Positions 1-64,000 of a stretch of 64,000 nucleotides of DNA are shown here, piece by piece. This DNA comes from Rathayibacter oskolensis (GTDB taxonomy: Bacteria; Actinomycetota; Actinomycetes; Actinomycetales; Microbacteriaceae), in assembly GCF_900177245.1 (NCBI RefSeq), contig NZ_FXBM01000001.1:1116001-1180000 (forward strand), written 5' to 3'. The translations under genes were made by a program, and so were the position numbers. The notes beneath the pieces are model-generated. The model was not told where the DNA came from and did not search any database. It was given only the letters and a program-made list of their open reading frames with translations. Within the stretch, counting starts at the first letter, position 1; the number at the start of each line of letters is the position of its first letter.

Positions 1-1499
1 AGCAGCGACAGCCGGGGGATCGAGAAGCCCGGGTCGATGCTCGCCTCGTAGGAGCCGTAGCCGTAGAGCAGGAGCGGCGCGGGGCTCGCCTCGGGATCGG
101 CGGCGTCGCGGCGCCAGACGAGCGAGAGCGGGATCCGCGTGCCGTCGGCCGCTGTCGCCCACTCCCGGCGCTGGATGTAGCGCTGGGGGTCGTAGTCGCC
201 GAGGACCGGCTGCTGCTTGAGCACCGTCCGCTCGCCGGTCGCGACATCCAGCGTCAGCACCGTCGAGGGCGTCACGAAGGACGTGTAGGCCAGGCGCAGC
301 GCCGGCTGCTCCCACTCCGGATTCCCCGCGAGGCCCGCGTCGTAGAGCGGCTCGTCGAAGACGATCTCGTCGAGGACGGACTCCAGTGCGCCCTCGCGGA
401 GCAGGCCGAGGCGCGTCGCACCCTCCGACCGGTAGGAGACGACGACGTGGCCGGCGAAGGCGTCGACGCCCTCGATCCGGCGGCCGGGGAGGTGCGGAAC
501 GACGATCCGTCGCTCGCGCGCCCGCTCCTCGGGACTGCGGTCGAGATCGGCCGGCTCCTCGACGACCTCGAAGTCGAGGGCGCCGTCGTTGTGCACGATC
601 AGGAGGCGGTCGCGACCGTCGACCACGGCGTGCTCGATCTCGTACTCGACGCCCTCCCGCCGGGGCCAGACCGAGCGGAAGGAGCCGGTCGGGTCGTGCG
701 CGTCGAGCAGGAGGCACTCGCTCGTGATCTTGGAGCCGATCTCGATGACGAGGAACCGGCGGCTCCGGGTCAGGCCGACCCCGATCCAGTACCGCTCGTC
801 GGGCTCCGAGAAGACGACCTCGTCGGCGGAGGAGTCGGTGCCGACCTCGTGGCGCCAGATCGTGTCGGGGCGCCACGACTCGTCGACGGTGGGGTAGAAG
901 ACGAAGCGGGCGTCGGCGCCGAACGTGGCTCCGCCGCCGGTCCCCTCGACGACGTCCGTCAGGTCCTCGCCGGTCGAGAGGTCGCGGATCCGGAGCGTGT
1001 AGCGCTCGTCGCCCTCGACATCGGTGCCGAAGAGGAGGTACCGGCCGTCGCTGGACACGTCGAAGCTGCCGAGCGCGAAGAAGTCGTGACCCTCCGCCTC
1101 CACATTGCCGTCGAGGACGACCTGCTCGCCCTCGAGTGGACCGCCCTCGGCGATCGACGGAGGCGTCCAGTCGTCGGGGCCGGTGATCGGGGCACGGCAG
1201 TGCACGGCGTACTGTCGGCCCTCGTACGAGCGCGAGAAGTACCACCACGCGCCCTCGCGCACCGGCACCGACAGGTCGGTCTCCTTCGTGCGCGAGCGGA
1301 TCTCGTCGAAGAGGCGCTCGCGCAGCGGAGCGAGCGGCTCGAGGAGCGCGTCGGTGTAGGCGTTCTCGGCCTCGAGGTGCGCGATCACCTCGGGGTCCTC
1401 CTTCTGGCGGAGCCACTCGTACTGATCGACCACCAGATCGCCGTGATGACGGCGTTCGAGCGGGACACGACGGGCGACGGGAGGGACGGGCACGGTCAT
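1..1499 (-). CDS. Oligopeptidase B / prolyl oligopeptidase family (S9), 3' end cut off by window edge
   Basis: Serine peptidase of clan SC that cleaves oligopeptides after basic residues (family knowledge). The first 499 codons are visible, roughly two thirds of a usual 690-720 residue protein. Residues 1-30 carry the family start with DQYEWLRQKEDPEV, followed by the seven-bladed propeller region; the last visible residues contain LLLYGYGSYE, the strand that opens the catalytic alpha/beta-hydrolase domain. The catalytic Ser, Asp and His lie beyond the window, so activity cannot be judged. No signal peptide is seen, fitting a cytosolic enzyme. The ATG at 1499 sits 6 bases after a TAGGCT -10 element, so the mRNA is probably leaderless. 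It is divergent from the CYTH-CHAD gene. Confidence 0.92.
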   Translation of the reverse strand, partial: MTVPVPPVARRVPLERRHHGDLVVDQYEWLRQKEDPEVIAHLEAENAYTDALLEPLAPLRERLFDEIRSRTKETDLSVPVREGAWWYFSRSYEGRQYAVHCRAPITGPDDWTPPSIAEGGPLEGEQVVLDGNVEAEGHDFFALGSFDVSSDGRYLLFGTDVEGDERYTLRIRDLSTGEDLTDVVEGTGGGATFGADARFVFYPTVDESWRPDTIWRHEVGTDSSADEVVFSEPDERYWIGVGLTRSRRFLVIEIGSKITSECLLLDAHDPTGSFRSVWPRREGVEYEIEHAVVDGRDRLLIVHNDGALDFEVVEEPADLDRSPEERARERRIVVPHLPGRRIEGVDAFAGHVVVSYRSEGATRLGLLREGALESVLDEIVFDEPLYDAGLAGNPEWEQPALRLAYTSFVTPSTVLTLDVATGERTVLKQQPVLGDYDPQRYIQRREWATAADGTRIPLSLVWRRDAADPEASPAPLLLYGYGSYEASIDPGFSIPRLSL

Positions 1500-1505
1500 C
1501 CCTCC

Positions 1506-1511
1506 AGCCTA
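1506..1511 (-). promoter_or_regulatory. Leaderless -10 element (TAGGCT) of the oligopeptidase gene
   Basis: On the minus strand TAGGCT is followed by six bases (GGAGGG) and then the ATG. The GGAGGG abuts the start codon directly, too close for a Shine-Dalgarno interaction, so I read it as spacer in a leaderless promoter. Confidence 0.5.
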
Positions 1512-1576
1512 GGCGGCGCTCGCGGCGACCGGACTGCGCGGTGTGCGCGCACCCGCGGGCGTGCGCACAATGGAGC

Positions 1577-3121
1577 ATGCCCGATGACGCGAAGACGACG
1601 ACGGAGTCCCGACGGAGCGCGAAGGAGCGCAAGCGCGTGCAGACGGAGGTCGAGCGCAAGTACGACGTCGAGGCCGGCGCCGAGCTTCCCGAGCTGGTCG
1701 GCGCCGGCCCGGCCGCGGCGGAGGACCGGGAGGAGCCGGTGACGCTCCGCGCCGAGTACTTCGACACGGCCGACAGGGCGCTCTCCCGCGGCCGGATCAC
1801 CCTCCGCCGTCGCGAGGGCGGCGCGGACGAGGGCTGGCACGTGAAGCTCCCCGGATCGGCCGGGCGCACCGAGATCCACGCGCCGCTGACGACCACGAGC
1901 ACCGTGCCCGCCGCGGTCCGCCGCCCCGTTCTCGGCTACGTCGGCCGCGAGCCGCTCGAACCGCTCGCGCTGCTCGAGACGGTGCGCGGCATCACCCGGA
2001 TCAGCGACGCCGACGGCCGTCAGCTCGCCGAGGTCGCCGACGACCTGGTCATCGCCCGCGACGCCCGGACCGGGGAGGAGCGCCGCTGGCGGGAGTGGGA
2101 GGTCGAGCTGGTCGACGCCCACGGCGACGAGGGCGAGGCGGTGCTCGACGCGATCGAGGAGCGGCTCCTCGCCGCGGGGGCTCGCCCTGCCGAGAGCGCC
2201 TCCAAGCTCGCCCGGGCCACCGGCGGGCCGATCGACGACTCCGTGCCCGCGCCCACCGACGGCGGGGAGGCGGCGCTCGCCGCGATCCGCGAGCTCCTGC
2301 GCGACCTGCGCGCGATCGACCCCCGGGTGCGCCTCCAGGCCGACGACGCGCTGCACCGGATGCGGGTGCTGACCCGGCGCCTGCGCACCGTACTCGCCGG
2401 CTCGCGCTCGGTGCTCGATCGAGCTGTGACCGACCCGATCCGCGACGAGCTCCGCTGGCTCGCCGGTGTGCTCGGCTCGGCGCGCGACGAGGAGGTGCTC
2501 GCCGAGCGGTTGCACGCCGCCTTCGCATCGGCGGGCGAGGGCGTCCCCCGTGGTCTGTCCGTCGGCTCCCGGATCTTCGACGAGGGCGAGCAGAGGCACG
2601 CCGCGGCGCTCATCAGGGTCGATCGGGCCCTGCACGGCCGTCGCTACCTCGGTCTGCTGTCCTCGCTCGACGCGCTCCTCGCCGATCCGCCGCGCACCGG
2701 CGGTGCCGAGTCGAGCGCGAAGAAGCTGGTGCGCCGCTCCCTGGCGAAGGAGCTGGCGCGGGTCGAGGAGGCGCGCGGAGCGGAGTCGGAGGACGCCGTC
2801 GCCGCTCGCCACGAGATCCGCAAGGCGGCCAAGCGCCTCCGCTACCTCGTGCAGGCGTGGTCCTCCGTCGTCCCGGACGCCGTCCGGCCGCGGCACCGCG
2901 CTCTCGAGTCGGCGGCGAAGCAGGTCGCCGACGCACTGGGAGAGGAGCGGGACGCGATCGCGATGCGCGAGGTGGTCCTCGCCTCGGCCGTCGCGGCGGC
3001 GGAGCGGGGCGAGTCCGCCTTCGTGCTCGGGATCGTCTTCGCCGACGAGGGGAATCGCGCTCAGGAGGCGACGGCGGCGTCCGACGCGGCCCTCTCGCGA
3101 CTGCACTCCCTGTCAAGGTGA
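1577..3121 (+). CDS. CYTH and CHAD domain protein
   Basis: A 514-residue two-domain protein. The CYTH domain (about residues 20-210) is a triphosphate-binding tunnel fold and carries the diagnostic ExExK motif as E24-V-E26-R-K28. The CHAD domain (about 225-510) binds inorganic polyphosphate and has its two conserved helices: LHRMRVLTRRLR with His260 and HEIRKAAKRLRY with His412. CYTH-CHAD fusions are known inorganic triphosphatases or polyphosphate-granule proteins; which applies here is not shown by sequence. I chose the ATG at 1577 because it lies just before the CYTH motif; an in-frame GTG at 1541 would add 12 residues without family likeness. A weak CACAAT -10-like box ends five bases before the ATG, and an inverted repeat (TGTGCGC at 1542, GCGCACA at 1563) lies upstream. 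Confidence 0.9.
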   Translation: MPDDAKTTTESRRSAKERKRVQTEVERKYDVEAGAELPELVGAGPAAAEDREEPVTLRAEYFDTADRALSRGRITLRRREGGADEGWHVKLPGSAGRTEIHAPLTTTSTVPAAVRRPVLGYVGREPLEPLALLETVRGITRISDADGRQLAEVADDLVIARDARTGEERRWREWEVELVDAHGDEGEAVLDAIEERLLAAGARPAESASKLARATGGPIDDSVPAPTDGGEAALAAIRELLRDLRAIDPRVRLQADDALHRMRVLTRRLRTVLAGSRSVLDRAVTDPIRDELRWLAGVLGSARDEEVLAERLHAAFASAGEGVPRGLSVGSRIFDEGEQRHAAALIRVDRALHGRRYLGLLSSLDALLADPPRTGGAESSAKKLVRRSLAKELARVEEARGAESEDAVAARHEIRKAAKRLRYLVQAWSSVVPDAVRPRHRALESAAKQVADALGEERDAIAMREVVLASAVAAAERGESAFVLGIVFADEGNRAQEATAASDAALSRLHSLSR

Positions 3122-3128
3122 ACCGCCG

Positions 3129-3160
3129 GTGACACAGGGGAAACCCCGGCGGCGGATAAT
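3129..3160 (+). promoter_or_regulatory. Promoter of the Stealth gene (GTGACA ... GATAAT), probably leaderless
   Basis: GATAAT at 3155-3160 ends seven bases before the ATG at 3168. A GTGACA -35-like box at 3129-3134 is 20 bases upstream, a little far. No Shine-Dalgarno sequence separates the -10 from the start codon. Confidence 0.5.
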
Positions 3161-3167
3161 GTGAGGC

Positions 3168-4712
3168 ATGCCTTCCGTCCGCGCTCTGCCTTCACCCCTC
3201 CTGCGTCCGCGCCACTTCGACCGCGACGACGTCGTGGTCCATGCCGGCCTGTTCTCACTGGTGAACTCGAGTACGACCCCTCGCGCGGCGTGGACGGAGG
3301 ACCTGATCGCGATCGGCGAGGTGCTGGACGAGGCCGAGTTCCCCTACCGGCTCATCCGCGGCAACGACGGCTCGCCCTTCCTCGCGATCGACCGCTCGCT
3401 CGGCACCGAGCTCGCGACGCTGCTCGCACGCGCCTTCGCCGTCGAGCCGTTCTACGCGAAGACTCTCGACAAGCGCGGAGCGACGCCGCAGCTGCTGGCC
3501 GAGGGGATGCTCGCCCTCTTCCCGCGAGCCCGGGTCTTCTCGCTCTTCCGGCCCCGCGTCTCCTCGAACGGCTCGCTGCGCTACGGCGCTCGCAGCGGCG
3601 TGCGCCTGGAGTTCTGGAAGGTCGGCGAGGAGGAGATCATGACTCCGGCCGAGAACGCCCTGATGCGCAACAGCCTGCCCGTGACCGAGGCCATCGACGC
3701 GCACGTCGAGCTGTACGGCCGCACCTGGCCGACCTTCGAGGGCATGTTCGAGCCGCTGGTCAGCGACATCCGCTTCGACGTCGACATGGTGTTCTCGTGG
3801 GTCGACGGCACCGACCTCGAGTTCCAGCGAGCCCGCGCCGCCCGGATGTCGAGCTACGTCGTCGGCGAGGGTGACGACGCACCCGCGCGCTTCCGCCAGA
3901 TCGACGAGCTCAAGTACGCGCTGCGCAGCGTCTACATGTACGCGCCGTGGGTTCGCCGGATCTTCATCGTCACCGACTCCCCGCGGCCGCGCTGGCTCGC
4001 CGAGCACCCCGACGTCACGCTGGTGCGCAGCGAGGACCACTTCCGCGACCTGTCCGTGCTCCCGACGCACAACTCGCACGCGGTCGAGAGCCAGCTGCAC
4101 CGCATCCCGGGGCTGGCCGAGCACTTCCTCTACTCCAACGACGACATGTTCTTCGGCCGTCCGGTCGACCCGTCGATCTTCTTCTCGCCCGGAGGCATCA
4201 CCAAGTTCATCGAGGCGACGACCCGCATCGGCATGGGCGACTCCAACGCCGCCCGCAGCGGGTTCGAGAACGCGGCGCGGGTGAACCGGCGGCTGCTCCG
4301 CGAGCGCTTCGGGGCGATGACGACCCGCCACCTCGAGCACGCGGCGACACCGCTGCGCAAGAGCGTGATGGCCGAGCTCGAGGCGGAGTTCGAGCCGGAG
4401 TTCACGGCGACGGCCGCGAGCCGGTTCCGCTCGTCGAGCGACGTCTCGGTCACCAACTCGCTCTACCACTACTACGCGCTGATGACGGGGCGCGCGGTCG
4501 TGCAGGAGAACGCGCTGGTGAAGTACGTCGACACGACGATGCTGCAGGGCCTGAAGGACATGAAGAAGCTCCTGAAGAACCGCGGCGTCGACTTCTTCTG
4601 CCTGAACGACGGCAGCTTCCCCGAGATCTCGGCGGAGGCGCGCACCAAGGCGGTCATCGGGTTCCTCGAGGAGTACTACCCGATCCCGGCTCCCTGGGAG
4701 CGCGAGGACTGA
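3168..4712 (+). CDS. Stealth-family sugar-phosphate transferase
   Basis: A 514-residue protein of the Stealth family, hexose-1-phosphate transferases that build phosphodiester-linked polysaccharides (capsule enzymes such as CpsY/SacB, and eukaryotic GNPTAB). The conserved regions are visible in order: CR1 at about 203-217 (DVDMVFSWVDGTD), CR2 at about 241-275 (RFRQIDELKYALRSVY then IFIVTD), CR3 around 310-345 with the acidic YSNDDMFFG motif, and a CR4-like FFCLNDGSF near the C-terminus. No membrane segment or signal peptide is seen, so it probably acts at the cytosolic face. No glycan cluster surrounds it; the only apparent partner is the small membrane protein two bases downstream. Substrate unknown. 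Confidence 0.88.
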   Translation: MPSVRALPSPLLRPRHFDRDDVVVHAGLFSLVNSSTTPRAAWTEDLIAIGEVLDEAEFPYRLIRGNDGSPFLAIDRSLGTELATLLARAFAVEPFYAKTLDKRGATPQLLAEGMLALFPRARVFSLFRPRVSSNGSLRYGARSGVRLEFWKVGEEEIMTPAENALMRNSLPVTEAIDAHVELYGRTWPTFEGMFEPLVSDIRFDVDMVFSWVDGTDLEFQRARAARMSSYVVGEGDDAPARFRQIDELKYALRSVYMYAPWVRRIFIVTDSPRPRWLAEHPDVTLVRSEDHFRDLSVLPTHNSHAVESQLHRIPGLAEHFLYSNDDMFFGRPVDPSIFFSPGGITKFIEATTRIGMGDSNAARSGFENAARVNRRLLRERFGAMTTRHLEHAATPLRKSVMAELEAEFEPEFTATAASRFRSSSDVSVTNSLYHYYALMTGRAVVQENALVKYVDTTMLQGLKDMKKLLKNRGVDFFCLNDGSFPEISAEARTKAVIGFLEEYYPIPAPWERED

Positions 4713-4714
4713 CC

Positions 4715-4894
4715 GTGCTCTGGGCCGTCGTCGGGGGAGTGCTCGGGCTGCTGCTCGGGGTGGCGAGCTCGCTCGTCTTCCCGGGGATCGGCGTGGGCGC
4801 GGGCATCGGAGTCGGGATCGCGCTCGGCGCCGCGCTCGCCTTCTCCGGCCACCTCTTCGCGAAGGATCGGGCCCGGAACCGTCCCCGCCGCTGA
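4715..4894 (+). CDS. Small glycine-rich membrane protein, function unknown
   Basis: A 59-residue reading frame starting with GTG two bases after the Stealth stop codon, the spacing expected for translational coupling. It predicts two hydrophobic segments (LWAVVGGVLGLLLGVASSLV and a glycine-zipper-like stretch GVGAGIGVGIALGAALAF) and a basic tail ending RNRPRR. I recognise no family. It could anchor or partner the Stealth enzyme, but that rests only on adjacency. A chance reading frame cannot be excluded in such G+C-rich DNA, though the hydrophobic composition and coupling argue for a real gene. Confidence 0.5.
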   Translation: MLWAVVGGVLGLLLGVASSLVFPGIGVGAGIGVGIALGAALAFSGHLFAKDRARNRPRR

Positions 4895-4917
4895 CTCCGC
4901 CGCCGGGGTGATACCCC

Positions 4918-4969
4918 GTGCGGTCTGCAGGTGCCGGTGCGGTCTGCAGGTGCCGGTGCGGTCTGCAGG
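4918..4969 (+). repeat. Tandem 19-bp repeat, about 2.7 copies
   Basis: The unit GTGCGGTCTGCAGGTGCCG occurs at 4918-4936 and 4937-4955, and again partially at 4956-4969. It lies between two convergent genes and carries a GGTCTGCAGG core related to the hairpin repeat at 5021-5039. Confidence 0.85.
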
Positions 4970-5020
4970 CGATGAGGGCTGTCTGCGACCGACTTCTGCG
5001 GGGGAGAGGGCCTTCCGCCC

Positions 5021-5039
5021 GCGATCTCCTGCAGATCGC
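5021..5039 (-). repeat. Intergenic hairpin repeat with GATCTGCAGG core (copy 1)
   Basis: GCGATCT and AGATCGC arms flank a five-base loop. The reverse complement of this 19-bp element is identical to 18876-18894. A half copy (CCTGCAGATCGCA) follows at 5050-5062. It sits between convergent genes and may act as a transcription terminator, although no T-run follows. Confidence 0.8.
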
Positions 5040-5116
5040 ACCCGCCTCGCCTGCAGATCGCATGCAGCAGGCCTTCCGGGCACACCCGACTCGCCGGAGC
5101 GAGGGTCGCGCGACGA

Positions 5117-6067
5117 CTAGGCGCTGACGCCCACCTGCTCCACCGGCGGGTAGAGCGCCTCGTCGCGGGTGACCGGCGCGGCCGTCGCCGGCGCGATGAC
5201 GACTCCGTGGTCGGCGAGGATGCGCTGCGTCTCGTTCGCCGAGACGTACGACACCTCGGTGGAGGCGCCGATCGGCACGACCGAGTGCAGCACCGTTCCG
5301 TCGTAGACGTGGATCAGGTTGAACGCCTGGGCGCCGTTGCGGGCGCGCGTCCCGCCGACCGGCACGTTCAGGTCCTGCGTGTAGCAGGTGGCGGAAGCGA
5401 CCGACACGGGGATCCCGGCGAACGTCGCGGTGGAGGAGTAGTGCAGGTGCCCGGCGATGATGCTCCGGACGTCCGACCCCTCGAGCACCTCGGCGAGCGC
5501 CGGCTGATCGCGCAGCTCGACGAGAACCGACAGATCGAGCACGCTCGGGACCGGCGGGTGGTGCAGAGCGAGGATCGTGCCGTGCGGCGCGGGGCTCGCG
5601 AGCTCCTCGGCGAGCCAGTCGAGCTGGGCGTCCGAGATCTCGCCGTAGTGCGCGCCGGGCACGGTCGAGTCGAGAGCGATGATGCGCAGGCCGTTGACGT
5701 CGTGCACGCGGTCGATCGGCTGCGTGGTCGGCAGCTGGTCGAGCAGGCCGGAGCGGAACGCGCCCCGGTCGTCGTGGTTGCCCATCACCCAGATGACCTC
5801 GGCGCCGAGCCGCGCGGCGGCCGGCTCGACGACGGCGCGGAGCTTGGCGTACGCCTCCGGCTCGCCCTTGTCGGCGAGATCGCCGGTGATGACGATCGCC
5901 TCCGGGCGCCCGCCCGACTCCTCGAGCTCGTCGAACAGCCGGCGCAGCTGGGCCTCGCTGTCGACGTCGGAGCCGTAGAGGCCGCCGTCTCCTGCGATGA
6001 AGTGCGTGTCGCTGAGGTGAAGGATGAAGTGGTTGGGCCGGGGGTACTCGGCCTGACGGACGGTCAT
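5117..6067 (-). CDS. Metallophosphoesterase, CpdA/Rv0805-like cyclic nucleotide phosphodiesterase
   Basis: A 316-residue calcineurin-like phosphoesterase. All metal-ligand motifs are present in order: LSDTHF (about residue 18), GDLAD (about 60), GNHDD (about 95), LALHHPP (about 165) and AGHLHY (about 205). This set and length match class III 3',5'-cyclic nucleotide phosphodiesterases such as CpdA and Rv0805; cAMP as substrate is inference. No signal peptide. The ATG is preceded by a GAGGA Shine-Dalgarno. A TAGTGT -10-like box (6119-6124, minus strand) would give a leader of about 45 bases, and a GCGGAG/CTCCGC palindrome (6125-6139) lies just upstream of it as a possible operator. The gene stands alone between non-cotranscribed neighbours. 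Confidence 0.82.
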
Positions 6068-6261
6068 GATCCTCGAGTTTCACGATCTGCAGGAGCTGAA
6101 TCGGATGTTTCAGCATCGACACTAGCGGAGCTTCTCCGCGGGATCCAGAGGTGCACCCGCGAGCGTCAGTCCATCATCCCGGGGTGAACGAGCGGCCAAC
6201 ACGACCCGGCGCGTCATCGAACGCTTTTCCCAGGATCAGGCGCGATCCGGTGCCGCCGCGC

Positions 6262-7614
6262 TCAGAGTCGGGTGAGCAGTCGCGCGTAGAACACGATCGC
6301 GCGCTCGAACTGGTCGACCTCGATCGACTCGTCCGCGCCGTGGATGCCCAGCTGCTGCTGCGGGCTGATCTCGAACGGGATGAAGCGGTAGACGCCGTCG
6401 CTGATCGCGTGGAAGTGGCGGGCGTCACTGCCGCCGGTCTGGACGTAGGGCGCGACGATCGCCTCCGGGAACACCTCGCGGACGACGGCGCGGAGCACGT
6501 CGTAGGGTCCTCCGTCGCCGGGCTCCCCGGTCGGCGAGACGGGAGAGGGCTCGTGCGCCACCTGCACCTCGACCTCCACCTCCGGGTCGTCGATCACCGC
6601 GCGGATGCGCTCGACGACTCCGGCGACCGTCCCGCCCGGGTTGATCCGCACGTTCGCGACCGCGCTCGCGGTCGACGCGAGGACGTTCGCCCCGGTGCTC
6701 CCGCGGAGCTGGGTGACGGCCACGGTGGTCCGCAGCATCGCCGCTGACCGGTTGGAGTGCGAGGCGAGCGCGCCGATGACCGACTCCGGGTGCTCGTGGG
6801 GGTGCGCGTACCAGACTGCGTGCGCGGCGTCGGCGTGAGGCGCGGCCGCGCGCACGAGCTCGGCGATCGGCTCGGGGAGAGTGGAGGGGAAGGGGTTCTC
6901 GGTGAGGCGGTGGATGGCCCTCGCGAGCCGCTGGGTCGCGAGCATTCCGGGGGGCGGCGGGGGAGCGGAGGCGTGACCGCCGACATCGCGGCAGGTCAGC
7001 TCGAGGTTCATGATGCCCCGCTCGGTCACGCCGATGACGGCGATCGGAGTGGTGACCCCCGGCAGGATCCCACGCCGCACGTTCCCGCCCTCGTCGAGCA
7101 CGAAGCGCGGCCGGACGCCCCGCGCGGCCAGCAGGGCCACCACCGAGGGAGCGCCGTCGCCGGCGGTCTCCTCGTTGTGGGTCGACACGAGGTAGACGTC
7201 GCGTCGCGGGCGCTCGCCCCGGAGCACGGCCGCCTCGACGGCCTCGAGCAGCGAGACCAGCGAGCCCTTGTCGTCGAGGGCGCCCCGGCCGATCACGGAG
7301 GTCCGCCCGTCGGGCCGCAGCACCGTGTCGGCGCCGAAGGGCGCGCTCGACCAGTCCTCGGGGGTCACGCTGACGACGTCGTAGTGCGCCATCAGGACGG
7401 ACGGGTGGCCCTGCTCGCTTCCCCGCCAGCGCCACAGGAGCGAGTGCTCGGCGACGATCTCGCGCTCGAGAGAGGAGTGCAGGGCCGGGTAGAGCTGCTC
7501 GAGCAGTTCGACGAAGACGCGGAAGCGGCTCCAGTCGGTGTCGGTCTCATCGGAGTGCGACACCGTGTCGACCCGCAGCAGGGCCTGGAAGCGCTCGAGC
7601 GCGGTCGTCGTCAC
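6262..7614 (-). CDS. M20 family metallopeptidase (carboxypeptidase-like)
   Basis: A 450-residue dinuclear zinc peptidase. Metal-binding and catalytic motifs are visible: LMAHYDVV (His and Asp), GRGALDDKG (bridging Asp), HNEE (catalytic and metal Glu), and near the C-terminus GGSDARHF followed by IHGADESIE (last His). The arrangement resembles M20 carboxypeptidase S-like enzymes that hydrolyse dipeptides or N-acyl amino acids; the exact substrate is not visible. The GTG start at 7614 lies six bases behind a TAGGCT -10 box and has no Shine-Dalgarno, so a leaderless start is favoured. Divergent from the Nudix gene with 56 bases between start codons. Confidence 0.88.
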   Translation of the reverse strand: MTTTALERFQALLRVDTVSHSDETDTDWSRFRVFVELLEQLYPALHSSLEREIVAEHSLLWRWRGSEQGHPSVLMAHYDVVSVTPEDWSSAPFGADTVLRPDGRTSVIGRGALDDKGSLVSLLEAVEAAVLRGERPRRDVYLVSTHNEETAGDGAPSVVALLAARGVRPRFVLDEGGNVRRGILPGVTTPIAVIGVTERGIMNLELTCRDVGGHASAPPPPPGMLATQRLARAIHRLTENPFPSTLPEPIAELVRAAAPHADAAHAVWYAHPHEHPESVIGALASHSNRSAAMLRTTVAVTQLRGSTGANVLASTASAVANVRINPGGTVAGVVERIRAVIDDPEVEVEVQVAHEPSPVSPTGEPGDGGPYDVLRAVVREVFPEAIVAPYVQTGGSDARHFHAISDGVYRFIPFEISPQQQLGIHGADESIEVDQFERAIVFYARLLTRL

Positions 7615-7620
7615 CCGGCT

Positions 7621-7626
7621 AGCCTA
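7621..7626 (-). promoter_or_regulatory. Leaderless -10 (TAGGCT) of the M20 peptidase gene
   Basis: On the minus strand TAGGCT is followed by six bases (AGCCGG) and the GTG start codon. It is the same hexamer and spacing as at the oligopeptidase start. Confidence 0.5.
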
Positions 7627-7670
7627 CGACGGCGGTTCCGGGCCCCCGGCCGCCGCGAGCGGAGGTGCCG

Positions 7671-8186
7671 GTGAGCGGTCTCCCCGAGGTGTGCGTCGTG
7701 TACGTGCTGCGCGAATCGCCGAGCGGAGTCGAGGTCCTGCTCGGTGAGAAGCGCCGCGGTCTCGGCCAGGGGCGGGTCGTCGCTCCCGGCGGCAAGCTCG
7801 AACCGGGAGAGTCCGCAGAGCGGGCGGCGGTGCGGGAGCTCGCCGAGGAGGTCGGGCTGATCGCCGACGAGCGGGATCTCGAGCCGCGCGGCCGGCTCGA
7901 CTACCACTTCCCCCATCGCCCGGCGTGGAGTCAGCGCTCGCACGTCTTCGTCTGCCGGCGCTGGTCGGGCGTCGTCGTCGCCTCCAGCGAGCTCGCGGCA
8001 GACTTCGTGCCGATCGCAGACGTGCCCTACTCGTCGATGTGGGACGACGCGCGCTTCTGGCTGCCCGCCGTGCTCGCCTCGGGCGACTCCGCCCGGTGGA
8101 TTTTCGAGTTCGGGTCCGATCTGGCGAGCGTCGTCGCCTCCGACGCACCCGGGTGGAGTGGTGGGGGAGTGCAGGACCGGGGATGA
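7671..8186 (+). CDS. Nudix hydrolase (MutT/MTH1-like)
   Basis: A 171-residue protein with a complete Nudix box at residues 41-63, GX5EX7REUXEEXGU type, reading GGKLEPGES then RELAEEVGL. The N-terminal strand VCVVYVLRE and the KRRGLGQGRVVAPGG segment before the box resemble 8-oxo-dGTP diphosphatases of the MTH1 group, so a role in cleaning oxidised nucleotides is plausible but not proven. I prefer the GTG at 7671 because GGAGG at 7661-7665 lies five bases before it; an in-frame GTG at 7665 overlaps that Shine-Dalgarno. It is convergent with the MBL-fold gene. Confidence 0.85.
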   Translation: MSGLPEVCVVYVLRESPSGVEVLLGEKRRGLGQGRVVAPGGKLEPGESAERAAVRELAEEVGLIADERDLEPRGRLDYHFPHRPAWSQRSHVFVCRRWSGVVVASSELAADFVPIADVPYSSMWDDARFWLPAVLASGDSARWIFEFGSDLASVVASDAPGWSGGGVQDRG

Positions 8187-8231
8187 CCCGCGGGGCCTCC
8201 GTTCGGGTCCCTTCTCCCGTCGGTGGTGCGC

Positions 8232-8870
8232 TCAGAGCCCCAGCGAGTCGCCGGCGCCCAGAGCGTGGTACTCGCCGCCGCCCTCGCGCGTCGCCCAGCC
8301 GAGACGGTCGTGGCCGAGCTTCTGACCCGCCTCCGAGAGGACGCCCTCGTGAGTCGCGAACGCGTGCCGTGGTGCGAGCTCGAGGACGTAGTCGATCGAC
8401 TCCGCGATCTTCATCCAGGGGGCGCCGGAGGGAGCGGCGAGGATCTCGACGTCGACGCCTTCGGGCACGGTGAAGGAGTCGCCGGCGTAGTAGAAGCGCC
8501 CGTTCACGAGGACGCCGACGTTGTCGATCACCGGGATCGAGCGGTGGATCACCGCGTGACGCGAGCCGAAGAAGCGGAGCTCGAAGGGCCCGACCTCGAC
8601 CGTGTCCCCGTCGGCGACGGTCTCGACGTCGAAGCCGACCGCGGCGGCGGCCACGCCGGCCGGCCCGAAGACGCGGAGGGAGGGATTCGCCGCCCGGAGC
8701 CGCTCCAGCTGCTCGGAGGTCCAGTGGTCGGCGTGCTCGTGCGTGATCACGACCGCGACCGTGCCGGGCGTCCCCTCCACGGGGCGGGTGAAGGAGCCGG
8801 GGTCGATCACGAGGCGGGAGCCCGCCTCCTCGACGAGGACGGCGGCGTGCTCGAGCTTGGTCAGTCGCAT
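8232..8870 (-). CDS. MBL-fold metal-dependent hydrolase
   Basis: A 212-residue UlaG/YtnP-like metallo-beta-lactamase-fold hydrolase. The metal signature THEHADHW is at residues 43-50 (His44, His46, Asp48, His49); later ligands are likely SRHAVIH, YYAGDSF and the C-terminal THEG. Members of this small family act on varied substrates (lactones, cyclic nucleotides, phosphodiesters), and nothing in the context narrows it. No signal peptide. A TTAGCT box seven bases upstream of the ATG suggests another leaderless start. Confidence 0.83.
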   Translation of the reverse strand: MRLTKLEHAAVLVEEAGSRLVIDPGSFTRPVEGTPGTVAVVITHEHADHWTSEQLERLRAANPSLRVFGPAGVAAAAVGFDVETVADGDTVEVGPFELRFFGSRHAVIHRSIPVIDNVGVLVNGRFYYAGDSFTVPEGVDVEILAAPSGAPWMKIAESIDYVLELAPRHAFATHEGVLSEAGQKLGHDRLGWATREGGGEYHALGAGDSLGL

Positions 8871-8945
8871 GACTCCGAGCTAAGCGCGGGCCCCCGCGCG
8901 GTGCAAGGCGCACCGGAGTGAGCGGAGCCCCGGGCGGCCGCCGAT

Positions 8946-8975
8946 TTGCACCCGTGTCGGCCTGTGTGCGACACT
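8946..8975 (+). promoter_or_regulatory. Promoter of tRNA-Glu
   Basis: TTGCAC (8946-8951) and GACACT (8970-8975) are separated by 18 bases and lie 20 bases before the mature 5' end. Confidence 0.5.
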
Positions 8976-8994
8976 CTTCGAGTTGCAAAAACGC

Positions 8995-9070
8995 GGCCCC
9001 ATCGTTTAGCGGCCTAGGACGTCGCCCTCTCACGGCGGTAACGCGGGTTCAAATCCCGCTGGGGTCACCA
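8995..9070 (+). tRNA. tRNA-Glu (anticodon CTC)
   Basis: The cloverleaf can be drawn by hand. The acceptor stem pairs GGCCCCA (8995-9001) with TGGGGTC (9060-9066), with one G-T pair. The D arm contains TTTAGCGGCCTAGGA, the anticodon loop is CTCTCAC with CTC as anticodon, and the T arm is GCGGG-TTCAAAT-CCCGC. The discriminator A is 9067 and CCA is encoded at 9068-9070. A strong terminator follows nine bases later, so it is a single-gene transcript. Confidence 0.97.
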
Positions 9071-9078
9071 CGGCAACA

Positions 9079-9118
9079 CGAGAAGAACCCCCGGTCTGAC
9101 CGGGGGTTCTTCTCGTTT
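9079..9118 (+). terminator. Rho-independent terminator of tRNA-Glu
   Basis: A perfect 16-bp stem (9079-9094 with 9100-9115), loop TCTGA, then TTT. This is the clearest intrinsic terminator in the window. Confidence 0.93.
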
Positions 9119-9359
9119 AACGCCGGTCGCGGCCCGCGCGCGACGATAGGATCGCATCCGCGAGGAGGGCGCGACCGCCTCTCCTCGGCACAGCTTCAGC
9201 ACCCCTCGGCAGAACTCGTCGCGAGGCCGCGTTCCGGGCTCGCGTCGCCGGGGCGGTGCGGGTGACGCGGACCGCGACCGCGGTCCGATGTCCGGGGTGA
9301 CAGACCGATCCCGGCACGACCGCCGGACCCCCACCCTCCTCTCGAAAGGCCGAGTGCCC
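9119..9359 (+). other. Upstream region of terC, no gene; possible long leader
   Basis: It holds a TAGGAT -10-like box near 9147 and a hairpin CGGACCGC-GACC-GCGGTCCG at 9268-9287. If that -10 is used, the terC leader is about 200 bases. TerC relatives are often under yybP-ykoY manganese riboswitches, but I could not recognise that riboswitch's conserved loops here. Confidence 0.35.
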
Positions 9360-10406
9360 ATGATCGATCTGCCCGTCTGGTTCGTGGTCGGCTCCTTCGT
9401 CGTCCTGAGCCTGATCCTCGCCGCCGACCTGCTGCTGGTCTACAAGCGACCGCACGTGCCGAGCCTGAAGGAGTCGGGCCTGTGGGTCGGCTTCTACGTG
9501 ACCCTGGCCCTGCTGTTCGCTCTGGCGATGCTGGTGCTGGGCGACGGCGAGACGGCGGGCCAGTTCCTCGCGGGCTGGCTGACGGAGTACAGCCTCTCGA
9601 TCGACAACCTGTTCGTCTTCGTCATCATCATGGGGCGCTTCGCGGTGCCGCCGAAGTACCAGCAGGAAGTGCTGATGGTGGGCATCATCATCGCCCTGAT
9701 CTTCCGCGGCGTCTTCATCCTGCTCGGTGCTCAGCTCATCGAGAGCTTCAGCTGGATCTTCTACCTCTTCGGCGCGTTCCTCGTCTACACCGCCTACAAC
9801 CAGGCCTTCGGCAAGGAGGACGAGAGCGAGGGGACCGACAACCTGCTCATCCGGCTCCTCCGGCGCCGCGTGAAGATCTCGGACGAGTTCGACGGCTCCA
9901 AGATCCGGACCACCATCGACGGCACGCGCTACTTCACGCCGATGCTGATCGTGTTCCTCGCGATCGGCTCGACCGACCTCCTGTTCGCGCTCGACTCGAT
10001 CCCGGCGATCTTCGGCATCACCGAGAGCCCGTTCATCGTCTTCACGGCGAACATCTTCGCGCTGATGGGGCTCCGCCAGCTCTACTTCCTGCTCGGCGGC
10101 CTGATCGACAAGCTCGAGTACCTCAAGTACGGCATCGCGTTCATCCTCGCCTTCATCGGCGTGAAGCTCGTGCTGCACGCCCTCCACGAGAACGACCTCC
10201 CCTTCATCAACGGGGGCGAGCCCGTGCCGGTCTGGGACATCGACACCTGGACGTCGCTCGCCGTGATCGTCGTGAGCATGACCGTCGCGACCGCGGCGAG
10301 CCTGCTCAAGATGCGCCGCGAGCACAGCCACATCGAGCTCCACGACGGGCACCCGGAGGTCGTGGCCGACAGCGACGCGACCCGCACGGGCGCCGAGGAC
10401 AAGTGA
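9360..10406 (+). CDS. TerC/Alx family integral membrane protein
   Basis: A 348-residue protein with about eight membrane segments. Family marks are the conserved acidic motifs in membrane helices: LTEYSLSIDNLFVFVIIM (about residues 78-96) and GSTDLLFALDSIPAIFGIT (about 200-220). TerC/Alx proteins are linked to tellurite resistance, and several are Mn2+ exporters that help metallate exported enzymes (family knowledge). The C-terminus is hydrophilic and His/Asp-rich (HSHIELHDGHPE), possibly metal-binding. The ATG at 9360 begins at the first membrane segment; an upstream GTG at 9288 would add 24 charged residues. The PP2C gene follows eight bases after the stop, suggesting one transcript. Confidence 0.88.
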   Translation: MIDLPVWFVVGSFVVLSLILAADLLLVYKRPHVPSLKESGLWVGFYVTLALLFALAMLVLGDGETAGQFLAGWLTEYSLSIDNLFVFVIIMGRFAVPPKYQQEVLMVGIIIALIFRGVFILLGAQLIESFSWIFYLFGAFLVYTAYNQAFGKEDESEGTDNLLIRLLRRRVKISDEFDGSKIRTTIDGTRYFTPMLIVFLAIGSTDLLFALDSIPAIFGITESPFIVFTANIFALMGLRQLYFLLGGLIDKLEYLKYGIAFILAFIGVKLVLHALHENDLPFINGGEPVPVWDIDTWTSLAVIVVSMTVATAASLLKMRREHSHIELHDGHPEVVADSDATRTGAEDK

Positions 10407-10413
10407 CCCCGGG

Positions 10414-11187
10414 ATGACGCCGACGCTGATCGAGCTGCCGCAGGGAGTGCTGCGGCTGTCGGTGACGAGCAGCACCGACGTGGGATCCGTGCGGCGGGTC
10501 AATGAGGACGCGCTCCTCGCGGACGACCTCGTCCTGGCGGTGGCCGACGGCATGGGCGGTCACGCCCGCGGCGATCTCGCCAGCACCACCGCGGTCGAGG
10601 CGCTCCGGGCGAACGCACCGGCGACGATCGGACCGGTGGAGGCGGTGTTCGACCTCGTCGAGGCCGCCAACGCCGCGGTGAGGGGTCTCGATGTCGGCGG
10701 CGCCCTCTGCGGCACGACCCTCACCGGCCTCACGCTCGTCCGGCCGGACGAGGGTCCCGCTCGCTGGGCGCTGTTCAACGTGGGCGACTCGCGGGTGTAC
10801 CGGTGGGACGGCTCCGGGATCGAGCAGCTCACGGTCGATCACTCGGCGGTCCAGGAGCTCGTGTCGGCGGGGCTGCTGACCCGCGAGCTCGCCGAGACGC
10901 ACCCCGACCGCAACATCGTCACGCGTGCTCTCGGGGCCGACGACGAGGTGGAGACGGATGTGTGGACGCTCCCGATCGTGCCCCGGGCGAGCTACCTCCT
11001 CTGCTCGGACGGCCTGACGCGGGAGCTCTCGGACGAGCGGATCGCCGACCTCTTCGAGCAGCGCGACGCGGGCAGGATCGCCCGGGTCGATCTCGCGCAG
11101 TCCCTGGTGCACGAGGCGGTCGAGGCCGGGGGTCGCGACAACGTCACGGTCGTCGTGGTCGACGCGGTTCTCGACCCGCGCGCCTGA
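10414..11187 (+). CDS. PP2C-type Ser/Thr protein phosphatase
   Basis: A 257-residue PPM phosphatase without a membrane segment. Metal-binding motifs are all present: VNEDALL (about residue 29), VADGMGGH (about 43-50), GDSRVYRW (about 125), CSDGLT (about 197) and GRDNVTVVVV (about 243-252). Related actinobacterial enzymes (PstP) reverse Hanks-type kinases; no kinase gene lies in this window. It lacks the membrane anchor and extracellular part of PstP, so it is a soluble relative. Probably co-transcribed with terC. Confidence 0.88.
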   Translation: MTPTLIELPQGVLRLSVTSSTDVGSVRRVNEDALLADDLVLAVADGMGGHARGDLASTTAVEALRANAPATIGPVEAVFDLVEAANAAVRGLDVGGALCGTTLTGLTLVRPDEGPARWALFNVGDSRVYRWDGSGIEQLTVDHSAVQELVSAGLLTRELAETHPDRNIVTRALGADDEVETDVWTLPIVPRASYLLCSDGLTRELSDERIADLFEQRDAGRIARVDLAQSLVHEAVEAGGRDNVTVVVVDAVLDPRA

Positions 11188-11273
11188 GCCGCGACCGTTC
11201 CCCGCCCGAAGTGACCCCCGGACGGGTTTCACCTTCGTGCCCCCGAGAACTCCAGAGCCCGGCTGTGGATGGG

Positions 11274-11279
11274 CATACT
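11274..11279 (+). promoter_or_regulatory. Leaderless -10 (CATACT)
   Basis: CATACT ends six bases (GGAGGG) before the ATG at 11286. GGAGGG abuts the start codon, as at the oligopeptidase gene. Confidence 0.5.
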
Positions 11280-11285
11280 GGAGGG

Positions 11286-11852
11286 ATGGATGTCGCTGAA
11301 GCTCTGGATCGCGCAAAGGTGCGCTTCGCAGAGGGAGACGTCCGCGGTGCCGTGTCACTGCTCGAGCGCTGCGTCGCCGCCGATCCGACCTGGCTCGATC
11401 CGCGCATCCTCCTCTCGGAGCTCTACCGCCGCTCGGGCGATCTGATCGAGGCGGGCCGCTGGGGCTACCTCGTCGAGAGCGGCGCCGCCCCCGAGGAGCT
11501 GCACGCGTTCGAGCAGGCGCTGGTCAGCACCGACGAGGATCCGTTCGAGCTGGCCGAGCGCGCCCTCGTGCAGCCGCTCGAACTCGCCTCGGAGTCGCCG
11601 CACGCCGCCCGGATGCTCGCGGAGCTCCCGCAGAGACTCGAGGAGGCGGCGCGACGCGACGAGGAGGCGCCCGATCCGCTGGACGGCGAGTGGTTCGAGC
11701 ACGAGGCGGTCCCGGTGAAGCGACGTGGAGGGCTGGTCGGCATGGCCGGAGCCGCCGGAGCGGCCGTCTTCGTCGTCGGAGGGGTCGTCGTCGGGGCGGC
11801 CGCGCTCCTCGTGGTGCCGGCCGTTCTGATCGCCATGCTGGTCACCTCCTGA
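11286..11852 (+). CDS. TPR-like protein with C-terminal membrane segments, function unknown
   Basis: A 188-residue protein. Residues 1-60 (EALDRAKVRFAEGDVRGAV then SLLERCVAADPTW and ARILLSELYRRSGD-type helices) look like one or two TPR-style helical hairpins. A charged middle follows, then a very hydrophobic end (about 150-188: AAVFVVGGVVVGAAALLVV) that would span the membrane once or twice. It resembles actinobacterial DUF6584-type proteins, but I make that link from memory and weakly. Its own leaderless promoter and the leucine leader downstream suggest a single-gene transcript. Confidence 0.7.
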   Translation: MDVAEALDRAKVRFAEGDVRGAVSLLERCVAADPTWLDPRILLSELYRRSGDLIEAGRWGYLVESGAAPEELHAFEQALVSTDEDPFELAERALVQPLELASESPHAARMLAELPQRLEEAARRDEEAPDPLDGEWFEHEAVPVKRRGGLVGMAGAAGAAVFVVGGVVVGAAALLVVPAVLIAMLVTS

Positions 11853-11911
11853 GTCGTCGCGACCGCGCGACAGGCCGTCGCGAGGCCGGGGGTCGTCCGT
11901 CGCCTCGGTGC

Positions 11912-11917
11912 TACGCT
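11912..11917 (+). promoter_or_regulatory. Leaderless -10 (TACGCT) of the leu leader transcript
   Basis: TACGCT ends six bases before the ATG of the leader peptide at 11924, so transcription probably starts on that ATG. A leaderless start is well suited to coupling peptide translation to attenuation. Confidence 0.6.
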
Positions 11918-11923
11918 CGGTCC

Positions 11924-11974
11924 ATGCTGTTCGGCCGGCTCCTTCTTCTCCGCCGCGACGAGACCTCGATCTGA
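11924..11974 (+). CDS. Leucine-rich leader peptide of the leuCD operon
   Basis: A 16-residue reading frame, MLFGRLLLLRRDETSI, with five leucines, four of them consecutive at positions 6-9. Two of those four codons are CTT, which the neighbouring genes use very little, so the run should be sensitive to charged tRNA-Leu. It ends 67 bases before leuC, and a stem-loop begins inside its last codons. Leucine-rich leader peptides that attenuate leu genes are known in actinobacteria and enterobacteria; assignment here rests on composition, position and the downstream secondary structure. Confidence 0.75.
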   Translation: MLFGRLLLLRRDETSI

Positions 11975-12021
11975 CAGGCCTCTCTCGTCGCGGTGTCTCT
12001 CGTGGGCTGACCACCTTTCTT
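11953..12021 (+). promoter_or_regulatory. Putative attenuator structure before leuC
   Basis: CCGCGACGAGA (11953-11963, inside the leader peptide) pairs perfectly with TCTCGTCGCGG (11983-11993), an 11-bp stem. A competing weak pairing joins GGTG (11992-11995) with CACC (12012-12015), and a small GTGG/CCAC hairpin is followed by CTTTCTT (12015-12021). A ribosome stalled on Leu codons 6-9 would cover the 5' arm of the large stem. No strong T-tract follows the large stem, so it is unclear whether the control is transcriptional or translational. Confidence 0.55.
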
Positions 12022-12041
12022 GAGGAAGAGAATCCACCGTC

Positions 12042-13514
12042 ATGAACGACAGTCCGACCGACGCCGCTGCACACCCGAGTGGCGAGCGGCCCCGCACGCT
12101 CGCCGAGAAGGTCTGGGACGACCACCTCGTCGCCAAGGGCGACGGCGGCACGCCCGACCTGATCTACATCGACCTGCACCTCGTGCACGAGGTGACCAGC
12201 CCCCAGGCCTTCGACGGGCTCCGCCTGGCGGGCCGCCCCGTGCGCCGCCCCGATCTCACCATCGCGACCGAGGACCACAACACCCCGACGCTCGGCATCG
12301 ACCGTCCGATCGCCGACCTCACCAGCCGCACCCAGATCGAGACCCTGCGTCGCAACTGCGCCGAGTTCGGCGTGCGCCTGCACTCGCTGGGCGACGTCGA
12401 GCAGGGCATCGTGCACGTCGTCGGCCCCCAGCTGGGTCTGACCATGCCCGGCATCACGGTGGTCTGCGGAGACTCGCACACCTCGACCCACGGCGCGTTC
12501 GGCGCGATGGCGTTCGGCATCGGCACGAGCGAGGTCGAGCACGTGATGGCCACCCAGACCCTGCCGCTCAAGCCCTTCAAGACGATGGCGATCACCGTCG
12601 ACGGCACCCTGAAGGACGGCGTCACGGCGAAGGACATCATCCTGGCCGTCATCGCGAAGATCGGCACCGGAGGCGGTCAGGGCTACGTCCTCGAGTACCG
12701 CGGCTCCGCGATCCGCGCCCTCTCGATGGAGGGGCGCATGACGATCTGCAACATGTCGATCGAGGCGGGCGCGCGAGCCGGCATGGTCGCGCCCGACGAG
12801 ACGACGTTCGCCTACCTCAAGGGGCGCCCGCACGCCCCCGAGGGCCAGGACTGGGACGACGCGGTCGCCTACTGGCGCACCCTGCCCAGCGACGAGGGAG
12901 CCGAGTTCGACGCCGAGGTCGTCCTCGACGGCGACACCCTCGAGCCCTTCGTCACCTGGGGCACGAACCCCGGCCAGGGCGTCTCGCTCTCGCAGGCGGT
13001 CCCCGACCCGGAGGCGATCGAGGACCCGAACGAGCGCTCCAACGCTCGCCGGGCGCTCGAGTACATGGACCTCGAGGCGGGCACCCCGATGAAGGAGATC
13101 CCGGTCGACGCCGTCTTCATGGGCTCCTGCACCAACTCCCGCATCGAGGATCTCCGGGCCTTCGCCTCGGTCATCGCGGGACGCACCAAGGCTCCCGGCG
13201 TGCGCGTCATGGTCGTGCCGGGCTCCGCGCGGGTGCGCATCGAGGCCGAGGCCGAGGGCCTCGACAAGGTGTTCACCGACTTCGGCGCCGAATGGCGGTT
13301 CGCCGGCTGCTCGATGTGCCTCGGGATGAACCCCGACCAGCTCGCGCCCGGCGAGCGCTGCGCCTCCACCTCGAACCGCAACTTCGAGGGCAGGCAGGGC
13401 AAGGGAGGACGCACCCACCTCGTCTCGCCGCTGGTCGCCGCGGCGACGGCCGTGCGCGGCACCCTCTCCAGCCCGTCCGATCTGGAGCCCGCTCGAGAAC
13501 TGGTGGAGGCCTGA
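12042..13514 (+). CDS. leuC: 3-isopropylmalate dehydratase, large subunit
   Basis: Isomerises 2- to 3-isopropylmalate in leucine biosynthesis, as a heterodimer with LeuD. The 490-residue length is usual for the family. The [4Fe-4S] ligands are visible: Cys in MGSCTNSR (about residue 365) and the pair [11 protein letters not shown] (about 425 and 428). Substrate-site motifs EDHNTPT and [13 protein letters not shown] are intact. The Shine-Dalgarno is GAGGAAG at 12022-12028, 13 bases before the ATG. leuD follows two bases after the stop. Regulation is probably by the leucine leader peptide upstream. Confidence 0.97.
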
Positions 13515-13516
13515 TC

Positions 13517-14113
13517 ATGGACAAGTTCGAGACCGTCACCGGCATCGCCGCGCCCCTGAAGCGGAGCAACGTCGACACCGACCAGATCATCCCCGCCGTG
13601 TTCCTCAAGCGGGTAACCAAGACCGGCTTCGAGGACGCGCTGTTCCACGGCTGGCGCCAGGAGGAGGGCTTCGTCCTCAACCAGGGGCCGTTCCTCGGGG
13701 CGCAGATCCTGGTCGCGGGGCCCGACTTCGGCACCGGCTCCAGCCGCGAGCACGCGGTCTGGGCGCTGCGCGACTTCGGCTTCCGTGTCGTGCTGTCCTC
13801 GCGTTTCGGCGACATCTTCCGCGGCAACTCCGGCAAGCAGGGTCTGCTCGCCGCGGCGGTCGCCGAGGACGACATCGAGCGCATCTGGGCGATCATCGAC
13901 GCGCAGCCGGGAATAGAACTCACGGTCGATCTGGTTGCCCGTACGGTCACCGCCGGTGGCGAGACCTTCTCCTTCGAGATCGACGACTACACTCGTTGGC
14001 GCCTGATCGAGGGGCTGGACGACATCGGCCTGACCCTGCGCGACGAAGCGCTCATTTCCGAATTCGAGACCCGTCGCGAGAGCTGGCGGCCCAAGACATT
14101 GCCGGTGAAATAG
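13517..14113 (+). CDS. leuD: 3-isopropylmalate dehydratase, small subunit
   Basis: A 198-residue swivel-domain subunit that completes the LeuCD active site. Family motifs are present: [17 protein letters not shown] near the N-terminus, [17 protein letters not shown] around residues 68-84, and [11 protein letters not shown] around 94-104. A GGAGG Shine-Dalgarno at 13505-13509 lies within the end of leuC, showing translational coupling. The stop is followed after one base by the murA start, so amino-acid and cell-wall genes share a transcript. Confidence 0.97.
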
Positions 14114-14114
14114 C

Positions 14115-15506
14115 GTGAACACACTTCTCCAGGACGCCAAGGCGGCGCTGCAGGATGCCAAGGCGTCGGGAGCCCGTGTCGGGATGACGACCGAGCGGAT
14201 CACCATCCACGGCGGACGCCCGCTGAAGGGTCGGATCGAGCTCAAGGGCGCGAAGAACCTCGTCACCAAGGCGATGGTGGCCGCGCTCCTCGGCGAGACC
14301 GCGTCGACGCTGCGCGACGTGCCCGACATCAGCGACGTCCGCGTCGTGAAGGGCCTCCTCGAGGTGCACGGCGTCAAGGTGAAGCAGGGTCCCGAGGTGG
14401 GCGAGCTGATCCTCGACCCCTCGAACGTCGAGTCGGCGCACTTCGCCGACATCGACGCGCACGCCGGTTCGAGCCGCATCCCGATCCTGTTCTGCGGACC
14501 GCTGCTGCACCGCCTCGGCGAGGCGTTCATCCCCGACCTCGGCGGCTGCCGCATCGGCGACCGCCCGATCGACTACCACCTCGAGGTGCTGCGCAACTTC
14601 GGCGCCATCGTCGAGAAGCTGCCCTCCGGCATCCGGATGTCGGCGCCCGAGGGCCTGCACGGCGCGAAGGTGTCGCTGCCCTATCCGAGCGTCGGAGCGA
14701 CCGAGCAGGTGCTGCTCACCGCGGTCCGCGCCTCGGGCATCACCGAGCTCTCGGGTGCCGCGATCGAGCCCGAGATCATGGATCTCATCAACATCCTGCA
14801 GAAGATGGGCGCCATCATCTCGGTCGACACCGACCGCGTGATCCGCATCGAGGGCGTCGACCGTCTGACCGGCTACACCCACCGCGCCCTCTTCGACCGC
14901 AACGAGGCCGCCTCCTGGGCGGCTGCGGCGCTCGCGACCGACGGCGACATCTTCGTCGGCGGCGCCCGCCAGCAGGAGATGACGACGTTCCTCAACGTCT
15001 TCCGCAAGGTCGGCGGCGCGTTCGAGATCGCCGAGGACGGCATCCGCTTCTACCACCCCGGCGGCGAGCTGAAGCCGGTCATCATCGAGACCGACGTGCA
15101 CCCCGGCTTCATGACCGACTGGCAGCAGCCGCTCGTCGTCGCGCTGACCAAGGCCAAGGGCGTGTCGATCGTGCACGAGACCGTCTACGAGCAGCGCTTC
15201 GGCTTCGTCGACGCGCTGGTCGAGATGGGCGCGACGATCCAGATCCACCGCGAGTGCCTCGGCGGGCAGGCCTGCCGCTTCGGACAGCGCAACTTCATGC
15301 ACTCGGCGGTCATCTCCGGTCCGTCGAAGCTGCACGGCGCCGACATCGTCGTGCCGGACCTGCGCGGCGGCTTCTCGCACCTGATCGCGGCGCTCTCGGC
15401 CGAGGGCACCTCCTCGGTCTCGAACGTCGGCATCATCAGCCGCGGCTACGAGAACTTCCTCACCAAGCTCGAGCTGCTCGGGGCCGACTTCTCGCTCGAC
15501 GCGTAG
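14115..15506 (+). CDS. murA: UDP-N-acetylglucosamine 1-carboxyvinyltransferase
   Basis: Transfers enolpyruvate from PEP to UDP-GlcNAc, the first committed step of peptidoglycan synthesis. A 463-residue EPT-fold enzyme with the N-terminal KGAKN motif (about 44-48) and the active-site loop GGCRIGDRPIDYH. Its cysteine, Cys145, is the fosfomycin target; it is Asp in Mycobacterium, so this enzyme would be expected to be fosfomycin-sensitive at the target level. The GTG start is one base after the leuD stop; an ATG at 14184 is a possible alternative that still precedes the domain. Confidence 0.96.
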   Translation: MNTLLQDAKAALQDAKASGARVGMTTERITIHGGRPLKGRIELKGAKNLVTKAMVAALLGETASTLRDVPDISDVRVVKGLLEVHGVKVKQGPEVGELILDPSNVESAHFADIDAHAGSSRIPILFCGPLLHRLGEAFIPDLGGCRIGDRPIDYHLEVLRNFGAIVEKLPSGIRMSAPEGLHGAKVSLPYPSVGATEQVLLTAVRASGITELSGAAIEPEIMDLINILQKMGAIISVDTDRVIRIEGVDRLTGYTHRALFDRNEAASWAAAALATDGDIFVGGARQQEMTTFLNVFRKVGGAFEIAEDGIRFYHPGGELKPVIIETDVHPGFMTDWQQPLVVALTKAKGVSIVHETVYEQRFGFVDALVEMGATIQIHRECLGGQACRFGQRNFMHSAVISGPSKLHGADIVVPDLRGGFSHLIAALSAEGTSSVSNVGIISRGYENFLTKLELLGADFSLDA

Positions 15507-15595
15507 GCGCCGGCGCGACCCGTGCGGTCGATCCGGGGATGCCCGGGCGGGCGCGGGCAGTCGGGGTGCCCGCCCGGGGATGCGAGGATGGGCGG

Positions 15596-16339
15596 GTGTC
15601 TGAACGAAGCCGTCCGTCCATCTTCTGGTTCCTCGCGGCAGCGGTGATCCCCACGATGACCGCCTCCGTCGACCTGCGGGTCCGCGACATCGACAAGATC
15701 CCGAGCTCCGGCGCGTTCGTCTTCGCGCCCAACCACTACAGCGAGATCGATCCGTTCATCACGGGGTGGACCCTCTGGCGCGCCGGTCGTGCGCCGCGCT
15801 TCCTCGCCAAGGCCTCGCTGTTCACGGTGCCCGTCGTCGGCGCCGTCCTGCGCGCCTCCGGGCAGATCCCCGTCGAGCGCGCCGGGTCGGTCCGCGGCAG
15901 CGAGCCGCTCAAGACGGCCAAGGAGCTGGTCGACCGGGGCGGCTCGGTGATCATCTACCCGGAGGGGACGCTCACCCGCGACCCCGAGCTGTGGCCCATG
16001 CGCGGCAAGACGGGCGCGGTGAGGATGGCCCTCCAGTACGGCCTGCCCGTCGTCCCGGTCGCGCACTGGGGCACCCAGCAGCTGATGGGCCGCTACTCGA
16101 AGAAGATCACCCTCTTCCGCCGGAAGCGGGTCGACGTTCTGGTGGGCGATCCCGTCGACCTGTCGGCCTTCCGCGGCCGGAGCCTCGACTCCGCCACGCT
16201 GAACGAGGCGTCGGCGGTCGTCATGGCGGCGATCACGGCGCTCCTCGAGGAGCTCCGCGGCGAGACCGCGCCCGAGAAGCGCTGGAACCCGGCCGAGCAC
16301 AACCAGAAGGGGACGGGGCGCTTTGAGTCCGAGCAGTAG
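15596..16339 (+). CDS. plsC: 1-acyl-sn-glycerol-3-phosphate acyltransferase
   Basis: Makes phosphatidic acid from lysophosphatidic acid at the inner membrane face. A 247-residue LPLAT protein. Motif I is NHYSEID (HX4D, about residues 47-53), motif II is KASLFTVPVVG, and motif III is YPEGTLTRD (about 120-128). An N-terminal hydrophobic stretch FWFLAAAVIPTM may insert in the membrane. The GTG at 15596 is the only sensible start before that segment; GAGGAT lies six bases before it, a weak leaderless -10. The 3' end overlaps the gpsA start by 17 bases. Confidence 0.9.
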   Translation: MSERSRPSIFWFLAAAVIPTMTASVDLRVRDIDKIPSSGAFVFAPNHYSEIDPFITGWTLWRAGRAPRFLAKASLFTVPVVGAVLRASGQIPVERAGSVRGSEPLKTAKELVDRGGSVIIYPEGTLTRDPELWPMRGKTGAVRMALQYGLPVVPVAHWGTQQLMGRYSKKITLFRRKRVDVLVGDPVDLSAFRGRSLDSATLNEASAVVMAAITALLEELRGETAPEKRWNPAEHNQKGTGRFESEQ

Positions 16340-17483
16340 GGGCGAGCGGCGCTCGACGCCCATCCCGGTCGCGCGTCGCGTCGCCGTCCTCGGAGCAGGC
16401 AGCTGGGGCACGACCTTCGCCAAGATCCTCGCCGACGGTGGGTCCGACGTCGTCATGTGGGCGCGCCGTGCCGAGCTCGCGCGCGAGATCACCGAGGCCA
16501 AGCGCAACAGCGACTACCTGCCCGGCATCAACCTGCCGCGCAACATCCGGGCGACCCCCCGCATCGAGGAGGCGCTGGAGGGGGTCGAGCACGTCTACCT
16601 CTCGATCCCGTCGCAGACGCTCCGCGGCAACCTCGAGGCGATCACACCGTTCCTCACCGAGCGCACGATCCTGATCAGCCTGATGAAGGGCGTCGAGAAG
16701 GGGAGCGGCCAGCGGATGAGCGAGGTGATCTCGCAGGTGCTGCCGATCTCGCCGAACCGGATCGCGGTCGCCTCCGGGCCCAACCTCGCCCTCGAGATCG
16801 CGAAGGAGCAGCCCACCGCGGCGGTCATCGCCTCCGAGAGCCTCGTCACGGCGCAGGAGGTCGCGCTGGCGGCGACCAACCGCTACTTCCGCTCCTTCGT
16901 CAACACCGACGTGATCGGCACCGAGTTCGGCGGGGTGCTGAAGAACCTGATCGCGGTGGCGATCGGGATCGTCGACGGGGTCGGCTACGGCGAGAACACC
17001 AAGGCGTCGATCATGACCCGCGGCCTCGCCGAGATGACCGACTTCGCGGTCGCCTACGGGGCGAAGGCCGAGACGATGTCGGGGCTCGCCGGTCTCGGCG
17101 ACCTGATCGCCACATCGAGCTCATCGCTCTCGCGCAACAACACCGCGGGCCGCCTCCTCGGGCAGGGCTACAGCTTCACCGATGTGGTCAAGACGATGCA
17201 GCAGACCGCCGAGGGGCTCTCCTCCGTGGCGCCGGTGCTCGAGCTCGCCCGTGCCAGGGGAGTCGACATGCCCATCGTCCAGCAGGTGTCGCAGGTGCTC
17301 GCCGGTACCCTCGACCCGAAGGACATCGCGCCGCACCTGACCACGGATTCGGACGAGCCACAGGGTGAGAGGAACCTCGATGACCAGCAAGCGCGCGGTG
17401 GCCGTTCTGTTCGGGGGGCGCTCAAGCGAGCACTCGATCAGCTGCGCAACGGCGGCGGGGGTGCTGCGGGCGATCGACCGTGA
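16323..17483 (+). CDS. gpsA: Glycerol-3-phosphate dehydrogenase [NAD(P)+]
   Basis: Supplies sn-glycerol-3-phosphate for phospholipids from dihydroxyacetone phosphate, a logical partner of plsC. The dinucleotide motif VLGAGSWGT lies at residues 22-30; the catalytic lysine is in GGVLKNLIAVAIG and the substrate region is GLAGLGDLIATSSS. TTG at 16323 is the only plausible start: no ATG or GTG occurs in frame before the nucleotide-binding motif. At 386 residues it is about 40-50 longer than usual, because the C-terminal tail (QGERNLDDQQARGG onward) continues 104 bases out of frame into ddl. Confidence 0.93.
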   Translation: MSPSSRGERRSTPIPVARRVAVLGAGSWGTTFAKILADGGSDVVMWARRAELAREITEAKRNSDYLPGINLPRNIRATPRIEEALEGVEHVYLSIPSQTLRGNLEAITPFLTERTILISLMKGVEKGSGQRMSEVISQVLPISPNRIAVASGPNLALEIAKEQPTAAVIASESLVTAQEVALAATNRYFRSFVNTDVIGTEFGGVLKNLIAVAIGIVDGVGYGENTKASIMTRGLAEMTDFAVAYGAKAETMSGLAGLGDLIATSSSSLSRNNTAGRLLGQGYSFTDVVKTMQQTAEGLSSVAPVLELARARGVDMPIVQQVSQVLAGTLDPKDIAPHLTTDSDEPQGERNLDDQQARGGRSVRGALKRALDQLRNGGGGAAGDRP

Positions 17484-18486
17484 CCGCTTCGAGGTGATCC
17501 CGGTCGGGATCACCCGGGACGGCGCGTTCGTGCTCGAGGAGGACCGCCCCGAGAAGTTCGCCCTCGACGCGGCGGCGCTGCCCGAGGTCGTCGACAACGG
17601 CTCGAGGGTGCGCTGGCCGGAGTCGGCCCTGTCGCGCGAGCTCACGGTCGCCGGGGCCGACGGCGCCGTCCGCTCGCTCGGCGACGTCGATGTGGTGTTC
17701 CCGATCCTGCACGGTCCGTGGGGAGAGGACGGCACCGTCCAGGGGCTCCTCGAGCTGATCGGCCTCCCGTACGTCGGGTCCGGGGTCCTCGCCTCGGCGC
17801 TCGGGATGGACAAGCACTTCACCAAGACGGTCCTGCGGGCCGCCGGCATCGCGGTCGCACCCTGGTACACGGTGACCGAGGCGGAGTGGCGCGTCGACCC
17901 CGGCGACGCCTCCGCCGCCCTCGACGACCTGGGGCTGCCCGTCTTCGTGAAGCCCGCCCGCGCCGGCTCGAGCGTCGGCGTGAGCCGCGTCGACGACCCC
18001 TCGCAGCTCGACGCGGCGCTCGAGGAGGCGTTCGCCCACGACTCGCGCGTGCTGATCGAGGCCGCGATCGTCGGCCGCGAGGTCGAGATCGGGGTGCTCG
18101 GCGCGCGCGCAGGCGAGTCGGCGCGCGCCTCGGTCGCCGGCGAGGTCGTCGTGTCGGGGCGCGGCTTCTACGACTTCGAGGCGAAGTACCTCGGGGCCGA
18201 GGGCGTCGACCTGATCTGCCCGGCCGACCTCACCGCCGACGAGCTCGCCGAGATGCGATCGCTCGCGGTGCGCGCCTTCGAGGCGATCGGCGCCGAGGGA
18301 CTCGCTCGCGTCGACTTCTTCCTCACGCTCGAGGGCTTCGTGGTCAACGAGATCAACACGATGCCGGGCTTCACGCCGATCTCGATGTTCCCGCGGATGT
18401 GGGGGGCGAGCGGGGTGGCGTACCCGGATCTGATCGGCGAGCTCATCGACCTGGCGCTCGCTCGGGTCCCGGTGGCGGTCCGGTGA
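17380..18486 (+). CDS. ddl: D-alanine--D-alanine ligase
   Basis: ATP-grasp enzyme that makes the D-Ala-D-Ala terminus of peptidoglycan. 368 residues. The N-terminal FGGRSSEHSISC motif (about 10-21), LHGPWGEDGTVQG (about 108-120), VKPARAGSSVGVS, and the metal-binding end VNEINTMPGFTPISMFP are intact. The Shine-Dalgarno AGAGGA (within 17366-17373) stands about seven bases before the ATG, supporting 17380 despite the long overlap with gpsA. It stops inside the start of the GntR gene (GTGA overlap). Confidence 0.96.
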   Translation: MTSKRAVAVLFGGRSSEHSISCATAAGVLRAIDRDRFEVIPVGITRDGAFVLEEDRPEKFALDAAALPEVVDNGSRVRWPESALSRELTVAGADGAVRSLGDVDVVFPILHGPWGEDGTVQGLLELIGLPYVGSGVLASALGMDKHFTKTVLRAAGIAVAPWYTVTEAEWRVDPGDASAALDDLGLPVFVKPARAGSSVGVSRVDDPSQLDAALEEAFAHDSRVLIEAAIVGREVEIGVLGARAGESARASVAGEVVVSGRGFYDFEAKYLGAEGVDLICPADLTADELAEMRSLAVRAFEAIGAEGLARVDFFLTLEGFVVNEINTMPGFTPISMFPRMWGASGVAYPDLIGELIDLALARVPVAVR

Positions 18487-18854
18487 GCGAGGCTCCGCTC
18501 GGGATCACGATCGACCCGGGCGGCTCCGTCGCGCCGTTCGCGCAGATCCGCGAGCAGATCGCTGCGCGGGTCGCGGCCGGCGGGCTGCACGTCGGCGCGC
18601 GCCTTCCTCCGGTGCGGTCCCTCGCCGAGCTGCTCGGGGTGGCGCCGGGCACCGTCGCGCGTGCCTACAAGGAGCTGGAGGCCGCGGGCGTCGTCGAGAC
18701 GCGGGGACGCGCAGGCACCGTGGTCACGGGCGGCGTCGAGGGCGTCGAGCGGGAGCTGCAGCTCGCGGCGTCGGCCTTCGCCGAGCGGGCGCGGGCGCTG
18801 GGTGCGACGCCGGATCAGGCGCTGCGCGTGGCGCGGGCGTCGCTCGGCGTCTGA
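18483..18854 (+). CDS. GntR-family regulator, YtrA type (winged helix only)
   Basis: A 123-residue protein consisting of a GntR winged helix-turn-helix (about residues 14-82; FAQIREQIAARVAAGGLHVGARLPPVRSLAE-type recognition region, then TVARAYKELEAAGVVETRGRAGT) and a short C-terminal helix. This is the YtrA subgroup, which often controls adjacent ABC transporters; here it is instead the last gene of the murA-ddl run, four bases overlapping ddl. Its target is not visible. Three-gene overlap makes co-transcription with ddl very likely. Confidence 0.87.
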   Translation: MSEAPLGITIDPGGSVAPFAQIREQIAARVAAGGLHVGARLPPVRSLAELLGVAPGTVARAYKELEAAGVVETRGRAGTVVTGGVEGVERELQLAASAFAERARALGATPDQALRVARASLGV

Positions 18855-18871
18855 GCGGATCCCGCTCGCCG

Positions 18872-18898
18872 CGCTGCGATCTGCAGGAGATCGCAGCG
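18872..18898 (+). repeat. Intergenic hairpin repeat with GATCTGCAGG core (copy 2), possible terminator
   Basis: A perfect 11-bp stem CGCTGCGATCT / AGATCGCAGCG with loop GCAGG. The inner 19 bp match the reverse complement of 5021-5039 exactly. A half copy (GCCTGCAGATCGG) lies near 18946-18958. It falls between convergent genes, 18 bases after the GntR stop. Confidence 0.8.
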
Positions 18899-18985
18899 AC
18901 CCCGCCCGTCTCAGGCGGAGGAGAACGCTCTCAGCGGCGTAACGCCTGCAGATCGGACGAGCGCCTGCGGACAGGGCGCGCAGGC

Positions 18986-19489
18986 TCAGCCGGTCGGCGT
19001 GCCCTCGGGGTCGAGGGTGTCGGTGTCGGAGACGTCGGTGCACTCGCCCGTCTTCGGCAGGTACGACACGGCGTTGGCCAGATCGACGACGGCCGAGGTG
19101 CCCGAGGCCCGGCTCTGGTCGACCGTGACCTCGACGGCCGGTTCGCGACCGTAGGTGGTCAGCGTGTAGATGTCCTCGTCGGCCCGCGTCTCGTCGATGA
19201 CCCAGTCGACGCCGCTCACCGAGACGCAGAGGTCGGTCGTCGGGCCGGGCGGCTCGACTCCGCAGTGCAGGATGACCGCCGACGGGGTTCCCCAGGCGGC
19301 CGTCCCCTGCGCGTTCGTCTCGCGCTCGGGCTGCTCGGCGACGACGTCGGGGAGGCGGACGGAGACCTCGGCGCAGGCGACGTCCGTCGCGTCGGCGGCC
19401 GGTTCGAGAGCGACCGTCGCCGAGCATCCGGACAGCAGGAGAACCGCCGCGATCGCGGCGAACGGGGCGAGGAGGCGACGGGAGGACAT
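18986..19489 (-). CDS. DUF3515-type lipoprotein
   Basis: A 167-residue exported lipoprotein. The signal peptide has a lipobox LLSGC with Cys22 as lipidation site. The mature part contains conserved-looking VACAEVSVRLPDVV, a QGTAAWG stretch, and an HCGVEPP motif; these match the actinobacterial DUF3515 family, commonly found beside thiL and rsmD. Function is unknown. The family's cysteine pairs (Ala-Cys-Ala, His-Cys-Gly, Leu-Cys-Val) suggest disulfides in the cell envelope. Transcribed divergently from thiL over 25 bases. Confidence 0.82.
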   Translation of the reverse strand: MSSRRLLAPFAAIAAVLLLSGCSATVALEPAADATDVACAEVSVRLPDVVAEQPERETNAQGTAAWGTPSAVILHCGVEPPGPTTDLCVSVSGVDWVIDETRADEDIYTLTTYGREPAVEVTVDQSRASGTSAVVDLANAVSYLPKTGECTDVSDTDTLDPEGTPTG

Positions 19490-19497
19490 CGGGCGCA

Positions 19498-19507
19498 ACG
19501 CTAGCGT
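19498..19507. promoter_or_regulatory. Bidirectional -10 at a CTAG palindrome (DUF3515 / thiL)
   Basis: ACGCTAGCGT reads TAGCGT on both strands. On the plus strand it ends seven bases before the thiL ATG; on the minus strand it ends eight bases before the DUF3515 ATG. Only 25 bases separate the two start codons, leaving no room for separate promoters with leaders. Confidence 0.5.
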
Positions 19508-19514
19508 GTCAACC

Positions 19515-20552
19515 ATGGCACCGGATCCGAGCCCCACCCTGGCCGAGCTCAGCGAGGGCGAGGTCCTCGCGAGGGTCCTGCACAGGCTCGGCACCGCCTC
19601 CGGATCGGAGACGCTCGTCGGGCCGGGCGACGACTCCGCCGTGCTGCGCGCCCCCGACGGCCGGTTCGTCGTGACGACGGACATGATGGTGCACGGTCCC
19701 GACTTCAGGCTCGCCTGGTCGACGCCGTTCGACCTCGGCTGGAAGGCTGCGGCCTCGAACCTCTCGGACGTGGCCGCCATGGGCGCCCGGCCGACCGCGA
19801 TGGTCGTGGCCATCTCGGCTCCCCAGCATCTGGGAGTCGACGTCCTCGAGGGCATCGCGGACGGCCTCGCCGCCGGGTGCTCGGCGATGGCGCCGGGGTG
19901 CGCCGTGGTCGGCGGCGACCTCTCCGCCTCCTCGACGCTGACTCTGGCGATCACCGCCTTCGGCTCCCTCGACGGCCGCGCGCCCGTGCTGCGCAGCGGC
20001 GCCCGACCGGGAGACGTCGTCGCCGCGGCCGGCCCGCTCGGCGCGGCGGGCCTCGGTCTCCGGCTCCTCTTCGAGCGGGCGAGGGCCGAGGGGGAGCCGT
20101 CGGCGGTGCTCGCCCGTGAGCTGCGGACGCTGTTCCCGGAGGTGCTGGACGCGCAGCTGCGGCCCACGCCACCGATCGCGGCCGGGATCGCGGCAGGCGG
20201 AACCGCCTCGGCGATGATGGACGTGTCGGACGGCGTCGTGCTCGATGCCCGGCGCCTCGCCCGGGCGAGCGGCGTCGTGATCGACCTCGACGCGGCCGCG
20301 GTCGACGCGCACGCGGAGGCGCTGACGTGGGTCGACGGGGTGGACCTGGCGCTCGCCCGCACGCTTGTGCTCGGGGGAGGGGAGGACCACGCGATGCTCG
20401 CCTGCTTCCCCGCGGGCGTCGCGACGCCTCCGGGATTCACGGTGCTCGGAGTCGTGCGCGAGGGGGAGCCGGAGGTGCGGCTCGACGGCACCGCCCTGGA
20501 GGAGCGAGGGGGCTGGGACCCCTACCTCGGCTGGGACGGCGCGGCGGGCTGA
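19515..20552 (+). CDS. thiL: Thiamine-monophosphate kinase
   Basis: Phosphorylates thiamine monophosphate to thiamine diphosphate, the final step of cofactor synthesis. A 345-residue protein of the PurM/SelD fold: GDDSAVL (about 38-44, Mg-ATP), TTDMMVHGPDF (about 55-65), GWKAAASNLSDVAAMGA (about 75-91), VVGGDLSAS (about 130) and MMDVSDGVVLDARRLA (about 236). No other thiamine gene is nearby. Its 3' end overlaps rsmD, on the opposite strand, by 31 bases. Confidence 0.94.
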   Translation: MAPDPSPTLAELSEGEVLARVLHRLGTASGSETLVGPGDDSAVLRAPDGRFVVTTDMMVHGPDFRLAWSTPFDLGWKAAASNLSDVAAMGARPTAMVVAISAPQHLGVDVLEGIADGLAAGCSAMAPGCAVVGGDLSASSTLTLAITAFGSLDGRAPVLRSGARPGDVVAAAGPLGAAGLGLRLLFERARAEGEPSAVLARELRTLFPEVLDAQLRPTPPIAAGIAAGGTASAMMDVSDGVVLDARRLARASGVVIDLDAAAVDAHAEALTWVDGVDLALARTLVLGGGEDHAMLACFPAGVATPPGFTVLGVVREGEPEVRLDGTALEERGGWDPYLGWDGAAG

Positions 20553-21139
20553 GCCGCACCGTCGTCCGCCGGAGACGCCCACCAGATCGTGGTCTCGCCG
20601 TAGTCCTTGCGCTTCTCGCGAGCGAGCCCGCTCGGCCACCGAGGCTCCGGGCTGCGGGAGCTCCGCTCCACGACCACGACCGCGTCGTCGCGCAGCAGGG
20701 GGAGCACGCCCGCGAGGTCGGCGGCCAGATCGTCCTCGCCCAGGTCGTAGGGCGGATCGAGGAACACCGTGTCGACGTTGAGCGCGGGTGCGCTGTCGAG
20801 GAAGGAGCGCACCGATGCGGTCGCGACCTCGATGCTCGGCCGTGGCAGCCGGTTCGACGCCGCCGCTGCCGCGATCGCTCGGGCGTTCTCGCCGGCCGTG
20901 CGCGCCGCCTTCGGATCGCGCTCGACCAGGACGATCGCGCTCGCGCCGCGGCTCGCGGCCTCGAGGCCGAGCGCACCGGAACCCGCGTAGAGATCGACGA
21001 CCGTCGCACCGTCGAGAGCGTCGCGCGCCTCGAGGGCCGAGAAGACCGCCTCGCGGACCCGGTCGCTCGTCGGGCGGGTGCCGGTGCGGGGCACGCGGAG
21101 GGTGAGGGATCCTGCGAAGCCGGCGATGATCCTGGTCAC
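20522..21139 (-). CDS. rsmD: 16S rRNA (guanine966-N2)-methyltransferase
   Basis: Methylates G966 of 16S rRNA using S-adenosylmethionine. 205 residues. It starts with the family hallmark TRIIAGFAGS, followed by RPTSDRVREAVFSALEA (about 24-40), the SAM motif VVDLYAGSGALGLEAASRGA (about 50-69) and the catalytic FLDPPYD (about 125). GTG at 21139 is preferred over ATG 21151 because TATGCT ends seven bases before it and would overlap that ATG. In many bacteria rsmD is followed by coaD; here coaD is 7 kb away. Confidence 0.93.
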   Translation of the reverse strand: MTRIIAGFAGSLTLRVPRTGTRPTSDRVREAVFSALEARDALDGATVVDLYAGSGALGLEAASRGASAIVLVERDPKAARTAGENARAIAAAAASNRLPRPSIEVATASVRSFLDSAPALNVDTVFLDPPYDLGEDDLAADLAGVLPLLRDDAVVVVERSSRSPEPRWPSGLAREKRKDYGETTIWWASPADDGAAQPAAPSQPR

Positions 21140-21146
21140 CGTTCCG

Positions 21147-21152
21147 AGCATA
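21147..21152 (-). promoter_or_regulatory. Leaderless -10 (TATGCT) of rsmD
   Basis: Minus-strand TATGCT is followed by CGGAACG and the GTG start. It decides the start codon, since the alternative ATG lies within the hexamer. Confidence 0.55.
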
Positions 21153-21227
21153 GGGCGCCCCGCTCGCCCGGGAGACCCCTGCGAACCCTGAGCCGTTTTC
21201 CGGCTTGCCCTGCGAGAATCCACAACT

Positions 21228-22268
21228 ATGACGTCCCTCGATCCCACCCCCTCCACCGTCGGCCTCTCCGCCCGGGGTGCGGCACCGGGGTCGCCGATGT
21301 CGCGGGAGGAGTTCACGGCGCACTGCGCGGCGATCCTGTCGAACCTGACCCGCGTGATCGACGGCAAGGACGCCGAAGTGTCGATGGCCCTGACGGTGTT
21401 CCTCGCGGGCGGCCACCTCCTGATGGAGGACGTGCCGGGAACGGGGAAGACGGTGCTCGCGAAGTCGATCGCCGCCTCGGTCGGCGGGAGCGTCTCCCGG
21501 ATCCAGTTCACCCCCGACCTCCTGCCCTCGGACGTGACCGGAGTGTCGGTCTACAACCAGGCGACCCGCGACTTCGAGTTCAAGCCGGGGCCGGTCTTCG
21601 CGAACGTCCTGATCGGCGACGAGATCAACCGCGCCTCCCCGAAGACGCAGTCGGCCCTGCTCGAGTGCATGGAGGAGCGGCAGGTCTCGGTCGACGGCAT
21701 CACCCACCTGCTCCCTCGGCCGTTCGCCGTCGTGGCGACCCAGAACCCGGTCGAGATGGAGGGGACCTACAGCCTCCCCGAGGCGCAGCGCGACCGGTTC
21801 ATGGCCCGGCTCTCGCTCGGCTACCCCGACGAGCGCGCCGAGCTCGAGATGATCCGGACCCGCGACTCGGCCAGCCCGCTCGAGGAGCTGCGGCCGGTCG
21901 TGACGCGCGACGAGCTCGAGCGGATGATCGACTACGTGCAGTCCGTCTACGTAGCGCCGCCGGTGCAGGAGTACGTCGTCGCCATCATGCAGGCCACCCG
22001 CATCGATCCCGAGCTGCGGCTGGGCGGGAGCCCCCGCGCCACGCTCCAGCTCATAGCGGCGGCCAAGGCGCTGGCCGCGATCAGCGACCGGGACTTCGTC
22101 GTCCCCGACGACATCGACGCCCTCGCCGTCCCCGTCCTCGGGCACCGTCTGCTGCCCGCGACGCGCCTGCCGGGACGATCGGGCACGAGCGCCTCGCACT
22201 CCGTGTCCGAGATCGTCCAGCGGATCGTCGCCTCCACTCCTGTGCCCTTCAGCGGTCGTGGCGCCTGA
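21228..22268 (+). CDS. MoxR-family AAA+ ATPase
   Basis: A 346-residue chaperone-like ATPase. Walker A is DVPGTGKTVLAKS (about 72-84), Walker B is IGDEINRASPKTQ (about 136-148), sensor 1 is VVATQNPVEMEGTYSLPEAQRDRFM, and the C-terminal lid carries GGSPRATLQL. MoxR proteins work with DUF58 and von Willebrand-type partners to mature enzymes or envelope complexes; the DUF58 gene follows with an 11-base overlap. A GAGAAT box eight bases before the ATG is a possible promoter. Confidence 0.92.
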   Translation: MTSLDPTPSTVGLSARGAAPGSPMSREEFTAHCAAILSNLTRVIDGKDAEVSMALTVFLAGGHLLMEDVPGTGKTVLAKSIAASVGGSVSRIQFTPDLLPSDVTGVSVYNQATRDFEFKPGPVFANVLIGDEINRASPKTQSALLECMEERQVSVDGITHLLPRPFAVVATQNPVEMEGTYSLPEAQRDRFMARLSLGYPDERAELEMIRTRDSASPLEELRPVVTRDELERMIDYVQSVYVAPPVQEYVVAIMQATRIDPELRLGGSPRATLQLIAAAKALAAISDRDFVVPDDIDALAVPVLGHRLLPATRLPGRSGTSASHSVSEIVQRIVASTPVPFSGRGA

Positions 22269-23574
22269 CCCTCACGGGGGCGAGGCGCCCTCGACGCGCA
22301 TCGGAGCGCTCCCGGCCCTCGCGGGCGTCGCCCTGACCCTGCGCGGGTGGGCGTTCGTCGTCCTGGGGACAGCGGCCATCGTCCTCGCCCCGCTGCTCGG
22401 CTTCCGCGAGCTGCTCTTCCTCGGCCTCGTGCTGCTCGGACTGCCGCTCGGAGCCGTCGTCTCGCTCGCGGCCGGCGCGCCGGTGCTCCAGGTGCAGCGG
22501 CGCTTCGCCCCCCAGGTCGTCGCGGTCGGCGACGTGGTCGACGTCGATGTGCTGCTCGAGAACCGCGGCGGTCCGCTCCGCGGCGGCGCCCGAGCGGAGG
22601 ACCGGCTGGAGCGGGTCGAGCGCGGAGAGGCCTCGGGGCGCGTCGTCGCCCACGGCGGCTTCGGCCTCCCGCCCGTCCCGGCCGCCGGCACCGGGTCGAG
22701 CCGGGTGCGGGCGCGGTACCGCCTCCCCGCCGGTCGTCGCGGCATCCACCGCATCGGTCCGCTGCGGCTGGTGCGCGGTGACGCGCTCGGACTCGCGCTC
22801 CGCGAGACCGTCGCGGGTGCCGCGCAGCCCTTCGTCGTGACCCCCCGCGCCGTCCCGCTGCAGAGCGACGTGCTCGACGCCCACGGAGCCGGCGGATCCA
22901 GCCCGGTGGCGCACGCGACCGCGGGTGCCGGTACCGACGACGTCATCCCGCGCGACTACCGCCCCGGCGACGCGATGCGACGGGTGCACTGGCGTGCCAG
23001 CGCGCGCTCCGGCGAGCTCAAGGTGCGCCAGGACGAGCAGAACACCGACCCGCACGCCTGGATCCTGCTCGAGACCCGGGCCAGTCGCGTGCTCGACAAG
23101 GGCGGCCGCGGAGCGGACGACCGGCTCGAGTGGGCCGTCTCGATGACCGCCTCCCTCGCCGTGCACCTCCTCGAGCGTGGATTCGAGACGCACCTGGTCG
23201 AGACGGGGTCGGCCGATGAGCTCGGCCGGTCGGAGGACGAGCGGGAGGTCGCGCACGACGTCCTCCTCCGCCTCGCTGAGATCGAGCCGGCGGCCGAGGC
23301 GGTCGAGGCGGTCGGACGGATCGCGGGCGAGATGCGCGAGACCGGGGGAGTGCGGCCCGTGTTCGCCGTGCTCTCCCGACTGCGCGAGGACGACCTCGGC
23401 CCGCTCGCCTCCCTCGCCGCCCAGGCCAGGCCGGCGATCGCCTTCGTGGTCGAGGGCACACCGGAGGAGGAGGCCGCCCTTGCGGCCCTCGGCTGGTACG
23501 CGGTCGCGGTCTCGACCCGCACCCCGATCGAGGAGGCGTGGGCCGAGGCCCTCGCGCTCCGGGTGGTCGCGTGA
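22258..23574 (+). CDS. DUF58 domain protein, MoxR partner
   Basis: A 438-residue protein with two N-terminal membrane helices (about 28-70; GWAFVVLGTAAIVL and LLFLGLVLLGLPLGAVV) and a C-terminal DUF58 module. The signature DYRPGDAMRRVHWRASARSGELKVRQ (shown in parts: PGDAMRRVHWRAS at about 238-250) is intact. The region after it is a vWA-like fold with TASLAVHLLERGFETHLV. The GTG start overlaps moxR and the stop overlaps the transglutaminase gene, so the three form one operon. Role of the complex is unknown. Confidence 0.9.
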   Translation: MAPDPHGGEAPSTRIGALPALAGVALTLRGWAFVVLGTAAIVLAPLLGFRELLFLGLVLLGLPLGAVVSLAAGAPVLQVQRRFAPQVVAVGDVVDVDVLLENRGGPLRGGARAEDRLERVERGEASGRVVAHGGFGLPPVPAAGTGSSRVRARYRLPAGRRGIHRIGPLRLVRGDALGLALRETVAGAAQPFVVTPRAVPLQSDVLDAHGAGGSSPVAHATAGAGTDDVIPRDYRPGDAMRRVHWRASARSGELKVRQDEQNTDPHAWILLETRASRVLDKGGRGADDRLEWAVSMTASLAVHLLERGFETHLVETGSADELGRSEDEREVAHDVLLRLAEIEPAAEAVEAVGRIAGEMRETGGVRPVFAVLSRLREDDLGPLASLAAQARPAIAFVVEGTPEEEAALAALGWYAVAVSTRTPIEEAWAEALALRVVA

Positions 23575-25814
23575 CCCGCCGGCCCGATCGCGACCCGCGC
23601 GCGGGCTCCGTCCTGCTGTCCGTCCTGCTGTGGCTCGCGATCGTGGCCGCCGCTTCCGGGACGGGACGCCTGCTGACCGGGTTCGGCTGGCTCGTCCAGC
23701 TCGCCCTCGCCGTCGGGCTCGTCCTCGCGGTGCCGGCGGCGGCGCGCGCGCTCCGGGCGCATCCCGTGCTCCCGCCGGTTCTCGCGAGCCTCACGGCCGT
23801 CGTGGTCGTGACCGCGATGTTCGTTCCCTCCCGCGCTCTGCTCTTCCTCATCCCCACCCCGGGCGCGGTGGCGGAGGCGCAACGGCTCGCCCAGTCGGGC
23901 TTCACCTCGATCGCGCAGCAGGGCCTGCCAGCCATCGCCGACGACGGCATCGCCTTCCTCCTCGTCGGCGGGGTCGTGGTGCTCGCCTGGGCGACCGACC
24001 TCTTCGCCTTCTCCGTGCGCCTCCCGGCGCTGGCGGGCCTGTTTTCGGCGGCCCTGCTCGCGGTGCCCGCGGTGATCGATCCGGCCGAGGTCTCGTGGTC
24101 GAGCCTCGTCGTCACGGTGCTCGTCTACGCGGCGATCCTCGCGGTCAGCGCCCGCCCGGAGCGGCGGCCCCGACCCACCCTCGCCTCGGCGGCTCCGTCG
24201 ATCGCCGTGGTCGGCGTCGTCGTGCTCGCGGCGGCGATCCTCTCGGGATCGGCCGCCGGATACGTGCGGACGTCGGCGTCCTCGGGAGTCTCGGGGACGC
24301 TCTTCAACGGCTCGATCGACCCGGTGGTGGCACTCGGCGCCGACCTGCGCCGGCCGGACCCTGTGACGGTCCTGCGCTACGCGACCGACTCCGATCTGCC
24401 CGTGTACCTGCGCGTGCTCACCGTCTCCGACTTCGAGGGCGAGAACTGGGCACCGAGCGACACGGAGGAGACGGCTCCGATCGACGCGCCGATCGCTCCG
24501 GAGGGCCTGGCCGAGAGCGTCCCGCGCACGACGGAGGAGGTCGACGTGTCGATCGAGACCCTCCGGAGCCAGTGGCTCCCGGTCCCCTACCCCGTCGCTG
24601 CGCTCGACGGGGTCGGCGACGGCTGGCTGCAGGACGTCCAGGACGGGTCGATCCGCGGCGACGCGACCACTCGCGTCGGCGACGACTACGACGTCGAGAC
24701 CCTGCGCCTCGAGCCCGACCCGCAGCAGCTCCTCGACGCCCCGGCGGCGACCGGAGTCGATCAGTATCTGACGCTCCCCGACGATGTGCCGGCGATCGTC
24801 GGCACCACGGCGGCCGAGGTGACCGCCGACGACACGAACGCCTACGACCGTGCCCGGTCGCTGCAGTCCTTCTTCCGATCCTCGGAGTTCACCTACTCGG
24901 AGGACACCCCGGCCGAGGAGGGCTACGACGGCGACGGGGTGGGGGTGCTCGAGGCGTTCCTGGAGGTCCGCGAGGGCTACTGCGTGCACTTCGCGTCGGC
25001 CATGGCGGTCATGGCGCGCGAGATCGGCATCCCCTCGCGCCTCGCCATCGGCTACCAGCCGGGCTCCGTCGTGCCGTCGCAGTCCAGCGATCTGACCAGC
25101 TACCGCGTGATGTCCTCCGATCTGCACGCCTGGCCCGAGCTCTACTTCGAGGGTGTCGGCTGGCTGCCGTTCGAGCCGACGCCCAGCCGCGGGGCGCCCG
25201 CGTCCTACACGCTCCCGAGCGCGACGTCGTCCACCGGTTCGAGCACGCCGGGAGCCGCGGCCACGACCGCTCCTGGCGCGACTCCCGAGGCGAGCGCCGC
25301 CCCCACGGCGACCGCGCCGACCTCCTCCGCCGCTGCGGGAGCCGCCGGAGCGACCGGGACGGCGTCGGCCCCGGTGGTCACGGCGTGGATCCTGCTCGTG
25401 CTCCTGCTCCTCGTGCCCTGGCTGCTGCGGGTCGTCCAGCGCACCGCGAGACGGCGGGCCTCCGCGGAGGGCTCGACGGAGGCCGCATGGTCGGAGCTCC
25501 TCGCGAGTGCGCGGGATCTCGGCGTTCCTGTGGACGCCACGAGCACGCCCCGGGCCCAGGAGGCTCTCGTGGCGGAGGCGATCGGAGGCGACGAGCAGGC
25601 GCGCGGCGAGCTCCGCGGACTCCGCCGGACGCTCGAACGCGTGCGGTACGCACCGCAGGCGAGCGGCAGCGACTCCGCCTGGGTCGCCGCGTCGCGCGTC
25701 GTCGCCGCCCTGCGCGCCGACGCCGGTGCCCCGCGCCGGCTGTTCGCCGCGGTGCTGCCGCGATCCGCTCTCGGCGCACTGACGAGGATCCGCCGTCCGA
25801 GGTCCGACCTATGA
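23571..25814 (+). CDS. Transglutaminase-like membrane protein (DUF3488-transglutaminase)
   Basis: A 747-residue protein. About six membrane helices occupy residues 15-245, a large extracytoplasmic domain follows, and one more helix lies near 605-625 (WILLVLLLLVPWLLRVV) before a cytosolic tail. The transglutaminase core shows Cys in REGYCVHFASAMAVMAR (about 470), His in SSDLHAWPELYF (about 515) and a GWLPFEPTPSRG end; the family's Asp position reads Glu (PFEPTP), common in actinobacterial homologues. A Ser/Thr/Ala-rich linker precedes the last helix. Together with MoxR and DUF58 it forms a conserved envelope-associated trio; substrate unknown. Confidence 0.9.
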   Translation: MTRRPDRDPRAGSVLLSVLLWLAIVAAASGTGRLLTGFGWLVQLALAVGLVLAVPAAARALRAHPVLPPVLASLTAVVVVTAMFVPSRALLFLIPTPGAVAEAQRLAQSGFTSIAQQGLPAIADDGIAFLLVGGVVVLAWATDLFAFSVRLPALAGLFSAALLAVPAVIDPAEVSWSSLVVTVLVYAAILAVSARPERRPRPTLASAAPSIAVVGVVVLAAAILSGSAAGYVRTSASSGVSGTLFNGSIDPVVALGADLRRPDPVTVLRYATDSDLPVYLRVLTVSDFEGENWAPSDTEETAPIDAPIAPEGLAESVPRTTEEVDVSIETLRSQWLPVPYPVAALDGVGDGWLQDVQDGSIRGDATTRVGDDYDVETLRLEPDPQQLLDAPAATGVDQYLTLPDDVPAIVGTTAAEVTADDTNAYDRARSLQSFFRSSEFTYSEDTPAEEGYDGDGVGVLEAFLEVREGYCVHFASAMAVMAREIGIPSRLAIGYQPGSVVPSQSSDLTSYRVMSSDLHAWPELYFEGVGWLPFEPTPSRGAPASYTLPSATSSTGSSTPGAAATTAPGATPEASAAPTATAPTSSAAAGAAGATGTASAPVVTAWILLVLLLLVPWLLRVVQRTARRRASAEGSTEAAWSELLASARDLGVPVDATSTPRAQEALVAEAIGGDEQARGELRGLRRTLERVRYAPQASGSDSAWVAASRVVAALRADAGAPRRLFAAVLPRSALGALTRIRRPRSDL

Positions 25815-25815
25815 T
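25810..25815 (+). promoter_or_regulatory. Leaderless -10 (TATGAT) of recG
   Basis: TATGAT overlaps the last codons of the transglutaminase gene and ends six bases before the recG GTG. Confidence 0.55.
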
Positions 25816-25821
25816 CTCAGG

Positions 25822-27999
25822 GTGATCCCGGACCCTCTCGACGCCTCGCTCGCGCCGCTGATCGGGCCGCGAACCGCCGGCGCGGTGACCAAGGCCTTCG
25901 GCTACCGCACCGTCGGCGAGCTCCTCGGCCACTACCCGCGGCGCTACGCGAAGCGCGGCGAGCTCACCGAGCTGTCGCGGCTGCCCGTCGGCGAGAGCGT
26001 CACCATCGTCGCCGAGGTGCGGGAGGTGCACGAGCGGCCGATGCGCAACCGCCCCGGGAAGCTCCTCGAGGTGATCATCTCGGACGGCACCGGCACTCTC
26101 TCGCTCACCTTCTTCGGGCAGCCCTGGCGCGCGGCGAAGCTGCACCGCGGCGCGAGGGGGATCTTCGCGGGCACCGTCTCGCAGTTCCGCACCACCCTGC
26201 AGCTCACCCATCCCGACTACCGCCTCTTCGACGAGGAGGAGGCGGCCGCCACCGAGGCGAGCGGAGGCGCTGCTCTCGCGAAGGACTGGGCGGAGCGGCC
26301 GATCCCGATCTACCCGGCGACGAGCACGATCTCGAGCTGGCAGCTGCAGGCCGCCATCGCCGTCCTGCTCGACGGCCTGCGCGACGTCCCCGACCCGATG
26401 CCCGACTCGGTGCGCGCCGGCCGCTCGCTCCTGCCGCTCGGCGACGCCCTCGAGCTCATCCACCGTCCGCAGCGCGAGGGCGAGGAGGCGCAGGCGCGCG
26501 AGACGCTGCGCTTCCACGAGGCGTTCCTCCTGCAGCTCGCTCTGCTCGAGCGTCGAGCGGCGGCCCGCGCGACGCCGGCGACTCCTCGCGTGCCGTCGCC
26601 GGGCGGTCTGCTCGAGCGCTTCGACGCCGCACTCCCGTTCTCGCTGACCGGCGACCAGCGCGACGTCGGCGCCGAGATCGGTGCCGACCTGGCGACGGAG
26701 AGCCCGATGTCGAGGCTCGTGCAGGGCGAGGTCGGGTCGGGCAAGACCCTCGTCGCGCTGCGGGCGATGCTGACCGCGGCCGAGAGCGGGGGCCAGGCCG
26801 CCCTGCTCGCCCCGACCGAGGTGCTCGCGGGCCAGCACCTGCGCTCGATCGTGCGGACCCTCGGCCCCGAGCTCTCGACCGAGCTCGTCCCCACCCTGCT
26901 GACGGGCGGTCTGGGGGCGGCCGAGCGTCGCTCCGCGCTGCTCCGCATCGTCTCGGGCACGGCGAAGATCGTCGTCGGCACGCACGCCCTGCTCGGCGAC
27001 AAGGTCTCGTTCTACGATCTGGCGCTCGTCGTCATCGACGAGCAGCACCGGTTCGGAGTCGACCAGCGCGACGCCCTGCGGAGGAAGGGCGCCCGCCCGC
27101 CCCACGTGCTCGTGCTCACCGCCACGCCGATCCCGCGCACGGTCGCGATGACCGTGTTCGGCGATCTGGACACCTCGACCATCCGCGAGCTCCCGGCCGG
27201 GCGCCCCGGCATCACGAGCCACGTCGTGTCCCTCACCGACAGCCCCGGGCTCATCGCCCGGGCGTGGGAGCGGGCGGAGGAGGAGATCCGCGCGGGTCAC
27301 CAGATCTACATCGTCTGCCCGGCGATCGAGCCCGGCGAGGTCGCCGAGGGCGCGGTCGCGGCCGACGACGGGCCCGCCGCCACGCCGCTCTCGACCGTCT
27401 CGGCCACCATCGAGGGGGTGCGCGCGCACGCGCTGCTCGGCAAGCGGCGCTCGGCCGCGCTGCACGGGCGGATGTCGAGCGACGAGAAGGACGCAGTCAT
27501 GCGCGCCTTCGCGGCGGGCGAGATCGACGTGCTCGTGTCGACCACCGTCATCGAGGTGGGCGTCGACGTCCCGAACGCGTCGATGATGGTCGTCCTCGAC
27601 GCCGAGCGCTTCGGCGTCTCGCAGCTCCACCAGCTCCGGGGGCGCATCGGCCGGGGCGGCGTCCCGGGCGTCTGCCTCTTCGTCACCGCCGCCGAGGCGG
27701 GCACGATCGCGCGCGAGCGGGTGGAGGCTGTCGCCGCGACGCTCGACGGGTTCGAGCTGGCCGAGGTCGATCTCGAGCTGCGGCGCGAGGGCGATGTGCT
27801 GGGCGACTCCCAGTCGGGCGGCAGGTCGTCCCTGCGCCTGCTGCGGGTGGTGCAGGACGCGCACGTGATCGTCGAGGCACGCGCTCTGGCCGAGAGCCTC
27901 CTGGCGGAGGACCCCGAGCTCGCGGCGCACGACCGCCTCCGGGCGGCGCTCGAGCGCCGAGTGCAGGAGCGCGACCGCGAGTTCCTGGCGAAGAGCTGA
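25822..27999 (+). CDS. recG: ATP-dependent DNA helicase RecG
   Basis: Remodels stalled replication forks and Holliday junctions. 725 residues. The N-terminal wedge is an OB fold (about 60-165, with [17 protein letters not shown] and [10 protein letters not shown] in parts). Helicase motifs follow: Walker [17 protein letters not shown] (about 302), [23 protein letters not shown] (about 405), TATPIPRT, and in the second RecA domain [14 protein letters not shown] and [12 protein letters not shown]. All are intact. It has its own promoter inside the preceding gene and is followed 73 bases later by coaD. Confidence 0.95.
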
Positions 28000-28060
28000 T
28001 GCCGCAGGCCTGCCCAGACGGGGGTGGACGGGCGCTCGGAGTCCCTCAGGCGTCGGCCGC

Positions 28061-28066
28061 TACGCT
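28061..28066 (+). promoter_or_regulatory. Leaderless -10 (TACGCT) of coaD
   Basis: TACGCT plus six bases (TTCGAC) then ATG; no Shine-Dalgarno. Confidence 0.55.
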
Positions 28067-28072
28067 TTCGAC

Positions 28073-28552
28073 ATGGCCCGTATCGCCGTCGTACCCGGCT
28101 CGTTCGACCCCGTCACCCTCGGGCACCTCGATGTCATCGAGCGTGCTGCGCGCCTCGTCGACGAGCTGCACGTGGTCGTCGTGCACAACCCGTCCAAGAC
28201 CGCCCTGCTGCCGATCACGCAGCGCGTCGCTCTGATCGAGCAGTCGATCGCGGAGGCGGGCATCGAGGGGAGCATCGTCGTCGCCTCGTGGAGCATGGGC
28301 CTGCTCGTGGACTACTGCACCGATGTCGGTGCGAGCATCCTCGTGAAGGGCATCCGCTCCCAGATCGACGTCGCCTACGAGACGCCGATGGCGATCGTGA
28401 ACCGCAACCTCGCGCACGTCGAGACCGTCTTCCTCCTGCCCGATCCCGCTCACGCGCACGTCTCCAGCTCGCTCGTCCGGCAGGTCTCCGGACTCGGTGG
28501 CGACGTCTCGCCCTACGTGCCGCCGGCCGTCGCGGCCTACCTCACCTCCTGA
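28073..28552 (+). CDS. coaD: Phosphopantetheine adenylyltransferase
   Basis: Converts 4'-phosphopantetheine and ATP to dephospho-CoA, the penultimate step of CoA synthesis. A 159-residue nucleotidyltransferase, the usual length. The T/HxGH motif is seen as [16 protein letters not shown] (about 7-22), the substrate loop as [12 protein letters not shown] (about 86-98) and the C-terminal ISSSLVR-type motif as [10 protein letters not shown] (about 128-137). A leaderless start is predicted. Confidence 0.96.
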
Positions 28553-28646
28553 GACCCCCCCGGGTCGGACACGTCGCCGCCGCGGGTGTCCGCGTCCCAC
28601 GGACGAGGAGCGGCAGCGCGTGCGCGTCGCCGCTCCGCCCGCCCGC

Positions 28647-28652
28647 GAGAAT
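28647..28652 (+). promoter_or_regulatory. Leaderless -10-like element (GAGAAT) of cofE
   Basis: GAGAAT ends six bases (GGAAGG) before the GTG at 28659. The first position deviates from T, so this is a weaker call. Confidence 0.4.
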
Positions 28653-28658
28653 GGAAGG

Positions 28659-29489
28659 GTGAGTACACCGCGAGTGCAGGCCTGGACCCTCGAGGGCATC
28701 CCCGAGGTGGCGCCCGGCGACGACCTCCTCGAGCTCATCCTCGCCTCGGTCGCCTCGGCTCCCGAGGGCGACCGGCCGGCGGACGGCGACATCCTCGTGG
28801 TCACCAGCAAGATCGTCTCGAAGGCGGAGGGGCGCCTCGTGGCCGCCGAGGACCGCGAGGACGCGATCACCGCCGAGACGGTCCGCGTGGTCGCGACGCG
28901 CGCGCACGACCACGGCGTGACCCGCATCGTCGAGAACCGCCTCGGCATCGTCCAGGCGGCGGCGGGAGTCGACTCGAGCAATGTCGCCGACGGCACCGTC
29001 CTGCTCCTCCCCGAGGATCCCGACGCCTCGGCCCGGCGCCTCTGCGCGGGGCTGCGCGACCGGCTCGGCGCCACGGTCGCCGTGATCGTGAGCGACACCC
29101 TCGGGCGGGCGTGGCGCGTGGGCCAGACCGATGCGGCGATCGGTGCCGCGGGCCTGGTGGTGATCGACGACCTGCGCGGAGCGACGGACGCCCTCGGACG
29201 CACGCTCGGCGTCACCATGCCGGCCGTGGCCGACGAGATCGCGGGACTCGGCGACCTGGTGAAGGGCAAGTCCAGCGGACGGCCCGTCGCCGTCGTGCGC
29301 GGCCTGTCACGGCTCGTCACCGGCCTCGACGCCCCGGGGGCGAGAACGCTCACCCGGACGGGGCCCGACGACATGTTCCGTCTCGGCGCCGACGAGGCCT
29401 ACGCCGAGGGCTTCGCGGCGGGCCGCCTCGCGGAGCCATCGGGAGCAACACCGGTATCAGCACCGGCACCGGCATCGGGGGAGAGGTGA
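28659..29489 (+). CDS. cofE: Coenzyme F420:L-glutamate ligase
   Basis: Adds gamma-linked glutamates to F420-0. A 276-residue single-domain CofE; it lacks the C-terminal nitroreductase-like domain found in mycobacterial FbiB. Family motifs are present: [17 protein letters not shown] (about 43-60), [11 protein letters not shown]-like region with [20 protein letters not shown] (in two parts, about 92-110), and [17 protein letters not shown] (about 145-161). The C-terminus ends in a low-complexity [13 protein letters not shown] tail. cofC starts within the stop codon (GTGA). No cofD/fbiA or fbiC gene lies in the window. Confidence 0.9.
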
Positions 29490-30103
29490 GCCCCCGCTGG
29501 AGCGCGGTCGTCGTCTTCAAGGGGCGCGGCTCGTCGAAGACGCGGCTGGCGCTCTCCGCCCGCGCCGCGCTCGCGGAGGCGTTCCTGCTCGACACGCTGG
29601 CGGCCGTCCGCGAGTCGGAGGAGGTCGCCACCCTGGTGCTCGTCACCTCCGACGCGGAGGCGGCCGCGCGGGCCGTCGCGGCGGACCCGCTTCTCGTCGT
29701 CCTGGCCGACCCGGGCGCACTGAACGCGGCGGTTTCCGCGGGCATCGCGCACGCCCTCCTCGCGAGGCCGGACTCGCCCGTCGTCGCCCTGACCGGCGAT
29801 CTGCCGGCCCTCTCCTCCGGCGATCTCGACGGGGCGCTGGCGGTCGCCGGCCCCCTCCCGGCCGTCGTCCCGGATCGCGCAGGAACGGGGACCACGGCCC
29901 TCCTCGTCGACGCCCAGACTGTGCTCCCACCCGCGTTCGGTCCCGACTCGTTCGCCCGCCACCGAGCCGCGGGCTGCTCCGTCGTCGAGCTGCCGAGGCA
30001 CTCGACCCTCCGCCTCGACGTCGACACCGTCGACGATCTGCGCGAGGCGCAGGCGGTCGGCGTGGGGGCCAGCACCGCGTCGGCTCTCGCGGCCGCCGCC
30101 TGA
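29486..30103 (+). CDS. cofC: 2-phospho-L-lactate (or phosphoenolpyruvate) guanylyltransferase
   Basis: Activates the F420 side-chain precursor with GTP. 205 residues of nucleotidyltransferase fold. Motifs: [15 protein letters not shown] (about 7-21) in place of the usual PxKxxxxxKTRL, [13 protein letters not shown] (about 104-116) as acidic metal site, and [15 protein letters not shown] (about 131-145). In mycobacteria the orthologue FbiD uses phosphoenolpyruvate; which substrate applies here is not visible. It overlaps cofE by four bases and is convergent with the aminotransferase gene. Confidence 0.88.
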
Positions 30104-30121
30104 GACCGGGCTCGTCCGGCG

Positions 30122-30967
30122 TCAGCCCGCGAGCAGGCCCGCCTCGAAGGCGGCGGTGAGCTCGCGGTCGACCGCCACGGGAGCCCCGTCGACCGCGCGG
30201 ATCGGCACGGCCCGCCGCGTGCTCGAGACGAGCCAGCCGGCCGTCGCCCCCGTCAGCGCCGTCACCGGCAGCTCGCGGCGCGCGGAGTCGAGGCCCCGCT
30301 CGGCGCCGAGGGCGAGCACTCTCGAGACGGTGGTCCCGTCGAGGATCCCGCTGCCCGCGGAGGGCGCGGTGAGCACGCCGTCGAGGAGCAGGACGAGGCT
30401 CGAGGTCGCCCCCTCGAGGAGCCAGCCGTCGCTGGTGCGCCAGATCACGTCGTCGGCACCCCGGAGTCGTGCCTCGCGCAGGGCGGCGCGGGTGACCGCT
30501 CCCGAGGTGGTCTTGACGCCTCCGAGGAGCCACGGAGCCGCGTCGGTCGCACCGCGGGAGTAGCCGCGGTCGAGGACGGCCACGGCGATACCGCGCTCGC
30601 GGAGATCACCGGAGTCGGCTGTCGGCTCGACGCGGACCGTGCAGCGGGCGCTACCGCCGTCGCGGTGCGACGCCACGAGTCGGACCGACAGGTCGTCGCC
30701 GTCGTCGTGCTCGGCGACGGCGAGGGCGACGGCCGCCGACCAGGTCGCCGCCGGGGGCAGGGGGAGCGCGACGGCGCGCGCCGACGCCTGCAGGCGCTCC
30801 AGGTGCTCGTCGAGGCCGTGCGGCCGGCCCCCGATCACCGCGAGGGTCTCGAACACTCCGTCCCCGCGGAGGTAGCCGGGCTCGTCGACCCTGACGAGTC
30901 CTGCGCCCGGGTCGCGCAGCAGGGGGGCTCCGGAGTCGTCGATCTCGACCAGGACGGGTGTGCTCAT
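30122..30967 (-). CDS. Class IV PLP aminotransferase / aminodeoxychorismate lyase-like
   Basis: A 281-residue fold-type IV PLP enzyme. The family marks are GYLRGDGVFETLAV near residue 30, the catalytic lysine in LLGGVKTTSGAVTRAAL (about 150-165), LLEGATSSLVLLLDG (about 190) and the phosphate-binding GILDGTTVSRVL (about 210). Such enzymes are either aminodeoxychorismate lyases (PabC) or branched-chain/D-amino acid aminotransferases. A second family member at 54025-54786 sits next to pabB, so this one may have a different substrate. The start is ATG 30967; ATG 30976 has a better-spaced GGAGG and is a real alternative. Probably last gene of the PBP-nuclease operon. Confidence 0.8.
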   Translation of the reverse strand: MSTPVLVEIDDSGAPLLRDPGAGLVRVDEPGYLRGDGVFETLAVIGGRPHGLDEHLERLQASARAVALPLPPAATWSAAVALAVAEHDDGDDLSVRLVASHRDGGSARCTVRVEPTADSGDLRERGIAVAVLDRGYSRGATDAAPWLLGGVKTTSGAVTRAALREARLRGADDVIWRTSDGWLLEGATSSLVLLLDGVLTAPSAGSGILDGTTVSRVLALGAERGLDSARRELPVTALTGATAGWLVSSTRRAVPIRAVDGAPVAVDRELTAAFEAGLLAG

Positions 30968-30995
30968 GACCCCCATCCTGGACCTCCGGCTGAGG

Positions 30996-31844
30996 TCAGC
31001 GGGTGCGGAGCCCCGCGGCGACGTCGTCGGGCGTGACCAGCTCCCGTCGCGACTCCTCCGCGCGGGCGCCGGCTGCCCCGAGCACGTCCGCCGCCGCGAG
31101 CGCGTCGACGTCGAGGCCCGTGAGCTCTCCGATGGCCGCGACCGCGACCTGGAACGTGCGGAACCCGCCGAGCGGCACGATCCCCTCGCCAACGGGGTCG
31201 ATGAGATCGGTCTGATCGAGGAGGTAGGCGCTGGTCGCCAGCGTCTCGCCGTCGGGGCTCCACGCGGCGATCTTCCAGAAGCGCCGGGGGATGCCGACGC
31301 CCCGGTAGACGGGATCGCCCTCCGCGAGGACCGGCCCGGTGAAGACGCTGAGCCGCGTGCGCCAGGTCTGCGCGTACTCGAGGACGAGCGTCTCGAGGCC
31401 GAGCCACAGCTCCTTCGACTGGTTGAAGCCGCTCGCCTGCGGCGCCGCGTTCGTGTAGCAGAAGCTGTCGACGTTGGCCGCCCGCGCCTCGTCCGCCTCG
31501 CCCCAGACCGGGTCGCGGCGGCGCACCAGGTGCCCTCGGTCGAGGTCGTTGCGCGAGTAGACCTCGGGCCCCGTCTGCTCGGAGGCGGGGATCCGATCGT
31601 CGAGGTGCCAGTCGTCGCCTCGGCCGAGATCGAGGAGCCGGTCGCCGTCGATGTTCACGGCGGTCGACATCGCCAGCCGCCGCTCGGGGTCGAGCAGCAC
31701 CTCGAAGTGCGTGTAGGGGAGCAGCCGCGTCTCCCGCCCGTCCGTCGGTGCAGGTGCTGGGGCGAGGGGCCCGAGGAAGCCGGGGTCGAAACCGCTCCGG
31801 GCGCTCCTGTCGCGCTCCGCGCTCACGTCACTCCGGTCGCTCAC
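30996..31844 (-). CDS. DNA/RNA non-specific endonuclease (NucA/NUC1 family)
   Basis: A 282-residue beta-beta-alpha-Me nuclease. The catalytic DRGH motif is Asp102-Arg-Gly-His105 within LDRGHLVRRRDPVWG; the Mg2+-binding asparagine lies in SFCYTNAAPQASGFNQS, followed by ELWLGLE. Cleaves single- and double-stranded DNA and RNA in known relatives. Unusually, there is no signal peptide: the N-terminus is charged and then Pro/Ala-rich. The GTG start overlaps the PBP stop codon (GTGA), which supports the start and co-translation with a cell-wall synthase. Confidence 0.87.
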   Translation of the reverse strand: MSDRSDVSAERDRSARSGFDPGFLGPLAPAPAPTDGRETRLLPYTHFEVLLDPERRLAMSTAVNIDGDRLLDLGRGDDWHLDDRIPASEQTGPEVYSRNDLDRGHLVRRRDPVWGEADEARAANVDSFCYTNAAPQASGFNQSKELWLGLETLVLEYAQTWRTRLSVFTGPVLAEGDPVYRGVGIPRRFWKIAAWSPDGETLATSAYLLDQTDLIDPVGEGIVPLGGFRTFQVAVAAIGELTGLDVDALAAADVLGAAGARAEESRRELVTPDDVAAGLRTR

Positions 31845-34306
31845 TCCTCGACCTCCTCGGTCGCCGTGGGAGTCGGTGTCGGTGTCGGCGTGGCGGTCGG
31901 CGTCGGGGCCGGTGTCGCCTCCGCCGTCGCCGCAGCCGTCGGATCGGCGCTCGGAGCCTGCGTCGCGGGCGCCGGGACCAGGGCCCCGTTGCTGACGAGC
32001 AGCGTGATGCTCGAGTACCTCGGCGCAGCGGTGCCCGCTCCGGGATCGGTGCCGGCCACGGTGCCCGCGGCGACCGCCGAGTCGACGGTCGCGCCCTCCT
32101 CGACATCGAAGCCGAGGTCCTCCAGGGTCTCCGTCGCGTCGTCGACCGATCGACCCGTCACGTCCGGGACCGTGACCTGACGGCCGTTGAGCAGTGCACT
32201 CGAAGGTTCGGCGAAGTCGTCTCCGCCGTACTTCTCGTCGGCGCGGGTCATCACCGCGTTCCAGATGTAGTGGCGCAGGTTCGAGGCGTAGGCGCGCGTG
32301 CCCGTCTCGGTGTTGCGCACGAGGACGTTCCGCATCGAGGCCTCGCCGGTGATGTTGCCCACCCAGACGACGGTCGCGACCCGCTTCGACGCACCGTCCA
32401 TCCAGGTGTGCACCGCCTCGTCGGTCGTGCCGGTCTTGCCGATGTGCTCGATGCCGTCGTCCGGATCGGAGGCGGCGGCGGTGCCGCCCGTCACCACGTC
32501 CTGCAGGGCGTCGGTCGCCACGGCGGTCAGCTCGGGCGAGAGCGCCTGGTTGCAGGCCGTGACCGGGGGCTGGACCGCGGCGCCCGCCGAGTCGGTGATG
32601 GAGTCGATGGCGATCGCGCTGCAGGCGGTGCCGTCGTTCGCGAAGCCGGCGAAGGCCGTCACCATCGACAGCGGCGAGATCTGGTCGGCCGAGCCGAGGA
32701 TCGCCGAGGGGAAGTAGCTGAGCTCGGCGCCCGAGGCGGTCTTCACTCCGAAGGCGGCCGCCTGGTCGCGGATGGCGCAGAGGTCGAGCTGCTGCGCCAT
32801 GGCGACGAAGACGGTGTTGATCGAGCGCATCGTGCCCTGCAGGACGCTGAAGGTGCCGTTCTCGCTGTCGTCGTTGTTGACCTCGAACTCGCCGTTCCAC
32901 TCGCCGCCCGGTGCGCAGGAGGCGGGGAAGTCGTCGAACGTGCGCTCGCGGCCGTTCACCGTCTCGTAGATGGTGTGCCCGTTCGCGAGCCACTGGGCGA
33001 GGGTGAAGACCTTGTAGGTCGAGCCGACCTGGAACCCGGCCGAGCCGCCGTAGGCGGTGTCGGTGCTGAAGTTGATGGCCGAGAAGTTCTCGCCGTTCAC
33101 CGAGCCCGCGGCGTCGTAGTCCTTGTTCTGCGTCATCGCGAGGATGCGCCCGGAGCCGACCTCCATCGAGACGGTCGCGCTGCCGATGTTGACGTCGTCG
33201 ACGGGGGTCTTCGGGACCCACTGGTTCGTCGCGGCCGTCGCCACATCCTGCAGATCGCGGTCGAGCGTCGTGTAGATCTTGTAGCCGCCGCGCTGGAAGT
33301 TCGCGAAGCGGGTGTTCTCGTCGTCGCCGAAGGCGGGGTCGTTGCGGATCACCCAGGTGACGTAGTCGCAGAAGTAGGCGGCGTTGCCCGCCGTCTGGCA
33401 CCCGGTCGGGGTCTGCGTGATGGCGGGGACGACCTCCTCCGCGACGGCCGCGTCGTGGTCGGCCTGCGAGATCTTCCCCTCCTGGAGCATCTGGTCGAGG
33501 ACGTAGTCGCGGCGGACCTTGTTCTCGGGGATGTTCTCGGGCACGTCGATGCGCAGACCGTTGGGGTTGTTCACGGTGGCGATGAGGCTGGCGGACTGGG
33601 CGAGCGTGAGGTTCGCCGCCGTCGTCGTGAAGTAGTACTCGGCCGCCGCCTGGATGCCGTACACCTGGCCGCCGAAGCCGGCGATGTTGAGGTAGCCGAG
33701 CAGGATGTCGTCCTTGCTGTACTTCTTCTCGAGGTCGACGGCGAGCTTCATCTCCTTGAGCTTGCGCTCGGGGGTGGTCGCCGTCGCCTCGGCGTAGGCG
33801 GCCTCGGAGGCGGCGGGGTCGGTGTCGCTCAGCGACTCCGCCTTCTGCACGAGGACGTTCTTGACGTACTGCTGCGTGATCGAGGACCCGCCCTGCAGGT
33901 CGCCGCCGAACACGTTGCTGAGGACCGCGCGGATCGTCCCCTGCAGGTCGACGCCGCCGTGCTCGTAGAAGCGCGGGTCCTCGGTGGCGACCGCGGCGTC
34001 CTTCACGAACTGGCTGACCTGGTCGAAGGCCACCTCCTCGCGGTTCTGCGCATAGAAGGAGGCGAGCAGCGCGTCGGAGCCGTCAGCGTTCTTCGCGTAG
34101 ATCTCGGTCTTCTGAGCGAGCTGGCCGAGCTCGAGGTACTCCGGGACGGTCTCGAAGAGCCCGATCGGATTGTTCTCGGCGAGACCGGTGACGGCGAGGG
34201 CGGGGGTGACGCCGACGGTGATCAGCAGGCCGCCGGCGAGACTCGCTCCGACGATGCCGAGAACCCGGGCGAGCACGCCGCCGCGGGCGGTTCCTTGCGC
34301 AGACAT
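31841..34306 (-). CDS. Class A penicillin-binding protein with PASTA domain
   Basis: A bifunctional peptidoglycan glycosyltransferase and DD-transpeptidase of 821 residues. One N-terminal membrane helix lies at about 13-40. The GT51 domain has Glu109 in ATEDPRFYEHGGVD and the GGSSITQQYVKN motif (139-150). The transpeptidase motifs are S429-T-Y-K, S495-I-N and K624-T-G-T-T. A PASTA repeat (about 690-765, VTVPDVTGRSVDDAT) and a Pro-Thr-rich tail of PTPT repeats follow, probably reaching into the wall. Its promoter appears leaderless (TACTCT). Divergent from the MFS gene. Confidence 0.95.
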   Translation of the reverse strand: MSAQGTARGGVLARVLGIVGASLAGGLLITVGVTPALAVTGLAENNPIGLFETVPEYLELGQLAQKTEIYAKNADGSDALLASFYAQNREEVAFDQVSQFVKDAAVATEDPRFYEHGGVDLQGTIRAVLSNVFGGDLQGGSSITQQYVKNVLVQKAESLSDTDPAASEAAYAEATATTPERKLKEMKLAVDLEKKYSKDDILLGYLNIAGFGGQVYGIQAAAEYYFTTTAANLTLAQSASLIATVNNPNGLRIDVPENIPENKVRRDYVLDQMLQEGKISQADHDAAVAEEVVPAITQTPTGCQTAGNAAYFCDYVTWVIRNDPAFGDDENTRFANFQRGGYKIYTTLDRDLQDVATAATNQWVPKTPVDDVNIGSATVSMEVGSGRILAMTQNKDYDAAGSVNGENFSAINFSTDTAYGGSAGFQVGSTYKVFTLAQWLANGHTIYETVNGRERTFDDFPASCAPGGEWNGEFEVNNDDSENGTFSVLQGTMRSINTVFVAMAQQLDLCAIRDQAAAFGVKTASGAELSYFPSAILGSADQISPLSMVTAFAGFANDGTACSAIAIDSITDSAGAAVQPPVTACNQALSPELTAVATDALQDVVTGGTAAASDPDDGIEHIGKTGTTDEAVHTWMDGASKRVATVVWVGNITGEASMRNVLVRNTETGTRAYASNLRHYIWNAVMTRADEKYGGDDFAEPSSALLNGRQVTVPDVTGRSVDDATETLEDLGFDVEEGATVDSAVAAGTVAGTDPGAGTAAPRYSSITLLVSNGALVPAPATQAPSADPTAAATAEATPAPTPTATPTPTPTPTATEEVEE

Positions 34307-34313
34307 GGCTACG

Positions 34314-34319
34314 AGAGTA
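34314..34319 (-). promoter_or_regulatory. Leaderless -10 (TACTCT) of the PBP gene
   Basis: Minus-strand TACTCT is followed by seven bases (CGTAGCC) and the ATG. Confidence 0.5.
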
Positions 34320-34369
34320 GGCGACGAGTCTGGATCCCCGGTGCCGCCTCGCGCCGTGGAGTCTCGGAG

Positions 34370-34375
34370 TACGGT
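34370..34375 (+). promoter_or_regulatory. Leaderless -10 (TACGGT) before the MFS micro-ORF
   Basis: TACGGT ends six bases before GTG 34382, which begins a six-codon reading frame rather than the MFS gene itself. Confidence 0.5.
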
Positions 34376-34381
34376 GAGCGG

Positions 34382-34402
34382 GTGACCCGGGATCGACTGT
34401 GA
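34382..34402 (+). CDS. Six-codon leader ORF coupled to the MFS gene
   Basis: GTG ACC CGG GAT CGA CTG TGA encodes VTRDRL. It starts at the predicted transcription start, and its stop overlaps the MFS GTG start by four bases. The MFS start has no recognisable Shine-Dalgarno, so the short ORF could deliver ribosomes to it by termination-reinitiation. This is inferred purely from geometry. Confidence 0.4.
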   Translation: MTRDRL

Positions 34403-35766
34403 CAGCCTCCGCCGACCCCGCCGAGAAGAGCCGCCGCGCCGTGCTCGTCGTGGCGGTCCTCGCCTCCTTCGTCGCGTTCCTCGACGGCACCGTCGTGAAC
34501 GTCGCGCTCCCGGCCATCTCCCGCGAGCTCGGCGGCGGACTGGTCACGCAGCAGTGGGTGGTCGACGGCTACCTGATCACCCTCGGCGCGCTGATCCTCG
34601 TCGCCGGTTCGCTCGCCGACCGCATCGGGCGCGCCCGCAGCATGACGATCGGGCTGATCGGATTCGGGGTGACGTCGCTGCTGTGCGCGGTGGCGCCCTC
34701 GGCCGAGGTGCTCATCGTCGCGCGGATGCTCCAGGGAGCGGCGGGCGCGATCCTCGTCCCGAGCTCGCTCGCCCTCATCATCGCGACGGTGCGCGGGGCG
34801 GCGCAGGCGAAGACGATCGGCGCCTGGACGGCGTGGACCGGCACCGCGACCATCGCCGGCCCGGTGATCGGAGGCGTCCTCGTCGATGCGGGGTCGTGGC
34901 GGTACGTCTTCGCGCTGAACGTCCTGCCGATCGTCGTCACCCTCGTGCTGCTGCGACGGCTCGGACACGTCGACGCCGGCACCAGGGTCCCGATCGACGG
35001 GATCGGCGCGGTGCTCGGCGTGGTCGGCCTCGGCGGCCCCGTCTTCGCGCTGATCGAGCAGGAGCGCCTCGGCTTCGACGATCCGCTCGTGCTGACCGCC
35101 CTCATCGGGGGAGTGGCGGCCCTGATCGCGTTCGTTCTCTGGGAGCGTCGCGCACCGCATCCGATGCTGCCGCTGTCGCTCTTCGCGACCCGCAACTTCA
35201 CGGTGGGCAACATCGCGACCGCGCTCATCTACGCCGCGCTCTCGTTCGGGTTCTTCTCGCTCGGGCTCTTCCTGCAGCAGGGCCTCGGCTTCTCGGCGAC
35301 GCTCGCGGGAGTCGCGACCCTGCCGCCGACGGTCCTGCTCCTCCTGCTGTCGCAGTACGCGGGCTCGCTGTCGGCGCGTTTCGGCCCTCGGCTGTTCATG
35401 GGGCTCGGCCCGCTCGTCGCGAGCGGCGGGTTCCTCCTCATGATCGGGGCGAGCGAGCCCGGCGACTACCTGACGCGGCTGCTGCCGGGGATCGTGCTGT
35501 TCGGGCTGGGCCTCGCGGTGACCGTCGCGCCGCTCACCTCCACGATCCTCGGTGCCGTGTCGAGCGAGCACAGCGGAGTCGGCTCGGCCGTGAACAACGC
35601 GGTGTCGCGCATCGCGGGGCTGGTCGCGATCGCGGCCACGTCGCTCATCGTCGGCGACACCCTCGACGCCGGCGGCTTCGCCCGCGCCGCCCTGGCGACC
35701 GCTGTCCTCCTCCTCGCCGGCGGCATCGTCTCCCTCGTCGGCATCCGCAACCCGCCGCGCGCCTGA
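34399..35766 (+). CDS. MFS drug exporter, DHA2 (14-helix) type
   Basis: A 455-residue proton-driven exporter. It has 13-14 hydrophobic segments. Motif D1 is seen as FLDGTVVNVALPAI (about 28-41), motif A as GSLADRIGRARS (about 71-82) and motif C-like as TGTATIAGPVIGGVL (about 149-163). This set matches QacA/EmrB-type multidrug efflux pumps; the substrate is unknown. No regulator lies directly beside it. The start is GTG 34399, coupled to a six-codon upstream ORF. Confidence 0.9.
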   Translation: MTASADPAEKSRRAVLVVAVLASFVAFLDGTVVNVALPAISRELGGGLVTQQWVVDGYLITLGALILVAGSLADRIGRARSMTIGLIGFGVTSLLCAVAPSAEVLIVARMLQGAAGAILVPSSLALIIATVRGAAQAKTIGAWTAWTGTATIAGPVIGGVLVDAGSWRYVFALNVLPIVVTLVLLRRLGHVDAGTRVPIDGIGAVLGVVGLGGPVFALIEQERLGFDDPLVLTALIGGVAALIAFVLWERRAPHPMLPLSLFATRNFTVGNIATALIYAALSFGFFSLGLFLQQGLGFSATLAGVATLPPTVLLLLLSQYAGSLSARFGPRLFMGLGPLVASGGFLLMIGASEPGDYLTRLLPGIVLFGLGLAVTVAPLTSTILGAVSSEHSGVGSAVNNAVSRIAGLVAIAATSLIVGDTLDAGGFARAALATAVLLLAGGIVSLVGIRNPPRA

Positions 35767-36107
35767 CCGGCCCGGTCCGTCACAGAATCACCGTCCGGCC
35801 GCCCGCAACGGTACATCTCCGCCGAATCGATCACCTCGAGCGGAGTGGGAGCACCGCCGGCCTTGGCCGCGCTCCCTGCCACACCGACACCTGATCGAGT
35901 CCAGTTCCGCAGGCGGGCTCGCCGATCACTCCGTCGCAACGTGGACTGTCGACCCCGACCGCCTGGACCATGCCGCGGGCGAAGCCCGCGCACCTGTCAG
36001 ACCAGCCGCACACCCCGGAGGCGAACGGCCGAATCGCGTGCCAGCGATTCGGTCTAGCCGATCGCAACCCGCTCTACGAGTCCGGACCACCTGCGACAGC
36101 CGACCGC

Positions 36108-36138
36108 GGTGACATCTGCGCGTCGCGCAGATGTCACC
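36108..36138. repeat. Perfect 31-bp palindrome followed by A6
   Basis: Arms GGTGACATCTGCGCG and CGCGCAGATGTCACC flank a single T, and AAAAAA follows on the plus strand. It lies about 40 bases upstream of the yceI -10. It is not a terminator on either strand, because no T-run follows the stem. A transcription factor site is the simplest reading. Confidence 0.75.
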
Positions 36139-36174
36139 AAAAAAGGTTGTCGCTACATGGAATACTCGAATCGT

Positions 36175-36194
36175 CGATACGCTTGCATGTATCG
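36175..36194 (+). promoter_or_regulatory. Inverted repeat overlapping the yceI -10 (possible operator)
   Basis: CGATAC (36175-36180) and GTATCG (36189-36194) are inverted with an eight-base spacer. A TACGCT hexamer (36178-36183) lies within it, so a bound repressor would cover the -10 and the likely start at about 36190. Confidence 0.45.
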
Positions 36195-36211
36195 GACGGG
36201 GAGAACTCCCC

Positions 36212-36241
36212 ATGACGACGACTCTCGAGGAGAAACCATGA
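36212..36241 (+). CDS. Nine-codon upstream ORF overlapping yceI start
   Basis: ATG at 36212 reads MTTTLEEKP and stops in the ATGA shared with the yceI start. The yceI Shine-Dalgarno GAGGAG lies inside it. A GGGGA/TCCCC hairpin stands just before its ATG. It may be chance, since yceI has a strong ribosome site of its own. Confidence 0.3.
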   Translation: MTTTLEEKP

Positions 36242-36792
36242 CCGACACGATCACCATCCCCGGTTACAAGGCCGGCACCTGGGTCATCGACCCCACGCAC
36301 AGCGAGGTCGGCTTCAGCGTCCGTCACCTCATGATCAGCAAGGTCAAGGGCAAGTTCGAGCGCTTCACCGCGACGTTCACCACCGGTGAGAACCCGCTCG
36401 ACTCCAAGGTCGAGGCGACCGCCGAGGTCGCCTCCGTCAACACGAACGAGCCGAACCGCGACGGTCACCTCCGCACCGGCGACTTCTTCGAGGCCGAGAA
36501 GTACCCCGAGATCCACTTCATCTCGACCGCCGTCCGCGCGAACGGCGACGACTTCCTCGTCGACGGCGAGCTGACCATCAAGGACGTCACCAAGCCCGTG
36601 ACCTTCGAGGTCGAGTTCGGCGGCTTCGGCTCCGACCCCTACGGCAACTACAAGGCGGGTCTGACCGCCAAGACCACGATCGACCGCACCGACTTCGGTC
36701 TCACCTACAACGCCGCCCTCGAGACCGGTGGCGTGCTCATCGGCGAGAAGGTCACCATCACCCTCGACCTGCAGGCCGCGCACCAGGCGTAG
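36238..36792 (+). CDS. YceI family protein
   Basis: A 184-residue lipocalin-like beta-barrel that binds polyisoprenoid or other amphiphilic lipids (family knowledge). It begins TWVIDPTHSEVGFSVRHLMISKVKG (first part at residues 13-30) and has GHLRTGDFFEAEKYPEI and the C-terminal GLTYNAALETGGVLIGEKVTI, all typical. No signal peptide, so cytosolic, unlike E. coli YceI. Shine-Dalgarno GAGGAG lies six bases before the ATG, the best in the window. Codons are strongly biased to C-ending, suggesting high expression. An inverted repeat over the -10 and a 31-bp palindrome upstream suggest tight control. Confidence 0.92.
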   Translation: MTDTITIPGYKAGTWVIDPTHSEVGFSVRHLMISKVKGKFERFTATFTTGENPLDSKVEATAEVASVNTNEPNRDGHLRTGDFFEAEKYPEIHFISTAVRANGDDFLVDGELTIKDVTKPVTFEVEFGGFGSDPYGNYKAGLTAKTTIDRTDFGLTYNAALETGGVLIGEKVTITLDLQAAHQA

Positions 36793-36811
36793 CCCGCAGC
36801 GTCCGACCGAG

Positions 36812-36840
36812 GCCGCCCCACCCCTCCGGGTGCGGGCGGC
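36812..36840. terminator. Terminator between convergent yceI and App1 gene
   Basis: GCCGCCC-CACCC pairs with GGGTG-C-GGGCGGC around a CTCC loop, with one bulged C. It is followed by TTCGTCGTCC on the plus strand. Confidence 0.65.
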
Positions 36841-36910
36841 TTCGTCGTCCGCGGCGAGCCGAACGCGGTTCTGCGAGCCGGAGGTCGCGGATACCCCGCG
36901 GCAGCCCGGG

Positions 36911-37966
36911 TCAGAGGATCCCGAGCTCCGTCAGCTGCTCCGAGATCCCGGCGCCGTCGGGCGCGTACACCCAGGTCGTGCCGCTCGTCTCGGAGCGGTC
37001 CGCCGCCTTCGAGCGACCGCCCGCCAGCACCGCCTCGCCGGTCGAGAGCTGGCGGATGGCGATCGCCGCGACCTTGTCGGGGTGCTCGGCCGCGAAGTCC
37101 GAGTAGATCTCCTCGTCGTGCTGCCCGTCGTCGCCGACGAGGAGCCACCGCACGTCGGGGAACTCGACCGCGAGACGGCGGAGGTTCGACTCCTTGTGCT
37201 GCTTGCCGCTCCGGAACCAGCGGTCGTGGGTGGGTCCCCAGTCGGTGAGCAGCAGCGCTCCCGCCGGGTAGAGGTGACGCGAGAGGAATCGCGTGAGAGC
37301 CGGCGCCACGTTCCACGCGCCCGTCGAGAGGTAGATCACCGGCGAGCCCTCGTGGCCTCTGGCGAAGCGGTCGAGGAAGACCGCCATCCCCGGGGTGGGC
37401 ATCCGCGCGTGCTCGTCGAGAACGAAGGTGTTCCACGCGGCGATGAACGGCCGGGGGAGCGCGGTGACCATGACGGTGTCGTCGACGTCCGAGACGAGGC
37501 CGATCCGCGCCTCCGGCTCGGCGATGAACACCGGCGCCTCGACGGGCGACGCACCAGAGGTCGTGAAGGTGATCGTGTGCCACCCGGGCTCGAGGGTGAT
37601 CGGGATGTCGGCGTCGAGCACGCCGCCGCGGTCGGCGACGATCTCGTGGCGCTGACCGTCGACCTGCACCGAGACCTTCGCTCCGCTGACGAAGACGCTG
37701 GTGAAGCTCCGCCAGCCGCGCACGCCCTCGACCGGACGCACCTCTTCGGCGCCGGGCGGCGTCGGACGCGTGTAGAGCACGCGCGCGAGCACCCTCAGCT
37801 GCTCGGTCGTGCCGTAGCCGGTGTAGGGGATGACGCGGGCGACGTAGCCCTTGCGTCTCACGCGCCGCATCCGGAACGCGTGGAGGCGGTCCTCGAGGCG
37901 GGCGGCACGGTGCATGACCTCCGCCGCCCCGGCGCTCATCGGCTTGCTCTCAGGCGTCAGCGGCAT
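36911..37966 (-). CDS. App1-type phosphatidate phosphatase domain protein (DUF2183)
   Basis: A 351-residue protein. The C-terminal half is a HAD-like App1 catalytic domain with the DxDxT motif as VSDVDDTVMVT (about 160-170), a second motif STGAWNVAPALTRFL, and acidic LLVGDDGQHDEEIY (about 270-283). The N-terminal half is a beta-sandwich-like region. Yeast App1 dephosphorylates phosphatidic acid; bacterial roles are not well defined. ATG 37966 is chosen over GTG 37972 because an AAGACT box lies six bases before it. No signal peptide. Confidence 0.85.
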   Translation of the reverse strand: MPLTPESKPMSAGAAEVMHRAARLEDRLHAFRMRRVRRKGYVARVIPYTGYGTTEQLRVLARVLYTRPTPPGAEEVRPVEGVRGWRSFTSVFVSGAKVSVQVDGQRHEIVADRGGVLDADIPITLEPGWHTITFTTSGASPVEAPVFIAEPEARIGLVSDVDDTVMVTALPRPFIAAWNTFVLDEHARMPTPGMAVFLDRFARGHEGSPVIYLSTGAWNVAPALTRFLSRHLYPAGALLLTDWGPTHDRWFRSGKQHKESNLRRLAVEFPDVRWLLVGDDGQHDEEIYSDFAAEHPDKVAAIAIRQLSTGEAVLAGGRSKAADRSETSGTTWVYAPDGAGISEQLTELGIL

Positions 37967-38029
37967 CCGCACAGTCTTGCAGACGCTCGGAGGCGCCGGG
38001 GCGGCGCGCAGGTGTCCACCGGGTCGATG

Positions 38030-38746
38030 TCAGGAGTCGATCCCGCTGATCAGCTCGGGACCGTCGACGCGGACGGACCCGACCGCCTCGCCCACCCGCC
38101 TGACCTCGAGCTCCTCGGCGAGCTCGGCGGCTCCGTCGGCCGCGGCGCGCAGCAGGGAGCCGTCCGCCTCCGCGTTCGGGTCGAGCCAGTCCTCGATCAG
38201 CTCCGGTGCCAGGAGCACCGGCATCCGCTCGTGCACGTCGGTCACCGCTCCCGCCGAGGGGCGCGTCAGGATGCTGGCCGAGAGGAGCCACAGAGACCCG
38301 GGCTCGCGGGAGCGCCACCACTCGTAGATGCCGGCGAAGAGCACGAGCGCACCGCCGCCCGGAGACACGAACACCGGAGACTTCGCTCCGTCGGCGCCGA
38401 CCCGCCACTCGTACCAGCCGGACGCGGGGACGATGGCGCGCCTCGCGGCGTACGACTCGCGGAACGACGGCTTCTCGGCGACCGACTCGATGCGCGCGTT
38501 GAACAGCGGCGCGCCCGCCGAGGGGTCGGCGGCCGAGCGGGGGACGAGCCCCCAGCGGGCGGCCGCGAGTCGGCGGCGGGGAGGCTCGCCCTCCTCGACG
38601 CCCTTCATCGACTCGGCGACGACGGCGATCCGCTGCGTCGGCGCGATGTTCCACGACGGTTCCGGGAGGTCGGCGCCGATGTCGTCGATGTCGAAGAGCG
38701 CGACGAGATCGGCGGTGGTCTGCGAGAGGACGAAGCGTCCGCACAT
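38030..38746 (-). CDS. SOS response-associated peptidase (SRAP, HMCES/YedK-like)
   Basis: Forms a thiazolidine crosslink with abasic sites in single-stranded DNA, shielding them during replication. 238 residues. After Met removal the catalytic Cys2 becomes N-terminal (MCGRFVLSQ). Other active-site residues are seen in PSWNIAPTQ (Asn), ASGWYEW (Glu) and VHERMPVLL (His). A Shine-Dalgarno AGGAGG stands four bases before the ATG, confirming the exposed Cys start. I see no canonical LexA box in the 142-base divergent region shared with the TetR gene. Confidence 0.94.
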   Translation of the reverse strand: MCGRFVLSQTTADLVALFDIDDIGADLPEPSWNIAPTQRIAVVAESMKGVEEGEPPRRRLAAARWGLVPRSAADPSAGAPLFNARIESVAEKPSFRESYAARRAIVPASGWYEWRVGADGAKSPVFVSPGGGALVLFAGIYEWWRSREPGSLWLLSASILTRPSAGAVTDVHERMPVLLAPELIEDWLDPNAEADGSLLRAAADGAAELAEELEVRRVGEAVGSVRVDGPELISGIDS

Positions 38747-38888
38747 GGGTCCTCCTGGAGCGGGTGGGCGGCACCCGCGCACCCGCCGCCCGTTCGGGGG
38801 CGCAGAACACGAGAGACGTTCGGCGAATGGACGCGGAGCGGGGTCCGCGTGCGTACGATTGTAGGAACCGACACCGAAGGAGTCCGCC

Positions 38889-39545
38889 GTGCCTCTAGGA
38901 AACCTCGTCGACCGACCGTTCGGCGAATCCCCCCAGGTCCGCAACGAACCGGTGCAGGTCCGCAGCGCTGCGCGCCTCGCCTCCCTCCTCGATGCCGCCG
39001 CCGCCGTCGTCGACGAGGTCGGGTTCGACCGTCTGACGACCGCCATGGTCGCCGAGCGCGCAGGGGCCGCGATCGGCACCGTCTACCGCTACTTCCCCGA
39101 CCGCATCGCCGTCCTCCAGGCCCTGCGCGAGCGGGCGCTCGAGCGCTTCCGCAAGAAGGTCATCACCGAGATCCGCGAGACCCACCCCGACAACTGGTGG
39201 GGCGCCGTCGACTGCGCCGTCGACGCGTTCTGCGAGATGCACCGCAACGAGCCCGGCTTCCGGTCGATCCGCTTCGTCGACACGATCCACGCGCCCGAGG
39301 TCGCGGGGGAGGCGTTCGAGGCGGGCTTCTTCGCACGCCGCTTCGCCGAGATCCTCGCCTCCGAGTACGGACTGCCCGGAGGCGCTCAGCTCTCGTTCCG
39401 CCTCGAGGTCACCGTCGAGGTCGCCGACGCGATGCTCACCCGCGCGTTCCTGATGGACCCGAACGGCGACCAGCGCTTCATCGACGAGAGCCGCGCACTC
39501 CTGCGCAACTACCTCTCCATGCACTACGGGCCCGTCGAAGGCTGA
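38889..39545 (+). CDS. TetR-family transcriptional regulator
   Basis: 218 residues. The helix-turn-helix lies at about 28-75: AARLASLLDAAAAVVDE then GFDRLTTAMVAERAGAAIGTVYRYFPDR (in two parts). The ligand domain is of the type found in regulators ending with YLSMHYGP, and contains WGAVDCAVDAFCEMHRNEPGF. GTG start with GAAGGAG seven bases upstream. It lies divergent from the SRAP gene and upstream of a repeat-bearing gap before the solute importer. Target unknown. Confidence 0.86.
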   Translation: MPLGNLVDRPFGESPQVRNEPVQVRSAARLASLLDAAAAVVDEVGFDRLTTAMVAERAGAAIGTVYRYFPDRIAVLQALRERALERFRKKVITEIRETHPDNWWGAVDCAVDAFCEMHRNEPGFRSIRFVDTIHAPEVAGEAFEAGFFARRFAEILASEYGLPGGAQLSFRLEVTVEVADAMLTRAFLMDPNGDQRFIDESRALLRNYLSMHYGPVEG

Positions 39546-39557
39546 GCTCATGACCGA

Positions 39558-39620
39558 GCCGCTCCCTGCGCGGCTCGGCGCGGTCGGCTCTCCGGGTGGC
39601 TGGGCGGGTGAAGCGGGTCG
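39558..39620 (+). repeat. 63-bp direct repeat, copy 1
   Basis: Identical, base for base, to 39678-39740. Starts GCCGCTCCCTGCGCGGCTCG and ends GGTGAAGCGGGTCG. Confidence 0.92.
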
Positions 39621-39677
39621 CGATCGGCTACGGCGATCCGCTGGGACGCGGATCGGCTGTTCGCCTCGCGTCGCCCG

Positions 39678-39740
39678 GCCGCTCCCTGCGCGGCTCGGCG
39701 CGGTCGGCTCTCCGGGTGGCTGGGCGGGTGAAGCGGGTCG
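39678..39740 (+). repeat. 63-bp direct repeat, copy 2
   Basis: Second copy, 120 bp downstream of the first; the 57 bases between them hold an 8-bp-stem hairpin. Confidence 0.92.
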
Positions 39741-39928
39741 GGAGCGCAGCCTCCCGCGGGAATCCACGGCGCGCCCGACGGTTGTACCGAGGGCGGCGTC
39801 AAGGCCCTAGTCGTTCGCGGGTTCCGTCGCAACACTGCGCCATCCGGGTTGGCAGCCGTCTCCGAATGGTGTTTGGCTGTCGCAGAGGTTCTGATCGGGA
39901 CCACGGGACCTAGAGGAAGAGCAGGACC

Positions 39929-40759
39929 GTGATCGAATTCCGCGGAGTGAGCAAGCAGTACACGGACGGCACCCGCGCGGTGGACGACTTCTCGCTGGTC
40001 CTGCCGTCACGGCAGACGACGGTGTTCGTCGGCTCGTCCGGCTGCGGCAAGACCACGATCCTCCGGATGATCAACCGGATGATCGAGCCCACGGGCGGCA
40101 CCATCGAGATCGACGGCGAGGACATTTCGAAGCTGCCCGCGGTCTCGCTCCGCCGCCGTATCGGCTACGTCATGCAGAACTCCGGGCTCCTTCCGCACCG
40201 GCGCGTCATCGACAACATCGCCACCGTGCCGCGGCTGAACGGCGTCGCCAAGAAGCCCGCCCATGACCGGGCGCTCCAGCTGATGGACACGGTCGGCCTC
40301 GACCGCTCGCTCGCCACGCGGTACCCGAGTCAGCTGTCCGGCGGGCAGCAGCAGAGGGTGGGAGTCGCGCGGGGGCTCGCCGTCGACCCGAACATCCTGC
40401 TGATGGACGAGCCGTTCGGCGCCGTCGACCCTCTCGTCCGCGCCGATCTGCAGCGCGAGACGCTGCGCCTGCAGCGCGAGCTCGACAAGACCGTCGTCTT
40501 CGTCACCCACGACATCGACGAGGCGTTCCTGCTCGGCGACCAGGTCGTGATCCTCGAGAAGGGCGGCCGGATCGCGCAGAAGGGATCGCCGTCGCAGATC
40601 CTCGCCGCCCCGGCGAGCGACTTCGTCGCGGGCTTCATCGGAGCGGACCGCGGCAAGCGCTCCCTCCGGATCGAGGAGCGCGACGGGGCGCGGATCGTCG
40701 TCGACGCCGACGGTCGGCCGACCGGAGTGCTGCGCGCGCAGGACGGCGGCGACGCGTGA
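39929..40759 (+). CDS. ABC importer ATPase, OpuC/ProV-type (glycine betaine/choline-like)
   Basis: 276 residues. Walker A GSSGCGKTTILRM (about 34-46), Q-loop YVMQNSGLLPHR (about 84-95), signature LSGGQQQRVGVARGL (about 134-148), Walker B ILLMDEPFGAVDPL (about 156-169) and H-loop VFVTHDIDEA. MQNSGLLPH and DEPFGAVDPL are typical of osmoprotectant importers. A short C-terminal domain (about 235-276) is too small for the two CBS modules that sense ionic strength in OpuA. First gene of a four-gene operon; the next start overlaps its stop (GTGA). Confidence 0.92.
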   Translation: MIEFRGVSKQYTDGTRAVDDFSLVLPSRQTTVFVGSSGCGKTTILRMINRMIEPTGGTIEIDGEDISKLPAVSLRRRIGYVMQNSGLLPHRRVIDNIATVPRLNGVAKKPAHDRALQLMDTVGLDRSLATRYPSQLSGGQQQRVGVARGLAVDPNILLMDEPFGAVDPLVRADLQRETLRLQRELDKTVVFVTHDIDEAFLLGDQVVILEKGGRIAQKGSPSQILAAPASDFVAGFIGADRGKRSLRIEERDGARIVVDADGRPTGVLRAQDGGDA

Positions 40760-41442
40760 ACTGGGTCGTCAACAACGTCGACTCCATCGTCACGAACCTC
40801 GTGGCGCACCTGTTCCTGTCGGTGCCTCCCATCATCCTGAGCTTCGTGATCTCCCTCCCGTTCGGCTGGTTCGCGAACCGCTACCGCTGGAGTCGCGGCA
40901 CCCTGCTGACCGGGCTCGGGGTGCTCTACGCGATCCCGTCCCTGGCGATGTTCATCCTGCTGCCCGTCGTCCTCGGCATCCCGCTGCGCTCGACGGCCAA
41001 CGTGATCATCGGACTCACCCTCTACGGCGTGGCCCTGATGGTGCGCACCAGCGCCGACGCGTTCTCGGCCGTCTCGGAGGACGTGACGCAGTCCGCGACG
41101 GCGATGGGCTACTCCGGGTGGGCGCGGTTCTGGCGCGTCGAGTTCCCGCTCGCAGGACCGGTGCTGCTGTCGGGGCTCCGCGTCGTGACGGTGAGCACGG
41201 TGAGCCTCGTGACGGTGGGCGCCGTGCTCGGCATCCAGAGTCTCGGCCTGCTCTTCACCGACGGCTTCCAGCGGGGGATCTCGGGCGAGATCATCACCGG
41301 CATCGTGCTGACCATCGCCCTGGCGCTCGCGCTGGACGCCCTCCTGGTGCTGCTCGGCCGCCTCCTGATGCCCTGGGCCGCCGTCGACCGGCCACGCGCC
41401 ACGCGTCGGACGGCGCGCGTCGAGAAGGCGGTGACGACGTGA
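40756..41442 (+). CDS. ABC importer permease 1, OpuC-type
   Basis: 228 residues with about five membrane helices. The ATPase-coupling EAA region reads MGYSGWARFWRVEFPLAGPVLLSGLRV (parts at about 115-140). The protein belongs to the BPD_transp_1 fold of quaternary-amine importers. Start GTG overlaps the ATPase stop, and its stop overlaps the next permease start, so the subunits are translationally coupled in equal amounts. Confidence 0.9.
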   Translation: MNWVVNNVDSIVTNLVAHLFLSVPPIILSFVISLPFGWFANRYRWSRGTLLTGLGVLYAIPSLAMFILLPVVLGIPLRSTANVIIGLTLYGVALMVRTSADAFSAVSEDVTQSATAMGYSGWARFWRVEFPLAGPVLLSGLRVVTVSTVSLVTVGAVLGIQSLGLLFTDGFQRGISGEIITGIVLTIALALALDALLVLLGRLLMPWAAVDRPRATRRTARVEKAVTT

Positions 41443-42194
41443 ACCTGATCCTGGAGGCGTTCGCCTGGATCGGCGATCCGGCGCACTGGACCGGCCTCGA
41501 GGGGATCCCGACCCGCGTCGCCCAGCACCTCGGCATCAGCCTGCTCGTGCTCGTCCTCGCGTCCGCGATCGCGATCCCCCTCGGCTACCTGATCGGGCAC
41601 ACGGGGCGTGGCAAGGGCATCGCCGTGCCCGTCGCCGGCGGGCTGCGCGCGCTGCCGACGCTCGGCGTGCTCGTGCTGGCGGCGATGAGCCTCGGGCTGG
41701 GTCTCGGCGCTCCGCTGATCGCGCTGGTGATCCTGGCGATCCCCTCGGTGCTCGCGGGCGCCTACTCCGGCCTCGAGGCGGTCGACCGGAGGACCGTCGA
41801 CGCCGCGCGCTCCGTGGGCATGACGGAGTGGCAGATCCTCGCGAAGGTCGAGATCCCGCTCGGGCTGCCCCTGCTGCTCGGAGGGCTGCGCGTCGCCGCC
41901 CTCCAGATCATCGCGACGGCGACCCTCGCGGACTACATCGGCGCCGGCGGTCTCGGGCGCTACATCTTCCAGGGCGTGAAGGCGGGGGACTACCCCCAGA
42001 TGCTGGCCGGGTCGATCATCGTCATCGTGCTCACGCTGCTCAGCGAGGTGCTGTTCGCCGTGCTGCAGTGGGTCGCCGTGCCGCGCGGCGTAGTGCTCGG
42101 TCTCGGGCGCGTCTCCTCCGGGCGCTCAGGTTTCCGCTCGTCGTCGCCCCGACGACGCGCGGTGGTGGGAATCCCCATCGACGAAGGGAAATAG
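41439..42194 (+). CDS. ABC importer permease 2, OpuC-type
   Basis: 251 residues with five to six membrane helices. The EAA loop is ARSVGMTEWQILAKVEIPLGLPLLLGGL (parts at about 127-153), and YIGAGGLGRYIFQG is a hallmark of these permeases. It resembles permease 1 and the two probably form a heterodimer. An Arg/Ser-rich cytosolic tail follows the last helix. The binding-protein gene starts three bases after its stop. Confidence 0.9.
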   Translation: MNLILEAFAWIGDPAHWTGLEGIPTRVAQHLGISLLVLVLASAIAIPLGYLIGHTGRGKGIAVPVAGGLRALPTLGVLVLAAMSLGLGLGAPLIALVILAIPSVLAGAYSGLEAVDRRTVDAARSVGMTEWQILAKVEIPLGLPLLLGGLRVAALQIIATATLADYIGAGGLGRYIFQGVKAGDYPQMLAGSIIVIVLTLLSEVLFAVLQWVAVPRGVVLGLGRVSSGRSGFRSSSPRRRAVVGIPIDEGK

Positions 42195-42196
42195 CA

Positions 42197-43129
42197 ATGC
42201 TCACAGCAACCAAGAAGGGCCGTGTCGCGCTCAGCGCACTCGCGGTCGGTGCCGTCGTGGCGCTGGCAGGGTGTTCCTCCAGCGATCCGCTCGACGAGGG
42301 ATCGGGTTCCGGCTCCTCCGAGGGCGGCGAGACCATCGTCGTCGGCTCGCAGGACTACTACTCGAACGAGATCATCGCCGAGATCTACGCTCAGGCGCTC
42401 GAGAACGACGGCTTCACCGTCGAGCGCGACCTGCGCATCGGCCAGCGCGAGATCTACCTCCCCGAGATCGAGAGCGGCTCGATCGACGTCTTCCCGGAGT
42501 ACGACGGCAGCCTCCTCCAGGCGCTCGAGCCCGACACGACGGCGACCACGGCCGACGACGTCTACTCGGCACTGACGGAGGCGCTGCCCGACGGCCTGCG
42601 CGCCCTCGACGCGGCCGACGCGAGCGACCAGAACTCGTACACGGTCACGCAGGCCTTCGCCGACGAGTGGAGCCTCACCGACATCGCGTCGCTCGCCGAC
42701 GTCACCACCCCGATCGTGCTCGGCGGCAACTCCGAGCTGCAGACGCGCCCCTACGGCCCGGACGCCCTGCAGGAGAAGTACGGCATCACCACGACGTTCC
42801 AGGCGATCGAGGACAGCGGCGGATCGACGACCGTCAACGCCCTGACCAGCAACCAGATCCAGCTGGCCAACATCTACACGGCCGACCCCAACATCCAGTC
42901 GAACGATCTCGTCGCCCTCGAGGATCCCGACGGCCTGTTCGTCGCCGACAACGTCGTGCCGATCGTCTCCGACAAGGTGACCGACGACGCCGCGGAGGTG
43001 CTCAACGAGGTCAGCGCGAAGCTGACCGCGGAGGACCTCGTCTCGCTCAACTCCGAGAGTGTGAACGAGCAGAAGTCGGCCGCGGCGATCGCGACCGAGT
43101 GGCTGACCTCGGCGGGCCTCCTCAGCTGA
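42197..43129 (+). CDS. Osmoprotectant-type substrate-binding lipoprotein
   Basis: 310 residues. The signal peptide ends in a lipobox VALAGC with Cys26, followed by an acidic Ser/Gly linker. The mature OpuAC-like domain has IVVGSQDYYSNEIIAEIYAQ (in parts, about 46-65) and PEYDGSLLQAL. Related proteins bind glycine betaine, choline, carnitine or ergothioneine through an aromatic cage; I cannot identify the ligand. Shine-Dalgarno GAAGGGAA precedes the ATG. A bidirectional terminator follows. Confidence 0.9.
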   Translation: MLTATKKGRVALSALAVGAVVALAGCSSSDPLDEGSGSGSSEGGETIVVGSQDYYSNEIIAEIYAQALENDGFTVERDLRIGQREIYLPEIESGSIDVFPEYDGSLLQALEPDTTATTADDVYSALTEALPDGLRALDAADASDQNSYTVTQAFADEWSLTDIASLADVTTPIVLGGNSELQTRPYGPDALQEKYGITTTFQAIEDSGGSTTVNALTSNQIQLANIYTADPNIQSNDLVALEDPDGLFVADNVVPIVSDKVTDDAAEVLNEVSAKLTAEDLVSLNSESVNEQKSAAAIATEWLTSAGLLS

Positions 43130-43146
43130 GCCCGGCCGCAGCACCC

Positions 43147-43180
43147 GGAGGCGCGTCACTCATCGAGGTGACGCGCCTCC
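43147..43180. terminator. Bidirectional terminator between importer operon and dedA
   Basis: A perfect 13-bp stem GGAGGCGCGTCAC / GTGACGCGCCTCC with loop TCATCGAG. It overlaps the last codons and stop of dedA. Confidence 0.75.
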
Positions 43181-43794
43181 GCTCGTGAGACGAGCTTCTT
43201 GCCGGCGAGCACGAGGAGTGCGAACACGACGATGACGGCGACGAAGAGGTAGCCGGCGTAGTGCAGGCTGTCGGACAGCTCGCGGTAGCCGCCGGCGGCC
43301 GCGGCACCGACTCCCACGTAGGCGAACGACCAGAGGATGCACGCCGGAGTCGTCCAGGCGATGAAGGTGCGGTAGCGCATCCCGCTCATCCCGACGGTCA
43401 GCGGGATGAGCGAGTGCAGCACGGGGAGGAACCGCGAGAGGAACACCGCGATCCCGCCGCGGCGGGCGAGGTAGCGCTCGGCGCGCAGCCAGTTCTTCTC
43501 GCCCAGGCGGCGGCCGAGGCGGGAGGCGCGGATGCGCGGTCCGAACCACCTGCCGAGATAGAACCCGACGGACTCGCCGCAGAGCGCTCCGACGATGACG
43601 GTGACCGCCAGCGCCACGAACTGCAGCGGAGTCGTCACGCCGGTCGCACTGACGATGACGACCGTGTCACCCGGCACTATGAGACCGGCGAGGATCGTCG
43701 TCTCGAAGAAGATGGCGAGGCCCGCCAGGAGCGTCCGCCAGACAGGCGGGACTCCGACGACGAAGTCGAGGATCCCGGTCAGCGCGTCGTTCAC
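43156..43794 (-). CDS. DedA-family membrane protein
   Basis: 212 residues, about five membrane segments. Family motifs: FFETTILAGLIVPGDTVV (Glu and Gly-Asp, about 24-41), GESVGFYLGRWFGPRI (about 66-81) and FLSRFLPVLHSLIPLTVGMSGM (in parts, about 112-133). DedA proteins are now viewed as lipid scramblases or flippases that recycle undecaprenyl phosphate or phospholipids. GTG 43794 follows the TetR stop by ten bases, with a weak GAGG upstream, so the two genes form an operon and dedA is probably under that regulator. Confidence 0.9.
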   Translation of the reverse strand: MNDALTGILDFVVGVPPVWRTLLAGLAIFFETTILAGLIVPGDTVVIVSATGVTTPLQFVALAVTVIVGALCGESVGFYLGRWFGPRIRASRLGRRLGEKNWLRAERYLARRGGIAVFLSRFLPVLHSLIPLTVGMSGMRYRTFIAWTTPACILWSFAYVGVGAAAAGGYRELSDSLHYAGYLFVAVIVVFALLVLAGKKLVSRAEARHLDE

Positions 43795-43804
43795 GGCGGA
43801 TGCC

Positions 43805-44389
43805 TCAGCGGACGCGCTTGAGGAGCGCCCAGAACGTCTCGACGATCGAGCCCATCTCGACCGCATCGTCGAGGAGCCACTGGATCTGCAGCCCGTCGGA
43901 CAGGGCGATGATCATCCGCGCGGTGGTCTCCGGGTCGATGTCCTCCGCGATCAGACCCTCGCGCTGATCGTCGCGGACGCGTGCGGCGAGCACGTCGGCG
44001 ACGGTCCGGTAGCGCTCGACGAAGAACGGGTGGGCCGGATGCGCCTCGTCGGTCCCCTCCGCGGAGAGCGTCGCGTAGAGGTGGACGAGACCCGGTACGT
44101 CGCTGTTGTGGCGGATCAGCCGCACGAGCTCCTCGATCGCCCGATCGCCCGTCTGGTCGATGTCGTAGTTCGCGCGGTCGGTCTCGTCGCGCTTGCGGAG
44201 GACCTCGGCGAAGAGCTCCTCCTTCGAGTCGAAGTAGTGGAGCAGCCCGGCCTGCGTCAGGCCGACCGCTTCGGAGATCTCGCGCAGCGAGGTCCTGCGG
44301 TACCCCTGCCGGGAGAACACCTCGAGTGCGGTCTGGAGGATCTCCTCGCGCTTGGCGACCCCTTTGGCGTAGCTCCCCTTGCTCGGCAT
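43805..44389 (-). CDS. TetR-family regulator, operon partner of dedA
   Basis: 194 residues. The N-terminal helix-turn-helix (about 12-58: REEILQTALEVFSRQGYRRTS then LREISEAVGLTQAGLLHYF) is intact. The C-terminal domain ends with MIIALSDGLQIQWLLDD, typical of BetI/AcrR-like regulators. It probably represses its own leaderless promoter (TACGAT, six bases, ATG) and thus dedA; no palindrome is obvious at that promoter, though TCGATCGTACG nearby is partly symmetric. Confidence 0.88.
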   Translation of the reverse strand: MPSKGSYAKGVAKREEILQTALEVFSRQGYRRTSLREISEAVGLTQAGLLHYFDSKEELFAEVLRKRDETDRANYDIDQTGDRAIEELVRLIRHNSDVPGLVHLYATLSAEGTDEAHPAHPFFVERYRTVADVLAARVRDDQREGLIAEDIDPETTARMIIALSDGLQIQWLLDDAVEMGSIVETFWALLKRVR

Positions 44390-44395
44390 GCGTCG

Positions 44396-44401
44396 ATCGT
44401 A
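44396..44401 (-). promoter_or_regulatory. Leaderless -10 (TACGAT) of the tetR-dedA operon
   Basis: Minus-strand TACGAT is followed by CGACGC and ATG. Confidence 0.55.
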
Positions 44402-44625
44402 CGTGGCCGCGAGCTAGGAGCGGACCGGGGCGGGAGACGGGACCGCGACGCGGGACGGATTCCCAGGCCACCCCCGACGCACGTCGCTCACTGAGAATCC
44501 ACTGTGCATACCGCCGCGAAGGTCTCAGAATCCGGACGGTCGCCGATGGCTCGGCGTCGAGAGGATCGTCGACGCGCCTCCGCCGCCGCGCAGCCCTGCT
44601 CGGGCGCTGCGGCGCGCCCGGGTCC

Positions 44626-44658
44626 CTCGACGTCGAGACGGACTGTCTCGACGTCGAG
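44626..44658. promoter_or_regulatory. Twin 12-bp palindromes, candidate operator of cydABDC
   Basis: CTCGACGTCGAG occurs at 44626-44637 and 44647-44658, exactly 21 bp apart (two helical turns), and the pair also forms a 14-bp inverted repeat (CTCGACGTCGAGAC / GTCTCGACGTCGAG) around GGACT. The site is about 130-165 bases upstream of the cydA start. I recognise no regulator for it; it does not look like a Rex site. Confidence 0.65.
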
Positions 44659-44789
44659 CGAGTCGCTGCCGGCAGGGGTCCTGAGGCGCTCGGCACGCCC
44701 CCCTCGAAGGGTGTCGCGGCGAGGTCGTCGATGACCGCACATCCGCCCCAGTGCTGGGATCGGAGGCCTTCCCGCCCCTCGCGCAGACC

Positions 44790-44795
44790 TATGCT
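44790..44795 (+). promoter_or_regulatory. Leaderless -10 (TATGCT) of cydA
   Basis: TATGCT ends seven bases before GTG 44803 and contains the alternative ATG 44791, so the GTG is the more likely start. Confidence 0.55.
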
Positions 44796-44802
44796 CGGGG
44801 CC

Positions 44803-46212
44803 GTGAACGAACTCCTGGATCCGCTCCTGCTGTCGAGGTGGCAGTTCGGTCTGACGACGATCTACCACTTCCTCTTCGTGCCCCTGACGATCGGCATGGC
44901 ACTCACTGTCGCGATCTTCCAGAGCGCCTGGGTGCGCACAGGGAAGGTCCACTATCTGCAGCTCACGAAGTTCTTCGGGAAGCTCTTCCTGATCAACTTC
45001 GCGATGGGAGTCGTGACCGGCATCGTCCAGGAGTTCCAGTTCGGGATGAACTGGAGCGACTACTCGCGCTTCGTCGGCGACGTCTTCGGCGCCCCGCTGG
45101 CCTTCGAGGGCCTGCTCGCCTTCTTCCTCGAGGCGACGTTCATCGGCCTCTGGATCTTCGGCTGGGACAAGCTCCCCGAGAAGGTGCACCTCGCCACGAT
45201 CTGGCTGACGACCCTCGGCACCACGCTCTCGGCCTACTTCATCATCGCCGCGAACGCGTTCATGCAGAATCCGGTCGGCTTCGAGATCAACGAGGCCAAG
45301 GGTCGCGCCGAGCTCACCGACATCTGGGCCCTGCTCACGAACAAGGTCGCCCTCGCCGCGTTCCCGCACACGATCTTCGCGTGCTTCATGGTCTCGGCCG
45401 CGGTCATCATCAGCGTCGCCGCCTACCACCTCTCGCGCAACCAGCACCTCGAGACCATGCGTCCGGCGCTGAAGTTCGGCGCCTGGATGATGATCGTCAG
45501 CGGCGGACTGACCCTGTTCACCGGCGACTCGCTCGGCCTCGCGATGGTCGACACCCAGCCGATGAAGATGGCTGCAGCGGAGGCGCTCTACACGACGTCG
45601 ACGGGCGCCGACGCCTCGTTCTCGATCTTCACCTGGGGCACGCCCGACGGCTCGAGCGAGCTGTTCTCGATCCGCATCCCCTACCTGCTGTCGTTCCTGT
45701 CGACACACACCTTCACCGGCACCGTCGAGGGCATCAACGACCTGCAGGCCCAGTACACGCAGGTCTACGGTCCCGGCGACTACACGCCCATCATCTGGAT
45801 CACCTACTGGTCGTTCCGCTGGATGATGGCGCTCGGCGTGCTGGCGATCGGCGTCGCTGCGGCCGGCCTGTTCTTCACCCGCAAGGGCCGCGAGCCGAAG
45901 CGCTGGATGTGGAAGGTCGCGATCTGGGCCGCTCCGCTGCCGCTGCTGGCGATGATCGTCGGCTGGGTGTTCACCGAGATGGGCCGCCAGCCCTGGCTCG
46001 TCTTCGGGCTGCTCCGGACGGAGGACGGGGTCTCGCCCGGCGTGAGCGGTCTCGAGGTGCTGATCTCGCTGGTCGCGTTCACCCTGATCTACGGCACCCT
46101 CGCGGTCGTCGAGTTCCGGCTCATCCTGAAGGCTGCGCAGGCCGGACCCGACGACGCCCCCGAGATCGACGAGGAGAGCGGTCGCCCGCAGCTCGTCGGC
46201 ACTGTCTACTGA
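44803..46212 (+). CDS. cydA: Cytochrome bd ubiquinol/menaquinol oxidase subunit I
   Basis: Haem-bearing subunit of the bd oxidase, which reduces O2 with high affinity without pumping protons. 469 residues and about nine helices. The haem b595 ligand is His22 in TTIYHFLFV; the b558 ligands are His in AFPHTIFACFMV (about 185) and Met in TEMGRQPW (about 390). GWRQPW-type Q-loop end is present and the Q-loop is short. GTG 44803 is chosen from the -10 position. First gene of cydABDC; controlled perhaps through the twin palindrome upstream. Confidence 0.96.
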   Translation: MNELLDPLLLSRWQFGLTTIYHFLFVPLTIGMALTVAIFQSAWVRTGKVHYLQLTKFFGKLFLINFAMGVVTGIVQEFQFGMNWSDYSRFVGDVFGAPLAFEGLLAFFLEATFIGLWIFGWDKLPEKVHLATIWLTTLGTTLSAYFIIAANAFMQNPVGFEINEAKGRAELTDIWALLTNKVALAAFPHTIFACFMVSAAVIISVAAYHLSRNQHLETMRPALKFGAWMMIVSGGLTLFTGDSLGLAMVDTQPMKMAAAEALYTTSTGADASFSIFTWGTPDGSSELFSIRIPYLLSFLSTHTFTGTVEGINDLQAQYTQVYGPGDYTPIIWITYWSFRWMMALGVLAIGVAAAGLFFTRKGREPKRWMWKVAIWAAPLPLLAMIVGWVFTEMGRQPWLVFGLLRTEDGVSPGVSGLEVLISLVAFTLIYGTLAVVEFRLILKAAQAGPDDAPEIDEESGRPQLVGTVY

Positions 46213-46225
46213 GGAGGGGCCCGAC

Positions 46226-47248
46226 ATGGATCTCGCGCTGAATCTCGATCTGGCCACGCTCTGGTTCTGGATCGTCGCCGTGTTCTTCATCGGCTACTTC
46301 GTGCTCGACGGCTTCGACTTCGGAGTCGGGATGTCGCTGCCGTTCCTCGGCAGGGACGACACCGACCGCCGGGTGCTCATCAACACGATCGGCCCGGTCT
46401 GGGATCTCAACGAGACCTGGGTCATCGTCGCGGGAGCCGCGCTGTTCGCAGCGTTCCCGGAGTGGTACGCGACGCTGTTCAGCGGCTTCTACCTGCCGCT
46501 GCTGGTGATCCTCCTGGCGCTGATCGCCCGGGGAGTGTCGTTCGAGTACCGGCACCAGCGGCCGGAGGCGGCGTGGAGGAAGCGGTTCGACACGATGATC
46601 GTCGTCGGCTCGGCGCTTCCGGCCTTCCTCTGGGGCGTCGCCTTCGCGAACATCGTGCAGGGCGTGCCGCTCGACGCCGATCACAACTACATCGGCACCG
46701 TGTTCGACCTGCTCAACCCCTACGCGCTGCTCGGCGGGGCCACGACGCTGCTCCTCTTCTTCACCCACGGCGTGGTCTTCGTGTCGTTGAAGACGGACGG
46801 GGAGATCCGCGGGCGGGCGCGGAGGCTCGCTGCTCGCGCCGGGCTCCTGGCCGTCGCGGTCGCCGGGGTCTTCCTCGCGTGGACGAATCTGGCGAACGGC
46901 ACGCCCGCCTCCTGGGCGCTCTCGATCGCGGCGGCGGCGGCCCTCGTGCTCGCCTGGATCGCCGTCGTCAGCGGCCGTGAGGGCCGCGCCTTCGCCCTGC
47001 TCGCGGTCACCATCGCACTCGCGGTGCTCACCCTCTTCACGACGCTGTTCCCCGCGGTCATGCCGGCCTCGAACGACGTCGCCAACAGCCTCACGATCGA
47101 GAACGCCTCGAGCACGCCGTATACGCTGACCGTCATGAGCTGGACAGCGCTGGTGTTCGTGCCGCTCATCGTCGGCTACCAGGCCTGGACCTACTGGATC
47201 TTCCGCAAGCGCATCACCCGGACCCACATCCCGGTCGACGCGCACTGA
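46226..47248 (+). CDS. cydB: Cytochrome bd oxidase subunit II
   Basis: 340 residues with eight membrane helices. The N-terminal YFVLDGFDFGVGMSLPFL (about 24-41) and INTIGPVWDLNETWVIVAGAALFAAFPEWYAT (in parts, about 52-83) are diagnostic. It is a structural partner of CydA. Shine-Dalgarno GAGGAGGGG lies about eight bases before the ATG. cydD begins 17 bases after the stop. Confidence 0.96.
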   Translation: MDLALNLDLATLWFWIVAVFFIGYFVLDGFDFGVGMSLPFLGRDDTDRRVLINTIGPVWDLNETWVIVAGAALFAAFPEWYATLFSGFYLPLLVILLALIARGVSFEYRHQRPEAAWRKRFDTMIVVGSALPAFLWGVAFANIVQGVPLDADHNYIGTVFDLLNPYALLGGATTLLLFFTHGVVFVSLKTDGEIRGRARRLAARAGLLAVAVAGVFLAWTNLANGTPASWALSIAAAAALVLAWIAVVSGREGRAFALLAVTIALAVLTLFTTLFPAVMPASNDVANSLTIENASSTPYTLTVMSWTALVFVPLIVGYQAWTYWIFRKRITRTHIPVDAH

Positions 47249-47265
47249 CGTCGACGCCCACCGAC

Positions 47266-48891
47266 GTGAAGCCCCTCGATCCGCGACTGCTCCGCTACGC
47301 CCGCTCCGCGCGGCTGTTCCTGGCCCTGGGCGGCGCGCTGGCACTGGCGCGCACGCTCGCGATCGTCGCGTTCGCGTGGCTCGTCGCGCAGCTCGTGGCG
47401 GGGGCGATCGCGGGGCGCGGGGCGGCGGAGCTCGCTCCGCTCCTGGCCGCGCTGCTCGCCGTCGTCGCGGCCCGCGCGGCGCTGGCGTGGGCGACCGAGG
47501 TCACCGCGGTCCGCGGGGGAGTCGGTGCGAAGGCCCAGTTGCGGCACGCGGTTCTGGAGGCGCTCGTCGCGCTCGGGCCGTCGGGTCGCGCCGCGGGCGG
47601 GTCGGGCGGTGCCGTGGCGCTGGTCGGCGGCGGGCTCGACGCCCTCGACGGCTACTTCGCGCGCTACCTGCCGCAGCTGATCGCGACCGCCGTCGCGACT
47701 CCGGTGCTGACCGTCGTCGTGTTCCTCGCGGATCCGCTGAGCGCCCTGTTCCTGATCGTGACTCTGCCGCTCATCCCCGTCTTCATGGTGCTGATCGGCT
47801 GGGCGACGCAGGCCGTGCAGAAGCGGCAGTGGGTGCGGCTGCAGGCGCTCGCCTCCGGATTCGTCGACACCGTCGGCGGGCTGGCGACGCTCAAGATCTT
47901 CGGTCGCGCCGAGCGGCAGTCGGCGCGGATCCGGGCGCTGACCGAGGAGTACCGGGTGCACACCATGAAGGTGCTGCGGGTCACCTTCGTGAGCGGGTTC
48001 GTGCTCGAGCTGGCCGGGTCGCTCTCGGTCGCGCTGGTGGCGGTCTCGATCGGGCTGCGGCTGGTCGACGGCTCCCTCGGCCTCGCGGTCGGGCTGTTCG
48101 TGCTCGTGCTCGCGCCCGACGTGTTCCTGCCGGTGCGCCAGGTCGGCGCCGAGTTCCACGCGGCGGCCGACGGGGTGCAGGCCGCGGGCGAGGCGTTCGC
48201 GATCATCGAGCGTGCCGCGGTGCTGCCCGCGTCGACTCCGCCACCGTCGGGAGCCGGACCCCTCGAGGTCCGTGCTCTCGCGGTCGACGACGGCGCCGGG
48301 CGGGTGCTCGCTCCGGTCGACGCCGTCTTCCCTCCCGGCTCGATCACCGCGATCGCCGGGCCGAGCGGAGCCGGCAAGTCGACCCTGCTCGCCGCCCTCG
48401 CCGGGTTCGTGCCGGCGTCCGGTGCGGTGACCCTCGGAGGCGCGGCAGTCCTCCCCGGCAGCCGTCGCGACTGGCTCGCGTGGTCGGGACAGCGCCCGGA
48501 CCTGCTGCCGGGCACGGTCGCCTCGAACGTCGGGCTCGGCGCCCGCTCTCCGGATCCGGCCCGCATCGCGCGGGCCCTCGCGCTCGCCGGTGCCGACGTC
48601 GACGCCGACCGGCGGGTCGACGCGGAGGGGACGGGTCTCTCGGGCGGGCAGAGCGCACGCGTGGCGGCGGCGCGCGCGATCCACCGAGTGCTCGAGCGGG
48701 GCTGCCGCGTCCTGGCGCTCGACGAGCCGACCGCCGCGCTCGATGCCGAGTCGGAGCGCGCCCTGCTCGCGGGCCTGCGCACCCTCGCCGACGGGGGAGT
48801 CATCGTGATCGTCGCGACCCACCGCCCGGCGACCCTCGCCGCGGCCGACGCGACGATCTCGCTCGAGCCCGTCGAGGCGGTGCTCCGATGA
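47266..48891 (+). CDS. cydD: CydD subunit of the thiol/haem ABC transporter CydDC
   Basis: 541-residue ABC half-transporter required to assemble cytochrome bd; CydDC has been linked to cysteine/glutathione export and haem binding. Six helices occupy about 15-300; the ATPase domain has Walker A GPSGAGKSTLLAAL (about 365-378), signature LSGGQSARVAAARAI and Walker B CRVLALDEPTAALDAES. Starts with GTG at 47266. The cydC ATG overlaps its stop (ATGA). Confidence 0.92.
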   Translation: MKPLDPRLLRYARSARLFLALGGALALARTLAIVAFAWLVAQLVAGAIAGRGAAELAPLLAALLAVVAARAALAWATEVTAVRGGVGAKAQLRHAVLEALVALGPSGRAAGGSGGAVALVGGGLDALDGYFARYLPQLIATAVATPVLTVVVFLADPLSALFLIVTLPLIPVFMVLIGWATQAVQKRQWVRLQALASGFVDTVGGLATLKIFGRAERQSARIRALTEEYRVHTMKVLRVTFVSGFVLELAGSLSVALVAVSIGLRLVDGSLGLAVGLFVLVLAPDVFLPVRQVGAEFHAAADGVQAAGEAFAIIERAAVLPASTPPPSGAGPLEVRALAVDDGAGRVLAPVDAVFPPGSITAIAGPSGAGKSTLLAALAGFVPASGAVTLGGAAVLPGSRRDWLAWSGQRPDLLPGTVASNVGLGARSPDPARIARALALAGADVDADRRVDAEGTGLSGGQSARVAAARAIHRVLERGCRVLALDEPTAALDAESERALLAGLRTLADGGVIVIVATHRPATLAAADATISLEPVEAVLR

Positions 48892-50543
48892 GGCGCGCCG
48901 ACGTCCTCCGCGCCGCGATGCCGCCGGCGCGCCGCTTCCTCCCCGGGCTCTCGTTCGGTCTGCTCTCCTCCGCCTCCGTCGTGGCGCTGCTCGCGTGCTC
49001 GGCGTGGCTGATCGTGCGGGCCGCGGAGCAGCCGCCGATCCTCTTCCTCTCGATGGCCGTGGTCGGCGTCCGCGCGTTCGCGCTGGCGCGGGCGTTCTTC
49101 CGCTACCTCGAGCGGCTCAGCGGGCACGACGCGGCGTTCCGCGCGCTCGCCGACCTGCGGGTCGGGGTGTACGAGCGCCTGGTGCCGGTCGCCCCCGACG
49201 GCCTGGGGCGGGTGCGCCGCGGCGACCTCGTCTCGCGGGTGATCGCCGACGTCGACTCCCAGCAGGACGTGCCGCTCCGGGTCGTGCAGCCGCTGATCGT
49301 CTCGGGCGTCGTGGCGACGGCAGCGGTGGTCGGCGTGTGGCTGCTCCTCCCGGCGATGGGTCTCGTGCTGCTCGTGCTGCTCGTGCTCGGCTTCGCGGGG
49401 TCGGCCGCGGGGGCGGGCCTCCTGTCGGCGCGGGCCGATCGCGAGCTGGCACCGCTGCGCGGCGAGCTGGCCGAGCGCGTGAACCTGCTCGTGACGCGGC
49501 TCGACGTGCTGATCGCCTTCGACGCCGCCGAGCAGGCGCTCGCCGGCGTGGCGGAGGCGGAGGCGGAACTCACTCGCACGGCGCGCCGGCGAGCGGCCTC
49601 GGCGGGCCTCACGGCGGCCGTCCTCGCCCTGTGCTCGGGCGGCGCGGTCTGGGCGGCCCTCGCTCTCGGAGTGCCGTCGATCGCCGATCTCGGCGGTCCT
49701 GCCCTCGGCGTGATCGTGCTGGTGCCGCTCGCGGTGTTCGAGGTCGTCGCCGCCGCTCCGCTCGCCGTCCAGTCGGCCCGCACCGCCCTCTCCGGCGCCC
49801 AGCGCCTGGCCGACCTCGACCGGGAGGCGTCCTCGCCGGCCCTCGCGACCGACGACGCGGTCGACCCCGGAGCGCCGGCGCCGAGCGGGCGCGACGTCGT
49901 CCTCCGCGACCTCTCCGCAGGGTGGCCGGGAGCGGCGTCGCCGGCTCTCGACGGCGTCACCCTCGAGCTGCCCGCGGGCGCCCGCGTCCTCGTGACCGGC
50001 GGCAGCGGCTCGGGCAAGACCACGCTCGCCCACGTGCTCGTGCGCTTCCTCGAGTACTCGGGCTCCTACCTGATCGGGGGAGCGGAGGCGCGGACGCTGC
50101 CCCAGGCCGAGGTCCGCCGCCTCGTCGGGCTCGTCGAGCAGCAGCCCTACCTCTTCGACGACACGATCCGCCAGAATCTGCTGTTCGCGCGCCCGGAGGC
50201 GGACGATGCGGTTCTCGAGGACGTCCTCGGCCGCGTCGGTCTCGCCTCCTGGACCGCCGCCCGCGGGGGTCTCGACGCGCGCGTCGGAGAGCGCGGCGCT
50301 CTCGTCTCGGGCGGCCAGGCGCAGCGGCTCGCCCTCGCCCGTGCGCTGCTCGCCGACTTCGACGTGCTGATCCTGGACGAGCCGACGGCGTCGGTCGACG
50401 CCCCGGTGGCCGACGCCCTGCTCGCCGATCTGCTGCGGGCGGCAGGCGGGCGCACGATCGTCCTCATCGCGCACCGCGTGGATCCGTCGCTCGTGTTCGA
50501 CCGCACGATCGCGGTCGGCGGTGGCACGGCCGTCAGCGTCTGA
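48888..50543 (+). CDS. cydC: CydC subunit of the thiol/haem ABC transporter CydDC
   Basis: 551 residues, partner of CydD. Transmembrane part about 20-310 (LSFGLLSSASVVALLACSAWL, in part, at the start). Nucleotide-binding domain: Walker A TGGSGSGKTTLAHVL (about 368-382), Q-loop VEQQPYLFDDTIRQNLLF, signature VSGGQAQRLALARAL (about 470), Walker B VLILDEPTASVD. Its 3' end overlaps the AlkD-like gene on the other strand by 11 bases. Confidence 0.92.
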   Translation: MRRADVLRAAMPPARRFLPGLSFGLLSSASVVALLACSAWLIVRAAEQPPILFLSMAVVGVRAFALARAFFRYLERLSGHDAAFRALADLRVGVYERLVPVAPDGLGRVRRGDLVSRVIADVDSQQDVPLRVVQPLIVSGVVATAAVVGVWLLLPAMGLVLLVLLVLGFAGSAAGAGLLSARADRELAPLRGELAERVNLLVTRLDVLIAFDAAEQALAGVAEAEAELTRTARRRAASAGLTAAVLALCSGGAVWAALALGVPSIADLGGPALGVIVLVPLAVFEVVAAAPLAVQSARTALSGAQRLADLDREASSPALATDDAVDPGAPAPSGRDVVLRDLSAGWPGAASPALDGVTLELPAGARVLVTGGSGSGKTTLAHVLVRFLEYSGSYLIGGAEARTLPQAEVRRLVGLVEQQPYLFDDTIRQNLLFARPEADDAVLEDVLGRVGLASWTAARGGLDARVGERGALVSGGQAQRLALARALLADFDVLILDEPTASVDAPVADALLADLLRAAGGRTIVLIAHRVDPSLVFDRTIAVGGGTAVSV

Positions 50544-51009
50544 CGATCTCCGCGGCACGGGCGAGACGGCCGCCCTCGACCGTCCAGCGATCCAGCAGGG
50601 AGTCGACGCGCGACCGGGCCCTGCCCTCGACGCCCGCGCGCAGCGGCCGGACGACGTCGTGCGCCAGCGGGTCGGTCAGCGCATCGACGCGGGAGTCGCG
50701 GACGAAGCCCTCTAGCCGGGTCAGATCCGAGGCGCGCAGCAGTGCGACCCGCGACTGCAGCAGCACGACGGCGGCGAGGCGCGGCTCGAACACGGGCGGC
50801 GTCCACAGCTCCGACGACAGCGCGGTGATCTCGTCGTGGCCGAGCGCCGAGAACTTCGTGAGAGCGTCGCGGACCGTCCCGCGGACGGCGCCGACGGACG
50901 CGCCGGTCGCACCGAGGCCCTGGCCGAGCCTGTCTCCGACGTCCTGCGCGCGCCAGACGTCGCCCTCGTACTCGAGCGCGGCGCGGATGAAGTCGCCGGC
51001 GTCGCTCAT
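50533..51009 (-). CDS. Short AlkD-like HEAT-repeat protein (DNA alkylation repair family), probably truncated
   Basis: 158 residues. The sequence lines up by eye with the N-terminal 60 percent of AlkD DNA glycosylases: a VRGTVRDAL segment, then ALSSELWTPPVFEPRLAAVVLLQ (in parts, about 65-85), LTRLEGFVRDSRVDALTDPLAHDVV and RWTVEGGRLARAAEIV. AlkD is about 230 residues; the C-terminal repeats are missing. It may be a genuine short variant or a decayed gene. The end overlaps cydC. A CATGAT -10 ends six bases before the ATG, so it is likely still transcribed. Confidence 0.6.
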   Translation of the reverse strand: MSDAGDFIRAALEYEGDVWRAQDVGDRLGQGLGATGASVGAVRGTVRDALTKFSALGHDEITALSSELWTPPVFEPRLAAVVLLQSRVALLRASDLTRLEGFVRDSRVDALTDPLAHDVVRPLRAGVEGRARSRVDSLLDRWTVEGGRLARAAEIVRR

Positions 51010-51065
51010 CCGTCCATCATGGGGCGTGCCGGGGTGTCCGGAGTCGAGACGCCGGCCTCAGCGGG

Positions 51066-51164
51066 TCAGAGGCCGCGGCTCGCCCAGACGGGTCGGCCCC
51101 GTCCGTCGTACTCGACGAGGTTGCCGTCGACCTGCATCACGAGGCGGAAGGGCTGGACGATCCC
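51066..51164 (-). pseudogene. 3' remnant of a third B-lectin gene
   Basis: About 32 codons ending PFRLVMQVDGNLVEYDG then RGRPVWASRGL and a stop. They match the last 30 residues of the lectin gene at 52671-53927 almost exactly (PFRLVMQNDGNLVEYDG, ASRGL end), with clear DNA identity, but no start codon or preceding lectin repeats. The rest has been lost, leaving the tail downstream of the intact paralogue. Confidence 0.75.
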
Positions 51165-51210
51165 GGTCCCGCCGAGCGGAGCGGACGAGCGCGCCGGCCC
51201 CCGGAACAGC

Positions 51211-51243
51211 GGACGCCCGGGCCGGCGAGCGGCCCGGGCGTCC
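51211..51243 (-). terminator. Terminator of lectin gene 1
   Basis: A perfect 14-bp stem GGACGCCCGGGCCG / CGGCCCGGGCGTCC with loop GCGAG, eight bases beyond the stop codon. No T-run, as is common for actinobacterial terminators. Confidence 0.7.
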
Positions 51244-51250
51244 CGGTCTG

Positions 51251-52468
51251 TCAGCGGCTGGACCAGCTGGCGCGGTTCTGACCGTCGTACTCGACGAGGT
51301 TGCCGTCGTCCTGCATCACCAGGCGGTACGTCGGCGTGGCGACGGCACGGGACGAGGCGGTCCACTTCCCGTAGCCGTCGCTCGAGACGACCGCGAGGAA
51401 GCCGTCGTCGTAGAGGTTGAACGAGTTGCCGGCGCCCGAGGTGCCGGTCGACCAGATCGGACCGGTGCGGCCGTAGACGACGAAGTTGCCGTCGGCCTGC
51501 ATCACCGCGCGGTAGACGCCGTTCGCCGAGCGGAGCAGGCTGCCCGCCGCGAGGCCGTTCGCGGCCCACAGGGTGCTCGAGGGGAGCTCGGCCTGGCTCG
51601 TCCAGAGGACGGTGTCGTCCTGCTCGACGATGATCAGCGAGCCGACGTTCGTCACGCCGAGCCGCAGGTCGCTGCCCGAGGTGCCCGAGAACCACTTCAC
51701 GGAGTCGTCGGGCCCGTAGATCACGGCGTTGCCGTCCTCCTGGAGCACGAGGCGGTTGCCGCTGCCGCGGGTGCCGGTGTTCCAGACGACCCCGTACGGC
51801 CCGTAGCCGACGAAGTTCCCGTCGGTCTGCATCACGGCCTTGAAGCGTCCGTCGGCCGAGGTGAGCTGGTGTCCGGCGCGGAGGGTCTGACCGGCGAAGA
51901 GGGTGTCGATCGCGGGCTCGGCGATCCTGCCGCCGACGCTGCTCGCCCACGCGGGCGAGCCGTTCTCGCGGTAGACGACGAGGTTGCCGTCGTCCTGGAT
52001 GATGACGGCGGCGTTCGGCTCGTCGCCGGTCCCGGTGCTCCACACGGGGCGGTCCTCGGCGGAGTAGATGACGAGGTTGCCGTCGGTCTGCATCGCCAGG
52101 TGGTCACCGCGGCCCTGGGTGCCGGTGCTCCAGACGGGGCGTCCGCTCGCGTCGTAGGTGACGGCGTTGCCGTCGGTCTGCATGACGAAGGTGTAGGCGT
52201 CGTTGGTCGAGACGATGCTCTCGCCACCGGCCAGCTCCTCGCCTCCGATCAGCGCGTTGTAGTAGGTCTCGGGTGCGCGCGCGATCTGCGACTGCTCGGC
52301 CGGGGCCGAGTCGGTGAGCGCGGGCGGCTCGGGTGCGACCCGGGAGGTGGACAGCGGCGCTCGCGTGGTGTCCTCGGCCAGGGCCGGGGTCGCGCCCAGG
52401 AGCAGAGCCCCTGTCGCGACGAGTGCTACCAGCCCGGAGGCGAGCGAACGGGGGGAGGGAGGCGTCAT
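51251..52468 (-). CDS. Secreted B-lectin (bulb-type mannose-binding) repeat protein 1
   Basis: 405 residues. A Sec signal peptide (LVALVATGALLLGATPALA, cleavage near residue 34) is followed by a short linker and two to three B-lectin domains. The mannose-binding motif QxDGNxVxY occurs at least seven times, for example MQTDGNAVTY, IQDDGNLVVY, LQEDGNAVIY, MQADGNFVVY and MQDDGNLVEY. No enzyme domain, sortase motif or membrane anchor is seen, so it should be released or bind wall glycans. ATG 52468 is chosen because it opens the signal peptide; an upstream extension to 52612 lacks coding character. Weak GAAAGA ribosome site. Tandem paralogue of the next gene. Confidence 0.87.
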   Translation of the reverse strand: MTPPSPRSLASGLVALVATGALLLGATPALAEDTTRAPLSTSRVAPEPPALTDSAPAEQSQIARAPETYYNALIGGEELAGGESIVSTNDAYTFVMQTDGNAVTYDASGRPVWSTGTQGRGDHLAMQTDGNLVIYSAEDRPVWSTGTGDEPNAAVIIQDDGNLVVYRENGSPAWASSVGGRIAEPAIDTLFAGQTLRAGHQLTSADGRFKAVMQTDGNFVGYGPYGVVWNTGTRGSGNRLVLQEDGNAVIYGPDDSVKWFSGTSGSDLRLGVTNVGSLIIVEQDDTVLWTSQAELPSSTLWAANGLAAGSLLRSANGVYRAVMQADGNFVVYGRTGPIWSTGTSGAGNSFNLYDDGFLAVVSSDGYGKWTASSRAVATPTYRLVMQDDGNLVEYDGQNRASWSSR

Positions 52469-52617
52469 CGCAGGTCTTTCTCGAGAGGTCGGCAGCGCCG
52501 AAGCAGGATCTGGGGGAATGGTCTCACGGGCGCCTCCTGCAGTCGGCGAACGGCGCACCGCGTTCGGCGGCGCGCCGGGCCCCCTGTCCGGGGCGGCGAT
52601 GAGGGGCGACACACGGA

Positions 52618-52652
52618 GGGATCCCCGGGCCCGGAAGCGGCCCGGGGATCCC
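52618..52652 (-). terminator. Terminator of lectin gene 2
   Basis: A perfect 14-bp stem GGGATCCCCGGGCC / GGCCCGGGGATCCC with a seven-base loop, 18 bases beyond the stop. It separates the two lectin genes, so each is its own transcript. Confidence 0.7.
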
Positions 52653-52670
52653 GGCGATCGCGTCGAAGGG

Positions 52671-53927
52671 TCAGAGCCCGCGGCTGGCCCATGCGGCCCG
52701 ACCGCGGCCGTCGTACTCGACGAGGTTGCCGTCGTTCTGCATCACCAGCCGGAAGGGGGCGACCGCGGGTCCGTCGTTGACGAAGTACCGCGGCGATGCG
52801 ATCCAGAAGGAGGCGCTGGCGGTACTCAGGGTGCCGCGCTCATCGAGGGAGAAGGTCGGCGACCAGCTGTCGGGCTGGGTGGGCAGCCCTCCGGTCCCGG
52901 TGGACCAGGTGGGCCCGCGGGAGCCGTACACGACGAAGTTGCCGTCCGCCTGCATCACCGCGCGCCAGGATCCGTCCGCCGAGGTCAGCTGCTCGCCGGC
53001 GTAGAGGCTGTCGGGGGAGTACAGGGTGTCGAAGCGCAGCTCGGAGCGGCTGCTCCACGAGATGTGCGCGTCACCCCAGAAGACGATCAGGTTGCCGTTG
53101 TCCTGGAGCTCGAGGATCCCGCCGATGCTGCCACCCGTCCGGGACGACCACGCCGCGGAGCCGTTCGCTCGGTAGATGACCGCGTTGCCGTCGCTCTGCA
53201 TGACGAGCCGGTTGCCCTCACCCGACGTCTTCGAGGACCAGACAGCGCCGCCGGGGCCGTAGACGACGAAGTTGCCGTCGCGCTGCATCACCGCGCGGTG
53301 GACGGCGTCGTTCGACGTCAGCTGCTTTCCCGCCGTCAGGGTCTGCCCCGGCTCCAGCTTCCGCACTGCCGGAGGCGCGATGGTGCGCCCGACGCTGCTC
53401 GCCCAGGCAGGCGATCCGTCCGCACGGTAGACGACGAGGTTGCCGTCGTCCTGGATCGTGAGGACAGCCTCCGGATCGTCGTCGGTGCCTGTGCTCCACA
53501 CCGGGCGGTCCTCGCCGCTGTAGATCACGACGTTCCCGTCGGTCTGCATCGCGAGGTGATCGCCGCGTCCCTGGGTGCCGGTGCTCCAGGTCGCGCGGCC
53601 GCTCAGGTCGTAGGTGACGGCGTTCCCGTCGGTCTGCATCACGAACGTGTACGCGCCGTTCGTCGACACGATGCTCTCGCCACCGGCGAGCTCCTCGCCC
53701 GGGGCGAGTGCGTTGTAGTAGGTCTCGGCCGCTCGCTGGGCCTCCGCCTCGGCGACGGCCGGCGAGTCGCTGGTCGCCTGTGCCGCGGGTGCGTCGTGCG
53801 AGTACGAGAGCGGGCCGGGCGACGACTCCTCGGCGAGCGCAGGTGTCGCGCCGAGGAGCAGGGCACTGGTCGCGAGGAGCGCGACGGCTCCCGAGGCGAC
53901 GGAGCGGGCGGAGGGGAGGAGGGTCAT
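52671..53927 (-). CDS. Secreted B-lectin repeat protein 2
   Basis: 418 residues. Signal peptide AVALLATSALLLGATPALA, then lectin repeats with eight motif copies (MQTDGNAVTY, MQTDGNVVIY, IQDDGNLVVY, MQRDGNFVVY, MQSDGNAVIY, a degenerate LQDNGNLIVF, MQADGNFVVY, MQNDGNLVEY). It shares with protein 1 the ETYYNAL - GEELAGGESIVSTN block after the signal peptide, nearly identical, while the last third differs more. Shine-Dalgarno GAAGGA is seven bases before the ATG. B-lectins in bacteria include mannose-binding bacteriocins (LlpA-type, putidacin L1), but the similarity here is only to the domain. Confidence 0.87.
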   Translation of the reverse strand: MTLLPSARSVASGAVALLATSALLLGATPALAEESSPGPLSYSHDAPAAQATSDSPAVAEAEAQRAAETYYNALAPGEELAGGESIVSTNGAYTFVMQTDGNAVTYDLSGRATWSTGTQGRGDHLAMQTDGNVVIYSGEDRPVWSTGTDDDPEAVLTIQDDGNLVVYRADGSPAWASSVGRTIAPPAVRKLEPGQTLTAGKQLTSNDAVHRAVMQRDGNFVVYGPGGAVWSSKTSGEGNRLVMQSDGNAVIYRANGSAAWSSRTGGSIGGILELQDNGNLIVFWGDAHISWSSRSELRFDTLYSPDSLYAGEQLTSADGSWRAVMQADGNFVVYGSRGPTWSTGTGGLPTQPDSWSPTFSLDERGTLSTASASFWIASPRYFVNDGPAVAPFRLVMQNDGNLVEYDGRGRAAWASRGL

Positions 53928-54024
53928 CGCGGGTCCTTCGGGAGTCGGTGGAGCAGTCTCCCGGACTCTTCCACAGCTCAGGACGAGGCAGGGGCGGCGG
54001 CGGACATCGTGTCCCGTTCGTTGC

Positions 54025-54786
54025 TCAGGGCAGCGGACGCCGCAGCGCATCCAGGCGCAGGCGCCACGCATCGAGCCTCCCGGGCTCCGCGGCGAGCGCC
54101 GGTCCGCCGACCCACGAGGTGGCCAGGCGGGCGCCGTGCAGGGCGTTGACGACCCAGACCTCGCGTCCGTCGAGCGACTCCGGCGCGGTCGGCGCCTCGA
54201 GGACGTCGACGCCCATCGCCCCGGCCAGGACCGAGATCGTGCGCGCCGTGACGCTCGGCACCCGGGTGCTCGTCGGAGGCGGGACGACCAGGGAGTCGCC
54301 GAGCCACCACAGCACGGCGCTGGTCGCCCCGTCGAGGATCGCGCCCTCGCCGTCGAGGATGACGGCCTCGTCGGCGCCGTTCGCGATCGCCCGCGAGCGC
54401 AGGAGCGCCAGCCTCGCGATGTCCGGACCCTTGTGCGCGGGAACGCGCCGGGGATCGACGGGGCTCGTCCAGAGGACGACGGTGCGCGAACGCGGCGGAG
54501 CGGGCCGGAGCCGCAGGCGCAGACCCGAGGCGTCGAGCTCGACGCGGGGGAAGAGATCGCCCTGCCGGGGGAGTGCCGCCACCGCCGCGTCGAAGAAGGT
54601 GCCCGCGTCCGACGGGCCGTCCGCGGCTGAGACCGCGGCGAGGAAGCGCTCGCGGTGCAGATCGAGCCCGCGCACGCGGCCCTCGGTCACCAGCCAGGAG
54701 TCGGCGGCCAGGAGCGGAGTCGGTTCGGGCTCGAGAGGCGGACCGAGCAGCTGCCCGTTCCACTCCCGCACCTGCTCGCCGTCCAC
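54025..54786 (-). CDS. pabC: Aminodeoxychorismate lyase-like class IV aminotransferase
   Basis: 253 residues of the fold-type IV PLP family. PabC releases pyruvate from aminodeoxychorismate to give p-aminobenzoate for folate. The catalytic lysine is in PAHKGPDIARLALLR (about 115-130), followed by DEAVILDGEGAILDGATSAVLWW (in parts, about 138-160) and TISVLAGAMG. It is divergent from pabB and shares a promoter with it, which supports the PabC assignment over other aminotransferases. GTG start. The glutamine amidotransferase pabA is not in the window. Confidence 0.78.
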   Translation of the reverse strand: MDGEQVREWNGQLLGPPLEPEPTPLLAADSWLVTEGRVRGLDLHRERFLAAVSAADGPSDAGTFFDAAVAALPRQGDLFPRVELDASGLRLRLRPAPPRSRTVVLWTSPVDPRRVPAHKGPDIARLALLRSRAIANGADEAVILDGEGAILDGATSAVLWWLGDSLVVPPPTSTRVPSVTARTISVLAGAMGVDVLEAPTAPESLDGREVWVVNALHGARLATSWVGGPALAAEPGRLDAWRLRLDALRRPLP

Positions 54787-54793
54787 GACGGCC

Positions 54794-54800
54794 TACGCTA
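54794..54800. promoter_or_regulatory. Bidirectional -10 of pabB and pabC
   Basis: TACGCTA supplies TACGCT on the plus strand, six bases before the pabB GTG, and TAGCGT on the minus strand, eight bases before the pabC GTG. The start codons are only 19 bases apart. Confidence 0.55.
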
Positions 54801-54805
54801 GCCCA

Positions 54806-56170
54806 GTGGTCGGCGGCGCACTCCCGGAAGGCCCGCACGAGGTCCCCCTTCCGTGGATCGATCCGGAGCGGGTCCACCTCGCCCTCTTCCGCGACTGCGA
54901 CGCCTCGTTCTGGCTCGACTCCGGCATCGATGCGACAGCGGGCCGCTCCTACCTCGGCGCGAGCTCTCTCACGGAGGCCCTCGTCGTCGGGGCGGGCGAC
55001 GATCCCGCCGCTGCCCTCGCGCTCGTCGAGGCGGAGTCGACGGGCCGTGACCGCGCGCTCGGCCGCTACGGCTTCCTGTCCTACGAGGCCGGCTCGACCT
55101 TCGTCGCCCTCCCGGCCGTGCAGGGGGCGGTCGCGCCCGCCCTGGTGCTCCTCCGGGGTGATCCCGTGCTCGAGTTCGACCACGCGGCGCGCACCGTGCG
55201 CCTCGTGGCGAGTGCGGAGCGCCGGGAGGAGGCGGACCGCCTCGCCGACGCGGTGACGGCGCTCGCCGCGTCCGACGACGCCCCGGCGTCGCCCGCGCCG
55301 GCCGAGCAGGCGGGGGAGGTCAGCTGGCGCCACGACTCCGCTCACTACGCCGACCTGATCGCCCGCTGCCAGCGCGCGATCCGGGCCGGTGACGCCTACC
55401 AGCTGTGCCTGACCACCGAGGTCGTGGTCGAGGGGCGGTTCGATCCCACCGAGTGCTACCGCAGGCTCCGGCGGTCGAGCCCGAGCCACCACGGCGGGCT
55501 GATCCGCGTCGGCGACCTGGCTCTCGTCAGCGCGTCGCCCGAGCGGTTCCTGAGCGGCGACACCGACGGACGTGTCGCGACGCATCCGATCAAGGGCACG
55601 AGACCGCGGGGGAGCGATCCCGACGACGACGCCCGGCTGCGGGCGGAGCTGCTCGCGAGCGTCAAGGAGCGGGCCGAGAACGTGATGATCGTCGACCTCG
55701 TGCGGAACGACCTCGCGAGGATCGCCGAGCCGTCGACCGTCAGGGTCGACCGCCTCCTCGAGATCGAGAGCTACCCGCACGTGCACCAGCTCGTGAGCGA
55801 GGTGTCGGCGCGGCGCCGAGCCGGCGTCGGTGTCGGGGACCTGCTGGCCGCACTGTTCCCCGCCGGCTCGATGACCGGGGCGCCCAAGCGCCGCGCCGTC
55901 GAGCTGCTCCGCGAGTGGGAGGGAGGACCGCGGGGCGTCTACTCCGGTGCCTTCGGACGCCTCGGCTCCGACGGATCGCTCGATCTCGCGATGACCATCC
56001 GCACCCTCGTGCTCGACTCCGATCGCGCCCGCATCGGCACGGGAGGAGGCATCACGGCCCTCTCCGACCCCCTCGAGGAAGTGGAGGAGACGCGCCTCAA
56101 AGCCCGCGCTCTGCTCGCCGTCCTCGGAGTCGCCACCGAGCACGCGGAGGATTCGTCGCCCGGTCGCTAG
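54806..56170 (+). CDS. pabB: Aminodeoxychorismate synthase component I
   Basis: 454 residues of the chorismate-binding family. The key motif reads HPIKGTRPRGS (about 260-270): lysine at this position is characteristic of PabB, whereas anthranilate synthase TrpE has alanine. Other motifs: SASPERFLS, ENVMIVDLVRNDLARIA (about 293-309), HQLVSEVSA and FPAGSMTGAPKRRAVELL (about 352-369). Forms 4-amino-4-deoxychorismate with ammonia from PabA. GTG 54806 follows the leaderless promoter. Confidence 0.93.
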   Translation: MVGGALPEGPHEVPLPWIDPERVHLALFRDCDASFWLDSGIDATAGRSYLGASSLTEALVVGAGDDPAAALALVEAESTGRDRALGRYGFLSYEAGSTFVALPAVQGAVAPALVLLRGDPVLEFDHAARTVRLVASAERREEADRLADAVTALAASDDAPASPAPAEQAGEVSWRHDSAHYADLIARCQRAIRAGDAYQLCLTTEVVVEGRFDPTECYRRLRRSSPSHHGGLIRVGDLALVSASPERFLSGDTDGRVATHPIKGTRPRGSDPDDDARLRAELLASVKERAENVMIVDLVRNDLARIAEPSTVRVDRLLEIESYPHVHQLVSEVSARRRAGVGVGDLLAALFPAGSMTGAPKRRAVELLREWEGGPRGVYSGAFGRLGSDGSLDLAMTIRTLVLDSDRARIGTGGGITALSDPLEEVEETRLKARALLAVLGVATEHAEDSSPGR

Positions 56171-56249
56171 AGGCCAGTAGGGTGGTTCGTCGGACGCCGG
56201 CGCCGTGTCGCGCGCGTCCATCCCCACCCTTCAGAAGTGAGACACACCC

Positions 56250-58832
56250 GTGGCAGAAGAGACCTCCCCGCACACCGGCGCCCACGACGAGGACCGCTAC
56301 GACTTCCGAGCGCTCCAAGAGAAGTGGCTCCCGATCTGGGAGGAGACGCGCCCGTTCGCGACGGACGCCGAGGGCGACAAGCGCCCCCGCAAGTACGTGC
56401 TCGACATGTTCCCCTACCCCTCCGGAGACCTGCACATGGGTCACGCCGAGGCGTACGCGCTGGGCGACGTGATCGCCCGCTACTGGCGCCAGCAGGGCTT
56501 CAACGTCCTGCACCCGATCGGCTGGGACAGCTTCGGCCTGCCCGCCGAGAACGCGGCGATCAAGCGGGGCCTGAACCCCGTCTCCTGGACCTACGACAAC
56601 ATCGAGCAGCAGAAGCGCTCGATGAAGCGCTACGCCGCCTCCTTCGACTGGGACCGCGTCCTGCACACCTCCGACCCCGAGTACTACAAGTGGAACCAGT
56701 GGCTGTTCCTCAAGATGTACGAGAAGGGCCTTGCCTACCGCAAGGACAGCTGGGTCAACTGGGACCCGGTGGATCAGACCGTCCTCGCGAACGAGCAGGT
56801 CCTCGCCGACGGCACCTCCGAGCGCTCGGGCGCGGTCGTGGTGAAGAAGAAGCTCACGCAGTGGTACTTCAAGATCACCGACTACGCCGACCGCCTGCTC
56901 GACGACCTGAACCAGCTCGAGGGCTCCTGGCCGTCGAAGGTCATCGCGATGCAGCGCAACTGGATCGGCCGCTCCATCGGCGCCGACGTCGAGTTCGAGA
57001 TCGAGGGCCGCGACGAGCGGGTCACGGTCTTCACGACCCGTCCCGACACGCTCTGGGGGGCGACCTTCATGGTCGTCGCTCCCGACTCCGATCTGGCGTC
57101 CGAGCTCGTCGAGAACGCCGAGCCGGACGTGCGCGACGCGTTCCGCACCTACCTCGAGAAGGTGCAGAAGTCGAGCGAGATCGAGCGGCTGACGGTCGAC
57201 CGCCCGAAGACCGGCGTCTTCCTCGGCCGCTACGCCGTGAATCCGGTCAACGGCGAGCGCCTGCCGATCTGGGCCGCCGACTACGTGCTGTCCGACTACG
57301 GCCACGGCGCGGTGATGGCCGTGCCCGCGCACGACCAGCGCGACCTCGACTTCGCCCGCGCCTTCGACCTTCCCGTGCGGGTCGTCGTCGACACCACGGC
57401 TCCCGTCACCGGCGCGATCCCGGTGATCCCCGAGGATCCGGAGGAGCTCGCCGAGCTCGAGAAGCGCTACTCCGTCGACCCCGTCGTCACCGGCGAGGCG
57501 CTGACCGGCGACGGCCGCCTGATCAACTCGGGCCCCCTCGACGGGCTCTCCAAGCGCACCGCGATCGAGCGCGTCATCAAGCTGCTGGAGGAGCGCGGTC
57601 GCGGCCGCTCGGCCAAGAACTACCGCCTCCGCGACTGGCTGATCTCGCGTCAGCGCTACTGGGGAACGCCGATCCCCATCATCCACGGTGCCGACGGCGA
57701 GCTGATCCCGGTCCCCGAGGATCAGCTGCCGGTGGTGCTGCCCTCGACCGACGGGCTCGACCTGCAGCCGAAGGGCTCGTCGCCGCTGGGTGCGGCGGAG
57801 GACTGGGTGAACGTCACGAACCCGAACGACGGCACGCCGGCCCGCCGCGACCCCGACACGATGGACACCTTCGTCGACTCGTCGTGGTACTTCCTCCGGT
57901 TCCTCTCGCCGAAGGACGACTCGCAGGCGTTCGACCCGAAGCTCGCCGAGAAGTGGGCACCGGTCGACCAGTACGTCGGAGGCGTCACGCACGCGATCCT
58001 GCACCTGCTGTACGCGCGGTTCATCACCAAGGTGCTCTTCGACCTCGGCTACGTCTCGTTCACCGAGCCGTTCACGGCGCTGCTCAACCAGGGCATGGTG
58101 CAGATGGACGGCGCGGCGATGTCGAAGTCGAAGGGCAACATCGTCCGCCTGTCGGACCAGCTGGACGAGTTCGGCGTCGACGCCGTGCGCCTGACGATGG
58201 CGTTCGCCGGCCCGCCGGAGGACGACATCGACTGGGCCGACGTGTCGCCCTCGGGCAGCGCGAAGTTCCTCGCGCGCGCCTGGCGCCTCGCGAAGGACGT
58301 CACCTCGAAGCCCGACGTCGAGTGGAAGAACGGCGACGCCGCTCTCCGCCGCCAGACGCACCGATTCCTCGCCGAGTCGCCGTCGCTGATCGAGGCGTTC
58401 AAGTTCAACGTGGTCGTCGCGCGCCTGATGGAGCTCGTCAACGCCACCCGCAAGACGATCGACTCCGGAGCCGGCGCGGGCGACCCCGCCGTGCGCGAGG
58501 CGACCGAGGTCATCGCCATGGCGCTCAACCTGTTCGCGCCGTACACGGCCGAGGACATGTGGAGCCGCCTGGGCTACCAGGGCACGGTGGCGCACGTCCT
58601 GTGGCGCAAGGCCGATCCGTCGCTCCTCGTCGAGGAGAAGGTCACCGCGATCCTCCAGGTCGACGGCAAGGTCCGCGACCGCCTCGAGGTGTCGCCGAAG
58701 ATCTCGTCGGACGAGCTCGAGCAGAAAGCGCGGGCGGCGGCCGGCGTCGCTCGCGCGCTGCAGGGCCGCGAGGTCGTCACGGCCGTGGTGCGGGCTCCGC
58801 GCCTGGTGAACCTGGTGACGAAGCCGGCGTAG
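56250..58832 (+). CDS. leuS: Leucyl-tRNA synthetase
   Basis: Class Ia aminoacyl-tRNA synthetase, 860 residues, the usual bacterial length. HIGH motif [14 protein letters not shown] (about 51-64), editing domain about 230-420 with a [15 protein letters not shown] threonine-rich motif, and KMSKS as [14 protein letters not shown] (about 620-633), then an anticodon-binding helical domain and a small C-terminal domain. GTG start; the leader contains GAAGTGAG 11 bases before it. No T-box element was recognised in the 79 bases after pabB. Confidence 0.97.
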
Positions 58833-58838
58833 TCGGTC

Positions 58839-58875
58839 CCGAAGGGGCTCCTCCACAGCGGAGGGGCCCCTTCGG
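58839..58875 (+). terminator. Terminator of leuS
   Basis: CCGAAGGGGCTCCTCC (58839-58854) pairs with GGAGGGGCCCCTTCGG (58860-58875) around ACAGC, 16 pairs with one G-T. It starts six bases after the stop codon. Confidence 0.8.
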
Positions 58876-58923
58876 CGTCCACGGATCGGGCGCCGCCGTC
58901 CGCGGGTGCGGTCCTGCGCCTCC

Positions 58924-58929
58924 TACCGT
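58924..58929 (+). promoter_or_regulatory. Leaderless -10 (TACCGT) of comEA
   Basis: TACCGT ends six bases (TCTCGG) before the ATG at 58936. Confidence 0.55.
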
Positions 58930-58935
58930 TCTCGG

Positions 58936-59646
58936 ATGCAGCAGCAGGGCGGGACCGGGACCGAGGTGCCTCCCGCGCTCGTGCGGCGCTCGCGCCGGTC
59001 CCGACCGCGCTGGCGCCTCCCACTCGGCGCCGCCGTCGTGCTCGTCCTCGCCGCGGCGGTCGTCGCGGTGCTGCTCGCGGGGGCGCAGGCGAGCGGGCGC
59101 ACGAGGGTGCTCGCGCCGGCCGAGGAGGGCAGCACGGCAGCTCCGACGGTGCAGGGTGCCGGCGGTGAGAGTGGCGATGGCGATGGCGAGGGTGCCGGCG
59201 GCGAGGGCGCCGAGGGCGAGATGCTCTACGTTCACGTCGCGGGCGAGGTCGCGACCCCGGGCCTCTACCTGCTCGATGCGGGCGCGAGGGTCGCCGACGC
59301 CCTCGCCGCCGCGGGGGGCTTCACCGACGGCGCAGAGCGCGCCGGGGTGAACCTCGCTCGGCGGCTGGTCGACGGCGAGCAGATCCTGGTGCCGGCGCAG
59401 GGGGCGGCGCCGGCGGCCGGCGCTGTGCCGGGCGGGGCCGGAGCAGGCGCGGGCTCCGTCGTCAGTCTCAGCACCGCGACGGCCGCGCAGCTCGAGGAGC
59501 TGCCCGAGATCGGTCCGTCGACCGCGGCGAAGATCATCGCCTACCGCGAGGCGAACGGCCCGTTCACCTCCGTCGACCAGCTGCTCGAGGTGCCGGGGAT
59601 CGGCGAGAAGACGCTCGAGGCCTTCCGCGATATGGTCGCGCCGTGA
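58936..59646 (+). CDS. ComEA-family DNA-binding competence protein
   Basis: 236 residues. One membrane anchor (about 33-55, LGAAVVLVLAAAVVAVLLA), a Gly/Glu-rich linker, an SLBB domain (about 95-155, VHVAGEVATPGLYLL) and a C-terminal pair of helix-hairpin-helix motifs (about 175-236, LPEIGPSTAAKIIAYR and VPGIGEKTLEAFRD). In competent bacteria ComEA binds incoming DNA outside the membrane. comEC overlaps its stop by four bases (GTGA). Whether this organism is naturally competent is not shown. Confidence 0.92.
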   Translation: MQQQGGTGTEVPPALVRRSRRSRPRWRLPLGAAVVLVLAAAVVAVLLAGAQASGRTRVLAPAEEGSTAAPTVQGAGGESGDGDGEGAGGEGAEGEMLYVHVAGEVATPGLYLLDAGARVADALAAAGGFTDGAERAGVNLARRLVDGEQILVPAQGAAPAAGAVPGGAGAGAGSVVSLSTATAAQLEELPEIGPSTAAKIIAYREANGPFTSVDQLLEVPGIGEKTLEAFRDMVAP

Positions 59647-61973
59647 CCGGGATCCGGAGTCACGACCTCCGCCTCCTGCCCGCCGCTCTCACCACCTGGG
59701 CCGCGGCGGCTCTGGCAGGGCTCCTCCCGATCTCGGCGGCTCTCGAGTGGGGCGTCGCACTCGCCGGTGCGGGCTGGCTGGCCGTGGCGCTGATGCTCGG
59801 CGCGGCCGTCGCGCTGCGTCATCGGGCAGCGTCGAGCATCCTCGCGGCCGCCGTCGTCGCGCTCGCCGGAGCGGCTCTCGCGGTCAGCGCCGTCTCGCTG
59901 TCGACCGAGCACCGGCATCCCGAGTCGCTGGTCGAGGCGGCGGAGTCTCGAGCGGAGTTCACGGCGGTGGTCCGCGTCCAGACGGCGGCGCGGCCGCTCG
60001 CCACGGGCGGGGTCTGGTTCGACGCCACGGCACTCCGGATCGACGGCGACCCGATCGACGCGCCGGTGCGCGTGTTCCTCGCCGACCCCGGCGGACGACT
60101 GCCGGTCGCCTCCGAACTGGTGCTCGAGGCGAGGGCCGACGGGGGAGGTGCCGACGAGCGCCTGGTCGGCGAGAGCACGCTGCTGACCGCCTCGACCGTC
60201 GCTCAGCGGTCGCCGCCGACGGGCGTCTCCGCCGTCGCCGAACTGCTGCGGTCGACGTTCCTCGAGCGCGCGGGCCGGCTCGGAGGCGACGTCGCGGGAC
60301 TGCTGCCGGGGCTCGCCACCGGAGACACCTCCGCCCTCGACGCAGGCCTCGAGGAGGACATGCGGACGGCGTCGCTGACGCACCTCACCGCCGTGTCGGG
60401 GGCGAACTGCGCCGTGGTGGTCGTGGCGGGCTGGGTCGTCGCGGCGCTGCTCGGGGCCGGTCGCCGCCTCCGGACCTGGGCGGCGCTCCTGGCGCTCGGC
60501 GCCTTCGTCGTGCTGGTCACCCCGGAGCCGAGCGTCGTGCGAGCAGCGACCATGGCGACGGTGGTCCTGCTCGCTCGGCTCGGTCGCCGGTCAGGAGCGG
60601 CCGTCCCCTCGCTCCTCGCGAGCGTCGTCGTGCTCGTGGTGCTCGATCCGAGCATCGCGGGACGGCTGGGCTTCGTCCTGTCGGTCCTGGCCACGGCGGG
60701 GCTCCTCCTGTTCGCGGAGCCGATCGCGCGTCGTCTCGGCGATCTGCTGCCGCGACCGCTCGCCCTCCTCATCGCCGTGCCGACGGCCGCGCAGCTCGTC
60801 TGCCAGCCGGTGGTCCTGCTGGTCGACCCCTCGGTGCCGGTCTACGGAGTCCTCGCCAACCTGCTCGCCGAGCCGGCGGCTCCCGCGGCGACCGGACTGG
60901 GTCTCATCGGCTGCCTGCTCGCGCCGTGGTGGCCGGATGCGGCCGACGTGGCGATCGGCCTCGCAGCGGTACCCGCCTGGTGGATCGCGTCGATCGCGCG
61001 CGCGGTCGCCTCCTGGCCCTCGCCCCGCCTCGCCTGGTGGCCGGGCGCCGAAGGGGTGCTGGCGCTGAGCGTGCTGACGGTGCTCGCGCTGCTCCTCGTC
61101 ACGCGATCGCCCCGAGGGGCGCCGCTGCGTCGTGTGGCGGCGCTCGCGCTCGCGGGCGCGCTGGTCGTCGGGGGAGCGTCGACGGTCGCGACGCCCCTCC
61201 TGCGGTCGGCGGCCGTCCCCGCCGACTGGCGGATCGCGATGTGCGATGTCGGGCAGGGCGACGCGCTGCTCCTCCGCGGAGACGCCGGCGTGCTCCTCGT
61301 CGACACGGGCCCGCTCCCGGAGCCGCTCGACGTCTGCCTCCGGCTCCTCGGCGTCGACCGCGTCGCGCTCCTCATCCTCACGCACTACGACCTCGACCAC
61401 GTCGGCGGACTCGATGCGGCCGTCGGGCGGGTCGACACGGCTCTCGTCGGCCCGTCCTCCGACGCCGAGGACGAGGGGGACCGGAGTGCGCTCGAGCGGG
61501 GCGGCGCGACCGTGCGCGAGGCGGTGCGCGGCGACTCGGGGTCGCTCGGTTCACTGCGCTGGAGGGTGGAGTGGCCGGAGCAGGGGACGTCGCTGACCGG
61601 CAATCCGGCGAGCGTCACCCTCCGGGTCGACATCAACGCTGACCGAGTCGGTGCGCCCCTCTCCGTCGCCCTGCTCGGCGATCTCGGAGCCGAGGAGCAG
61701 GGCCGGGTCGCCCGCCTCGACGTCGGACGGGTCGACGTAGTCAAGGTCGCCCATCACGGATCCTCGGACCAGGCGCCGGCGCTGTACGACGCGCTGGGCG
61801 CGCGGATCGGGCTGATCTCGGTGGGTGCGGACAACGACTACGGTCACCCGAACCCGTCGTTGCTGGCCCTGCTCGAGGAGCGCGGAGTCGAGACGCTGAG
61901 GACCGATGTGGAGGGCACGGTCGCGCTGTCCTCGCGCGGCGACGGAGTGACCGTGTGGTCGAGCGACCCGTGA
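59643..61973 (+). CDS. comEC: ComEC/Rec2 DNA uptake channel
   Basis: 776 residues. N-terminal helices and an OB-like region, the Competence domain (about 235-500) beginning SLTHLTAVSGANCAVVV, and a C-terminal metallo-beta-lactamase-like nuclease domain (about 530-776) with CDVGQGDALLL, LILTHYDLDHVGGLD and VKVAHHGSSDQAP. The full set of domains suggests it can both transport and degrade the non-transforming strand. Co-translated with comEA and followed by a gene on the other strand. Confidence 0.94.
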   Translation: MTGIRSHDLRLLPAALTTWAAAALAGLLPISAALEWGVALAGAGWLAVALMLGAAVALRHRAASSILAAAVVALAGAALAVSAVSLSTEHRHPESLVEAAESRAEFTAVVRVQTAARPLATGGVWFDATALRIDGDPIDAPVRVFLADPGGRLPVASELVLEARADGGGADERLVGESTLLTASTVAQRSPPTGVSAVAELLRSTFLERAGRLGGDVAGLLPGLATGDTSALDAGLEEDMRTASLTHLTAVSGANCAVVVVAGWVVAALLGAGRRLRTWAALLALGAFVVLVTPEPSVVRAATMATVVLLARLGRRSGAAVPSLLASVVVLVVLDPSIAGRLGFVLSVLATAGLLLFAEPIARRLGDLLPRPLALLIAVPTAAQLVCQPVVLLVDPSVPVYGVLANLLAEPAAPAATGLGLIGCLLAPWWPDAADVAIGLAAVPAWWIASIARAVASWPSPRLAWWPGAEGVLALSVLTVLALLLVTRSPRGAPLRRVAALALAGALVVGGASTVATPLLRSAAVPADWRIAMCDVGQGDALLLRGDAGVLLVDTGPLPEPLDVCLRLLGVDRVALLILTHYDLDHVGGLDAAVGRVDTALVGPSSDAEDEGDRSALERGGATVREAVRGDSGSLGSLRWRVEWPEQGTSLTGNPASVTLRVDINADRVGAPLSVALLGDLGAEEQGRVARLDVGRVDVVKVAHHGSSDQAPALYDALGARIGLISVGADNDYGHPNPSLLALLEERGVETLRTDVEGTVALSSRGDGVTVWSSDP

Positions 61974-61974
61974 C

Positions 61975-62451
61975 TCAGCCGTCGAGCAGCTTCTTGAGCC
62001 GCATCGACAGGCCCACGCCCTTCGCCCTCACGAGCAGCTTCTCGCTCCGGCCGTCGTTCGCTTCGACCTCGACGGCGCCGCTCCTCGAGCGATGATTCCG
62101 CCGATCGAAGTCGAAGAGGGTCACGGCCCACTCGTCCAGCGGGAAGCGACGGGTCTCGTGCGGCGTCGTGCTCCACCCGGGGCTGTGATGCTCCGTCCAC
62201 GACTCGATCTCGCCGACGAGCTCACCACCGGTCGTCAGGAGGTAGGACGTGCGCGTCGTGCTGACCTCGGTGAAGTGGCGGTTCTTCTCGGTCTTCGTCC
62301 AGTGCCTCCTGTCGAGGAGCCAGTCGCCGGACTGCGGGTCCCGAGCTCGGAGTTCTCCGGCCACCCTCGCCGCATACGTCCTCAGACGACCCCAGTCGAT
62401 GGACGACGCGTCGTAGGCGGCCCGCCGTTCTGCCCAGTCCACCGGTGTCAT
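61975..62451 (-). CDS. Protein of unknown function
   Basis: 158 residues, charged and soluble: WAERRAAYDASSIDWGRL at the start, then WLLDRRHWTKTEKNRHF, SWTEHHSPGWSTTPHETRRFPLDEWAV (in parts) and a basic tail SMRLKKLLDG. I recognise no family. ATG 62451 has GGGGGA six bases upstream. It begins after a 357-base gap and ends one base from the comEC stop, on the opposite strand. Composition and the plausible ribosome site make it a likely real gene. Confidence 0.6.
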   Translation of the reverse strand: MTPVDWAERRAAYDASSIDWGRLRTYAARVAGELRARDPQSGDWLLDRRHWTKTEKNRHFTEVSTTRTSYLLTTGGELVGEIESWTEHHSPGWSTTPHETRRFPLDEWAVTLFDFDRRNHRSRSGAVEVEANDGRSEKLLVRAKGVGLSMRLKKLLDG

Positions 62452-62808
62452 CTGCGTCCCCCGTCGTCCGTCGCTCGCGTGCAGACCTCCGCCATCGCTC
62501 GGAGCGCGCGGAGCACGCCGGATCCGCGGAGGTCGTTCTCCCGAGATTCTGCCGCAGCCTCGCGCCTCCTGCGGCCCGACGATCGAGTCCAGGGGTCCGC
62601 CGTCGGGGCTCCGCTCCGCTGCGGCCGTGACCGGCGGCCCCAGGCGTCCCCCTTCGACCACGGAGTCGTTGTCGGACGTCGGCGGTACCGTCGTTCTCGC
62701 GGTAGACGATGAGCGACGCGTCGTGCCGAGCGGTGCGAGACGCGCGGTCGCCGGCGGACCGTAGGGTGTGAGCGCGGACGCAGCGGCAGGGCACGGAAGG
62801 ACGATCGA
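62452..62808 (+). other. 357-base intergenic region, no gene seen
   Basis: It carries the ribosome site of holA (GGAAGGA, about eight bases before 62809) and a TAGGGT -10-like box at 62762-62767. A short minus-strand stretch near 62695-62715 resembles a lectin repeat (LIVYREN) but nothing else around it does. Confidence 0.5.
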
Positions 62809-63837
62809 ATGGCAGGCAGGGCACCGGCGCGCGCGAAGGCGGCGCCCTCGAAGGCCGCGATCCCGCAACTCGCGTGGAACGAGACCAGGCCCGCCCCGAT
62901 CGTGCTGATCACCGGCCCCGAGCAGTTCCTCGCCGACCGCGCGCTGCGGTTCCTCCGCGAGTTCCTCCGCGCAGAGGACCCGAGTCTCGAGGTCAGCGAC
63001 ATCGACGCCGGCGGCTACGCGCCCGGCGAGCTGATCACGCTCGCCAGCCCGTCCCTCTTCGACGAGCCCCGCCTCATCCGCGTCTCGAACGTCGAGAAGT
63101 GCACCGATGCGTTCCTCCTCGAGACCCTCGACTACCTCGCCACTCCCGCCGACGGCACGACCCTCGTGCTCCGGCACGGCGGCGGCAACCGGGGCAAGAA
63201 GCTCCTCGACGCGATCCGGGCGGGCAGCGGGGGAGGCGTCGAGATCGTCTGCGCCGAGCTCAAGCGCGAGAGCGACAAGATCGACTTCACGGTCGCCGAG
63301 TTCCGCACCGCGGGCCGCACGGCGACGACCGGCGCGATCCGCGCCCTGGTCTCGGCCTTCTCGGACGACCTCGACGAGCTCGCCTCGGCCTGTCAGCAGC
63401 TCATCTCCGATGCCGCGGGCGAGATCACGGAGGCGACGGTCGCGAAGTACTACGGCGGCCGCGTCGAGACGACCGCGTTCAGCGTCGCCGACTCCGCGAT
63501 CGCCGGTCGGCACGGGGAGGCGCTCCTCGGCCTCCGCCACGCGCTCGCCTCGGGAGCCGACCCGGTCCCGATCGTCGCCGCCTTCGCCAGCAAGCTGCGC
63601 ACCATGGCCAAGGTCGCCGGCTCCCGTGAGGGCTCCGGGCAGATCGCCTCCCGGCTCGGCCTCGCCCCCTGGCAGGTCGACCGCGCCCGCCGCGACCTGC
63701 AGGGCTGGACCGGCGACGGCCTCGGCACCGCCATCGAGACGGTCGCCGACGCCGACGCCAACGTCAAGGGCGCCACCCGCGACCCCGTCTACGCCCTCGA
63801 GCGCATGGTCTCGGTCGTCTCCGCCCGCGGCGTCTAG
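62809..63837 (+). CDS. holA: DNA polymerase III, delta subunit
   Basis: Clamp-loader subunit that opens the sliding clamp. 342 residues: VLITGPEQFLADRALRFLR near residue 32, SLFDEPRLIRVSNVE (about 84-98), a FTVAEFRTAGR region and the C-terminal GLAPWQVDRARRDLQGW (about 285-301) typical of HolA. The N-terminal 20 residues are Ala/Lys-rich and variable. Adjacent comEA-comEC-holA order is common in actinobacteria. Confidence 0.94.
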   Translation: MAGRAPARAKAAPSKAAIPQLAWNETRPAPIVLITGPEQFLADRALRFLREFLRAEDPSLEVSDIDAGGYAPGELITLASPSLFDEPRLIRVSNVEKCTDAFLLETLDYLATPADGTTLVLRHGGGNRGKKLLDAIRAGSGGGVEIVCAELKRESDKIDFTVAEFRTAGRTATTGAIRALVSAFSDDLDELASACQQLISDAAGEITEATVAKYYGGRVETTAFSVADSAIAGRHGEALLGLRHALASGADPVPIVAAFASKLRTMAKVAGSREGSGQIASRLGLAPWQVDRARRDLQGWTGDGLGTAIETVADADANVKGATRDPVYALERMVSVVSARGV

Positions 63838-64000
63838 CTGCCGGTCGTCCGGTGCCTCCTGATCGAGCGGCCCACGGAGCGACGCATCGAGTTCCGCCGA
63901 CGCGGGGCTACTCGACCAGCATGCTCAACCGAAAGGTCGAGGGTCACCGGCGATCCGCGTTCGAGCGGATCGTCGTACCCGGTACGCACCCCGCTCCTGC
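63838..64000 (+). other. Unassigned window end
   Basis: No start codon with coding likeness is visible. In related genomes rpsT often follows holA, but nothing here lets me confirm it. Confidence 0.4.

Follow-up and report, generated by a model that had tools for sequence, protein, structure and literature searches.

The short open reading frame that precedes leuC in the analysed DNA of Rathayibacter oskolensis (a stretch of 64,000 nucleotides, called here the window) is almost certainly a copy of the actinobacterial LEU element, standing before leuCD in addition to leuA. This identification follows from the conservation of such leaders in the family and from the occurrence of paired leuA and leuC copies. 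As to function, sequence comparison and modelling make it likely that we are dealing with a leucine-sensing leaderless leader, in which a stalled ribosome frees the ribosome-binding site of leuC, the control being translational. Comparison of relatives demonstrates conservation of the reading frame, the run of Leu codons, the stem and a codon choice which strengthens the pairing with the ribosome site.

In the mechanism that we propose, transcription of leuC would start at or beside the start codon of the leader, and ribosomes would translate its 16 codons without a Shine-Dalgarno site. With charged Leu-tRNA plentiful, the ribosome would reach the stop codon in the loop of stem P1 and leave; the CTY Leu codons could thereupon bind the ribosome site of leuC, a pairing that P1, and perhaps a pseudoknot of the loop, would hold in place, and translation of leuC would be low. 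When leucine is short, the ribosome would stall on the Leu codons and cover this strand, which would leave the ribosome site free and allow leuCD to be translated. Both the leaderless start and the response to leucine are features that we infer from the sequence.

The leader and its surroundings in the window

All elements described below lie on the + strand. The putative promoter is an extended -10 motif, TGCTACGCT (TGNTANNNT), at 11909-11917, proposed from the sequence and from the TANNNT and TG counts in the family. Its hexamer TACGCT (11912-11917) is followed by CGGTCC and then by an ATG at 11924, six bases downstream, as an earlier note on this DNA had read it. The presumed leaderless ORF which begins there (11924-11974), recognised by its sequence and by a conserved in-frame motif, encodes MLFGRLLLLRRDETSI in 16 codons and ends with TGA at 11972-11974. 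Four successive Leu codons, CTC CTT CTT CTC (11939-11950), likewise present as first described, would serve both as the sensing codons and as the 5' strand of a stem sequestering the ribosome site. Two of the four had been called codons scarcely used by the surrounding genes; of the two kinds of Leu codon present, only CTT is scarce (1 of 209 Leu codons in six neighbouring ORFs of the window), CTC accounting for 113 of the same 209. Beyond residue 3, CTT makes up 117 of the 192 Leu codons in the leuC leaders.

Stem P1, discernible in the sequence and in the family alignment, joins CCGCGACGAGA (11953-11963, within the leader ORF) to TCTCGTCGCGG (11983-11993), with all 11 of its 11 pairs Watson-Crick. 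This perfect stem was correctly placed ahead of leuC (3-isopropylmalate dehydratase large subunit, 12042-13514; NCBIfam TIGR00170, E 3e-221) and leuD (small subunit, 13517-14113; NCBIfam TIGR00171, E 7.6e-55). The leuC ribosome-binding site, GAGGAAG (12022-12028), is predicted to form the 3' strand of the sequestering stem; folding pairs it with the Leu codons at 11942-11948 with probabilities of 0.77-0.87, and the duplex of the two regions has -10.0 kcal/mol. Weaker pairings reaching towards this site had been mentioned in the earlier note; functionally, this predicted pairing is the more telling one, the 11-bp stem less so. Candidate strands of a pseudoknot are the loop segment CAGGCC (11975-11980, 5' strand) and GGGCTG (12004-12009, 3' strand), both proposed from covariation across the family, with none seen within the leuC copies. 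This helix would be imperfect in the window, with one bulged or mismatched G; in Rathayibacter iranicus it is clean (TCGGCC with GGCCGA). Just 5' of the leuC ribosome site the window also carries CTTTC, whose pairing with GGAAG might give a short local hairpin (12015-12028).

No T-tract follows P1, the longest T run between the stem and leuC being TTT, and no terminator-like site was found on the + strand in 11700-12200, which agrees with the absence of a strong T-tract noted previously; the terminator hairpin with U tract that defines classical attenuators of the E. coli leu/trp type is likewise absent from this region. Because there is no T-tract, the control is probably translational and not transcriptional. 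Transcriptional attenuation, in which a halt of transcription ahead of leuC, by RNA polymerase alone or through Rho, would depend on translation of the leader, has a parallel in the Corynebacterium ilvB leader peptides, which act with terminator and antiterminator stems (PMC10272879), and Rho-dependent termination has no mark among the sequence features examined here. However, in view of the missing T-tract and terminator, and of the Leu codons having the ribosome site itself as their pairing partner, we regard this explanation as unlikely.

The single-sequence fold energy of the window's copy is ordinary (z -0.85), and stability lends no support to the element. This would agree with a chance ORF lying beside a chance stem, an idea to which we give practically no credence: it is refuted by comparison, and it is conservation across the family, not fold stability, which tells that the leader is not due to chance. 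Rfam gave no relevant match above its cut-offs for the window or for seven related loci, and nothing relevant below the cut-offs for the window. The same 16-residue peptide is found in the leuC leaders of three genomes of the family sample (L142, L143 and L148), whose LeuC proteins are 95.7, 92.8 and 93.5% identical, respectively, to that of the window over 488-490 residues. A rapid tree of LeuC proteins puts the window beside R. iranicus (SH-aLRT 87, not starred), the nearest named entry by path being a Microbacterium; the tree makes Rathayibacter or a neighbouring genus a likely placement.

Leaders before leuC and leuA in the Microbacteriaceae

One LeuC scan supplied the loci, the best 80 of 595 being used (27 from Microbacteriaceae, 53 from elsewhere). 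The window's leader and 19 others from before leuC served to train a covariance model, R1, whose only structure is the 10-bp P1 stem. Its search of these 80 loci and the window returned 40 rows, of which 20 were discarded for an E above 1e-17; the 20 leaders all have E <= 8.8e-18, and the next best match has E 0.05. Since R1 was trained on the same 20 leaders, their scores arise by construction, and what is informative is the gap and the new sites. Among the best 80 of 595 loci, the leader precedes leuC in 19 of the 27 from Microbacteriaceae and in none of the 53 others, which include L044, named only to phylum. R1 found no leuC leader at L013 Frigoribacterium, L014 Curtobacterium, L019, L021, L023 Salinibacterium, L029 Rhodoluna, and L034 and L037 Agrococcus. 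On the LeuC tree the trait requires five changes, which does not separate one origin with losses from several gains. Weak R1 matches in the window at 33688, 11813 and 17965 (E 0.18, 0.48 and 0.83) were taken as chance, as were the sites L109 (Micrococcus) and L124.

Through the LeuC loci 30 genomes were reached, 29 of them with a match at E <= 1; the majority of those weaker than E 0.01 seem to be fortuitous. All eight of the 22 Microbacteriaceae in this set that lack a leuC leader have a leuA leader, which is also present in six of the eight other genomes (L102, L105, L106, L107, L108 and L121), G025 having none and G024 being doubtful. At locus L105, R1, although built from leuC leaders only, recovers the Streptomyces leuA leader MRFGLLLLSCRGEGL with E 3.3e-11.

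In the family sample, 191 of 199 Microbacteriaceae genomes have at least one site at E <= 0.001, and the eight without a site are genomes of 0.7 to 2.1 Mb, which may be reduced or incomplete. A tblastn comparison of the DNA that follows each of 165 sites placed 99 before leuA, 58 before leuC, three before a leuA paralogue, one before an MFS transporter and one before leuS, three receiving no assignment; 99 to 58 is not a frequency, because only part of the family-sample matches was fetched, best first. For this set, 65 of 75 rows were used, the other ten being three hits on the reverse strand of stems already counted and seven repeat leuC loci, and all 80 rows of a second site set were retained; L124-L127 stood outside this search, L125-L127 being repeats of other sites. 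Subtracting three sites without the P1 motif and four duplicates leaves 158 unique sites.

In every one of the 29 family-sample genomes with two fetched sites (best-scoring fetched first), one stands before leuA and the other before leuC. The earlier note was thus right to place an element before leuC and mistaken in adding "rather than leuA"; its idea of a variation on known actinobacterial leu leaders is correct as regards kinship and not as regards a new design, the leader being an instance of the LEU element (PMC1262725). Similarity between leuA and leuC elements averages 0.767 within a genome versus 0.749 between genomes (own above the mean in 20 of 29 genomes), a difference so small that recent copying between the two leaders is unsupported.

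Several leaders occupy other positions. In Leucobacter G019 (L113) and in Microbacterium G002 and G004 (L118 and L122), LEU-type leaders stand ahead of an additional 2-isopropylmalate synthase, which scores above the cut-off of NCBIfam NF002991. Their pseudoknot is a different one, and strong; GACCGGC with GCCGGTC is an example. Leucobacter G019 also has the leader MSGTLLLHRRDGV (L114, 201-303, +) before a Pfam MFS_1 transporter, for which control by leucine is possible. In Leucobacter G017 the leader MPQRLLLRRRARN (L120, 194-288, +), with pseudoknot ACCAGC/GCTGGT, lies before ORF 309-1592, encoding a 427-aa transporter-like protein with only weak MFS matches below the cut-offs. In Streptomyces G028, R1 finds the leuS leader MRAVRLLLSEPR, followed by a hairpin and a T run (L123); this peptide is the published LeuL2 (PMC8079986), and a kinship of the leuS attenuator with the LEU element is possible.

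When the start of the leader ORF was picked after the -10 motif, Leu codons being ignored, it was present in 55/55 leuC and 96/97 leuA sites, one leuA site having no recognised start. Its distance to P1 takes the values 26, 29, 32 or 35 nt, which are 2 mod 3 without exception (55/55 leuC, 96/97 leuA), and each of the 151 leaders so recognised has its stop codon within the P1 loop. Starts picked by frame alone have TANNNT 5-7 nt upstream in 55/55 leuC and 95/97 leuA sites, compared with fractions of 0.023 and 0.027 in the respective shuffled upstream DNA, and TG occupies the extended -10 position in 52/55 and 86/96 sites. The motif LL..R[DGS][EG] is in frame in 55/55 leuC and 95/96 leuA leaders. 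ATG begins 31 of the leuC leaders and GTG 24. Conservation in relatives had been set beforehand as the test of the earlier reading, and both components passed it: the frame, kept in all 55 unique leuC leaders together with this motif and a stop inside the stem loop, and the stem, with pairing maintained through two-sided changes.

Translational coupling is common, and the leader is close to leuC (median 46 nt from the stem to the leuC start), so that the short ORF might merely couple or boost leuC translation with no sensing of leucine. Yet a run of 3-5 Leu codons is found in 53 of 55 leuC leaders (two codons in the remaining two), and 161 of the 165 classified sites sit before leuA, leuC, a leuA paralogue or leuS, which makes simple coupling a highly improbable account.

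Pairings of the RNA and the modelled ribosome

Two-sided changes in P1 occur over the 158 sites at four of 10 pairs (pairs 3, 5, 6 and 9, with 3, 3, 13 and 19), and 9 of 1580 cells are non-pairing, where cells count sequences, not events, and the count leans towards pairing because the model that found the sites includes P1 and because the 3' arm was positioned where it fitted best. The sequence of P1 is nearly invariant over these sites. Such invariance would suit the proposal of Seliverstov et al. that the RNA fold is a binding site for a regulatory protein, leader translation being of minor importance; a protein ligand was put forward in that article, where mutations of the Streptomyces coelicolor leuA leader are described as at odds with classical attenuation (PMC1262725). 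Against this stand the reading frame, intact in all 151 sites for which a start was recognised, with lengths that vary only in threes, the retained Leu run, and a codon choice which strengthens the pairing with the ribosome site before leuC. We therefore judge protein binding rather improbable as the main mode of action and prefer a leader read by the ribosome.

For the candidate pseudoknot, own strands over all 158 sites average -8.90 kcal/mol versus -8.27 after exchange of partners (0/200 as good), and in 12 divergent copies, hand-picked after viewing, -13.66 versus -10.73 (0/200). Within the 55 leuC copies no covariation was detected (-8.67 versus -8.74, 129/200 as good), and with a longest-helix test own and shuffled partners could not be told apart in these copies; their pairing does beat that of shuffled sequence (2/50 as good).

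The pairing between the Leu run and the ribosome site is better marked in the leuC copies (n=54), in which own pairs reach -10.42 kcal/mol and cross-paired ones -9.01 (0/50 as low), with -8.09 for synonymous codons and -5.88 for a shuffled site region. For leuA the values are -9.42 own and -8.58 exchanged (0/50 as low), and the difference from synonymous codons (-8.99) is weak. Sites whose gene start lies far off (one leuC, four leuA) did not enter this test, and gene starts were chosen by ribosome-site fit, which favours pyrimidine-run pairing in own and exchanged pairs alike. The synonymous-codon control, with roughly genomic weights (CTC 54, CTG 43, CTT 2, CTA 1), is independent of relatedness. 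Among sites below 80% identity, covariation of the Leu run with the ribosome site was matched by 2/2000 permutations both for leuC (35 sites) and for leuA (45 sites); below 72% identity it is borderline for leuC (143/2000, 17 sites), with 91/2000 for leuA (16 sites).

The effect of a ribosome was modelled by masking the bases beneath it and computing the probability that the ribosome site is unpaired, over nested structures only. For leuC (n=54) this probability is 0.21 in free RNA, 0.45 with the ribosome on the Leu codons and 0.23 with the ribosome at the stop; the corresponding values are 0.40, 0.42 and 0.43 for shuffled leaders and 0.37, 0.46 and 0.36 for synonymous Leu codons. The difference between stall and stop thus amounts to 0.223 in real leaders, -0.001 (SE about 0.026) in shuffled ones and 0.098 with synonymous codons. 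For leuA (n=93), modelled with real copies only, the values are 0.23, 0.48 and 0.25. The modelling, set beside its controls, indicates that real leaders on average hide the site and release it on stalling, and that the choice of Leu codons matters. In 50 of the 54 leuC copies the stalled value is above that at the stop, and only 17 show a gap of more than 0.3. The window's own copy is flat (0.17 free, 0.20 stalled, 0.19 at stop), showing no switch in this model, perhaps because its ribosome site may pair with the adjacent CTTTC; among its kin, L142 is also flat and L143 weak, stall and stop being nearly alike in L015 and L001.

LtbR and related leaders

In other Actinobacteria the same operon is controlled by LtbR/NdgR, an IclR-type regulator; NdgR and its orthologs adjoin leuCD and regulate it (PMC4340878). 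Among the best 80 of 595 loci, leuC has LtbR as its opposite-strand neighbour in 50 of 53 loci from outside Microbacteriaceae and in 0 of 27 from within; the three exceptions are L044, L068 and L070, of which L068 has only 335 bases upstream. With the LtbR protein of L025 as query, matches of at least 51% identity were obtained in 8/8 genomes from outside the family (one being the query's own), and none of ortholog grade in the 22 Microbacteriaceae genomes searched, where the best reached 39%. All eight Microbacteriaceae loci without a leuC leader also lack LtbR, and thus loss of LtbR alone does not require a leader. We put forward tentatively, as a possibility falling a little short of an even chance, that in Microbacteriaceae the leader spread from leuA to leuCD, in a few species also reaching a leuA paralogue and membrane transporters, and assumed the control by leucine once LtbR had been lost. 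If so, a protein repressor would have been replaced by a copied translational RNA switch.

A predicted RNA element is hereby extended to a second operon of the leucine pathway, and the two copies per genome present in many species provide material for comparative tests. In the open-licence literature, judged mainly by titles and abstract openings, we found no leuC leader in Actinobacteria.

Comparison with known systems places the leader as follows. LtbR/NdgR has the operon in common with it and differs in being a DNA-binding protein, not an RNA leader (PMC4340878). The polycysteine short ORFs of mycobacteria, in which elongation speed controls the downstream gene (Canestrari et al. 2020, as presented in PMC9031893), are alike in being leaderless and in carrying a run of codons for a single amino acid; they belong to cysteine operons, and the likeness is one of mechanism only. 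The leuA leader of Corynebacterium diphtheriae, MNRANLLLLRRGGSQA (PMC5784534), has LLLLRR in common with the window peptide, and differs in its gene and in that no start site was assignable there. LeuL1 of Streptomyces lividans TK24, a leaderless transcript of 15 codons with no typical terminator, has the peptide recovered by R1 at L105; the gene is again leuA (PMC8079986). The LEU element of Seliverstov et al. (2005) was described before leuA, and in one case inside a transposase gene, as a Leu leader with a base stem between Leu codons and Shine-Dalgarno sequence and a pseudoknot (PMC1262725). The words leuC, leuCD, leuD and leaderless are absent from the text of that article, taken without its figures. 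Its published copies concern leuA, whereas the window copy precedes leuC; in common are the upstream ORF with a Leu codon run, the base stem, predicted here between 11942-11948 and 12022-12028, and homology, a model made from leuC leaders having found 99 leuA copies among 165 sites. A counterpart of the pseudoknot is a candidate, with covariation over all 158 sites and none within the leuC copies. To the question left by the 2005 study our comparison adds quantitative evidence from sequence: before leuC, the choice of Leu codons contributes to concealing the ribosome site.
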